Positions 1 to 42,788 of a stretch of DNA of 42,788 nucleotides are shown in pieces; positions within the stretch are counted from its first letter, which is position 1; each line of letters begins with the position of its first letter. This DNA comes from Syntrophomonadaceae bacterium (lineage in GTDB: Bacteria > Bacillota > Syntrophomonadia > Syntrophomonadales > Syntrophomonadaceae), in assembly GCA_012518685.1 (NCBI GenBank), contig JAAYRQ010000001.1:1-42788 (forward strand). Reading direction: 5' to 3'. The translations under genes and the position numbers were made by a program. Under the pieces are notes generated by a model that ran no database searches, was not told the origin of the DNA, and saw only the letters and a list, made by a program, of their open reading frames with translations.

Positions 1-20
1 TCTTAATTAAAAATTCAAAG

Positions 21-2084
21 TTAGGCTTTGGTATATTTACATTCACCATTTTGACATATTGCAAAAGGCTCTTGCCCTTTTACGGATTTTTCAACCATAG
101 CATCGCCACATTCAGGACACTTCTGTCCAGTAGGCTTATTCCAAGTTTTAAAATCACAATCAGGGTATTTACTACATCCATAAAACTTTCGACCTTTTTT
201 GCTTTTAAGTGCAACTATTTCACTGCCACATTCAGGACACTTGACCCCTATTTCTTCATTAATGGCTTCAGTATGCCTACAATCAGGAAAACCAGAACAA
301 GCCATAAATTTACCAAAACGGCCATATTTAATTAGCATGGGCTTGCCACAGTCAGGGCAATCCTTACCTGCTTCTTCGTCTTTTATCTCAATTTTTTCAA
401 TTAATTCACTGGCCTTATCTAATTCTACTTTAAAGGGTAGGTAAAAATCACTTATTACTTGTTTCCATTCTAATTGTCCTTCTGCAATTAAATCCAAGTC
501 TTCTTCCATTTTAGCCGTAAAATCAATGTCAATAACATCAGAGAAATTTTCTTTTAACAAATCAACTACAATAAAGCCTAGTTCAGTAGGAACAAATTGT
601 TTATTTTGTCTTTCCACATAATACCTTTTTAAAATAGTGTCTATTATTGGTGCATAGGTACTGGGACGACCAATGTTTTTTTCTTCCAAAGTTTTAATCA
701 AGCTCGCCTCCGTAAAACGCGGTGGGGGCTGTGTAAAATGCTGTTCAGGTTTTAGTTCTACTAGTTTCAATTTGTCTTGAACCTTGATGTCAGGGATAGG
801 ATTTTTTACCTCATCTTCCTCATTATCACTATATACCTTTTTATAACCTAAAAACTTAATTTGTGAAGAACTTGCTCTTAGACCATAATCACCAGCTTCT
901 ATTTCTACTGAGATGGTATCAAAAGTAGCGGCTTTCATTTGGCTGGCTACAAATCTTTCCCATATTAATTTATATAATCTAAACTGATCCCTAGTAAGAT
1001 ATTCCTTAATACTGTCTGGTGTCCTAGCTACCGAAGTGGGCCGAATGGCTTCATGAGCGTCCTGTGATGATTTATTAGTTTTATAAATATTAGGGGATTT
1101 AGGGGCATATTCATTGCCATAAGTTTCTTTTATAAAATCTAGGGTCTCTATGCTAGCAGTATCAGCAACCCTTACCGAGTCTGTACGCAAATAAGTAATA
1201 AGACCTATTGTTCCAGTCTTCCCTATTTCTAAACCTTCATATAATTCCTGGGCCACCCTCATAGTACGCTGGGAATAGAAATTAAGCCTTTTAGATGCTT
1301 CTTGCTGCAAAGTACTAGTTATGAAAGGTGGGTTAGGTCTTTTCTGCTTAGTTCTTTTATCTATTTTATTAACTATATAATTAGCTTTATTTAAATTATC
1401 CATAATTTCGTTTTTTTCAGCTTCATTATTAATAGTAATTTTTTTACCCTTAAAATTAGCCACCCTAGCTATAAAATCTTGTTTTTTAGCATTAAGTATA
1501 GCCTCTATGCTCCAATATTCTTGGGGCACAAAATTATTAATCTCCTCTTCCCTTTCACAAATCAACCTCATAGCTACGGATTGCACTCTACCTGCACTTA
1601 GGCCTTTGCGAACCTTAGCCCATAATAAAGGACTAAGATTATATCCTACTAGACGATCTAAAACCCTTCTAGCCTGCTGGGCGTTTACCTTATCCATATC
1701 AATAGGCCGGGAATTTTTAATAGCTCCCTTTACCGCCTCTTTAGTTATTTCATTAAATTCAATCCGGCAAGCAGAGTTAGGTTCTATTTTTATAGCATTT
1801 TGTAAATGCCAAGCGATAGCCTCCCCTTCCCTATCTGGGTCAGTGGCTAATAAGATTTTTTTAGCCTTAGCTGCATCGTCTTTTATTTCTTTTAAGATAT
1901 CACCCTTACCTCTAATAGTAATGTACTGGGGTTCAAAATTGTTTTCCACATCAATACCTAACTTACTTTTAGGTAAATCCTTTACATGTCCTACCGAGGC
2001 CTTAATTTTATAATTTTTACCCAAAAACTTATTTAGTGTTTTAGCTTTAGCTGCAGATTCAACTATCACTAAAGTATAAGACAC
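21..2084 (-). CDS. topA: DNA topoisomerase I, with C-terminal zinc-ribbon repeats
   Basis: Toprim start (TLVIVESAAKAKTL), active-site region GLITYLRTDS, three C-terminal Cys4 motifs (CPDCGKPM, CPECGSEI, CPECGDAM). GTG start preceded by GAGGTG. Confidence 0.97.
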   Translation of the reverse strand: MSYTLVIVESAAKAKTLNKFLGKNYKIKASVGHVKDLPKSKLGIDVENNFEPQYITIRGKGDILKEIKDDAAKAKKILLATDPDREGEAIAWHLQNAIKIEPNSACRIEFNEITKEAVKGAIKNSRPIDMDKVNAQQARRVLDRLVGYNLSPLLWAKVRKGLSAGRVQSVAMRLICEREEEINNFVPQEYWSIEAILNAKKQDFIARVANFKGKKITINNEAEKNEIMDNLNKANYIVNKIDKRTKQKRPNPPFITSTLQQEASKRLNFYSQRTMRVAQELYEGLEIGKTGTIGLITYLRTDSVRVADTASIETLDFIKETYGNEYAPKSPNIYKTNKSSQDAHEAIRPTSVARTPDSIKEYLTRDQFRLYKLIWERFVASQMKAATFDTISVEIEAGDYGLRASSSQIKFLGYKKVYSDNEEDEVKNPIPDIKVQDKLKLVELKPEQHFTQPPPRFTEASLIKTLEEKNIGRPSTYAPIIDTILKRYYVERQNKQFVPTELGFIVVDLLKENFSDVIDIDFTAKMEEDLDLIAEGQLEWKQVISDFYLPFKVELDKASELIEKIEIKDEEAGKDCPDCGKPMLIKYGRFGKFMACSGFPDCRHTEAINEEIGVKCPECGSEIVALKSKKGRKFYGCSKYPDCDFKTWNKPTGQKCPECGDAMVEKSVKGQEPFAICQNGECKYTKA

Positions 2085-2111
2085 AAAATCACCTCATTTT
2101 AAAAATTTACA

Positions 2112-3206
2112 TTAAGCATCGCTGACTTTAACATAGTAATTTCCTGGCATTGATTTAACTATTCCTTTAAATTCTAAATTAAGTAAAACCGCACTTAATT
2201 CGCCTACATTAAAAGAGATTTCATTAAGTATAATATCAAAGTGCACAGGTTCAAAATCTAATAATTTTAAAACCCTTTCTTCACCCTCATCGAAAAATGG
2301 TAACTCAGCTTGTTCCATTTCCTTAAGGCTTTTGCTCACTAGATGGGGATATTCCTCTAATATATCACCAAGAGAGCTTACAAGTTTGGCACCTTGTTTG
2401 ATTAAATTATTAGCCCCCTCACTACTTTTACTAGTAATGGGACCAGGCACGGCAAACACATCCCGTCCTTGTTCTAGGGCAAAATCAGCCGTAATTAATG
2501 CGCCACTTTTTGCCTTAGCCTCCACTACTACTACACCATAGCTTAAACCCGATATAATTCGATTCCTACGAGGAAAGTTGCCTGGTTCAGGAGGAACATT
2601 AGGAGGAAACTCCGATATTACTAAGCCTTCTTCACAAATTTTATTATACAAATCTGTATTATCCTTAGGGTAAATAAGGTTAATTCCGCTGCCTAAAACA
2701 GCTATAGTAGGCCCGTCAACATCTAAGGCCCCTTTATGGGCTCTAGTATCAATCCCCCTAGCCATACCACTAATAGTTACTATGTTATTAAGGGCTAGTT
2801 CTTGCCCGAACTGGAATGCCACCTTCTGACCATACATAGTAGCAGCCCTAGCACCTACAATAGCTATAGAATCTTGGTTCAAAAGGCTTATATCCCCTTT
2901 GCTATAAAGAAGATAAGGGGGATTATATATATTTCTTAGCTTATCGGGGTAAGCCTTTTCTTCTATGCTAATTACCTCTATCCTCTCATTAACTAAAAAA
3001 GACATATAGATATCGATATCAGAACGAAGTTTAATTATATCATCAGTAAGGTTAGGTGATAATAAAACTTTTTGCAACTCATTAGAGTTGGCAGCTAAGG
3101 CCCGTTCAAAACTTCCAAAATAACTTTTCAAGTTAAATAAGGATCTATTGCCAACCCCATTAACCGAATGTAGTGCACATAAACTAGCTTTTTCAATATA
3201 GTCCAT
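2112..3206 (-). CDS. dprA: DNA-processing protein DprA/Smf
   Basis: Rossmann-like DprA motifs: SIAIVGARAATMYG, SGMARGIDTRAHKGAL, GSGINLIYPKDN, SEFPPN..PGNFPRRNRIISGLS; C-terminal winged-helix region. Confidence 0.95.
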   Translation of the reverse strand: MDYIEKASLCALHSVNGVGNRSLFNLKSYFGSFERALAANSNELQKVLLSPNLTDDIIKLRSDIDIYMSFLVNERIEVISIEEKAYPDKLRNIYNPPYLLYSKGDISLLNQDSIAIVGARAATMYGQKVAFQFGQELALNNIVTISGMARGIDTRAHKGALDVDGPTIAVLGSGINLIYPKDNTDLYNKICEEGLVISEFPPNVPPEPGNFPRRNRIISGLSYGVVVVEAKAKSGALITADFALEQGRDVFAVPGPITSKSSEGANNLIKQGAKLVSSLGDILEEYPHLVSKSLKEMEQAELPFFDEGEERVLKLLDFEPVHFDIILNEISFNVGELSAVLLNLEFKGIVKSMPGNYYVKVSDA

Positions 3207-3388
3207 AAATTACTCCCCAAAATACTGGCAACTAAAATTTAAAAAATATTAAAAAACTGCCAACTAATCTATGCAAATTGATAACATATATATTTTAATT
3301 AAGCAAGGAGATTAATAGAGTTTTATGTCAAAAAGCCTTAAATAATATAAATAACATTGTTTTACACCATAAAAATAATTCATTTGGG

Positions 3389-3417
3389 CAATATAAAAAC
3401 AAGCCAAAATCATCCTA
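3389..3417 (+). promoter_or_regulatory. Candidate forespore (SigG/SigF-like) promoter for the 3437 ORF
   Basis: CAATA - 17 nt - CATCCTA; the -10 fits CATNNTA exactly and the -35 is one base off GHATR. Just upstream of an AGGAGG RBS. Confidence 0.4.
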
Positions 3418-3436
3418 ACAAATAGGAGGTATTATA

Positions 3437-3607
3437 ATGAAAAATCGTTATTTTGAACCTATTAATTATCTTAGTGGTAAGGTAAGAGTACCCCTAAAAC
3501 TAGAAGATTTAAAAGATGAGCAAGTATATGAAGAAATGTGGTTAGACAATGATAATAAAGAGGAGGATATAGAGCAACTAATAGATCAAAACCGCATTCA
3601 TTCCTAA
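3437..3607 (+). CDS. Small acidic 56-aa protein (MKNRYFEPINYLSGKVRVPLKLEDLKDEQVYEEMWLDNDNKEEDIEQLIDQNRIHS), unknown function
   Basis: Manually translated; too short for the ORF track. Strong RBS (AATAGGAGGTATTATAATG), ATG start, strong terminator right after the stop. Confidence 0.7.
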   Translation: MKNRYFEPINYLSGKVRVPLKLEDLKDEQVYEEMWLDNDNKEEDIEQLIDQNRIHS

Positions 3608-3610
3608 TTG

Positions 3611-3636
3611 AAAAAGGGGGTTTCCCCCCTTTTTTA
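3611..3636. terminator. Bidirectional rho-independent terminator between the small + ORF and the sigG region
   Basis: AAAAAGGGGG / CCCCCTTTTTT inverted repeat with short loop and flanking A/T tracts. Confidence 0.8.
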
Positions 3637-3663
3637 ATTAATGATTAATTAAATTACTTTAGC

Positions 3664-3801
3664 TTACCTGCTAGTTAAGATAATTTGAATTAGATTATCT
3701 TTAGTAAAAGCAGGTTCCACAGATAACAAATCAATCGTTATAGGAATTAATAAAGTTAAAACTATAGTAGTTAGAATAATTATAACCATATTCTTAGGCA
3801 T
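3664..3801 (-). CDS. Small 45-aa single-TM protein (MPKNMVIIILTTIVLTLLIPITIDLLSVEPAFTKDNLIQIILTSR), unknown function
   Basis: Manual translation; RBS AGGAGGC upstream; hydrophobic segment; directly downstream of sigG on the same strand. Confidence 0.55.
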   Translation of the reverse strand: MPKNMVIIILTTIVLTLLIPITIDLLSVEPAFTKDNLIQIILTSR

Positions 3802-3823
3802 ACTAAAAGCCTCCTAGCCTAAT

Positions 3824-4591
3824 CTAGACATATTTCTTCAGTTGCTTTAAGGCTGCTTTTTCTAAGCGTGATACCTGGGCTTGAGATATTCCTATTTCAT
3901 CAGCTACTTCCATCTGAGTTCTACCATTAAAAAATCTTAAGGAAACAATATGTTTTTCCCTATCATTAAGTTTTTTCATAGCTTCCTTAATAGCTATTTC
4001 CTCTATCCATATATCACCACTATTATTATCATCACTGATTTGATCCATAACTAAAATGGGATCACCCCCATCATTATAAATAGGTTCAAATAATGATACA
4101 GGTTCTTGGATAGCATCTAAGGCGAAGACCACCTCTTCTCTAGGCACTTCTAATTCTTTGGCTATCTGAGAAACAGTAGGCTCAGTAGAATTATCAGCGA
4201 TTAATTTCTCTCTAACCTGCAAGGCCTTATAGGCAATATCCCTTAATGACCTAGAAACCCTAACCGAATTGTTATCTCGCAAATACCGCCTTATTTCCCC
4301 GATAATCATAGGTACTGCATAAGTAGAAAAACGCACATTTTGACCTAAGTCAAAATTATCAATCGCCTTAATTAAACCTATACATCCTACTTGGAATAAG
4401 TCATCTAAATATTCTCCCCTATTATTAAACCTTTGTATTACACTTAAGACTAATCTAAGATTACCATTAATTAATTTTTCCCTAGCCTCAATTTCTCCAG
4501 CTTGCATAACTTTGAAGAGGTTCTTCATTTCTTCATTTTTTAGTACTGGTAATTTAGAAGTATTTACACCACATATTTCTACCTTATTTAT
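3824..4591 (-). CDS. sigG: RNA polymerase sporulation sigma factor SigG, likely initiating at ATA (4589-4591)
   Basis: Family-diagnostic NLRLVLSVIQRFNNRGEYLDDLFQVGCIGLIKAIDNFDL and ISQAQVSRLEKAALKQL. The conserved N-terminus NKVEICGVNTSKLPVLKNEE is encoded upstream of the ORF-track ATG (4526-4528) with no ATG/GTG/TTG/CTG available before the in-frame stop at 4607-4609. Confidence 0.93.
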   Translation of the reverse strand: MNKVEICGVNTSKLPVLKNEEMKNLFKVMQAGEIEAREKLINGNLRLVLSVIQRFNNRGEYLDDLFQVGCIGLIKAIDNFDLGQNVRFSTYAVPMIIGEIRRYLRDNNSVRVSRSLRDIAYKALQVREKLIADNSTEPTVSQIAKELEVPREEVVFALDAIQEPVSLFEPIYNDGGDPILVMDQISDDNNSGDIWIEEIAIKEAMKKLNDREKHIVSLRFFNGRTQMEVADEIGISQAQVSRLEKAALKQLKKYV

Positions 4592-4700
4592 TCGTACCGC
4601 ACCCCTTCATCTATTTAATTGTTTAATAAAATTATTCACCTTAAGTAAGGATATTATTCAGACTTGTACTCAAAATTATTAATGATGAAATTTTGACAAA

Positions 4701-4732
4701 ATAAAAAGCTTATACTTTTTAAAAGCATAAGC
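4701..4732 (-). terminator. Rho-independent terminator downstream of sigE
   Basis: Minus strand GCTTATGCTTT..AAAGTATAAGC stem followed by TTTTTATTTT. Confidence 0.75.
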
Positions 4733-4748
4733 ATTAAAAAATTTAGGG

Positions 4749-5483
4749 CTATTCTATTTTCTTAATTTCCCTTTGCAGTCTTTTTAAAATTCTTTTTTCT
4801 AGCCTTGATATATATGATTGTGAAATACCCAAAATATCAGCGACCTCTTTTTGGGTTTTTTCTTCTTCTCCAGTTAAGCCAAAACGCAATTTAATAATAG
4901 TTTTTTCTCGACCATTTAACTTATGCATAGCTTGCCATAGTAAGCCTTTCTCTACTTCACCTTCAATTTCTTTATATATCATGTCATTTTCCGTACCTAA
5001 AACATCTGATAATAGTAGTTCATTTCCATCCCAATCAACATTTAAAGGTTCATCTAAAGATACTTCACCACGATTTTTTAAGTTTCTTCTCAAATACATT
5101 AAAATTTCATTTTCGATACATCTAGAAGCATAAGTGGCTAATTTAATATTCTTTTTCGGTTGAAAGGTATTGACAGCCTTAATAAGTCCTATAGTGCCTA
5201 TGGAAATTAAATCTTCGATATTAATACCTGTATTCTCAAACTTTTTGGCAATATATACAACCAATCTCAAATTGTGTTCGATTAGAGTCGCCTTTACCGC
5301 CAAATCACCTGCATCTAATTTACTTATAAGATCAATTTCTTCATTATCCTTTAAAGGTGGTGGTAAAACTTCAGTCGAGCCTATATAGTGTATGTACTGA
5401 ATATGCTTTTTTCGCAAATACCAACTTAAAACACTAAGTCGATAAAAATTAATCTTTTCTCGTAAATTTAAACCCAATATCAT
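4749..5483 (-). CDS. sigE: RNA polymerase sporulation sigma factor SigE, with N-terminal pro-sequence
   Basis: [68 protein letters not shown]; preceded by spoIIGA. Confidence 0.97.
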
Positions 5484-5489
5484 AACCCC

Positions 5490-6368
5490 CTAATTAAAAT
5501 TTAATATTTTAGATGGAATAAGCATTTCATAATCCCCGTCATAACTTAATCTATCTAAATATATGGCGACAGTTAAATTTTTATGTATAATTAACTTTTT
5601 TATTGTATTAATTAAAACTTCATCTGCCCTTATTCCTATAAGTAATCCATTTCTTTTACCAATAGAAGAAAAAGGAATTAATCTTAACCTGCTCGACCAT
5701 GTAGATTCTGTAAGTCGGCTTAGTAATTCATCTTCACTAGAACTATTTTCAAAAATCCTTCTCATATCTTCAGGTAAACAATTCTTAACAAGTTGGTATT
5801 CAGCTACCACAACAGGCTTATTAGTTAAGGGGTCTAATAAGCTATTACCCGTATCCAAAAAACCTGACCCTTCACATGAAAATTCCGCAAAACTAAGCTT
5901 AACTTGATATTTTAATAAATTAGGCAAGAATTTCTTTTCCCAAAATCTTTGGGCATAGATACCTAGCAAAATAATGCTAAATAGCCCACCTAGTAAACAT
6001 AAATAAGAAAAAGTATAAAAATATTGATTAGTTTCATATAAAAAAGAAAGGCCTACTGTTATCCCCGCCACCAAGAAACTAATACCATAAAAATACATTA
6101 TCATTTGCAAAAACTTCTCGAACTTAGTTAAATTAAATGCTATTCCTAACATTAAAAAGGAAAACAGCAATTTCATAAAAAGTCCATACCAAAACAGACT
6201 ACAAAATAGAAAGCCTACGGCGTATATGGCTCCAGCCAAAGCCGCTATAACTAAACGAGGATAAGATAAATTAACTCTGGCTAATTTGCCAGTAGTCCAT
6301 AAGATAGAAAAATCTATGATTAAATTTACCACAAAGGTTATATCAGCATAAACCACATAAGTTTCCAC
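5490..6368 (-). CDS. spoIIGA: Sigma-E processing peptidase SpoIIGA
   Basis: Multi-TM N-terminus, aspartyl-protease-like GFLDTGNSLLDPLTNKPVVV motif, location directly upstream of sigE. GTG start. Confidence 0.96.
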   Translation of the reverse strand: METYVVYADITFVVNLIIDFSILWTTGKLARVNLSYPRLVIAALAGAIYAVGFLFCSLFWYGLFMKLLFSFLMLGIAFNLTKFEKFLQMIMYFYGISFLVAGITVGLSFLYETNQYFYTFSYLCLLGGLFSIILLGIYAQRFWEKKFLPNLLKYQVKLSFAEFSCEGSGFLDTGNSLLDPLTNKPVVVAEYQLVKNCLPEDMRRIFENSSSEDELLSRLTESTWSSRLRLIPFSSIGKRNGLLIGIRADEVLINTIKKLIIHKNLTVAIYLDRLSYDGDYEMLIPSKILNFN

Positions 6369-6494
6369 TTAATCACCTTTTTACTTTAATTACTTTACCC
6401 ATAAACGGCAATGCAAATTTGTAGTCACTATCGTCTCCCATATTGTACCAAAAGCTGCTTGCACAATTTGTAACAAACAGTAATTAAAAAAATA

Positions 6495-6524
6495 AAAAAA
6501 TCGGCATTTTAATACCGATTTTTT
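6495..6524 (-). terminator. Rho-independent terminator downstream of ftsZ
   Basis: AAAAAATCGG ... CCGATTTTTT inverted repeat just past the ftsZ stop. Confidence 0.75.
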
Positions 6525-6552
6525 AAAAGTATGCTAATTTATTTATGAAAGT

Positions 6553-7629
6553 TTAATTGGGTTGCTTCCTTCTTAAAAAGGGGGGAATCTCCAAATCACT
6601 TTTATCTATTAATGAGGAAGGTGTATCAACAGTAGGCCTAGGTCTAGAAGTTTCAGAAGCCATTTGCAAACGGGGAGTATTAAAGCCAGTTGCTATGACT
6701 GTAACCCTTACTTCATCTTCGATAGAATCATCTATATTAGCCCCGAAAATAATATTTGCTTCCACATCAGCAGCTTGATGAATAATTTCAGCTGCTTCGT
6801 TAATTTCAAATAAGGTTAAATCACTGCCGCCACTAATGTTAAAGAGTACCCCCTTGGCTCCTTCAATAGAAGTTTCTAACAAAGGACTAGAAATAGCCAG
6901 CCTAGCAGCTTCTGCCGCCCTATTTTCACCTGTTGCTTTTCCTATCCCCATTAAAGCAGAACCAGTATTTTGCATAACTGTCTGCACATCAGCAAAATCA
7001 CAATTAATTACCCCAGGTACAGCAATCAAGTCGGATATGCCTTGCACCCCTTGGCGTAAAATATCATCTGCAATTTTAAAGGCATCATTAAAAGCCGTAT
7101 GCTTGTCAACTACTTGCAGTAATCTATCATTAGGAATAGTAATCAAACTATCTACTTCTTGTCTTAAAGCTTCTGTACCCTTTTCTGCTTGGGCTGTTCT
7201 TTTACGGCCCTCAAATGTAAAAGGCTTAGTGACTACGCCTACTGTTAAGGCCCCTAATTCTTTGGCTATTTTGGCAATTATAGGAGCCCCACCTGTACCA
7301 GTTCCGCCCCCCATACCCGCGGTAACAAAAACCATATCAGCACCAGCCAAAGCCTTTTTAATATCGTCTTCATTTTCCTCTGCCGCCTTTTTGCCTATTT
7401 CAGGGTCAGCACCAGCACCCAACCCTTTGGTAAGTTTCTCACCAGTCTGAATTTTCTTATCGGCTTTTGAAAGATACAAGGCTTGGGCATCAGTATTTAC
7501 GGCAATAAACTCTACCCCTTTTAGGCCTGCCTCTATCATACGGTTTATAGCATTATTACCCCCACCGCCAACTCCGATAACCTTAATATTTGCAAACTGT
7601 TGCATTTCTACATCAAAATCTAAGGACAT
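6553..7629 (-). CDS. ftsZ: Cell division protein FtsZ
   Basis: [29 protein letters not shown] tubulin signature, [36 protein letters not shown]. Confidence 0.99.
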
Positions 7630-7647
7630 TTGCCGACCTCCTCTGCC

Positions 7648-8874
7648 TTAACTAAATAAATCTCTAAAAAAATAAGAAATTCTATCAACTATTTTCGATA
7701 CCCCTTTAACCTCTTGGTATGATATATCGATAAATTTAGCACTACATTTTAATGCCCCCAGAACATTAGCATACTGGGGATCCCTAAATTCATTAGATAG
7801 GTTTAAAATCTTATCTGGCAAACCTAATCTAACAGGGATATTAAGATATTCTTCTATGACATTTATTATACCATCTAAGTGTGCACCACCACCAGTTAAT
7901 ACTATTCCACCTGGCATTTTGCCTATACAGCCGAATCTTTCCATTTCTAAAAAAACCAATTCTAAAATTTCATATACTCTAGCTGCAATAATTTCGGCTA
8001 TAGTTATGGTAGCCACTTCTTTAGTATCTGTACCTTGAATATTATGTATAGTAACTATTTCATCTTCCTTAGCTAAATTAACATCAGCTAGACCATACTC
8101 TTCCTTAATCCTAGCGGCCTCTTGCATGGATGTTTTTAATACAATAGCCAAATCTTTAGTAATATAGTCACCGCCTATGGGCAATACAGAAGTATGTAGT
8201 AGGGAACCTTTTTCAAAAAAACTAATATTAGTGGTCCCTCCCCCAAGATTTAATAAGACTATGCCCATTTCCTTTTCTACAGGGAACAAGACAACCTCTG
8301 CTGCTAATAGCGGATTATAACAAGCTTTAATTACTGGCAAGTTTATCTTTTGGGTACTTCTATACAAATTTTGTATAGCTGCAGTAGGCGAAATAATAAC
8401 AGCTATTTCTACCTCTAATCTACTCCCAGCCATACCAATTGGGTCTTTTACACCATCATAGCTATCAATAATATACTGTCTTTCAATTATTTGAATAATA
8501 GACTTATCTGGTGAAAGAGCAATATTCTGGGCTGATTGCAAGACCCTTTCCTTATCACCTATACCTATTTCATTCCCCTGATTACCTACCGCTACAATAG
8601 CATGATTATTAATAGAAACAATATTACTACCAGCAAAACCAATAATCGCCGCATAAGAAGTAATACCAGTTAGGCTCTCTAATTGGATTAAAGCCTCATC
8701 AATCGATTTAGCGGTACTATCAATATCAATAATATTACCTTTTCTTAGCCCATTTGCTGGTACCTTGACTATACCCAGAACATTAATAGTCCCATCAGAA
8801 AAAACCTGGGCGACACCAGCCTTTATAAAATTAGTACCTATATCAATACCTACTGTGATATTTCTTTTTTTAAT
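7648..8874 (-). CDS. ftsA: Cell division protein FtsA, likely initiating at ATT (8872-8874)
   Basis: ORF track starts at an internal TTG (8539-8541), but manual translation continues upstream through (I/M)KKRNITVGIDIGTNFIKAGVAQVFSDGTINVLGIVKVPANGLRKGNIIDIDSTAKSIDEAL..., the canonical FtsA N-terminus. RBS AAAGGAG sits 9 nt before the ATT. Confidence 0.94.
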   Translation of the reverse strand: MKKRNITVGIDIGTNFIKAGVAQVFSDGTINVLGIVKVPANGLRKGNIIDIDSTAKSIDEALIQLESLTGITSYAAIIGFAGSNIVSINNHAIVAVGNQGNEIGIGDKERVLQSAQNIALSPDKSIIQIIERQYIIDSYDGVKDPIGMAGSRLEVEIAVIISPTAAIQNLYRSTQKINLPVIKACYNPLLAAEVVLFPVEKEMGIVLLNLGGGTTNISFFEKGSLLHTSVLPIGGDYITKDLAIVLKTSMQEAARIKEEYGLADVNLAKEDEIVTIHNIQGTDTKEVATITIAEIIAARVYEILELVFLEMERFGCIGKMPGGIVLTGGGAHLDGIINVIEEYLNIPVRLGLPDKILNLSNEFRDPQYANVLGALKCSAKFIDISYQEVKGVSKIVDRISYFFRDLFS

Positions 8875-8954
8875 ACCAACCTACTCCTTTAATAAACTTA
8901 TAATAAAAAATACCACAAAGCAGCTTATATTCCTTTATTTTGTTATTAAAATAT

Positions 8955-9290
8955 TTAGTATTTTTTCAATAGATATCGACGGATAATCCCTAAATTTTGG
9001 AAAATCCTCGCTCCAAATACTACTACCGCAGCTAAATATAACTCCACTCCTAATTTATCTCCCAAATAAGCTAGTCCTGCAGCAAGCAAAGTATTAGCCA
9101 CAAAACCAGTGGTAAATATAACATTATCAAAACCATCTTCCATATAGGCCCTAATCCCACCAAAAACAGAATCCAGAGCAGCCAATACTGCAATGGACAT
9201 ATATTTCGCAATCATGGCAGGCAATAGTATTGGCATTTGAAAACCAATAATTAAGCCGATTAATAAACAAAATAATACTAATAACCACAT
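8955..9290 (-). CDS. sbp: Small basic membrane protein of the dcw cluster (Sbp, DUF1290)
   Basis: Hydrophobic ~110 aa protein with ALDSVFGGIRAYMEDGFDNVIFTTGFVANTLLAAGLAYLGDKLGVELYLAAVVVFGARIFQNL; position between ylxW and ftsA. Confidence 0.9.
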   Translation of the reverse strand: MWLLVLFCLLIGLIIGFQMPILLPAMIAKYMSIAVLAALDSVFGGIRAYMEDGFDNVIFTTGFVANTLLAAGLAYLGDKLGVELYLAAVVVFGARIFQNLGIIRRYLLKKY

Positions 9291-9291
9291 A

Positions 9292-10026
9292 CTATTCAGC
9301 AGCCCTTTCTTTATATGGAATAGGCGAACCGTATGTAAACTTCATTCGCCCACTATAAGCAGGAATATTTATATTCTCATTTTTTTGCACAGCTACTATG
9401 TAATCCAAGTTCTTTAATGCCATTAAATGTCCACCTGTCATAGTCATACCACTTTCTAGCATATCGGGATCACCAATGGCTTTTATTTCAAAAGGTGGGG
9501 CAACTTTAACCCAGTTGATTAATATTAAAGTCCCCGCACACCTAATTTCAGACATAGAAATTATTCGTTCCCCATTAACAGAAATAGCCTCTGCACCTGA
9601 TGCTTTTAAATCATTAACGACTAATAACAAATCCCAATCATGTACTATAGCCTCATTAGGATTATCCCCTGCTTTTAGAGCACGAGGGCTATCATCTAAC
9701 TTAATAACTATTCCTGGCCCTTCTATTTCAAGCATACCAGCTGCTAAGCTTGCTTTTTGTAATTCATCTTGCAAATCTGCCATAGCAATATCGAATTCTC
9801 TAACATTTTTTAACTTTTCCCTTAATTCCAAAACCTCATCTGCTAGTACATCTCTTTCTTCGATGGCTTTATCTAGTTTTTCGGTCAATTCTGTCACCCT
9901 GCCTGGGAACATATCTGGATTTACTTCTTGAGTACTTTTAAATTGAATAGCCATCATAATACCTAATATCAGACATACTGCTGCAATAGAAATTAAAGCC
10001 CCATTGTTACTTTTCATAAAAAACAT
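9292..10026 (-). CDS. DUF881 (YlxW-like) membrane-anchored coiled-coil protein
   Basis: N-terminal TM, coiled coil, then GPGIVIKLDDSPR and LLLVVNDLKASGAEAISVNGERI typical of DUF881. Confidence 0.9.
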   Translation of the reverse strand: MFFMKSNNGALISIAAVCLILGIMMAIQFKSTQEVNPDMFPGRVTELTEKLDKAIEERDVLADEVLELREKLKNVREFDIAMADLQDELQKASLAAGMLEIEGPGIVIKLDDSPRALKAGDNPNEAIVHDWDLLLVVNDLKASGAEAISVNGERIISMSEIRCAGTLILINWVKVAPPFEIKAIGDPDMLESGMTMTGGHLMALKNLDYIVAVQKNENINIPAYSGRMKFTYGSPIPYKERAAE

Positions 10027-10029
10027 CCT

Positions 10030-10767
10030 TTATTCTTTCATCTTGACTATAGGTTGACCTTTAAATCTCAAATCAATATATTCTAAAACATCTTCACCAG
10101 ATTTAACATAATTCTGTTCCAATTTTAATACTTCTGCCATAAATGCCTGTTTTTCTTCTACCCTGTCCTTATTGCCATATCTAATTTCCGTACTATTAAT
10201 AGTATAAATAACTACTTCATCCTTTTCATTATAATAGAAATCAGATATTAATTGCTGATCCGATTTATCTATACTAGTCCATATTTGTTTTATTAGGGCT
10301 ACACCATCAGGTTCAACAGCCTGTCCTAAGTTAAACTGGGCTGGTAGTTTGGCAAAGTTAATAAATATATTAGTAGAAAAATCAACCTTGTTCCTCTTAT
10401 CTAAGATAATACCTTCATCATCAATGCATAAAAAATAATCATCAAAAGGAATAATAGCCCATATTTGCCGTTCTACTATTTTAATTTCTAAAGTTCTAGG
10501 TAAATGCCTAATGATTTGCACATTTTTAACTAAGGGGTGTACTTGAATAGTTTGGGTGCTTAGTTTACTATCAACTTTAAATATGTTCTGCCCTTCTTTT
10601 ATACTTGCGATAGATAGGACCTCAGCTTCAGTAATTTGCTGTGTACCAGTAGTATATAGTTTTTCAATATTAAAAAAAGAACTATGTAAGAAAAAATAAA
10701 TACATACTAAAAATACTAAAATTAATAAAATTAATTTAAACAATTTTTGGAATGCTTTTTTCGCCAA
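10030..10767 (-). CDS. divIB: Cell division protein DivIB/FtsQ (POTRA)
   Basis: N-terminal TM, POTRA-like FFNIEKLYTTGTQQITEAEVLSIASIKEGQNIFKVD. ORF track extends to 10857, but a TTG at 10765-10767 with GGGGAG upstream is the likelier start. Confidence 0.88.
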   Translation of the reverse strand: MAKKAFQKLFKLILLILVFLVCIYFFLHSSFFNIEKLYTTGTQQITEAEVLSIASIKEGQNIFKVDSKLSTQTIQVHPLVKNVQIIRHLPRTLEIKIVERQIWAIIPFDDYFLCIDDEGIILDKRNKVDFSTNIFINFAKLPAQFNLGQAVEPDGVALIKQIWTSIDKSDQQLISDFYYNEKDEVVIYTINSTEIRYGNKDRVEEKQAFMAEVLKLEQNYVKSGEDVLEYIDLRFKGQPIVKMKE

Positions 10768-10856
10768 TAAAATAACTCCCCTGCTCCCATTAACTGTTAG
10801 AATTATAGCAGAATCTAAAGATAAAATCATTACATAATCATGACAATTTTTAGCCA

Positions 10857-10892
10857 AACGAAAGACTAGGCTATAAGTCCTAGTCTTTCGTT
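10857..10892. terminator. Strong hairpin between murA and divIB (terminator or attenuator)
   Basis: Perfect 14-bp inverted repeat AACGAAAGACTAGG - 8 nt - CCTAGTCTTTCGTT; no clear T tract immediately after it on the minus strand. Confidence 0.6.
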
Positions 10893-10960
10893 ATTGATTA
10901 TATCACTCTTATAACTTGTTTTATTAAATAAAAAAAGAAATCCTTAGGCCTTTTGGACGA

Positions 10961-12214
10961 TTACTCCAATTTTCTAATAATTTCGGCACCTAAGTCACTT
11001 AATTTTATATGAAATTTATCATAGCCTCTATCAATATGAGCAATTTTATTAATGATTGTTTCACCTTCGGCGGCCAAACCTGCTAAAACTAAAGCCGCAC
11101 CCGCCCTTAAATCTGTAGCCTCTACAATAGCCCCTTCAAGTTTTGACTTACCTTTTATAATGGCAACTCTACCTTCTATCTTAATTTCCGCTGCCATACG
11201 CCTTAATTCCTGTACATGCATGAAGCGATTTTCAAAAATAGTTTCTACTATTATACTTGTGCCATTTACCGTAGCTAGTAAGGCCATCATCTGGGCTTGC
11301 ATATCAGTTGGAAAACCAGGATAGGGCATAGTTTTAATATCTGTGTTTCTTAATCTCTTATTAGCTTTTACAATTAAACCAGCCTTATAAGGAATTACTT
11401 CTACCCCTATCTCTTTAAGTTTAGCTACCACAGGCTGGATATGTTCTAAAATAACATTTTGCAGCTCTACTTCACCTCTAGTAATGGCAGCAGCTACCAT
11501 AAAAGTACCTGCCTCTATTCTATCAGGTATTATTTGGTGTTCTCCGCTCCCTAATTCATTAACACCCTTAATCCTTATAGTATCTGACCCTGCCCCAGTA
11601 ATTTTTGCACCTAGACAGTTAAGAAAGTTTTGTAAATCAATAATTTCTGGCTCCCTAGCAGCATTCCTAATAGTAGTAATCCCAGGAATAACCGAGGCTG
11701 CCATCATTATATTCTCTGTTGCCCCTACACTAGGGAAATCTAATAATATCTCGGTTCCTTCTAAATTGCCACCCTTACCAGTCATATAACTATGGCCATC
11801 GGAAATTCTATGTCCTAAGCTTTCAAAGCCTTTTAGGTGTAAATCCATCGGTCTAGTACCTATAGCACACCCGCCAGGATAAGCTACCTTAGCTTCATTG
11901 AACCTAGCTAACAGAGCCCCCATGACTAGATTAGAAGCCCGCATTTTACGCGAAATATCTTCTGGTAATTCACAGGAATTTAAGTTCCGACTATTTATAA
12001 TTAAAGTATCATTTTCCCGATCTACTTTAGCTCCAAAAAGTTTTAGGGCTTCTGACATTACTGTAATATCTTCTAAGTCTGGAACCCCTTTTAACACTAC
12101 TTCGCCATTACTAATAAGGCTAGCTGCCATAATAGGTAAAGTAGCATTTTTAGAACCACTTATAAGGACTTTACCTGCTAAAGGTTTTTTACCATTTATA
12201 ATGAAATGCTCCAA
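10961..12214 (-). CDS. murA: UDP-N-acetylglucosamine 1-carboxyvinyltransferase
   Basis: GKKPLAGKVLISGSKNATLPIMAASL, YPGGCAIGTRPMDLHLKG, TMPYPGFPTDMQAQ. Confidence 0.98.
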   Translation of the reverse strand: MEHFIINGKKPLAGKVLISGSKNATLPIMAASLISNGEVVLKGVPDLEDITVMSEALKLFGAKVDRENDTLIINSRNLNSCELPEDISRKMRASNLVMGALLARFNEAKVAYPGGCAIGTRPMDLHLKGFESLGHRISDGHSYMTGKGGNLEGTEILLDFPSVGATENIMMAASVIPGITTIRNAAREPEIIDLQNFLNCLGAKITGAGSDTIRIKGVNELGSGEHQIIPDRIEAGTFMVAAAITRGEVELQNVILEHIQPVVAKLKEIGVEVIPYKAGLIVKANKRLRNTDIKTMPYPGFPTDMQAQMMALLATVNGTSIIVETIFENRFMHVQELRRMAAEIKIEGRVAIIKGKSKLEGAIVEATDLRAGAALVLAGLAAEGETIINKIAHIDRGYDKFHIKLSDLGAEIIRKLE

Positions 12215-12227
12215 GCAAACACCTCCC

Positions 12228-13619
12228 TTAGGAATGTGCCTTATTTTTATTTTCTGGAACTATATTTAGCAATTCTATGCCTACCTTCCATATATCCCCA
12301 GCCCCCATAGTTATAACTAAATCATTACTTCGGATATTGTCTGCCAAATAGTGGCTAAGGGATAATAGATCCTCCATATATATAGCTTCACAGCCTATTT
12401 CCTTCGCAGCCTTATATACTGTCTCGCCATTTATGCCTGGAATAGGCTCTTCACCAGCAGAATATACTCCAGTAAACAAGGCTATATCTGCATTAACAAA
12501 AGCTTCTCCCAATTCTTTGCCTAGGGTTTTGGTGCGGGAATAACGATGGGGTTGAAATACGGATATTATTCTACCATTATGAAAACTGCGCACTGCCTTT
12601 AAGGTCGCCAAAATTTCCGTAGGGTGATGAGCATAGTCATCTATAATTATTATGCCTGCCCTTTCTCCTATAATCTCCATTCTCCTTTTAGTACCTTGGA
12701 ATTTTTTTATAGCTTTTTTTATTTCTATAAAATTAACCCCTAACTCTAGGGCTATTATAATAGCGGCCAAGGCGTTTAATGCATTATGTTTACCTGGCAC
12801 AGATAATTCAATTTCCCCTATTTTTTGTCCTTGATTAAAAATATTAAAACTTGAGCCTATACCCCTAGGCTGCCAATTATCAATATAATAATGACATTTT
12901 TTATCTTGTCCATAATATAAAACTCGCTTATTTAAATGTGCTGAAATTTCCCTTATGCATTCATCGTCTCCATAAAGAACCGCTAAGCCATCTGTATGAA
13001 TCCCTGATAAGAACTGGCTAAAGGCGTTTTTTATATTATTAAATGATTTATAGTAGTCTAAGTGATCATCCTCAATATTAGTAATAACTCCTATATATGG
13101 ACTAATAGCCAGAAAAGATGCATCACTTTCGTCTGCCTCTACCACAAAATAATCACTCCTACCTAGCTTCGCATTAATATTGGTATTCTGAAATTCTCCA
13201 CCTACAATGAAGGTAGGCTCTACACCCGCTTCAGATAGAATCAAAGCCAACATAGAAGTCGTAGTGGTTTTCCCATGGGCACCTGCTATAGCTATACCCT
13301 TTTGCTTATTAACTAGTGTAGCTAACATTTCTCCTCTTTTAACGACTGGAATGTTTTTTTGTCTAGCTGTTATTACTTCTATATTATCATTTGGAATCGC
13401 CGAGGAAATAACTAAAATATCAACCCCTTCCTCAACATGGGATGAAGCATGACTAGAAAATATCTCAATTCCTAGAGAATTAAGATGATTAATAATACTA
13501 TTACTTTGTATGTCTGAGCCTGTAACTTTAAAGCCCTGTTCCTTAAGAATGTGGGCTATGCCGCTCATTCCAGCTCCAGCTATTCCTACCATGTGTACCC
13601 ATTGTCCCGCTACAGTCAT
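12228..13619 (-). CDS. murC: UDP-N-acetylmuramate--L-alanine ligase
   Basis: HMVGIAGAGMSGIAHIL, GAHGKTTTTSMLALIL, DDYAHHPTEILATL, QPHRYSRTK. Confidence 0.98.
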   Translation of the reverse strand: MTVAGQWVHMVGIAGAGMSGIAHILKEQGFKVTGSDIQSNSIINHLNSLGIEIFSSHASSHVEEGVDILVISSAIPNDNIEVITARQKNIPVVKRGEMLATLVNKQKGIAIAGAHGKTTTTSMLALILSEAGVEPTFIVGGEFQNTNINAKLGRSDYFVVEADESDASFLAISPYIGVITNIEDDHLDYYKSFNNIKNAFSQFLSGIHTDGLAVLYGDDECIREISAHLNKRVLYYGQDKKCHYYIDNWQPRGIGSSFNIFNQGQKIGEIELSVPGKHNALNALAAIIIALELGVNFIEIKKAIKKFQGTKRRMEIIGERAGIIIIDDYAHHPTEILATLKAVRSFHNGRIISVFQPHRYSRTKTLGKELGEAFVNADIALFTGVYSAGEEPIPGINGETVYKAAKEIGCEAIYMEDLLSLSHYLADNIRSNDLVITMGAGDIWKVGIELLNIVPENKNKAHS

Positions 13620-13778
13620 TTTTTCATCCCCTTCATTTATAGTGTGTATATATTACACTGTATAGTATGCATAATTATTAAAATTGGTGACACTTATAAT
13701 AGCTTGTACAACTTAAGCTGTTAAAAAAAACTGCCTCATAATAAATATATTACCAACAACCATTATTACTTTTTAATT

Positions 13779-14873
13779 TTAATTAGTTATTATTTCTACT
13801 ATCCTTTCTAAGGCATCAGGCCTGGCTTCTTTTAAAAGATTATTTTTCATATTTTTTAATACTGCTTCGTTAGAAAGAAGGTAGTTTACTTTTCTGTATA
13901 AAGTATCCCCATCTAAAAACTCATCAATAACCATTTCAGCGGCATTTTTATCCATTAATGCCCTCGCGTTCTTTTCTTGATGATTTTCAGCTGCATAAGG
14001 ATAAGGAATTAAAATAGCTGGTAAGCCTAATATAGTAAGTTCTGCAACCGTACTAGCCCCTGCTCTACAGATGGCCAAATCAGCTGCAGCTAATGCTTCC
14101 TCAATGTTATACATATAAGGATATAGCAATAATTTGCATTTAATATTATCGTGCCCTATTTTGGCTTCTAAACTTTCATGTATTCCCTCATAATTATTTT
14201 CCCCTGTTATCCATATAATCTGTAATTTATTATCATTTCGGTATCTATCTATTAAGTATATCATTGACCTATTAATGCTAGCTGCACCCCTACTGCCTCC
14301 AAAGGCCAGTAAAGTAAAGTTATCATCCAGACCTAATTTGCTTTTAGCTGTGTGGCGTTTAATATTAAGTATTTCAGGTCTAACGGGCAGACCAGTAAGT
14401 ATAGGCCTTTTTGCCTTCATAGTTGCTTTTGCTTCTGGAAAAGTAAGTAAGGTGTAATCTACTTTTTTAGCTAAATGCCGGTTAGCTAGACCAGCTATAG
14501 CATTTTGTTCATGAATAATTGTTTTGCAAGCAAAAAAAGTAGCTGAATAAAGTACTGGAAAGGATACATATCCACCCGTACCTACCACTACATCAGGTTT
14601 AAAATTTTTAATTATTTCCCTAGCTTCTAAAAAACCTTTAGGCACTTTCATTAAAGCTTGGGATGCTTTTAACATGGAGGTCCTATCAAGTCCTGCAATA
14701 TTAATAGTAGCAAAATTATAGCCCGCTTTGGGTACAATATTACTTTCTAGGCCTTTTTCTGTGCCAATGTATAAAATTTCCGTAGTAGGAAGAACTCTTT
14801 TTACACCTTCGGCAATAGCTAAAGCAGGATAAATATGCCCACCTGTACCCCCACCACTAAGTATTAGTCGCAA
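13779..14873 (-). CDS. murG: UDP-GlcNAc:lipid I N-acetylglucosaminyltransferase
   Basis: [59 protein letters not shown]. Confidence 0.98.
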
Positions 14874-14887
14874 AATATAGCCTCCCT

Positions 14888-15988
14888 TTAATGATTAGAG
14901 CTATACCTAGATATGTTGAGCAACATACCTACCCCAATCATAGTAAATAATAGTGATGAACCTCCATAACTTATAAAAGGCAGTGTAATCCCTGTCACAG
15001 GCAGGGAACCTGAAACTACCCCTATGTTAATAGCTGCTTGAAATACGATCATTATAGTAATACCTGTAGCTAATAGGCTACCAAAAGTATCAGGAGCCTT
15101 AATGGCAATCTGAAAACCTCGCCAAGCAAAAAATAAGAATAAAGAAATAACGAAAAAGGCCCCTATAAATCCTAATTCTTCCCCTATAATTGCAAAAATA
15201 AAATCCGTATGCTGTTCAGGAAGATAAAAAAACTTTTGCCTGCTGCGGCCTAATCCCATACCAAACAAGCCTCCAGAACCTAAGGCATAAAGAGATTGTA
15301 TGGTTTGGAAACCTTCATCAGAAGGATATTTCCAAGGATTAGCAAAGGCTACTAACCTAATTAATCGATAGGGTGCTGCTATAATTAACCCCACAAGGGC
15401 ACTTAAACCCGCTAAGCCCAAAATAGATAGATGCGAAATTCTAGCACCTGCTGCTATAAGCATAAAAAACACCGTCGCAGAAATAAGGAAAGCAGTACCT
15501 AAATCAGGTTGGGGAATAATTAAACCACAAATAACAGCTAACAAGAGTAAATACGGCAATACCCCTGCTGTAAAATATTTCATCTTATCAATATTTATTT
15601 CCATAACCTTAGCCAAAAATAATACTATAGCTAATTTGGCCAGTTCTGATGGGGTAAAGGCTATGGGTCCTAATCCCAACCATCTTGTAGCACCTTTAGC
15701 AGAACTACCTAAAGGTGTTAATACTAATATCAAGCATATTATGGTAAAAATCATTAAAGGTATGGCTAAAGCCTTAAGCTTATTATAGTTAAGCTTCATA
15801 ACTACTATCATAGCAATAATGCCTATTAATGCCCATAATAATTGTTTTTTGAAAAAATAATAGGCATCACCATATTTTACATTCGCAGTAACTGCACTAG
15901 AGCTAAAAACCATTACTAGCCCTAAGCTGATTAATATTAAAGTAATAATAAACAAGGCAAAATCTGGGGGTCCTTTTTTCAATCTCAC
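14888..15988 (-). CDS. ftsW: SEDS lipid II polymerase FtsW/SpoVE
   Basis: Multi-TM SEDS protein: [78 protein letters not shown] start. Confidence 0.95.
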
Positions 15989-16010
15989 CTACAGTCCTCC
16001 CAACTGTAAC

Positions 16011-17381
16011 TTATTTATCCACACCTAAAGAGTGCACTAAATTACAAAATAAATCTCCTCTTTGCTCATAGTTGTCAAACATATCCCAACTAGCACAAGC
16101 AGGTGACAATAAGACCACATCGTTCGTAGAAGCTAACTTATTAGCTAATTCTACTCCTTCTGCCATATCTTTTACTTCATATATATTCATATAATCCAAA
16201 GCCATTACTGCAGATTTAATTTCTTCCTTAGCTTCGCCTAATAAAATTAAAGTTTTCACTTTTTCCTTAATAACTCTAGCAAAATTATTAAAACTTGCAC
16301 CTTTATTTTTTCCACCAGCTATAAGAATAATTGGCTGAGCAAAAGCTTCTATAGCCTTAATAGCTGATTCAGGATTAGTAGCCTTAGAATCATTAATATA
16401 CAAAACATTGTTTAATGTCAGTACTTCCTCTAAGCGATGTCTAACTCCCTTAAAAGATTTTAAACTACTTATAATGTCCACTTTATCAACTCCCGCAAGT
16501 AAAGCAATAGTAGTGGCACATAAAATATTTTCTAGATTATGTTTACCCTTAAGACAAACATCCTTGGTATTGCACAGACTTATAACATTATTATCAATGT
16601 GAGCTGTAATAACGCCGTCTTTTATAAAAACTCCAGCTGGCAAATGATATTTAGTCGAAAAATATACTACCTTACCCCTAGTTTCTGGGGCTAGTTTTTT
16701 AACTAGTTCATCATCATAATTTAGAATTGTAAAGTTTTGTTTAGATTGGTTTTTGAAAATTTTCACTTTAGCATTGACATAGTGTTCCATAGTATGGTGA
16801 CGATCCAAATGATCTGGAGTAATATTTAAAATGGAGCTAATATAAGGCTTAAAAGCATTTGTAGTCTCTAACTGAAAACTAGAAACTTCCACTGCTATTA
16901 TGCCATCATCCATCTCATCAACCAGTAATGTCAAAGGATTACCTATATTACCACCTACAACCGCATTAAAACCACCCTTTTCCAATATGGCTTGTAGTAG
17001 GGCAGTCGTAGTGGTCTTACCATTAGTGCCCGTAATAGCAAACATTTGTAAGTTAGGTTTTTTAATAAGATAGGCTAATTCTACTTCACCAATAACGGGT
17101 ATATTACCATTAAGGGCAGCTTGAATAGGAGGAATGGTCAGTGGAACACCTGGACTAACCACAATAATATCATAATTTTCTTCAACAAGGTCTGGATAAG
17201 AACCAACTAATACATTGATATTATCCTTATGTAATTCTTCTATCGCCTCTGGCATCAAATCGGGATTTTTAATATCACAGGCCGTAACTATAGCTTGCCT
17301 TTTTTTTAAAACCTGAGCCGCAGCAATACCACTTTTGCCCATACCTATTACTAATACTTTTTTATTTTTAAAATTATCCAA
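16011..17381 (-). CDS. murD: UDP-N-acetylmuramoylalanine--D-glutamate ligase
   Basis: GMGKSGIAAAQVL, TGTNGKTTTTALLQAIL, ILNITPDHLDRH, NDSKATNPESAI. TTG start with GGGGAAG upstream. Confidence 0.97.
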   Translation of the reverse strand: MDNFKNKKVLVIGMGKSGIAAAQVLKKRQAIVTACDIKNPDLMPEAIEELHKDNINVLVGSYPDLVEENYDIIVVSPGVPLTIPPIQAALNGNIPVIGEVELAYLIKKPNLQMFAITGTNGKTTTTALLQAILEKGGFNAVVGGNIGNPLTLLVDEMDDGIIAVEVSSFQLETTNAFKPYISSILNITPDHLDRHHTMEHYVNAKVKIFKNQSKQNFTILNYDDELVKKLAPETRGKVVYFSTKYHLPAGVFIKDGVITAHIDNNVISLCNTKDVCLKGKHNLENILCATTIALLAGVDKVDIISSLKSFKGVRHRLEEVLTLNNVLYINDSKATNPESAIKAIEAFAQPIILIAGGKNKGASFNNFARVIKEKVKTLILLGEAKEEIKSAVMALDYMNIYEVKDMAEGVELANKLASTNDVVLLSPACASWDMFDNYEQRGDLFCNLVHSLGVDK

Positions 17382-17402
17382 TGCTACACTTCCCCTATAT
17401 TA

Positions 17403-18377
17403 TTAACCTATCCCTTTTAAGCTTAATAAGCCTAATAAAACAAAAACTAAAGACAATAGCCAAAAAAATCTCACTACCTTAGTTTCAGGCCACCCCTTTA
17501 GTTCAAAGTGATGGTGGATAGGGCTCATAAGAAATATTCTTTTACCTGTAAGTTGAAAAAATGCCACTTGTATTATGACACTTAATGCTTCCATAACATA
17601 AACTCCGCCCACAATAACTAAAACTAATTCCATCTTTGTAAGAGCTGCGACAGCTGCAATAGCTCCACCTAAAGCCATAGAACCAGTATCACCCATAAAC
17701 ACTTTGGCAGGAAAATGATTAAAAAATAAGAAGCCTATACAGGCTCCTGCTAAAGCCATACAAAATATCACCAACTGGTAATTTTTTGTCATAATGGAGA
17801 TTATCGCAAAAGCAATCGCCACAAAAAAAGTAACCCCACTAGCCAGACCATCTAAGCCATCCGTTAGATTAACGGCATTAGAAGTGCCCATTAAAACTAA
17901 AATTAAAAATGGAATATACAAATAAGCTAAATCCAGTTGATTGCCAGTAAAAGGAACTGTGACTACTGAGCCCCTGTTAAAATAAAATATTAATAACAAA
18001 CCAAAAATTATGCCGATTAATAGCTGAAAACCTAATTTTTCACGAGCCCTTAAGCCTAGAGACCTTTTTAATACTACCTTAATGTAGTCATCATAAAATC
18101 CAATCGCACCAAAAGCTAACATGACAAAAACTACGGCTAATACCTCCACATTATTTCCTGCCATAAGAAAAGAGGCTACCATAACCGCTGTAATTATCAT
18201 AATTCCACCCATAGTCGGGGTACCAGCCTTAGCAAAATGGCTTTCAGGGCCATCTTGTCTAATATTTTGCCCTACTTTTAAGCGAGTTAAAAAAGGAATT
18301 AAAATAGGACCTAATATAATTACCATAACCAAAGCTATCAATCCCGCCCAAAAAGAATTAATAATTACCTGTGGCAT
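17403..18377 (-). CDS. mraY: Phospho-N-acetylmuramoyl-pentapeptide-transferase
   Basis: GTPTMGGIMII, GFYDDYIKV, NAVNLTDGLDGLA, KVFMGDTGSMALGG, LMSPIHHHFELKGWPETKVV. Confidence 0.98.
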   Translation of the reverse strand: MPQVIINSFWAGLIALVMVIILGPILIPFLTRLKVGQNIRQDGPESHFAKAGTPTMGGIMIITAVMVASFLMAGNNVEVLAVVFVMLAFGAIGFYDDYIKVVLKRSLGLRAREKLGFQLLIGIIFGLLLIFYFNRGSVVTVPFTGNQLDLAYLYIPFLILVLMGTSNAVNLTDGLDGLASGVTFFVAIAFAIISIMTKNYQLVIFCMALAGACIGFLFFNHFPAKVFMGDTGSMALGGAIAAVAALTKMELVLVIVGGVYVMEALSVIIQVAFFQLTGKRIFLMSPIHHHFELKGWPETKVVRFFWLLSLVFVLLGLLSLKGIG

Positions 18378-18413
18378 AAATATAAACTCCTATCCCTATT
18401 AAAATGAAAATTG

Positions 18414-19799
18414 CTAATCTAGCCAATCATCTATTAAAGTTTCTAGCCTAAGACCCCTAGAAGCTTTAAATAAGACGATTTCCGTTTTACTAAGCCTATG
18501 ACGCAAAAAATTCAAACATTCTGTTTTGTCGTTAAAGTGGTGAATGTTCGTCTTATCCATCCCAGCCTCACTAGCTGCGACAGCTATATCTTTAGCCCGA
18601 TTTCCTATAGTCAAAAGAATATCTATATCATTAGCAACTACACTGTGTCCTACCGCAAGATGACCCTTTTCCTCATAACTTCCTAATTCTAACATATCCC
18701 CTAGTACTGCTACAGATTGCTTATTACCTTTAAGAAACCTCGTAGCTTCTAAGGCAGCAGCCATAGAAACGGGATTAGCATTATAGGTATCATTAATTAC
18801 TATGCCACCTGTAGGCAAGTTATTTATATGCAAACGATTGGAAGTGGGTTCATAACTTTCGATTTGCTTAATAATCTTTGGCATTGGTACTCCTAATAAA
18901 TGTGCCATACTTATGGCAGCTAATATATTTAAAGCCAGTTTAGGAACTGGTATAGGAAAGTCTATTACAAAATCTTCTTTAAATACTTTTAGATACAACC
19001 TCATTCCCGTATTATGGCTTATTACATTAATAACCTGGCAATCACAATTATCCTTAAAACCAAAGGTATAAAGACAGGTGGGATAGGCGCTCGCTGTATC
19101 AACTAATAAGGCTTGATCCCCGTTAATAAGAGCAAAATCCTCTGCTCGCAAATATTCTAAGACCTCACATTTAGCCTTAGCGATGTTTTCTATACTAGCT
19201 AAACTTTCTAAATGTACTAATTCTACATTAGTAATAATAGCACATACTGGTCTAATCATATCTACTAATCTAGATATTTCACCCCTGCCCCTCATGGCTA
19301 CTTCGATTATACCTATTTCCTTACTCTTATCTAAGTTAAACAAGGTTAAAGGAACCCCAATGTCGTTATTATAATTGCCTTCCGAATAAAGTGTATTATA
19401 TGTGCTACTTAAACAACTATACAATAATTCTTTTGTTGTAGTTTTACCTACACTACCTGTAATCGCAACCATAGGAATATTAAAAAGTTGTCTGTAACTT
19501 TTTGCTAAACTTTGTAGGGCTAATAAAGTATCCTCAACTACTATTAATACTTTATCATTGAGCCCATTAATATCTATAATCCTAATATCAGATACTAGTG
19601 CAGCACTAGCCCCCTTAGCGAAAGCTTCTTCTACAAAAAGATGTCCATCAAAATTTTCACCCTGCAAGGCTACAAATAAAGAATTGTTTTCTATATTTTG
19701 CCGGGAATCAGTAACAACTTGCCTAATTATAGGGCTAGACTGCCCTATAATTTTGCCATTTAAACTATTAACAATAAAATCAAAAGCAACTTCTTGCAT
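18414..19799 (-). CDS. murF: UDP-N-acetylmuramoyl-tripeptide--D-alanyl-D-alanine ligase
   Basis: TDSRQNIENNSLFVALQGENFDGHLFVEEAFAKGA, GSVGKTTTKELL, NDTYNANPVSMAAALE. Confidence 0.97.
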   Translation of the reverse strand: MQEVAFDFIVNSLNGKIIGQSSPIIRQVVTDSRQNIENNSLFVALQGENFDGHLFVEEAFAKGASAALVSDIRIIDINGLNDKVLIVVEDTLLALQSLAKSYRQLFNIPMVAITGSVGKTTTKELLYSCLSSTYNTLYSEGNYNNDIGVPLTLFNLDKSKEIGIIEVAMRGRGEISRLVDMIRPVCAIITNVELVHLESLASIENIAKAKCEVLEYLRAEDFALINGDQALLVDTASAYPTCLYTFGFKDNCDCQVINVISHNTGMRLYLKVFKEDFVIDFPIPVPKLALNILAAISMAHLLGVPMPKIIKQIESYEPTSNRLHINNLPTGGIVINDTYNANPVSMAAALEATRFLKGNKQSVAVLGDMLELGSYEEKGHLAVGHSVVANDIDILLTIGNRAKDIAVAASEAGMDKTNIHHFNDKTECLNFLRHRLSKTEIVLFKASRGLRLETLIDDWLD

Positions 19800-21262
19800 T
19801 ATTTTAGCTCCCTAATAAATTCCTTAGCTACTAGACGATCATCAAAATCTAGGGTTTTATCGCCAATTATTTGATAGGTCTCATGTCCTTTTCCAGCTAT
19901 TATAACTACATCATCTTTTTTAGCTAAATAAAGGGCATGCTTTATAGCCTCCTTACGCTCTATAATAACAGCATAGCGGGAATTTTCTATTTTATTTAAT
20001 CCAATAACAATATCATCTATAATAGCTTGGGGTTCTTCACTACGGGGATTGTCAGATGTAACAATACTAAAATCACTGTATTTAGCTGCTATCTCCCCCA
20101 TAATAGGGCGTTTAGTCTTATCCCTATCCCCACCACAACCGAAAACGGTTATAAGCCTTTTATTGGTAAGAGTTCTGGCGGTTAATAATACATTTTCTAA
20201 GCTATCAGGTGTATGAGCATAATCTATAATAACTAAAAAATCTTGTCCTTGATCAACCAATTCAAACCGTCCTGGAACCCCAGCTAATTCAGTTAAAGCT
20301 TTTTTTATTAGCTCTACTTTAATACCTAATTTTAAAGCATAAGTTATTGCTGCCAAAGCATTATATACATTAAATAAGCCCAACATTTTCAGATTAATTG
20401 GTATTATTTCATCCTTATATTCTACTAGAAAACTAGTACCACTAGCAGCCGTTTTAACCTCAACCGCTTTTATATCAGCATTTTCATTGATACCATAGGT
20501 AAAGGCCCTCCCGCAAGAGGCTTCCAAGAAATAGCTCGCATTACTATCATCAACATTTACTATACTAAAACTATCCTCCCTATTAAGCAAATCAAATAGT
20601 TTTAATTTTGCATCCCGGTATGATTCCATATCTTGATGATAATCTAAGTGCTCCGAAGTTAAATTAGTAAAAATTACACTAGAAAACTCCAAGCCCTCTA
20701 CCCGATACATATCTAAGGCATGGGAAGATACTTCCATTACCACATAATCAAGACTATTGTTTAAGGCAATACTAAGGAGTTCCGCAATTTCTGGTGCTTC
20801 AGGAGTAGTAAAGTTGGTTTCTTTTTTATAATCCCCCATTTCAGCATACAAAGTACCGATAAGACCTACCTTTTTTCCTGCCTTCTCTAAAATTGCTTTA
20901 ATTAGGTGACTTGTAGTGGTCTTGCCATTAGTACCTGTTACCCCAACAAGATTAAGTTTATTTTGGGGATTATTATGAAAATTAAAAGCGATTTTAGCTA
21001 AGGCTTGTCTGGAATCACTAACTTCAATTATATTAGTATCTGGTAAATTAGCCACAGCATCTTGAATTAAAATAGCTATAGCACCATTTTTAATAGCATC
21101 GTTAATATAATTATGTCCATTAGCATTAAAACCTTTGACACATACAAATAAACCGCCAGGTCTAATGCTTCTGGAATCATAATGAATATTACTTATATCT
21201 TCATTAAGCTTACCCTTGATAAGCTTATAGTCAACATTATATAAAAGCTCTTTTAATTCCAT
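19799..21262 (-). CDS. murE: UDP-N-acetylmuramoyl-tripeptide synthetase MurE
   Basis: DSRSIRPGGLFVCVKGFNANGHNYI, GVTGTNGKTTTSHLIKAIL, DNPRSEEPQAIIDDI (meso-DAP-type DNPR motif). ATG 21260-21262 with AGGAGGT RBS; ORF track extends further to 21298. Confidence 0.97.
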   Translation of the reverse strand: MELKELLYNVDYKLIKGKLNEDISNIHYDSRSIRPGGLFVCVKGFNANGHNYINDAIKNGAIAILIQDAVANLPDTNIIEVSDSRQALAKIAFNFHNNPQNKLNLVGVTGTNGKTTTSHLIKAILEKAGKKVGLIGTLYAEMGDYKKETNFTTPEAPEIAELLSIALNNSLDYVVMEVSSHALDMYRVEGLEFSSVIFTNLTSEHLDYHQDMESYRDAKLKLFDLLNREDSFSIVNVDDSNASYFLEASCGRAFTYGINENADIKAVEVKTAASGTSFLVEYKDEIIPINLKMLGLFNVYNALAAITYALKLGIKVELIKKALTELAGVPGRFELVDQGQDFLVIIDYAHTPDSLENVLLTARTLTNKRLITVFGCGGDRDKTKRPIMGEIAAKYSDFSIVTSDNPRSEEPQAIIDDIVIGLNKIENSRYAVIIERKEAIKHALYLAKKDDVVIIAGKGHETYQIIGDKTLDFDDRLVAKEFIRELK

Positions 21263-21287
21263 ATTAGACCTCCTTATTTTTTTATAA

Positions 21288-23411
21288 TTATTCTCCAATA
21301 GGCTGAAATTTAACTTTAATACTGGAACCTACTGATACAATTTTCCCTGCTTCTGGTGATTGTTCATAAGCTAGACCATGTCCTTCTGGCATAAGATGTA
21401 AACCTAAATCAGCTAATATTTTCGCAACTTCCTTCATAGACTTACCTTCCAAATCGGGGATGGTAACTTCAGTATCATTTTGACTAGGATTTAAAGGTGA
21501 TAGATTAATAATTACCTCCGAGCTACGGGCTACCTTGGTATGTGGCTTAGGTGTCTGTTGCCATACAATATCACCTGTTCCACTAACCCTGGCTTGTAAA
21601 CCCCGATTATTAATAATAGAGCTAGCCTCAGTAAGTGGTAAATTAACTACATCAGGCACTACCACCCTATTATCGACAGCTACTTTTTCTTCACTATTAT
21701 TATCCTCATATAAAGGAATTTCTAAATATCTTAAAGAATCCTTTACAATTTCCTTAAATACTGGAGCCGCAACCCAGCCACCATAATAAGGATAACCTTG
21801 GGGAGCATCAACTACGACTATACATGCTATTTGCGGATTATCGGCTGGTGCAAAACCTATAAATGATGCTACATATTCGTTGCTCATATAGCCACCTGTA
21901 GGCGAAACTTTTTGAGCAGTACCAGTTTTACCCGCTATTCGATAACCCTCTACATAGGCATTTTTCCCCGTACCATTTGATACTACCCCCTCTAAAATCA
22001 GTCTTAATTGGCTAGATACTTCTGGCGATATTACTTTCTTAATAGCTTTAGGCTCCATAGTTTTAATAATTTTTCCTTCATTATCAATAACCTTTTTAAC
22101 TAAATGAGGCTGCATTAAAACACCATCATTAGCCACGGCTGCAACTGCGGTCAATAACTGTATAGCCGTTACAGCATTGGCCTGCCCCATAGACATAGTG
22201 GCTAAATCAATTTGTTTGGCATTTTTTTGATTTACTAGTATTCCCTCAGCTTCACCAGGCAAATCAATCCCCGTAAGCTTGCCAAAACCAAAATCATTTA
22301 TATATTTAAAAAAAGTGGTTATCCCCACATCAAGTCCAGTTTCAACAAAACCGACATTACAAGAATTCTCTACGATTTCTATGAAAGTCTGACTACCATG
22401 GGCTTTTCTATCGGTACAACCGATATCTTCCTTACCTACTTTAATATACCCTGGACAAAAATATTTTCTATTTGGGGTAACCACCTTTTCTTCTAAAGCC
22501 ATAGCAGCAGTTACTATTTTCATAGTCGAGCCAGGTTCATAGGCATCATTAATGGCGAAATTTCGCCTATTCTTAACTGGGTAATCACTATAGCTATTAG
22601 GATCAAATGTTGGCCTAGAAGTTATAGCTAATATTTCACCTGTTTTAGTATCCATTACGATAGCAGACGCAGATTTCGCTTGGCGTTCTTGAAAAACTTT
22701 ATCGATTTCTCGTTCTACTATATACTGAATAGTTTCATCAATAGTTAAAATTAAATTGGCACCATCTACAGGAGCAATAAACTTATGAGTAGCCTCTGGT
22801 ATAGGTCTGCCTCCACCATCATGTTCTATAATTATCCTTCCCTTAGTACCCCCAATTAAATCATTGTAATAGAAGTCAATTCCTTCTAGCCCAGTATTAT
22901 CAATTCCCGATATACCTAAAACATGACTGGCTAGAGTTCCCTTAGGATAATATCTTCTACTTTCTTCCGTAAAGCCTATCCCTGGCAAGTCTAATTCCCG
23001 AAGTATTTTCGTTTTTTCTGGTTCAACTTGGCGTTTAATCCATTCAAAAGAACTACGCCGCGTAATTCTATCGTGTAATTTTTGTTCATCCATTTCCAAT
23101 ACTTCAGCTAATTTATGGGCAATTTCATTAGAAGTAATCTTTTTGGCTACTAAAACTTCAGCAGGTATAGCATAGATAGAATCGGCACTAACCGAAATAG
23201 CTAGCTCATTGCCATTACGATCATAAATAATCCCTCTCTTAGATTCTACTGGGATATCTCGCATTCTGTTTTGCAAAGCCTTTTCTGACAATTCCGCCCC
23301 TCTAACAAATTGCACCCAAAAAATTCTGCCCCCTAAACAGAAAAACAATAAGCAAAATAAGAAAAAAAGCGTAGCGATACGCTTTTTTACCGTTTGTTTT
23401 GTAGTTTGCAA
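21288..23411 (-). CDS. spoVD: SpoVD/FtsI-type class B PBP with two C-terminal PASTA domains
   Basis: N-terminal TM, transpeptidase motifs STMK (EPGSTMKIVTAA), SCN (ENSCNVGF), KTGTAQK; PASTA regions VVVPDVVNLPLTEA... and VTIPDLEGKSMKEV.... Confidence 0.93.
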   Translation of the reverse strand: MQTTKQTVKKRIATLFFLFCLLFFCLGGRIFWVQFVRGAELSEKALQNRMRDIPVESKRGIIYDRNGNELAISVSADSIYAIPAEVLVAKKITSNEIAHKLAEVLEMDEQKLHDRITRRSSFEWIKRQVEPEKTKILRELDLPGIGFTEESRRYYPKGTLASHVLGISGIDNTGLEGIDFYYNDLIGGTKGRIIIEHDGGGRPIPEATHKFIAPVDGANLILTIDETIQYIVEREIDKVFQERQAKSASAIVMDTKTGEILAITSRPTFDPNSYSDYPVKNRRNFAINDAYEPGSTMKIVTAAMALEEKVVTPNRKYFCPGYIKVGKEDIGCTDRKAHGSQTFIEIVENSCNVGFVETGLDVGITTFFKYINDFGFGKLTGIDLPGEAEGILVNQKNAKQIDLATMSMGQANAVTAIQLLTAVAAVANDGVLMQPHLVKKVIDNEGKIIKTMEPKAIKKVISPEVSSQLRLILEGVVSNGTGKNAYVEGYRIAGKTGTAQKVSPTGGYMSNEYVASFIGFAPADNPQIACIVVVDAPQGYPYYGGWVAAPVFKEIVKDSLRYLEIPLYEDNNSEEKVAVDNRVVVPDVVNLPLTEASSIINNRGLQARVSGTGDIVWQQTPKPHTKVARSSEVIINLSPLNPSQNDTEVTIPDLEGKSMKEVAKILADLGLHLMPEGHGLAYEQSPEAGKIVSVGSSIKVKFQPIGE

Positions 23412-23435
23412 AGGTATGCCACCTCACATAAATTA

Positions 23436-23933
23436 TTAATTTTTCTCAGCTAATAATAACAAATTCGCATAAATTTTATACAAAGGTTTATTAGCTATTT
23501 CTGTATTTTCCTGTAGTGATTCTCCACCCACTGTACCATCTGTGTTTTCATTATCTAAGACTTGATTAACTGCAGGTGCTGTATAGGCGATAGTCAAATG
23601 CTTTTCAGGCTTATACATGCCTAATTCATTAATTGCTATTAATTCGACTTTATCTAGTGCTGATACACCTTGAATATTATATTTCATCCTGTTGTTTTGG
23701 GCTTCATAATATTTTATATCATTTTCTAAAGCTACAATTTGATAACCTAAAGTAGCACCTTTTATACATAAGAAGACTAGAATTAAGGCATAAATAAAAA
23801 AGCATATACATAGTTTAACTACAAATTTACCTCTACGATGAGTATTTTTGTAAGTCTTTTTGACTTCTTTAACGGTTGGCGATGCAACTGGTTCATCCCA
23901 CAATGTAGAGTAATCAAATTGTACCTGTGCCAT
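23436..23933 (-). CDS. ftsL: FtsL-like septum protein
   Basis: ~165 aa, single TM then heptad-like region, between rsmH and the class B PBP. Confidence 0.8.
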   Translation of the reverse strand: MAQVQFDYSTLWDEPVASPTVKEVKKTYKNTHRRGKFVVKLCICFFIYALILVFLCIKGATLGYQIVALENDIKYYEAQNNRMKYNIQGVSALDKVELIAINELGMYKPEKHLTIAYTAPAVNQVLDNENTDGTVGGESLQENTEIANKPLYKIYANLLLLAEKN

Positions 23934-23960
23934 TATATTCTATCCTCCTAATTATTAGAA

Positions 23961-24887
23961 CTATAATTTTGTTGCTACCCTGAGTTTTGCACTTCTAGCC
24001 CGTAAATTATTTTGACATTCTTCATCACTCGGTATAATAGGTTTTCTGAACTCAAGTTTAAGCTGAGGTTGATAATTACATATACATACAGGTAAGCCAG
24101 GTGGACATATACAATCCTTAGCTTCATTAACAAAAAAATGTTTAACTATTCTATCTTCCAAAGAATGAAAAGTGATAATACATAGCCTGCCCCCTGTCTG
24201 CAAGCTAGCTACTGCAGCAGGCAATACTTCCTCTAAGGCTGCCAGTTCCCCATTCACTGCAATTCTAATAGCTTGAAAAGTTTTTCTAGCTGGATGTTTA
24301 TCTCTTCTATAACTTGCGGGAACTGCATTTTTTATAATATCTACTAATTCTAGGGTAGTATTAATCGTTTTTTCTTTGCGGCATTTCACTATTGCAGCAG
24401 CAATTCTACGAGCATACTTTTCTTCCCCATATTTCCACAATATGTCGGCAATTTCCTCTTTTTCGTAAAAATTAACTAATTCCTTCGCTGAAAAGGCTTC
24501 TTCCCTATTCATCCTCATATCTAAGACAGCATCTTCGTGGAAGCTAAAACCTCTTGTAGCATCATCTAACTGAAAAGATGAAACCCCTAAATCTACGATA
24601 ATACCATCAACTTGGGGTAGCCTAAGCTTTAATAATATCTTAGATAAGTTTCTAAAATCATCGTGAATAAAGATAACCCTATCATTATTAATAGTTTGTT
24701 TAGTTTTATTAAGAATATCTATATCCTTATCTATGGCTATTACCCGAGCATTAAGCTCTAATCTATTTAATAACTCTTGTAAATGCCCACCTCCACCTAA
24801 AGTACAGTCAACATAAATACCATTAGGATCAGTAATTAAGTAATCTATAGTTTCATTTAACAAAACTGGTAAATGCAATAAATTCAA
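23961..24887 (-). CDS. rsmH: 16S rRNA (cytosine(1402)-N(4))-methyltransferase
   Basis: HLPVLLNETIDYL, YVDCTLGGGGHL, IVDLGVSSFQLDDATRGFSF, FHSLEDRIVKHFF. TTG start. Confidence 0.98.
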   Translation of the reverse strand: MNLLHLPVLLNETIDYLITDPNGIYVDCTLGGGGHLQELLNRLELNARVIAIDKDIDILNKTKQTINNDRVIFIHDDFRNLSKILLKLRLPQVDGIIVDLGVSSFQLDDATRGFSFHEDAVLDMRMNREEAFSAKELVNFYEKEEIADILWKYGEEKYARRIAAAIVKCRKEKTINTTLELVDIIKNAVPASYRRDKHPARKTFQAIRIAVNGELAALEEVLPAAVASLQTGGRLCIITFHSLEDRIVKHFFVNEAKDCICPPGLPVCICNYQPQLKLEFRKPIIPSDEECQNNLRARSAKLRVATKL

Positions 24888-24890
24888 CCC

Positions 24891-25322
24891 CTATATACCT
24901 AAATCTACTAGGTTTTCAGCTATTTCTGCAAAAGAAGAACTAGCCATTTCATTATATTCTTCCCATTTCCCAGTTGCCCAAACTTCTAATCTTGATCCTA
25001 CCCCAATAATAACTACATCTTTAAAGATATCAGCATATTCTCTTAAATTAGCAGGAATTATAATTCTACCTTGTTTATCGTTTTCTAATTCGGCTGCCCC
25101 CGAGAAAAAAAAGCGGACAAAAGACCTTACATCGGCCCTAGCAAGTGGAAGCTTGTTTAACTTTAATTCTATTTCTTGCCATTCTGATAAAGGATAGATG
25201 AAAATACAATCATCTAAACCCTTAGTGGCAACAAACTTATCACCTAATTCCTCTCGAAACTTAGATGGTATAGTAATTCGCCCCTTAGCATCTAATGAAT
25301 GTTGATACTCTCCTAAAAACAT
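24891..25322 (-). CDS. mraZ: Transcriptional regulator MraZ
   Basis: MFLGEYQHSLDAKGRITIPSKFRE and ENDKQGRIIIPANLREYA, the two AbrB-like halves; first gene of the dcw cluster. Confidence 0.98.
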   Translation of the reverse strand: MFLGEYQHSLDAKGRITIPSKFREELGDKFVATKGLDDCIFIYPLSEWQEIELKLNKLPLARADVRSFVRFFFSGAAELENDKQGRIIIPANLREYADIFKDVVIIGVGSRLEVWATGKWEEYNEMASSSFAEIAENLVDLGI

Positions 25323-25354
25323 ATTTAGGGCTCCTTAAAAAATTTTAGGGAAAG

Positions 25355-25384
25355 TGCTCCACTTTACACCACTTCATACCACAC
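25355..25384 (-). promoter_or_regulatory. Putative MraZ operator: three direct repeats with 10-bp period
   Basis: Minus strand GTGTGGTATG AAGTGGTGTA AAGTGGAGCA: GTGG core three times at exactly 10-bp spacing, ~35-60 bp upstream of the mraZ ATG. Confidence 0.75.
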
Positions 25385-25599
25385 TATTCTATTATTTAAA
25401 ATCAATATCCTTCTTTGTGAAATAAGTAACGACCTTTATTCCATTTATAGTTTTAAAAAATAATTCATTATAACCTCGATATATCGAGCCTCTCGTAAAA
25501 TAATTTATATTTTTGAGAATGAAAAATTGTACTATAGTCCTATTTTGGCGTAAGACATAAGGATATGTAACATAATACAAGAACTTGACTAATTAACTC

Positions 25600-25648
25600 A
25601 TAAATAATTATAAAATAAAAAATACCCTAAAAACTTTAGGGTATTTGC
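25600..25648 (-). terminator. Rho-independent terminator ending the 25.6-31.1 kb operon
   Basis: Minus strand AAATACCCTAAA GTT TTTAGGGTATTTTTTATTTTATAA; stem overlaps the last codons of the ABC ATPase gene. Confidence 0.85.
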
Positions 25649-26391
25649 CCACCTTTTCTAATAATATCTCTTAGCTTTTGTAGTTTTTTATCATAAAGTA
25701 GCATTTGGCTAAGCCAGCTTCTTTCTGTCTCATTAGTCCACAAAACACTTTTAATTCCTCCACCACTCATAACTATTCTACGGTTGGCCATAAGTGCCAT
25801 TAGAGGATCATGGGTAGAGGTAATAGATATTTTACCCTTGCTAGTTAAAAGATTAAAAGCTTTTATCCTATCAATACCTGCATTTTCTATTTCGTCCATC
25901 AATACAATGCCTACATCACTTATCAAAGCTACATCAGCAATCATTAAAGCTCGAGATTGTCCACCACTTAAGCTAGTTAAGTCATCTTCTTCATCAAATG
26001 GTTCCCCAGCCAAATTGTTAGCTGCTTCTAAAACTTTCTTAATAATTGATCTAGCATTATACATACCACGAGATTCAGCATGCATTGTCAGAAAATCCCC
26101 TACTTTTACATCCATAACAAAATTCATATTTTGGGTAACTTGACCAACAAATTGTCGCTGATTATTTAATTCATAATACTCAGATGCACTAAGATTATTA
26201 ATTAATATTTTTCTTTTAGTAGGGGTTTCCCCAAAGGCATATTGTTCAATATCTGATATTAGCCTAGTCTTTCCCGAACCTGTAGCCCCTACTACCGCTA
26301 CAATTTCACCTGCATATATGTCAATTTGTTGATATCCCTCTGCCTTCCCTTCTTTATCTTGCCCACTTAATACGCTAATCTTTTCAATCAT
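25636..26391 (-). CDS. Stand-alone ABC-type ATPase, no adjacent cognate permease
   Basis: Walker A GATGSGKT, signature LSGGQSRA, Walker B VGIVLMDEIENAGI, H-loop STHD; start overlaps the upstream GTPase gene by 8 nt. Confidence 0.85.
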   Translation of the reverse strand: MIEKISVLSGQDKEGKAEGYQQIDIYAGEIVAVVGATGSGKTRLISDIEQYAFGETPTKRKILINNLSASEYYELNNQRQFVGQVTQNMNFVMDVKVGDFLTMHAESRGMYNARSIIKKVLEAANNLAGEPFDEEDDLTSLSGGQSRALMIADVALISDVGIVLMDEIENAGIDRIKAFNLLTSKGKISITSTHDPLMALMANRRIVMSGGGIKSVLWTNETERSWLSQMLLYDKKLQKLRDIIRKGGQIP

Positions 26392-27085
26392 GTTGTCTTC
26401 CCCAGAATATTTCTTTTCTAATATTGCCCATCTGATATTTACTGCCGATTAGTTTTTCTCCAGTACAATAAGAACAAACTGCGGCAGGCATAGAAGATTT
26501 TAAGGTTCTATGCTCTAACCCATCTATATCGGGCCAATTCAGAATAATGTTTTTTAATTTAATAGCACCTTGCCCTGTGAGGCCGTTAGCATTAAGAATT
26601 ATAGCTTTAGTATTTACTATGGACAACCTATGTCTAAAGACCTCCCTTTCGGCCTGTGACACTATATCACCCTTTGTAATAACTGCTACATCAGCAGTAG
26701 TTAATAAAGGTCCTACCTTACTAGGTGTATCAACCCCACTTAAATTATCCAATACGCAAATATTTAGACAGCCATCAATGGCTGGTGCACATCTATTACA
26801 TAAACCTGCGGTTTCTATAACTAAAACCTGCGAGCTAAACCCCTTAGCCCAGTCAAAAATCTCCTCCAAATTAGATACATAGTAATGGTCAGGACATATA
26901 TAATCGCTTAAACCTACTGCGACAGGGATACCTAATTCTGCATATTTTTCATCATCAGTAGTATTTAAACAATCGATTTTACATACAGCTACTTTAACTG
27001 CTTCTGATAGTAGTAACTTTATAACCTTATACATCAAAGAAGTTTTACCTGAGGCGGAAGTGCCTGTTATTATTACTACTTTCAT
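26384..27085 (-). CDS. P-loop GTPase/metallochaperone-like protein (HypB/UreG/CooC or G3E-type)
   Basis: Walker A GTSASGKT, VLVIETAGLCNRCAPAIDGCLNI, GDIVSQAE, and a C-terminal CSYC; Cys-rich motifs suggest metal handling. Confidence 0.7.
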   Translation of the reverse strand: MKVVIITGTSASGKTSLMYKVIKLLLSEAVKVAVCKIDCLNTTDDEKYAELGIPVAVGLSDYICPDHYYVSNLEEIFDWAKGFSSQVLVIETAGLCNRCAPAIDGCLNICVLDNLSGVDTPSKVGPLLTTADVAVITKGDIVSQAEREVFRHRLSIVNTKAIILNANGLTGQGAIKLKNIILNWPDIDGLEHRTLKSSMPAAVCSYCTGEKLIGSKYQMGNIRKEIFWGRQHD

Positions 27086-27984
27086 AATATTTTTTCTCCT
27101 GATATTTTAGTTATGGCTTCACTATTATAAATGCTTAAAAAAGTCTTCCAACCTGGCCATATAATATTAGCCTGGTTTTCTCTTACTATATCAGGCATTT
27201 TGATTTTAGATAAAACAGGGATAAAACTTTGTAAGGCCAAAAATTCTTGGACTTCTTCCGAAAAAATATAATCTATTATCTTCCTTACCTTAGCTAGTTC
27301 ACCCTTCCTTACAGCAACAATTAAAGGCATACAGCCAAGCCCATCTTCTAACCATAAAATCTTAGTATTTTTATGGCGGGATACTCGCGAAAAAGATAAA
27401 TTAACTATGCCAAATTCGCATTCACCATTATCTACTGCATTAACAACATCAATAGGACTACCCGAGAATATACAATTATCTACAAAATCATCTAGGCTAT
27501 CTGGGAACATATCTTCTACTATCGCTTTAGTAACTCTACTAACAGGCAGTTGTGGCATAGGCAATCTAACTTTTCCATAGTAATCTTTACTAGCAAATTC
27601 AGCCCAGCTTGTAGGAATGACAGTAACTAAGTTTTTATTATATATAATAGCAAAGGGCACTACTGCAAACACTTGCCAATAATTATAATTGGCAAAAGCT
27701 TTTTCCCTTAATTCTGAGCGTAGTTCTAAAATGGGCATTAAGTCAAAACTATTAACTATACTCTCATCACTCATATTAGCAAAATCAAAAGCCATCCCTA
27801 TGTATAGTATCGGTAGTTGCTTTTCTTCTAAGCCATTTAACAGGCTGCTTTTATGTTCAAGTCGGTGCTGTTCATTAACAAAGGCAAATCTGTTATTACC
27901 GATTTCTTGTTCCGTAAAATCTTTCACCATATTAAGCAAAGAGCGGCTGATATTAAGCGGACAATTAAATAGAATTTTATCCAT
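27082..27984 (-). CDS. Solute-binding-protein homologue without a signal peptide (predicted cytosolic)
   Basis: SBP-like features (FAIIYNKNLV.PTSWAEFASKDYYGKVRLP, ...VNAVDNGECEFGIVNLSFSRV...) but N-terminus MDKILFNCPLNISRSLL lacks a signal/lipobox; ATGA-type 4-nt overlap with the downstream GTPase gene. Confidence 0.65.
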   Translation of the reverse strand: MDKILFNCPLNISRSLLNMVKDFTEQEIGNNRFAFVNEQHRLEHKSSLLNGLEEKQLPILYIGMAFDFANMSDESIVNSFDLMPILELRSELREKAFANYNYWQVFAVVPFAIIYNKNLVTVIPTSWAEFASKDYYGKVRLPMPQLPVSRVTKAIVEDMFPDSLDDFVDNCIFSGSPIDVVNAVDNGECEFGIVNLSFSRVSRHKNTKILWLEDGLGCMPLIVAVRKGELAKVRKIIDYIFSEEVQEFLALQSFIPVLSKIKMPDIVRENQANIIWPGWKTFLSIYNSEAITKISGEKIL

Positions 27985-28001
27985 TATACACTCCTACTCC
28001 C

Positions 28002-28616
28002 CTATTTCCTAAAAACTATCCACATTTCCACAGGGTTGTGGATAATATTAAAATTCATAATATTAGTTTTAGAAACTATATCCCGCCATTTTTCTGGTTC
28101 TTTAGAGCCTATTCTATTATTCAGTTTCTCTAACCATTTAGGATTCCTTTTTAGCATTTCCTGATCAACTGCTGCTTTGGTTTCTAAGTTGCCAAAACCT
28201 CCCCCAATAAAGCCTACTCCCTTAGGGCTTAATACTCTGTATATTTCATTAAAGGCTACTATAGCCTCATCCCAAAAAAACATCGACCCCCTACTTACTG
28301 CAAGCTGAACCGTATTAGTCGCCAAAGGAATATCGTGAACATCTCCTAATAACGATTTTACTTGACTATCTAGTCCCCATTGTGAAATGTTTTCCTTTAA
28401 TACTTCTATCGAATCCGAATTATTATCCATTGCCACAACCTTAAAATCACTAATCTTCGCAATATTTAATCCCAAGTAGCCACTTCCTGTACCTATATCT
28501 AGACAGAGCCCTTCATTAAATCCCACTTCTTCCATAACCTGGGCAGCAATTATAGGGTAAATAGGAGCAAAAACCTCCCGTACCAACCTATCAAATTCCC
28601 TAGCCTTATTCCCCAT
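28002..28616 (-). CDS. Class I SAM-dependent methyltransferase
   Basis: LCLDIGTGSGYLGLNIAK (motif I), VVAMDNNSDSIEVLKENI, LLGDVHDIPLATNTVQLAVSRGSMFF, FNEIYRVLSPKGVGFIGGG. Confidence 0.88.
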   Translation of the reverse strand: MGNKAREFDRLVREVFAPIYPIIAAQVMEEVGFNEGLCLDIGTGSGYLGLNIAKISDFKVVAMDNNSDSIEVLKENISQWGLDSQVKSLLGDVHDIPLATNTVQLAVSRGSMFFWDEAIVAFNEIYRVLSPKGVGFIGGGFGNLETKAAVDQEMLKRNPKWLEKLNNRIGSKEPEKWRDIVSKTNIMNFNIIHNPVEMWIVFRK

Positions 28617-28651
28617 CCTAATCTCCCTTCTACCCCTTTATTATCAAGAAT

Positions 28652-29413
28652 TTACCTCTGTCGACTAGCTAAATTCTTCAAGGGTCTAATTAATAAATAC
28701 TCCATAGCAATCAGAATAGCAAGCAATACTAAAACCCATGCAAAAAGTTGTTCAGTTTCCAAATAGGCTCGAGCAATAGCTATTCTTTGTCCAATACCTT
28801 CCCTGGCCCCTAGCAATTCAGACATAATGGTTAGACGAACCGAGGAAGCAAGTGCTAAGGAAAAGCCTGCAATCAAGCCATGTAACATACCAGGAAAATA
28901 TATTTTAGTAATAACATGATAAAGAGGTAATTTATAAATCCTCGACATCTCTATTAAATCTTGATCAATAGATTTTAGACCTTCCACAGTATTAATATGC
29001 ATTACAGGAAAGACTAGCAGACCTACAATAAATATAGCTAGCTGGGTACCCAAGCCCAACCAGACCATAGCCATAACTACAAATACAATAGCTGGCACTG
29101 ACATAAGCAGATTAATTAAGGGTAATATTAGCCATTCAAATCTTTTAAAATACCCCGCTAATAGTCCTGTTATTAAACCAAAGCAAACACCAAGACTCAA
29201 GCCCCCTAACTGACGCCTAAAAGAAATAAAGATGTTGTCTTTTAACTCTCCACTAATAGCCATAGCCTTAAGTGCTTCTAGGGTATTAAGAGGCGAAGGG
29301 ATGATAATGCTATTGTAAATTGTAGATAATATTTGCCAGCCCAGAACAATTAAAATAATACCTGCTATATAGTATAGGCGTTCCTTATTTTCCTTGATAG
29401 TAGAAACCTGCAT
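28652..29413 (-). CDS. ABC transporter permease, SsuC/TauC/NrtB family
   Basis: BPD_transp_1 features: IPSPLNTLEALKAM, GLSLGVCFGLITGLLAGYF, and EAA-like region MSRIYKLPLYHVITKIYFPGMLHGLIAGFSLAL. ATG 29411-29413 with GGAGGG is the likely start (track start 29446). Confidence 0.9.
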   Translation of the reverse strand: MQVSTIKENKERLYYIAGIILIVLGWQILSTIYNSIIIPSPLNTLEALKAMAISGELKDNIFISFRRQLGGLSLGVCFGLITGLLAGYFKRFEWLILPLINLLMSVPAIVFVVMAMVWLGLGTQLAIFIVGLLVFPVMHINTVEGLKSIDQDLIEMSRIYKLPLYHVITKIYFPGMLHGLIAGFSLALASSVRLTIMSELLGAREGIGQRIAIARAYLETEQLFAWVLVLLAILIAMEYLLIRPLKNLASRQR

Positions 29414-30392
29414 CAGGTAATTTCCCTCCGAAAGCTTTTGCATCAATATTTTTGCTTAATTCCTTAAAAAATGCTTCTATTTCTGTCTGACATTCTGTAG
29501 CCATCTGAGGTTCTAACCTAGCATATTTAATAGATTCGGTAACGGCAACTGCCTTCATCCAAGGTACATGTTTTTCCACTATAGGTCCTATTTCATCAGG
29601 ATTATTATTAACCCATTTAGATGCATTAAAATATTCTTCTACAAAGCTCATATATTCCTTATTAGTTGTAAGCTCATCCTTCACTACGACAATCCCCGCC
29701 ATAGGAAAACGGATATTTTCTTGTCCTGGTAGCTTAGCCCATTCCTTAGTTAAGTCCAAACCCCTATAGAGTGTAACCCCAGCTTTTTGGGCATTTAAGG
29801 TAACAATACTAGAATGGGGTTCATTTAAAACCGCATATTTTAAATCTCCAGTAACTAGACGAGAAGAGGCTTCAGGCATATCCATATAAGTAATAATTAG
29901 ATCAGTATCGGGATTAATACCATTTTCCATCAATAAATGGCGAAATATGTGATCATGGATACCACCTTGCCCCGAAATGGCTATCTCTTTCCCTTTTAAA
30001 TCATCTAAAGTCTTTAATCCATCATCTGCACTCATGATATAAAGCATCCCCCATACTGTAACCATAAGAAGTTCGATATCTAAGCCTTTATTATATGTGA
30101 GGATGGCATTATTAATAGGAGTACTACATAATTGCACTTCTTTAGTAGTAATCATAGAAGTTAATTGTTCTCCACCTTGCCAGAGCCTAAGATCAATGCC
30201 TGAACTATGTTCAGCCATAAATGCCAGAGGATAAGTAACAGGACCTGGAGCTACACCTATAGTAAGATTAAGTTCTTCCACCCCATTAACTTCGCCATCT
30301 GAATTTGGATTACTCTTATTACTTTCCTCACAACCTATCATGCTTAGCAGTAAAACAAATATTAACATAATGGCTAATAAATTTCGCTTCAT
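29385..30392 (-). CDS. ABC transporter substrate-binding lipoprotein, NMT1/SsuA-like
   Basis: Signal with lipobox LSMIGC; NMT1-like body (GVAPGPVTYPLAFMAEHS, TTKEVQLCSTPINNAILTYNKG, LKGKEIAISGQGGIHDHIFRHLL). Confidence 0.9.
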   Translation of the reverse strand: MKRNLLAIMLIFVLLLSMIGCEESNKSNPNSDGEVNGVEELNLTIGVAPGPVTYPLAFMAEHSSGIDLRLWQGGEQLTSMITTKEVQLCSTPINNAILTYNKGLDIELLMVTVWGMLYIMSADDGLKTLDDLKGKEIAISGQGGIHDHIFRHLLMENGINPDTDLIITYMDMPEASSRLVTGDLKYAVLNEPHSSIVTLNAQKAGVTLYRGLDLTKEWAKLPGQENIRFPMAGIVVVKDELTTNKEYMSFVEEYFNASKWVNNNPDEIGPIVEKHVPWMKAVAVTESIKYARLEPQMATECQTEIEAFFKELSKNIDAKAFGGKLPDAGFYYQGK

Positions 30393-30415
30393 TAATTAAA
30401 CCCTCCTTAGAAATT

Positions 30416-31117
30416 TCAAGCTGAAACAGCTGCCTCTAATAGAGTAGCTTCCAGCTTATCAATGTAAGATTGATTAAGTTTTTTCTCTTTGTCAGGATAA
30501 ATATTAAAAAGAATATAAGAAGGCTGTCCTTGCAATACAATAATCCTGTCACTTAACCTGATAGCTTCATCGGCATCGTGGGTTACTAAAACCTTTGTAC
30601 AAGGATGCCATTTCTGCAAAGAATTAAGCAATTCCCGCATATCTTTTTTTAAATTTCCATCTAAGGCTGAAAATGGCTCATCAAGCAAGAGTAAATCAGG
30701 AAGAATAGCAAAAGCCCGTCCTAATGATACTCGTTGTTTCATACCGCCACTTAATTGGCTAGGGTAATAAGCAGCAAAATTAGATAAACCCAACAAAGGT
30801 AACAAATTATTAATCCGCTCATTTTGTTCTTTGACACTTAAACCTAAAGAATGTAAGCCTAGCTCCATATTTTGTCTGGCATTCAACCAAGGCAGTAACC
30901 GAGGTTCCTGAAAAACATAAGCTAGCCTTTTACAATTAGAAGTCATATTTCCATATTGCGGTTTAATAATACCCGCTAAAATATTAAGAATACTACTTTT
31001 TCCTACACCAGAAGGACCAAAAAGACATATAAATTCATTCTTACTACAAGATAGATTAAAGTCCTTTAAAACTGTCAAATCACCATAGCTCAAATAAATA
31101 TTTTCTAAGTTAAACAC
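30416..31117 (-). CDS. ABC transporter ATP-binding protein, SsuB/TauB/NrtD family
   Basis: Walker A GPSGVGKS, LSGGMKQRVSLGRAFAILPDLLLLDEPFSALD, VTHDADEAIRLSDRI. Confidence 0.93.
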   Translation of the reverse strand: MFNLENIYLSYGDLTVLKDFNLSCSKNEFICLFGPSGVGKSSILNILAGIIKPQYGNMTSNCKRLAYVFQEPRLLPWLNARQNMELGLHSLGLSVKEQNERINNLLPLLGLSNFAAYYPSQLSGGMKQRVSLGRAFAILPDLLLLDEPFSALDGNLKKDMRELLNSLQKWHPCTKVLVTHDADEAIRLSDRIIVLQGQPSYILFNIYPDKEKKLNQSYIDKLEATLLEAAVSA

Positions 31118-31206
31118 ACTATCCCACCCCCTAACCAGACAAGAATTTTATCCCGTATTGCCATTTTAGTCCTAGGCAAAAGCAATGTGGCCCATCTAGG
31201 ATGACC

Positions 31207-31226
31207 ATAAACTAACATAAACTAAC
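31207..31226. repeat. Tandem 10-bp direct repeat upstream of the ABC operon
   Basis: ATAAACTAAC ATAAACTAAC, exact tandem duplication ~90 bp upstream of the ATPase start. Confidence 0.7.
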
Positions 31227-31284
31227 TTTGACTATTATATATTAACAAATTATTTAAAACATGGGTTTAAAATAGTCCTTGTGC

Positions 31285-31320
31285 ATAAAAAAAAGCCCTG
31301 TTTAATTAACAAGGCTCTTA
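31285..31320 (-). terminator. Rho-independent terminator downstream of the MBL-fold gene
   Basis: Minus strand AGCCTTGTTAATTAAACAGGGCTTTTTTTT; near-perfect 9-bp stem with T tract. Confidence 0.8.
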
Positions 31321-31330
31321 AAAAATATAT

Positions 31331-32134
31331 TTATTTAGCATTATGTCTGACTGCAGGTGGAAACTTAGAAATACGATAGGCTTTTTCTATCATCGGATTT
31401 AAGGGTTGATAGATAAGGTTTTCCATGTGATTAAAAATATGCTTGGGATTTACAGCTTCTAATATACCCCCATGGGAACGAAAAATCGTTTTGGCATCAA
31501 TATTAGTCAACCTATTAAAAGAGTCTGCCATTTTATCAGGAAATAACACAGGAACTGGTAAACAATGTCTGCCTTTAACTTCACATATTAAGTCAGCAAT
31601 AAAAACCACCTTTTCTTTTTGGTTATATATGGCTAAATCATGCATAGTGTGCCCAGGCACATGTAGGACTTGCCATTCAGGGAAAAAGGGCAATTTGTCA
31701 TTATCAACTAATAAGTAATCTGGCTTAACTTTTCTACTATATAATATATGTTCCAGTTTACGGTTACTTTTATGAGCTACACTAGTAGCCAGATAACAAT
31801 CAATTTTGTGTTGAATTATGCCCCCTAGGCCTTTATACCATTCGTCTATCTCTTTAAAGGCGGCAATGGGAATATTATATTGAGCTCTTAATTTATTAGC
31901 CCCACCTGCATGGTCTGGGTGCATATGAGTTAAGACCATTATTTTAATATCAGAAACAGGCCTATCTAATATTTCATTGCAGTATTTCTCAATCCTTTTT
32001 ACATCATTTATACAGCCACTATCTATTAAAAACAATTCTTCATTATAATCTATAATGTGTGTATTCTGAATATAACCCTTAAGCTCATGTACCTTAAAAT
32101 CATTAAAATCATATATATTGTTAATAAACCCCAA
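31331..32134 (-). CDS. MBL-fold metallohydrolase
   Basis: THMHPDHAGG, VPGHTMHDLAIY, FIADLICE, FRSHGG: metallo-beta-lactamase fold signature. Confidence 0.9.
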   Translation of the reverse strand: MGFINNIYDFNDFKVHELKGYIQNTHIIDYNEELFLIDSGCINDVKRIEKYCNEILDRPVSDIKIMVLTHMHPDHAGGANKLRAQYNIPIAAFKEIDEWYKGLGGIIQHKIDCYLATSVAHKSNRKLEHILYSRKVKPDYLLVDNDKLPFFPEWQVLHVPGHTMHDLAIYNQKEKVVFIADLICEVKGRHCLPVPVLFPDKMADSFNRLTNIDAKTIFRSHGGILEAVNPKHIFNHMENLIYQPLNPMIEKAYRISKFPPAVRHNAK

Positions 32135-32239
32135 AATATCATACCTTCCTTCCCCCCGTTAAAAGCATATATTTAAGATACTATAATTATTACTAACATA
32201 CAAGAATCTGTTAGAAAATTTAGGTAATTTTAACAAAAA

Positions 32240-32262
32240 AATAAGGGCGACTTTTGCCGCCC
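32240..32262 (-). terminator. Rho-independent terminator
   Basis: Minus strand GGGCGGCAAAAGTCGCCC followed by TTATTTTTTTG. Confidence 0.7.
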
Positions 32263-32303
32263 AATTTTGGGGGAGGGTTATATTTGGGGAGAATATAACT
32301 TTG

Positions 32304-32864
32304 TTAGTTCTTTTGTCTGATTATATTTTGAAGAATGTTATGCCATTCTTTAGCATCTTCAGAGGCTCTTTTATATTCTTCACTATCTTTAGCAACTTCC
32401 CAAAATAAAAAATTAAGTAATACTTGAGGATTTTCTTCGTCTTTAAACGACACCTTTAAATCAATTCTATTAACTAATTCTAAGGCAGCTTCATTTCCAG
32501 TAACTTTACCAACATTTTCACTTAATACCGTAGCTATATTTTGTTTATTATTATTAATTGCTACAGAATCATCAGTTACCTCATATTCAATTATTTCTGA
32601 ACTAATAATATCGTTAAATGTATATGTTAATGGAACAGGGCTCCCCTTTTTCATAGTACATACGGTTAACATTTCTCCACCTTGATTAATAGCTATAGCC
32701 ATATTTTGATTAGCATATTCTTTGGTAGCATCAATGTCATCCATGGAATTTTGTAGTAATTTCATCCTTTTCATAAATTGGTTATATGTTTTCATTCTTT
32801 TATTATTTAGCAACATAAAAGTAAGTATGCCACAAACAATAAGTGTTACTATGATAACCTTCAA
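32304..32864 (-). CDS. Membrane-anchored protein with possible bacterial PH-like domain
   Basis: N-terminal TM (MKVIIVTLIVCGILTFMLL); pattern ...FNDIISSEIIEYEVTDD... LVNRIDLKVSFKDEENPQVLLNFLFWE...EYKRASEDAKEWHNILQNII resembles PH-like modules. TTG start. Confidence 0.55.
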   Translation of the reverse strand: MKVIIVTLIVCGILTFMLLNNKRMKTYNQFMKRMKLLQNSMDDIDATKEYANQNMAIAINQGGEMLTVCTMKKGSPVPLTYTFNDIISSEIIEYEVTDDSVAINNNKQNIATVLSENVGKVTGNEAALELVNRIDLKVSFKDEENPQVLLNFLFWEVAKDSEEYKRASEDAKEWHNILQNIIRQKN

Positions 32865-32897
32865 AACTAATCAACCCCTTTTATACTATTTGCTTAA

Positions 32898-33848
32898 CTA
32901 TAATAAAGCTAAACGAACAAATAATAAGGTCCAGATTATTAACAAAACAAATCTTCCTGATAATGCTAGTTTCTTTATTAAATCATTATCGATATACATT
33001 TTAACTAAATCCTCATATACCCAGCCACCATCTAAGGGGCTAATGGGAAATGAATTAATAAAACCAAAAATGAAATTGCCAATAGCAATATATATTAATA
33101 GTTGGGATGATAGTATATATCCTATTACTATTAGAATAACTGCAAGTAAAGCATTAGTACCAATACTTGCGGCATTAAATCTTAATCTTACTAGATCATC
33201 TGCTGCAAAAAATGTTTCTTCATCAGCTTCTACAAATCCACCTACGATAGAACCAGCAATTAGTCCTATTTCATTAATTCCTATGTCATTGTTTGCTAAA
33301 ACTATTGCATGAGCTAGTTCATGTACAACTAATCCAATAATAATACCTATTAAAACTGCTATACCCTTTATACTTGGAGCTATTCCTTCAGCTATATTTA
33401 TAGAAGGTACATGCCCAACTATTAAAAAATAAGTCAAACCTATCAAACTAAATGCTATCATTAGTATTCCCGTTGTGGCTGCTATTCCTTCATAAAACTT
33501 CCACCATTTTGGATTTCGCTTGGTAAGTCGTTTTATAAATTCAGGTAATCTTTTATTACTAGACATTACCATTCCTGGTTGAGGTATGTTAGTTTCATCG
33601 GCAATATTTTCAAATTCAACTACAAGTTTTTTATAGCGATAGTTTATTTCAGATAATTCTGGAATAACTTGATTATTTTCATCTTTAAAATTATTTAAGT
33701 AATCACCGATATTTCTTAATTTATGATATATTTCATTTAGTGTACTTTTTACTGCATATCCTTTTTCTTGGAAGTTTGATAGCCTAACTAAATCCTTTTC
33801 AATTTTAGTTAGTTGTTTATCTAGCTTAATTAATGTCGATTTTTGCAT
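32898..33848 (-). CDS. M50-family intramembrane metalloprotease (site-2-protease-like) with N-terminal cytosolic domain
   Basis: HEXXH motif (LVVHELAHAIVLANN), C-terminal NSFPISPLDGGWV, several TM helices; ~110 aa charged N-terminal region. Confidence 0.85.
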   Translation of the reverse strand: MQKSTLIKLDKQLTKIEKDLVRLSNFQEKGYAVKSTLNEIYHKLRNIGDYLNNFKDENNQVIPELSEINYRYKKLVVEFENIADETNIPQPGMVMSSNKRLPEFIKRLTKRNPKWWKFYEGIAATTGILMIAFSLIGLTYFLIVGHVPSINIAEGIAPSIKGIAVLIGIIIGLVVHELAHAIVLANNDIGINEIGLIAGSIVGGFVEADEETFFAADDLVRLRFNAASIGTNALLAVILIVIGYILSSQLLIYIAIGNFIFGFINSFPISPLDGGWVYEDLVKMYIDNDLIKKLALSGRFVLLIIWTLLFVRLALL

Positions 33849-34098
33849 TTTGACCTTTTTCGGTTATTTCATAAGTTTTACCGCCAAAAAGCTTTTTGCT
33901 TATTACATTAACATAGCCATCCCTTTCTAATTCATCTAAAACTGCTTGTGACCTTCCTGTAGCACCTACTGGGTTATTGCCACCTTTAATTTCGGTTAGC
34001 CTATCCCTTATTATAGTAGTAAGTGCACTAGCATTTTTGGGACCATCTTTTAGTGCTTCTAGATACAGTTTTTGTACTAAAGTTAATTCTTTAGCCAT
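33826..34098 (-). CDS. Small winged-helix-like (putative DNA-binding) protein
   Basis: 90 aa; LTLVQKLYLEALKDGPKNASALTTIIRDRL...GRSQAVLDELERDGYVNVISKKLFGGKTYEITEKG resembles wHTH topology; overlaps the M50 gene start by 23 nt. Confidence 0.6.
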   Translation of the reverse strand: MAKELTLVQKLYLEALKDGPKNASALTTIIRDRLTEIKGGNNPVGATGRSQAVLDELERDGYVNVISKKLFGGKTYEITEKGQNAKIDIN

Positions 34099-34268
34099 TT
34101 GCTACACCTCCATTTATAATTATCCATCTACTATATGATTATAATACCTAATTTTTTTCCTTTTATGCAAGAGGGGATTTTACTGGGGGGAGATTATCCC
34201 CTCCAGTATTCCCATCTTTTTAGTTTTATTTACTCTTATTGGTGACTTTATTAATTATTATAACTTTC

Positions 34269-35924
34269 CTATGCTGCATTTTCTTCAGCAGTAGCTGCCG
34301 CAATTTCTTCAGCAGTCATATTCTTCCGACGCTTGAAGAAGTCAACATAGAAGAATCCAGTTAGAATAATAGCCAATGCTGGAATCCAAGCTAGATGATA
34401 AATACCCTGTACTACATAAGTGTAACTTAGATATCCTGCTCCTGGTAAGGCTATTACAAAGGTAGTAAACAATAATGCAAACCACCAGTAACCAGTAGGT
34501 CTGCCTACAAGTTGTAACCAGATAATAATGGTCATAAATGACATTAATGCTAACAAACTAGATAAAGCTGGGAATAGAATCCAAATATAGAACCACGCAC
34601 CAGACAAGGCTAAGGCCGCACAAGCTGCAATAGAAACTGAAGCTGCTGCCCATTTAGGAGCATCAGTTGGTGGGGTAGGTTTTTTAGTCATTAAAGCAAT
34701 TAGTTCTAAGGAGAATATTCTCATATTTCTAGTACCTGACTCTAGAGTGGTAATCATAAATATACTACCTAATAGTCCACCCCATACTAACCAAGCACTA
34801 TTTGGAATAAAGGTAAATACGCTACCAGCTATTTCAGCATATCCACTTTGCAGAATGAATATCCAACCTTTTCCGATATACTCAGTGTAAACAGCTAATG
34901 GTAGAACTGCAGCAGAAGCTAGAGCAACAAATGCTGTTAAGCCTTCTAATACTTCTCCACCATAACCAATTAAACGAACATATTTTTCATCTGGAACTCT
35001 TCTAGAAGTATAACCTGTTGTCCAGAAGGAGTGCATACCTGTTAAGGCACCACAAGAGATAGTTAAGAATAGCATAGGCCATAGTGGTCCTTCAGAAGCA
35101 TAAGTGATAACTGCAGGTAGTTGTAAAGGTATATTACCAACTATACATCCGATTAATAATACAGTTGCACCAACACACATGAAAATAAAGTTTAAAAAGT
35201 TTCTAGGTTCAACTAATATCCAAGCTGGTATAGATGCTGATATAACTGGATAAATACAGAAAATTGCAAACCAAGCACCAAATGGTAGGCTTATAGGATA
35301 TTTGATACCTAAAACTACAAAAATAGCTACAACTACTACTCCAATTAAGGTTGCTCTAAGAACTGGCCAACCAAACTTGTATATAAGGAAACCCATAATA
35401 ACCCCACATACAGTAAAAGCTACCGTTGGTAGAGTTAATTCAGGGGTAGCTGCGAATAGGTTAGCTAATGCAGTTAGAAAAACTGCACAGAACGCTGCAA
35501 TACTAAACCAACCTAAGAAAATTCCCATTTTCCCTGATCTTTCACTGATTAGTTCAGTAATTAGTGTTCCTATAGTTTTTCCTTGTTTACGCATAGAAAT
35601 ATGCATAGTTGCATAGTCGTGTGGGGAACCTAAGAATATATTACCGAATGTAATATATAAGAATGCTGGTAGAAATCCCCACATAGCACCAGTAGCTCCG
35701 CCCGCTAACGGTGCTCCACCAGCAATTGATGCCCAGTGGTCACCAAAAAGGGTTAGAGGGTTAGCAGGATAAAAGTCAACATCATCTCTGAATTCTACTG
35801 CGGGTACAGGTCTTCCTGGCTTGTATATTAAATATCTTTTCTGAATAAATGCACCTATTACAAAATACCCAAATGCCCATATTACTATACCTATTAAAGT
35901 TAGTGATGTTGTAGTAAATTGCAA
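34269..35924 (-). CDS. cstA: CstA-family carbon starvation/organic-acid or peptide transporter
   Basis: GRPVPAVEFRDDVDFYPANPLTLFGDHWASIAGGAPLAGGATGAMWGFLPAFLYITFGNIFLGSPHDYATMHISMRKQGKTIG is characteristic of CstA. Confidence 0.95.
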   Translation of the reverse strand: MQFTTTSLTLIGIVIWAFGYFVIGAFIQKRYLIYKPGRPVPAVEFRDDVDFYPANPLTLFGDHWASIAGGAPLAGGATGAMWGFLPAFLYITFGNIFLGSPHDYATMHISMRKQGKTIGTLITELISERSGKMGIFLGWFSIAAFCAVFLTALANLFAATPELTLPTVAFTVCGVIMGFLIYKFGWPVLRATLIGVVVVAIFVVLGIKYPISLPFGAWFAIFCIYPVISASIPAWILVEPRNFLNFIFMCVGATVLLIGCIVGNIPLQLPAVITYASEGPLWPMLFLTISCGALTGMHSFWTTGYTSRRVPDEKYVRLIGYGGEVLEGLTAFVALASAAVLPLAVYTEYIGKGWIFILQSGYAEIAGSVFTFIPNSAWLVWGGLLGSIFMITTLESGTRNMRIFSLELIALMTKKPTPPTDAPKWAAASVSIAACAALALSGAWFYIWILFPALSSLLALMSFMTIIIWLQLVGRPTGYWWFALLFTTFVIALPGAGYLSYTYVVQGIYHLAWIPALAIILTGFFYVDFFKRRKNMTAEEIAAATAEENAA

Positions 35925-36283
35925 GTTGTTTCCTCCTCTCGGTTTTTAACAAAATTTGTTGCCATATAATACGAGTTTTCCTTAATGTTGCTTATCTAGC
36001 AAACATTTTAATAAGATTGTGAAACTAGTAATTTATATTAATATACGACTATAGTGCACCCCCTTTTGCCGCAATAGATATACATTTTGTCATAGAGCCT
36101 AATATAATTGCAGTTATTTCCACGGCTTATTTCCTTATACATAATAACTAGCATTTTTCGTGCCAACTTATAAAAATAATATTAAAAATGCCATGCTAAA
36201 GCGGATATATCAATGTTTTAAAGAAATATAAATATGTTTTTTATTATTAACCTTTTAGCTTGAATATTATTTATGTCTAAAAG

Positions 36284-36312
36284 CTGACAGTCACCGTCAC
36301 TTTTTTGACACC
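36284..36312. repeat. REP-like GTGTCA/TGACAG element
   Basis: CTGACAGTCACCGTCACTTTTTTGACACC; shares GTGTCA..AAAAAAGTGxC words with the inverted repeat at 42663-42713. Confidence 0.35.
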
Positions 36313-36370
36313 AATTAATAAGAGCTATTAGTCACTTTTTAAGAAATAAATCTTCTTAATTTTTTGCAAA

Positions 36371-36424
36371 AAAGGGGCAGATACCGCTTAGTAAGGCTAG
36401 TTTTTAAATTACGATATCTGCTCA
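36371..36424 (-). terminator. Terminator downstream of the CoA-transferase B gene
   Basis: Minus strand GCAGATATCG ... CGGTATCTGC followed by CCCTTTTTTGC. Confidence 0.6.
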
Positions 36425-36441
36425 CTTTTAACTAATTGATA

Positions 36442-37233
36442 TTATTTTCTTAAAGAACCAGTTTCATCTACAGCCCTTAAGTTTGCTAATTCTTCTGCAG
36501 TTGGTTCAGGAACCATTTTTACATCTGGAGATACTTTTAAGTCCCAACCAGTGTTTTCAATAATTTCTTCTACAGAACTAAAACTAAAATAAGCATCTAA
36601 GATAAACTCTTTTGTTACAGGGTCTGGCCTTAAAATACCTAAGTTAGTAATTATAGCAGCAGGTCCTCCGCCAGGGAAACAATATTTTTCTCTAGCATTA
36701 CCACCATCTAGATAACCTGGAGATGAAATATAGTCAACTCTTTCTAAGAACCTTCTCTTTTCGTGTTGAGCCATAATCATATACTTTTTAGCACCAATAG
36801 CAATATCATTAGCACCACCACTACCATTTAGTCTGGTTTTTGGTAGAGTATATTTGCCTACTTTCCAAGGTTGTTGCCCATCTTCCCATATGCCTGTAGT
36901 ATTGACATTGCCATACTTGTCAACTTGAGCACAGCCAATCACAGCATTATCAACCTTCGCTGAAGCTACTAGCATACATAGAGCATCTATGCCATTAGTA
37001 AAACTAGTGGCATTAGTGGAAATACGGTTATCCTCTATTCCCCAAGGGAGTCCACCTACTGGAGTAGAACCATAGACACCACCTTCGGTAAAAGGGTTCA
37101 TGTTAGGAGCGTGGTTTTTCTTGGCAAAATAACCTGCTAACATACTTAAACCTACACCTAAAATAGCCAATTCGCCGTCTTTAAATTCTCTACCAGTTGC
37201 AATAGCCATCATTTCATTTTTTGTGTAATCCAT
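36442..37233 (-). CDS. Class I CoA-transferase, subunit B (glutaconate CoA-transferase-like)
   Basis: GctB-like: NPFTEGGVYGSTPVGGLPWGIEDNRI (candidate catalytic Glu), VDNAVIGCAQVDKYGNVNTTGI, GSGGANDIAIGAKK. Confidence 0.85.
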   Translation of the reverse strand: MDYTKNEMMAIATGREFKDGELAILGVGLSMLAGYFAKKNHAPNMNPFTEGGVYGSTPVGGLPWGIEDNRISTNATSFTNGIDALCMLVASAKVDNAVIGCAQVDKYGNVNTTGIWEDGQQPWKVGKYTLPKTRLNGSGGANDIAIGAKKYMIMAQHEKRRFLERVDYISSPGYLDGGNAREKYCFPGGGPAAIITNLGILRPDPVTKEFILDAYFSFSSVEEIIENTGWDLKVSPDVKMVPEPTAEELANLRAVDETGSLRK

Positions 37234-37237
37234 ATTC

Positions 37238-38221
37238 TTACCTCCCTCCCATAAGTTCTTTTATTTCTGCATCAGTTTTAATCCACTTTCTGTATGGGTC
37301 CATAAGGAAAGCAGTATCACTTTTGCTAATTAAGTCAACCTTTTCTTTGCCTATCACATCTACTAATTCTTCCGAAGTTTTATAACTGTTAACATATTTT
37401 TCTAAATATTCTTGGGTGCCTTCTTCTGTTTTAAGCATTTTATTCATATAATAGAAATGCTCTTCATCACTATCATAACAACCAGTAGAACAGGCAGGCC
37501 ATACACCCATAGGAGCATATACCACAGCATCAACTAAGAAATCAGGAATTCTAACTAAGTTAGGATATTGACGCATACAATCTGTGTCTACAATATAATC
37601 AGCTTGTAATACTACTTTTTTAGCCGCTCTAGATAACTCAAAACGACTCCATTCGGTTCCTAAAATAATTGCATTACCATTTACATCTGCCATTGTGACA
37701 TGAATTACTGCTAAATCAGGTACTACCGCACTTAATGCACCTACATTTTTACCTGTAAAAGGATCTTGGATTACAGGTATTTTTTTAGTATTTGGATATA
37801 CATCAGGTTCATCAGCCGAACACCATTCTTGGTCAGAGCCAACACTAATGTAAGAAGGCATAAAAGGAATTCCTAATGCACCAGCTAAAATACGAAGTGG
37901 CATACTACCATTGGAATAGTCTTCTAATATAGTTTGTCCACTTTCTACAGCCCTTCTTAATCCATTAGCAAAACCATAGACTTCTAGTCCCGAAAAACCT
38001 ACTTCAATACGAGATATTCCACCAACAGCAGCAAGTAAGTTAATGCCTTGACAGCTACAATGAGAAATACTGTTTATGTCTTTAACCCCTTGACGCACCA
38101 TTTCCCGGAAAAATTCTGTACAATCAGAACCCACCGGTAATCCTCCTCCGTGAGCAAAAGTCATGCCATCCCAAGTATATTTAGAGACAGCTTCTTGCAT
38201 AGATATAAGTTTATTACCCAC
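37238..38221 (-). CDS. Class I CoA-transferase, subunit A (glutaconate CoA-transferase-like)
   Basis: GctA-like: DGMTFAHGGGLPVGSDCTEFFREMVRQGVKDI, NGSMPLRILAGALGIPFMPSYISVGSD, DPFTGKNVGALSAVVPDLAVIHVTMADVNGNAII. Confidence 0.87.
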   Translation of the reverse strand: MGNKLISMQEAVSKYTWDGMTFAHGGGLPVGSDCTEFFREMVRQGVKDINSISHCSCQGINLLAAVGGISRIEVGFSGLEVYGFANGLRRAVESGQTILEDYSNGSMPLRILAGALGIPFMPSYISVGSDQEWCSADEPDVYPNTKKIPVIQDPFTGKNVGALSAVVPDLAVIHVTMADVNGNAIILGTEWSRFELSRAAKKVVLQADYIVDTDCMRQYPNLVRIPDFLVDAVVYAPMGVWPACSTGCYDSDEEHFYYMNKMLKTEEGTQEYLEKYVNSYKTSEELVDVIGKEKVDLISKSDTAFLMDPYRKWIKTDAEIKELMGGR

Positions 38222-38358
38222 TATATTACCTCCTTTAAATTTTGTCCTTATTAGTCTTTACAATTGCAGTTTTTAATACTTCAAGTTACCCATTATCCGC
38301 TTTTACTGAAAAGTCATTACCACCTCCACCTAGCGGTTAATTACTTAAAATTCTACGA

Positions 38359-39231
38359 TTATATGATTCCTTGCTTCTTTAGCAAAGGTGAAGCACTATT
38401 TAATAACTGTCTAAAACCTAATTGTCTATAGGAATATCCATAAGCTAGTCCCATTAACTGAGTAAAGAATATAATTGGCATGTCGTACTTTACGCCCCGA
38501 CTTTTTTCAATAGCACCTAACCTAGTGTCTAAATTGGTATGACACATAGGACAAGCCACTACAATAGCATCGGCACCTGCATTTTTAGCAGATTCTACAA
38601 CTTGTCCACTCAAATCTACCACAATATCCGTTTCCGAAGCAGCATAGCCCCCACCGCAACACTCCGCCTTATGTGACCAGTTTACCGTTTCGATACCAAT
38701 CACCTGTAAAATATCATCCATAGATGTAGGTTGTTCAGGTGAGTCAAAAGCTACTACTTTGGAGGGGCGTGTTAACAAACACCCATAATAAGCGGCTACT
38801 TTAAGCCCAGTTAAAGGTTTTACAACTTTAGAAGCTATCTTTTCGAGCCCTACTTGTTCTGTAAAAAATTGCACCAAGTTTGTAACCTCTGGTTCTACAG
38901 GGGCAGGTGCATTAATAATTTCGGCCACTTCTTTAGCTAATTCTGGATTATTTCTTAATTCATAAGAAGCCGTCTTCAACCTGCCAAAACAACCTGCACA
39001 AGGTACAGTTATCATGTCCAAATTCATGTTTTTCGCTATATTAAGATTTCTGGCACCTAGACTTACACTTAGTTTGTGATTTAAACTGTGGGCAGCTGTA
39101 GCTCCACAACAGTTCCAGTCCTCTATTTCTTGTAAATTGATGTTTAATTTATCACAAACCAGATGAGTTGAGGAATTATATGCCCTCGACAAACCGTGAA
39201 GTGAACATCCAGGAAAATACGCTACATTCAT
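38359..39231 (-). CDS. hdrB2: Heterodisulfide-reductase subunit B-like protein with two CCG domains (second HdrB)
   Basis: YFPGCSLHG...WNCCGATAAHS...CAGCFG and YYGCLLTRP...ECCGGGYA...CPMCHTNLD. Confidence 0.9.
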   Translation of the reverse strand: MNVAYFPGCSLHGLSRAYNSSTHLVCDKLNINLQEIEDWNCCGATAAHSLNHKLSVSLGARNLNIAKNMNLDMITVPCAGCFGRLKTASYELRNNPELAKEVAEIINAPAPVEPEVTNLVQFFTEQVGLEKIASKVVKPLTGLKVAAYYGCLLTRPSKVVAFDSPEQPTSMDDILQVIGIETVNWSHKAECCGGGYAASETDIVVDLSGQVVESAKNAGADAIVVACPMCHTNLDTRLGAIEKSRGVKYDMPIIFFTQLMGLAYGYSYRQLGFRQLLNSASPLLKKQGII

Positions 39232-39235
39232 CGGT

Positions 39236-39832
39236 TTACCCCTTTCTTAGTGAAGTCATTTTGAAAATACGACGAGTTTCATCTCTTTTTTTCATCTTAG
39301 GTGTAAAAGGATTAACCTTTCCCTTAAAGAACATTTTCATACCAGGATCAAAAACATCTTTAAAATAATCACCCGTTTTTAGATTAAATTCCATAGCTAA
39401 GAAGCCTTCTTCTACTCTGCCACCCTTTTCAATATGTCCTAACATAAGTTCATGGAAAACTAAAACTTGTTCTCGGGTAGCAGGAATTTGGTTCTTATAA
39501 GCAACTTCCCTTAAATAATCCATTATTCTGGGAATATCAATGCTAGCTGGACAACGGTCAACACATAATTGGCAGGATACACAAGTCCATAAAGAGTCCA
39601 TTTTTAAAAGCGAGTCAACTTCACCCATCTTAATTAATTTCACTACCTGTCTAGCAGTAATATCAAATATATGGGTATTAGAACAACCACCAGAACACTT
39701 ACCACATTCCAAACAAGTGTTTAAATCAATACCACAATTATCTAAAAGCTCTTGTTGGAAAGAATTATCTATTTCATCAAGCTTAATAGCCTTGAAAAAA
39801 TCTGCCGTCATAGGAGTAGTTGAACTAGGCAT
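39236..39832 (-). CDS. hdrC2: Heterodisulfide-reductase subunit C-like protein with two 4Fe-4S motifs (second HdrC)
   Basis: CLECGKCSGGCSN and CVSCQLCVDRCPASIDIPRIMDYLRE. Confidence 0.88.
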   Translation of the reverse strand: MPSSTTPMTADFFKAIKLDEIDNSFQQELLDNCGIDLNTCLECGKCSGGCSNTHIFDITARQVVKLIKMGEVDSLLKMDSLWTCVSCQLCVDRCPASIDIPRIMDYLREVAYKNQIPATREQVLVFHELMLGHIEKGGRVEEGFLAMEFNLKTGDYFKDVFDPGMKMFFKGKVNPFTPKMKKRDETRRIFKMTSLRKG

Positions 39833-39843
39833 ATTATTCCCTC

Positions 39844-40875
39844 CTAATTCTCTTGATTAAACAGGGCTAATACTTGGGCTGCTGCTGCTCCACCTTGATG
39901 CATAGCTCCTAAGCTTTCCACAGCAAAACTACAAGCACCAGCATAATAAATGCGCTCCCCTGTTTTCATAACTTCATTAGTTTCATAATCTATAAAGCCA
40001 TATTTATCCGTTTTTACGGGAAATATATTGGACATTTCCTTCGTTCCTGCACTAGGTTCAAGTGCCGCAGCTAAGACAACCATGTCTGCGGTTACTTCAA
40101 TAGGCATACCCCTTAAAGTATCTTCCGCTCTTATTAATAAACGACCATCTTCAGGTAATACTTTAGCAGGACGACCTCTTACATACTTAACTTTTTTATC
40201 TTCGATAACCGAGCGTACAAATTCTTCATACTCTCTGCCTGCAGCTCTATAGTCCATATAAAAGACATAACACTTAGTATCAGGAAACATTTCTTTTACT
40301 ACGCCAGCTTGCTTAGCTGTGTACATACAGCAGATTTTTGAGCAATATGGATAGCCCTTAGAACGATCCCTAGAGCCAACACATTTAAAGAAAGCTACTG
40401 TCTTAGGGGGAGTAACTTTGTCTTTATTAGTAGCCCATTCCTTTAATATTTCTTCAAATTCTAAAGAATTAACTACATTATCATAATGTCCATAGCCATA
40501 TTCGCCGTGTGAAGTTACATCTAGCATTTGCGAACCAGTTGCTATAACTACAGCATCTACTTCAACTTCTTTAGCTTCACTTTTGTTTTGTAATTTGACT
40601 AGATAGCTATTAGGCTTTTGATCGGCACTAATCACTTTAGTTTGGGTCATAACCGTAATATTAGGACATTCATTCAATTGTTCTACCTTATATTTAATAA
40701 GATCAGCCGGGTTTTCATAACGAGGATAGCTGTTGTATAGTTTTTCTAAAACTCCGCCTAAAGATTCTGCTACTTCTACTAATAAAACTTTATAACCCGA
40801 CTGACCAATTTTTAATGCAGCTTCTATACCAGCAATGCCGCCTCCAATTACAAGGGCAGTTTTCGTTTCACTCAT
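39844..40875 (-). CDS. hdrA: Short HdrA-like flavoprotein with one 4Fe-4S site, no ferredoxin domains (sHdrA-like)
   Basis: ALVIGGGIAGIEAALKIGQSGYKVLLVE, FFKCVGSRDRSKGYPYCSKICCMYTAKQA (HdrA cluster-binding motif), VYFMDYRA-like FYMDYRAAG, AGACSFAVESLGAMHQGGAAAAQVL. ATG 40873-40875 with AAGGAG RBS. Confidence 0.9.
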   Translation of the reverse strand: MSETKTALVIGGGIAGIEAALKIGQSGYKVLLVEVAESLGGVLEKLYNSYPRYENPADLIKYKVEQLNECPNITVMTQTKVISADQKPNSYLVKLQNKSEAKEVEVDAVVIATGSQMLDVTSHGEYGYGHYDNVVNSLEFEEILKEWATNKDKVTPPKTVAFFKCVGSRDRSKGYPYCSKICCMYTAKQAGVVKEMFPDTKCYVFYMDYRAAGREYEEFVRSVIEDKKVKYVRGRPAKVLPEDGRLLIRAEDTLRGMPIEVTADMVVLAAALEPSAGTKEMSNIFPVKTDKYGFIDYETNEVMKTGERIYYAGACSFAVESLGAMHQGGAAAAQVLALFNQEN

Positions 40876-40879
40876 TGAA

Positions 40880-41827
40880 CTATTCTCCTTTCCCAAATCC
40901 AAGTCTATTTAAAATATCGTCAACTGGAATAGTATTAGCGTTAAAGCCTAATTTTTCAACTGGCACACCAATACATAAGCCTATTAGTTGTGCTAAATCT
41001 ATAACTGGAATATTATAAGGCCCAAAGCCCCTATCCATAAGATTTTTTTGTTCCCTATCTAGGGCAACATTACAACCTGGACATACGGTAGTCATTAATT
41101 CTACCCCTTCTTCTTTAGCACTATCTAATTTGCGGGCTAGATGTGGTTGTACTACAGATTCCCTGTGGGTAAAACCTCTACCCACTGACGCTCCACAACA
41201 CATTCTTCTTTCCTTAAAAAATACAGGAACTCCGCCTAAGGCTTCATATATTTCCTCATGAAAAGTAGGCAAATCCCCATCATCTAGAACCCCATACAAC
41301 TGTGATAGATAGTGACATCCATAGTGAGAAGCAACTCTCAAACCATTTAAAGGATGTATTACTAATTCCTTAATTTTATCTATTAGGAGATAGTACAACT
41401 CTTGGACATGAATGATTCTGGTTTCATTTTTATATTCATAACCCCATTGGCTAATTAGTTGGTTAGACATTTTTTTATACTCTGGGTTGTGGTTAAGAAT
41501 ATGAGCTAGTTCAGTATTGTAACCAAAACAGCCATTGCAGAACATATAGGTGTCTAAGCCATATCTTTGTTCTACTAAAGCTAAGTTTCTCGCAGTTACA
41601 GCTAAAGCTGGTTCAGGGGGAAAGCCAGAACAAGTTAGGATATACCCCGAACAGCAAGTCTGATCGGCATCCATAATTACTTCTACCCCTAATTTTTTTA
41701 ATACTTCTTTAACAGCACTTTCTGTTCCAGGGTATTCCATACTCCCCGTACAACTCCGAAAAAGAAATATTTTTTCAGGTATTTCACCAATTCTTTCCTT
41801 AGGTGATATTACAAGTGGTTTATTCAT
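40880..41827 (-). CDS. hdrB1: Heterodisulfide-reductase subunit B-like protein with two CCG domains (first HdrB)
   Basis: FRSCTGSMEYPGTE...QTCCSGY...FCNGCFG and SHYGCHYLSQLYG...RMCCGASVG...VCPGCNVALD. ATG 41825-41827 overlaps the hdrC1 stop. Confidence 0.9.
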   Translation of the reverse strand: MNKPLVISPKERIGEIPEKIFLFRSCTGSMEYPGTESAVKEVLKKLGVEVIMDADQTCCSGYILTCSGFPPEPALAVTARNLALVEQRYGLDTYMFCNGCFGYNTELAHILNHNPEYKKMSNQLISQWGYEYKNETRIIHVQELYYLLIDKIKELVIHPLNGLRVASHYGCHYLSQLYGVLDDGDLPTFHEEIYEALGGVPVFFKERRMCCGASVGRGFTHRESVVQPHLARKLDSAKEEGVELMTTVCPGCNVALDREQKNLMDRGFGPYNIPVIDLAQLIGLCIGVPVEKLGFNANTIPVDDILNRLGFGKGE

Positions 41828-42413
41828 TAGTAACACCCCCCCTTTCCAGACTAAAATTAACATCCTTTTCAACCATTTCTTCTAACTTTTCCATCCATTC
41901 AATAGCACCAGTTTGTTCAAATATTGCTCGATATTCTGCAATGGCCTTTTCCGAAACTTCTGGCCATTCTTCAACTCCAATGGATGTACGCAACCTATTG
42001 ATTTTTTGTACTCCTCTTTCACCTGGAACAAAAGTCAAACCTTTATCAAAAGCCCTAAAACCATATTTATTAATGGGTTTTACATATTTTAGTCCATAAT
42101 TATTCTCTAATGCCATAAATCTTAGTTGCATCATTAACAGTGGAAAATGGATATCAACTGGACATACCCTATAACAGTTAGCACACCAAAAACATCTCCA
42201 TATTTCTTCACTTTCTAATAATCTTGCAGTATTTCCAGTCAGAATCTCACTGATTACAAACCTGGGATTATAAGACGGTGTTATTGCTGCTACTGGACAG
42301 TTACCCGTACATTTACCACACTGTAAGCAATTTTCTAGGTTTTCTACCAAATTATACTTGTCAATTTCACCATAAAGATTATCCCGCCAATCTTTATCGC
42401 GTTCTCTTGGCAT
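41820..42413 (-). CDS. hdrC1: Heterodisulfide-reductase subunit C-like protein with two 4Fe-4S motifs (first HdrC)
   Basis: CLQCGKCTGNCPV and CFWCANCYRVCPVDIHFPLLMMQLR. Confidence 0.9.
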   Translation of the reverse strand: MPRERDKDWRDNLYGEIDKYNLVENLENCLQCGKCTGNCPVAAITPSYNPRFVISEILTGNTARLLESEEIWRCFWCANCYRVCPVDIHFPLLMMQLRFMALENNYGLKYVKPINKYGFRAFDKGLTFVPGERGVQKINRLRTSIGVEEWPEVSEKAIAEYRAIFEQTGAIEWMEKLEEMVEKDVNFSLERGGVTNE

Positions 42414-42662
42414 ATTTCACATCTCCCTTATAATTAAATTAGATGAACATCTATCAACCAAATATTGTGCAGTAAAAAATATAATTAAACTTCAGCAGAA
42501 TAAATATGCAAATAATATGCCAGTTATTAAGTAAAAATGTTTTTCTGAAAATTTTAGCTATTTTATACTCATATTCAGTAAATACATATATGTTTTTCAA
42601 AATAAGCCGATATTTATAAATCTGATCAGTTAATGAGATAGGCAAATTACATAATTTAAAAC

Positions 42663-42713
42663 AAAAAAGTGTCAGTTTCTTAGATATGTTTTTTAAGAAA
42701 CTGACACCTTTTT
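42663..42713. repeat. Long inverted repeat (20-bp arms), bidirectional terminator or REP-like element
   Basis: AAAAAAGTGTCAGTTTCTTA - 11 nt - TAAGAAACTGACACCTTTTT, one mismatch. Confidence 0.7.
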
Positions 42714-42788
42714 AAATGCAAACAGTCATAACTAGCCTGTAAAATATATGTATAAAAAAAGTGCCCGACAAGAAAAGAAATAAAAAAA

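Follow-up and report, generated by a model that had tools for sequence, protein, structure and literature searches.

The window, the whole stretch of 42,788 nucleotides that was analysed, is contig C3 of the genome of a Syntrophomonadaceae bacterium (assembly of 1.93 Mb in 188 contigs). Known members of this family are anaerobic syntrophs (PMC5017805), and the contig that carries the hdr operon also encodes the sporulation proteins SpoIIGA, SigE, SigG, SpoVD and SpoVE. On the minus strand, the genes are transcribed in the order hdrC1-B1-A-C2-B2, followed by a two-subunit CoA-transferase and a CstA-like transporter. The genes hdrC1 and hdrB1 overlap by 8 nt, and the remaining gaps between hdr genes are 4–11 nt. 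An earlier note on this DNA had described five tightly packed minus-strand hdr genes in the order C-B-A-C-B, and the open reading frames, motifs and orthologs bear this out. Both order and sequence are kept across about 20 genomes, which rules out a chance arrangement. The coordinates in the earlier note stop at the last hdr gene; the unit runs on into the CoA-transferase subunits and the transporter.

All five Hdr subunits are encoded on the minus strand. HdrC1 (197 aa, 41820..42413) and HdrC2 (198 aa, 39236..39832) each contain two four-cysteine [4Fe-4S] cluster motifs. The reading frame of HdrB1 (315 aa, 40880..41827) opens at 41872, and alignment of orthologs places the conserved start at 41827. 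HdrB1 and HdrB2 (290 aa, 38359..39231) each carry two complete CCG motifs of the form CX(31-39)CCX(34-37)CXXC, as the earlier note had read them, and these are invariant in the alignments of 13–14 orthologs. HdrA (39844..40875) consists of the core alone: its reading frame opens at 40902, and from the ATG at 40875 it is 343 aa long, with FAD and CX12CXXXCC motifs and no ferredoxin domain, which agrees with the short HdrA without appended ferredoxin domains described before.

Residues C174, C187, C191 and C192 of HdrA are invariant among orthologs. In the alignment of 26 sequences, E150 is invariant and K197 occurs in 24; among operon members, only the reduced G188 locus departs from K197, with Arg in its place. 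The two residues correspond to E356 and K409 of Methanothermococcus HdrA, a pair near FAD N5 that has been proposed as a mark of bifurcating HdrA (PMC12054007). The AlphaFold model of HdrA has a pLDDT of 87.8. Its only full-length structural match is sHdrA (6tjr, TM 0.88/0.91), and methanogen HdrA matches only in part.

The acid-activation genes and their conservation

Downstream of the hdr genes, also on the minus strand, are the alpha (GctA type, 37238..38221) and beta (GctB type, 36442..37233) subunits of a CoA-transferase, both with a PF01144 domain. Their best PDB match is GctAB (1poi_A for alpha; 1poi_B, E=1.6e-44, for beta); the similarity is only moderate, but the catalytic Glu is kept. 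This residue of the putative glutaconate-type family I CoA-transferase, E50 of the beta subunit (FTEGGV), aligns to the GctB catalytic Glu and is invariant in 11 orthologs. Between hdrB2 and the transferase genes lie 137 bp, across which the two sets are likely co-transcribed. The CstA-family transporter (34269..35924, minus strand, PF02554) occupies the same place in several relatives, and an MFS transporter stands there in the others; either carrier resembles organic-acid carriers.

A predicted sigma-54 (-24/-12) promoter, TGGCATATTATTTGCA, lies at 42507..42522 on the minus strand, 109 nt upstream of hdrC1. Of 20 operons led by hdrC1, 15 have such a promoter ahead of that gene, against a background of 0.023 per region, as do three operons from other orders. 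Most relatives encode a sigma-54 activator upstream (CBS-PAS-AAA, closest to PrdR); the window contig ends before the position expected for this regulator gene.

Using HdrB1 orthologs as the marker, the operon was found in 21 of 63 Syntrophomonadales genomes, many compared genomes being MAGs in which an apparent absence may be an assembly gap. Four more genomes of the phylum sample have HdrB1 orthologs at 52–60% identity. The recurring neighbourhood consists of the sigma-54 activator, hdrC1-B1-A-C2-B2, the GctAB-like transferase, an MFS or CstA transporter and a second transferase-like pair, and the operon order is kept in Syntrophomonadales and in G079. A CoA-transferase is adjacent or close in nearly all loci whose contig reaches far enough. 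In G213 and G261, a canonical AtoDA-type pair directly upstream of hdrC1 replaces the GctAB-like pair, suggesting a change of enzyme type without loss of the activation function. G188 has a reduced set, with an HdrC-HdrB fusion, HdrA and the second transferase-like pair. The operon is absent from G021 and G034, possibly strains of Syntrophomonas wolfei, which indicates that it is not needed for butyrate oxidation. A plasmid search with HdrA returned two weak records only. In the open literature we found no account of the operon, although a review of HdrA(BC) modules may cover relatives; for S. lipocalidus and other syntrophs, only Flox-Hdr is mentioned there.

Trees were built from sequences of one phylum, a few actinobacterial sequences and methanogen sequences from the PDB, and contain no authenticated sHdr proteins. 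In the HdrA core tree, the operon HdrAs and CoA-transferase-linked relatives form one group (99/99). This group is apart from the long Flox/MvhD-type HdrAs that these genomes also encode, which join the actinobacterial HdrAs (97/95), and from MetFV-linked HdrAs (100/99). Its sister group, with weak support (85/54), comprises the three Bacillota HdrAs of loci L123-L125. The window's genome has two HdrA genes, the long one encoded with HdrB and HdrC on contig C94. The operon HdrA lies outside the Flox/MvhD clade, this long HdrA included, and a Flox/MvhD relative was rejected on the tree together with the architecture. In the HdrB tree, operon B1 is sister to B1 of the L123-L125 loci (100/99) and operon B2 falls in the other half, with the L123-L125 B2 and Flox HdrB; thus, B1 and B2 are old, distinct paralogues. 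An MetFV-linked HdrA was also considered and rejected: the operon contains neither MetF nor MetV, and such HdrAs (L058-L065, in other genomes) form a separate clade.

A candidate selenoprotein near the hdr genes

A second CoA-transferase-like pair, termed CoAT2, is encoded in 16 of the 21 operon genomes, often within the operon. Its B subunit lacks the catalytic Glu. In 16 genomes of the order and four others outside it, the A-subunit gene has a single in-frame TGA. A SECIS-like hairpin of 6 bp lies 18 nt downstream of the first base of the TGA; its pairing holds in each of the 17 aligned sequences, and at two pairs both partners have changed. Other homologs have Sec, Cys or Glu at the TGA position. 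When the PDB alignments to 6coj and 6co6 are read together, without gaps, the Sec position coincides with the catalytic Glu of IpdA, a related steroid-ring hydrolase (the 6coj chain differs from 6co6 there). No NCBIfam selenoprotein model matches the A subunit, and a text search of a prokaryotic selenoprotein review turned up no entry for a CoA-transferase. Judged from these sequence features, the CoAT2 A subunit is a candidate for a so far undescribed family of selenoproteins among CoA-transferase-like proteins.

In 16 of the 17 CoAT2 genomes, the hdr operon is present as well (Fisher P about 1e-9, uncorrected for phylogeny). The operon occurs without CoAT2 in five genomes (G000, G035, G434, G436 and G439), the window's genome being one of the five that lack it, which indicates that CoAT2 is not required.

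Role of the complex and competing explanations

We lean slightly towards a soluble (HdrC1B1)-HdrA-(C2B2) electron-transfer complex in organic-acid catabolism, acting at a substrate step that follows activation by the GctAB-like transferase. The CstA (or MFS) carrier would import an organic acid, from which the transferase would form the CoA ester. A subsequent step would yield or consume electrons, and these would travel by way of one HdrBC arm with its non-cubane clusters, the HdrA flavin and the second HdrBC arm. Two CCG motifs in each HdrB and two cluster motifs in each HdrC would provide a chain of clusters from either arm to the flavin. We infer that the subunits form one complex, act on the product of the same acid and pass electrons in this manner. 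The complex most likely serves oxidation or reduction of the CoA-activated acid. Against this reading, the operon itself encodes no acyl-chain enzyme (dehydrogenase, hydratase or reductase), and it is missing from G021 and G034. Given the retained Glu/Lys pair, electron bifurcation between the two arms is possible. A CoA-thioester-linked context had been suggested in the earlier note, and the conserved CoA-transferases, transporters and sigma-54 control support it.

The gene order raises the question whether this is an sHdr system. Published sHdr type I is the syntenic set shdrC1B1A-H-C2B2 and type II is C1B1A-H-B3 with etfAB (PMC11582611), and LbpA is described as an inevitable associate of the sHdr pathway (PMC6067878). 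The H gene (the 'hyp' gene, noted before as missing between A and C2) is absent from the window operon and from the orthologous operons. LbpA was not found in the window's genome, whose single GcvH-like gene sits between gcvT and gcvPA, neighbours that were identified by reading the adjacent translations. A full-length GcvH/LbpA was not found in four other operon genomes (G031, G002, G079 and G261), the first two of which lack any form of it. The annotated window genes include no lipoate-binding, DsrE or TusA gene, again as first described; the genome has two TusA-domain genes. An unlinked complete sHdr/lbpA locus was also not found in the genome, where the search gave neither a second short HdrA nor LbpA. 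With the H gene and LbpA both missing, two defining features of sHdr, we reject membership in sHdr as published and do not file the operon there. The complex shares the architecture of sHdr, lies outside its published definition and probably does not serve sulfur oxidation. Of the variant sHdr-like complex proposed in the earlier note, the layout without sulfur-oxidation partners holds; as to kinship, the trees, which lack authenticated sHdr proteins, show it only beside L123-L125.

We consider it very improbable that the complex is nevertheless a true sHdr that forms sulfite from persulfide sulfur and relies on carrier proteins whose genes lie elsewhere in the genome. Such a system would account for the shared order (bar H), the short HdrA, the match to 6tjr and the presence of TusA-domain genes. 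Against it, H is required in both published types (PMC11582611), the only GcvH-like protein belongs to a glycine cleavage cluster, four operon genomes lack a full-length GcvH/LbpA, and the known host-family members are anaerobic syntrophs (PMC5017805). It is also quite unlikely that the operon encodes a rearranged bifurcating complex of the Flox-Hdr or MvhD-Hdr kind, which would use NADH or H2 to reduce ferredoxin. The E150/K197 pair would fit this function, but the operon has no FlxABCD, MvhD or ferredoxin domains, and the separate long HdrA on contig C94 lies in another clade. Reverse electron flow, which syntrophs are known to need, would be served by such a complex.

The HdrB non-cubane clusters of methanogens are disulfide-cleaving sites (5odc), and both HdrBs keep both CCG motifs. 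An HdrB arm might likewise reduce or form a disulfide or selenenylsulfide with electrons from the other arm, on a thiol cofactor, CoA itself or a Sec/Cys CoA-transferase-like partner, leaving only the acyl part to the transferases. This explanation we regard as unlikely. In its favour, 16 of the 17 Sec-containing genomes have the complex as well as Sec-CoAT2. Against it, the window's genome and four other operon genomes lack Sec-CoAT2, so it is not an obligatory partner, and relatives of Sec-CoAT2 are also found away from hdr genes. We know of no disulfide substrate. More tentatively still, the Hdr-like complex and the Sec CoA-transferase-like enzyme may constitute a new redox system that couples a selenol at the acyl-CoA site to the non-cubane clusters. 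If so, anaerobes would gain a redox step on CoA-activated acids that is absent from known pathways, and the Sec partner would have been replaced or lost in the window's genome.

Comparison with known Hdr systems

The C1-B1-A-C2-B2 layout is usually taken as a sign of sulfur oxidation in genome surveys, and here it occurs in an acid-activation operon of anaerobic syntrophs. Because the layout is shared beyond sulfur oxidisers, annotation by gene order alone could give false sulfur oxidisers. The bare HdrA with two HdrBC arms offers a simple test case for an HdrA flavin without ferredoxin domains, and the operon points to a possible selenoprotein family not described so far among CoA-transferase-like proteins.

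The window complex shares with sHdr type I the order C1-B1-A-C2-B2, two HdrBs and two HdrCs, the short HdrA core and the 6tjr fold. In contrast to type I, the window operon has no H, LbpA, linked lipoate-assembly or sulfurtransferase genes, and is linked instead to CoA-transferases, acid transporters and sigma-54 control. It differs from type II in having separate C2 and B2, no H, and no etfAB among the annotated window genes. The Bacillota hdrC1-B1-A-(HdrC-like)-C2-B2 family (G166, G083 and G414; loci L123-L125) has the same order and likewise no LbpA beside it, but includes an extra small HdrC-like gene between A and C2 and two small conserved proteins upstream, with no CoA-transferase nearby. 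With methanogen HdrABC and bacterial Flox-Hdr, the complex shares a homologous HdrA core, two-CCG HdrB, the HdrC diclusters and the E/K pair. Unlike these, it has no inserted or terminal ferredoxin domains and no MvhD/Flx partner; its HdrBC arms are duplicated, and it belongs to a separate clade.

Surroundings of the hdr operon

Downstream of the gene for the CstA-like transporter, the window encodes an M50-type peptidase (32898-33848) and a small protein without known function (32304-32864). Both genes keep this position in several related genomes (G022, G035, G364, G433 and G434). The same hdr operon, with CstA and M50 neighbours, is observed at L040 on a contig binned as Desulfovibrionaceae; either this contig comes from Syntrophomonadales and was mis-binned, or a transfer took place. 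A likely terminator, for a gene lying past the contig end, is present at 42663-42707: a strong inverted repeat with a T-run after it (GTGTCAGTTTCTTA...TAAGAAACTGACAC TTTTTT).

Other Hdr loci

Another Bacillota family (L123, L124, L125) has the order hdrC1-B1-A-(HdrC-like)-C2-B2, with two small conserved proteins encoded upstream, one of them Met-rich (MMKMMPGM). No gene for the lipoate-binding protein LbpA was found near the hdr genes of these three loci. The long, Flox/MvhD-type HdrA of the window's own genome (L007, G000:C94:5160-6461) contains an in-frame TGA, common to most long HdrAs in the family, and is probably a selenocysteine (Sec) HdrA.

A candidate selenoprotein in the second CoA-transferase-like pair

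In other genomes (L134-L149, L119-L122, L040; for example G038:C1:1233546-1234364), the A-subunit gene of the second CoA-transferase-like pair carries a conserved in-frame TGA accompanied by a SECIS-like hairpin. Judged from sequence, this A subunit is a candidate new selenoprotein. Relatives of the A subunit have Sec (L183, L184, L186) or Cys (L181, L182, L185) at the same site; these loci lie away from hdr genes, and the CoA-transferase-like enzyme therefore has uses without the Hdr-like complex. The B subunit adjoining the Sec-type A subunit is without the catalytic Glu, and the predicted Sec corresponds to the position of Glu105 in IpdA, a related steroid-ring hydrolase.
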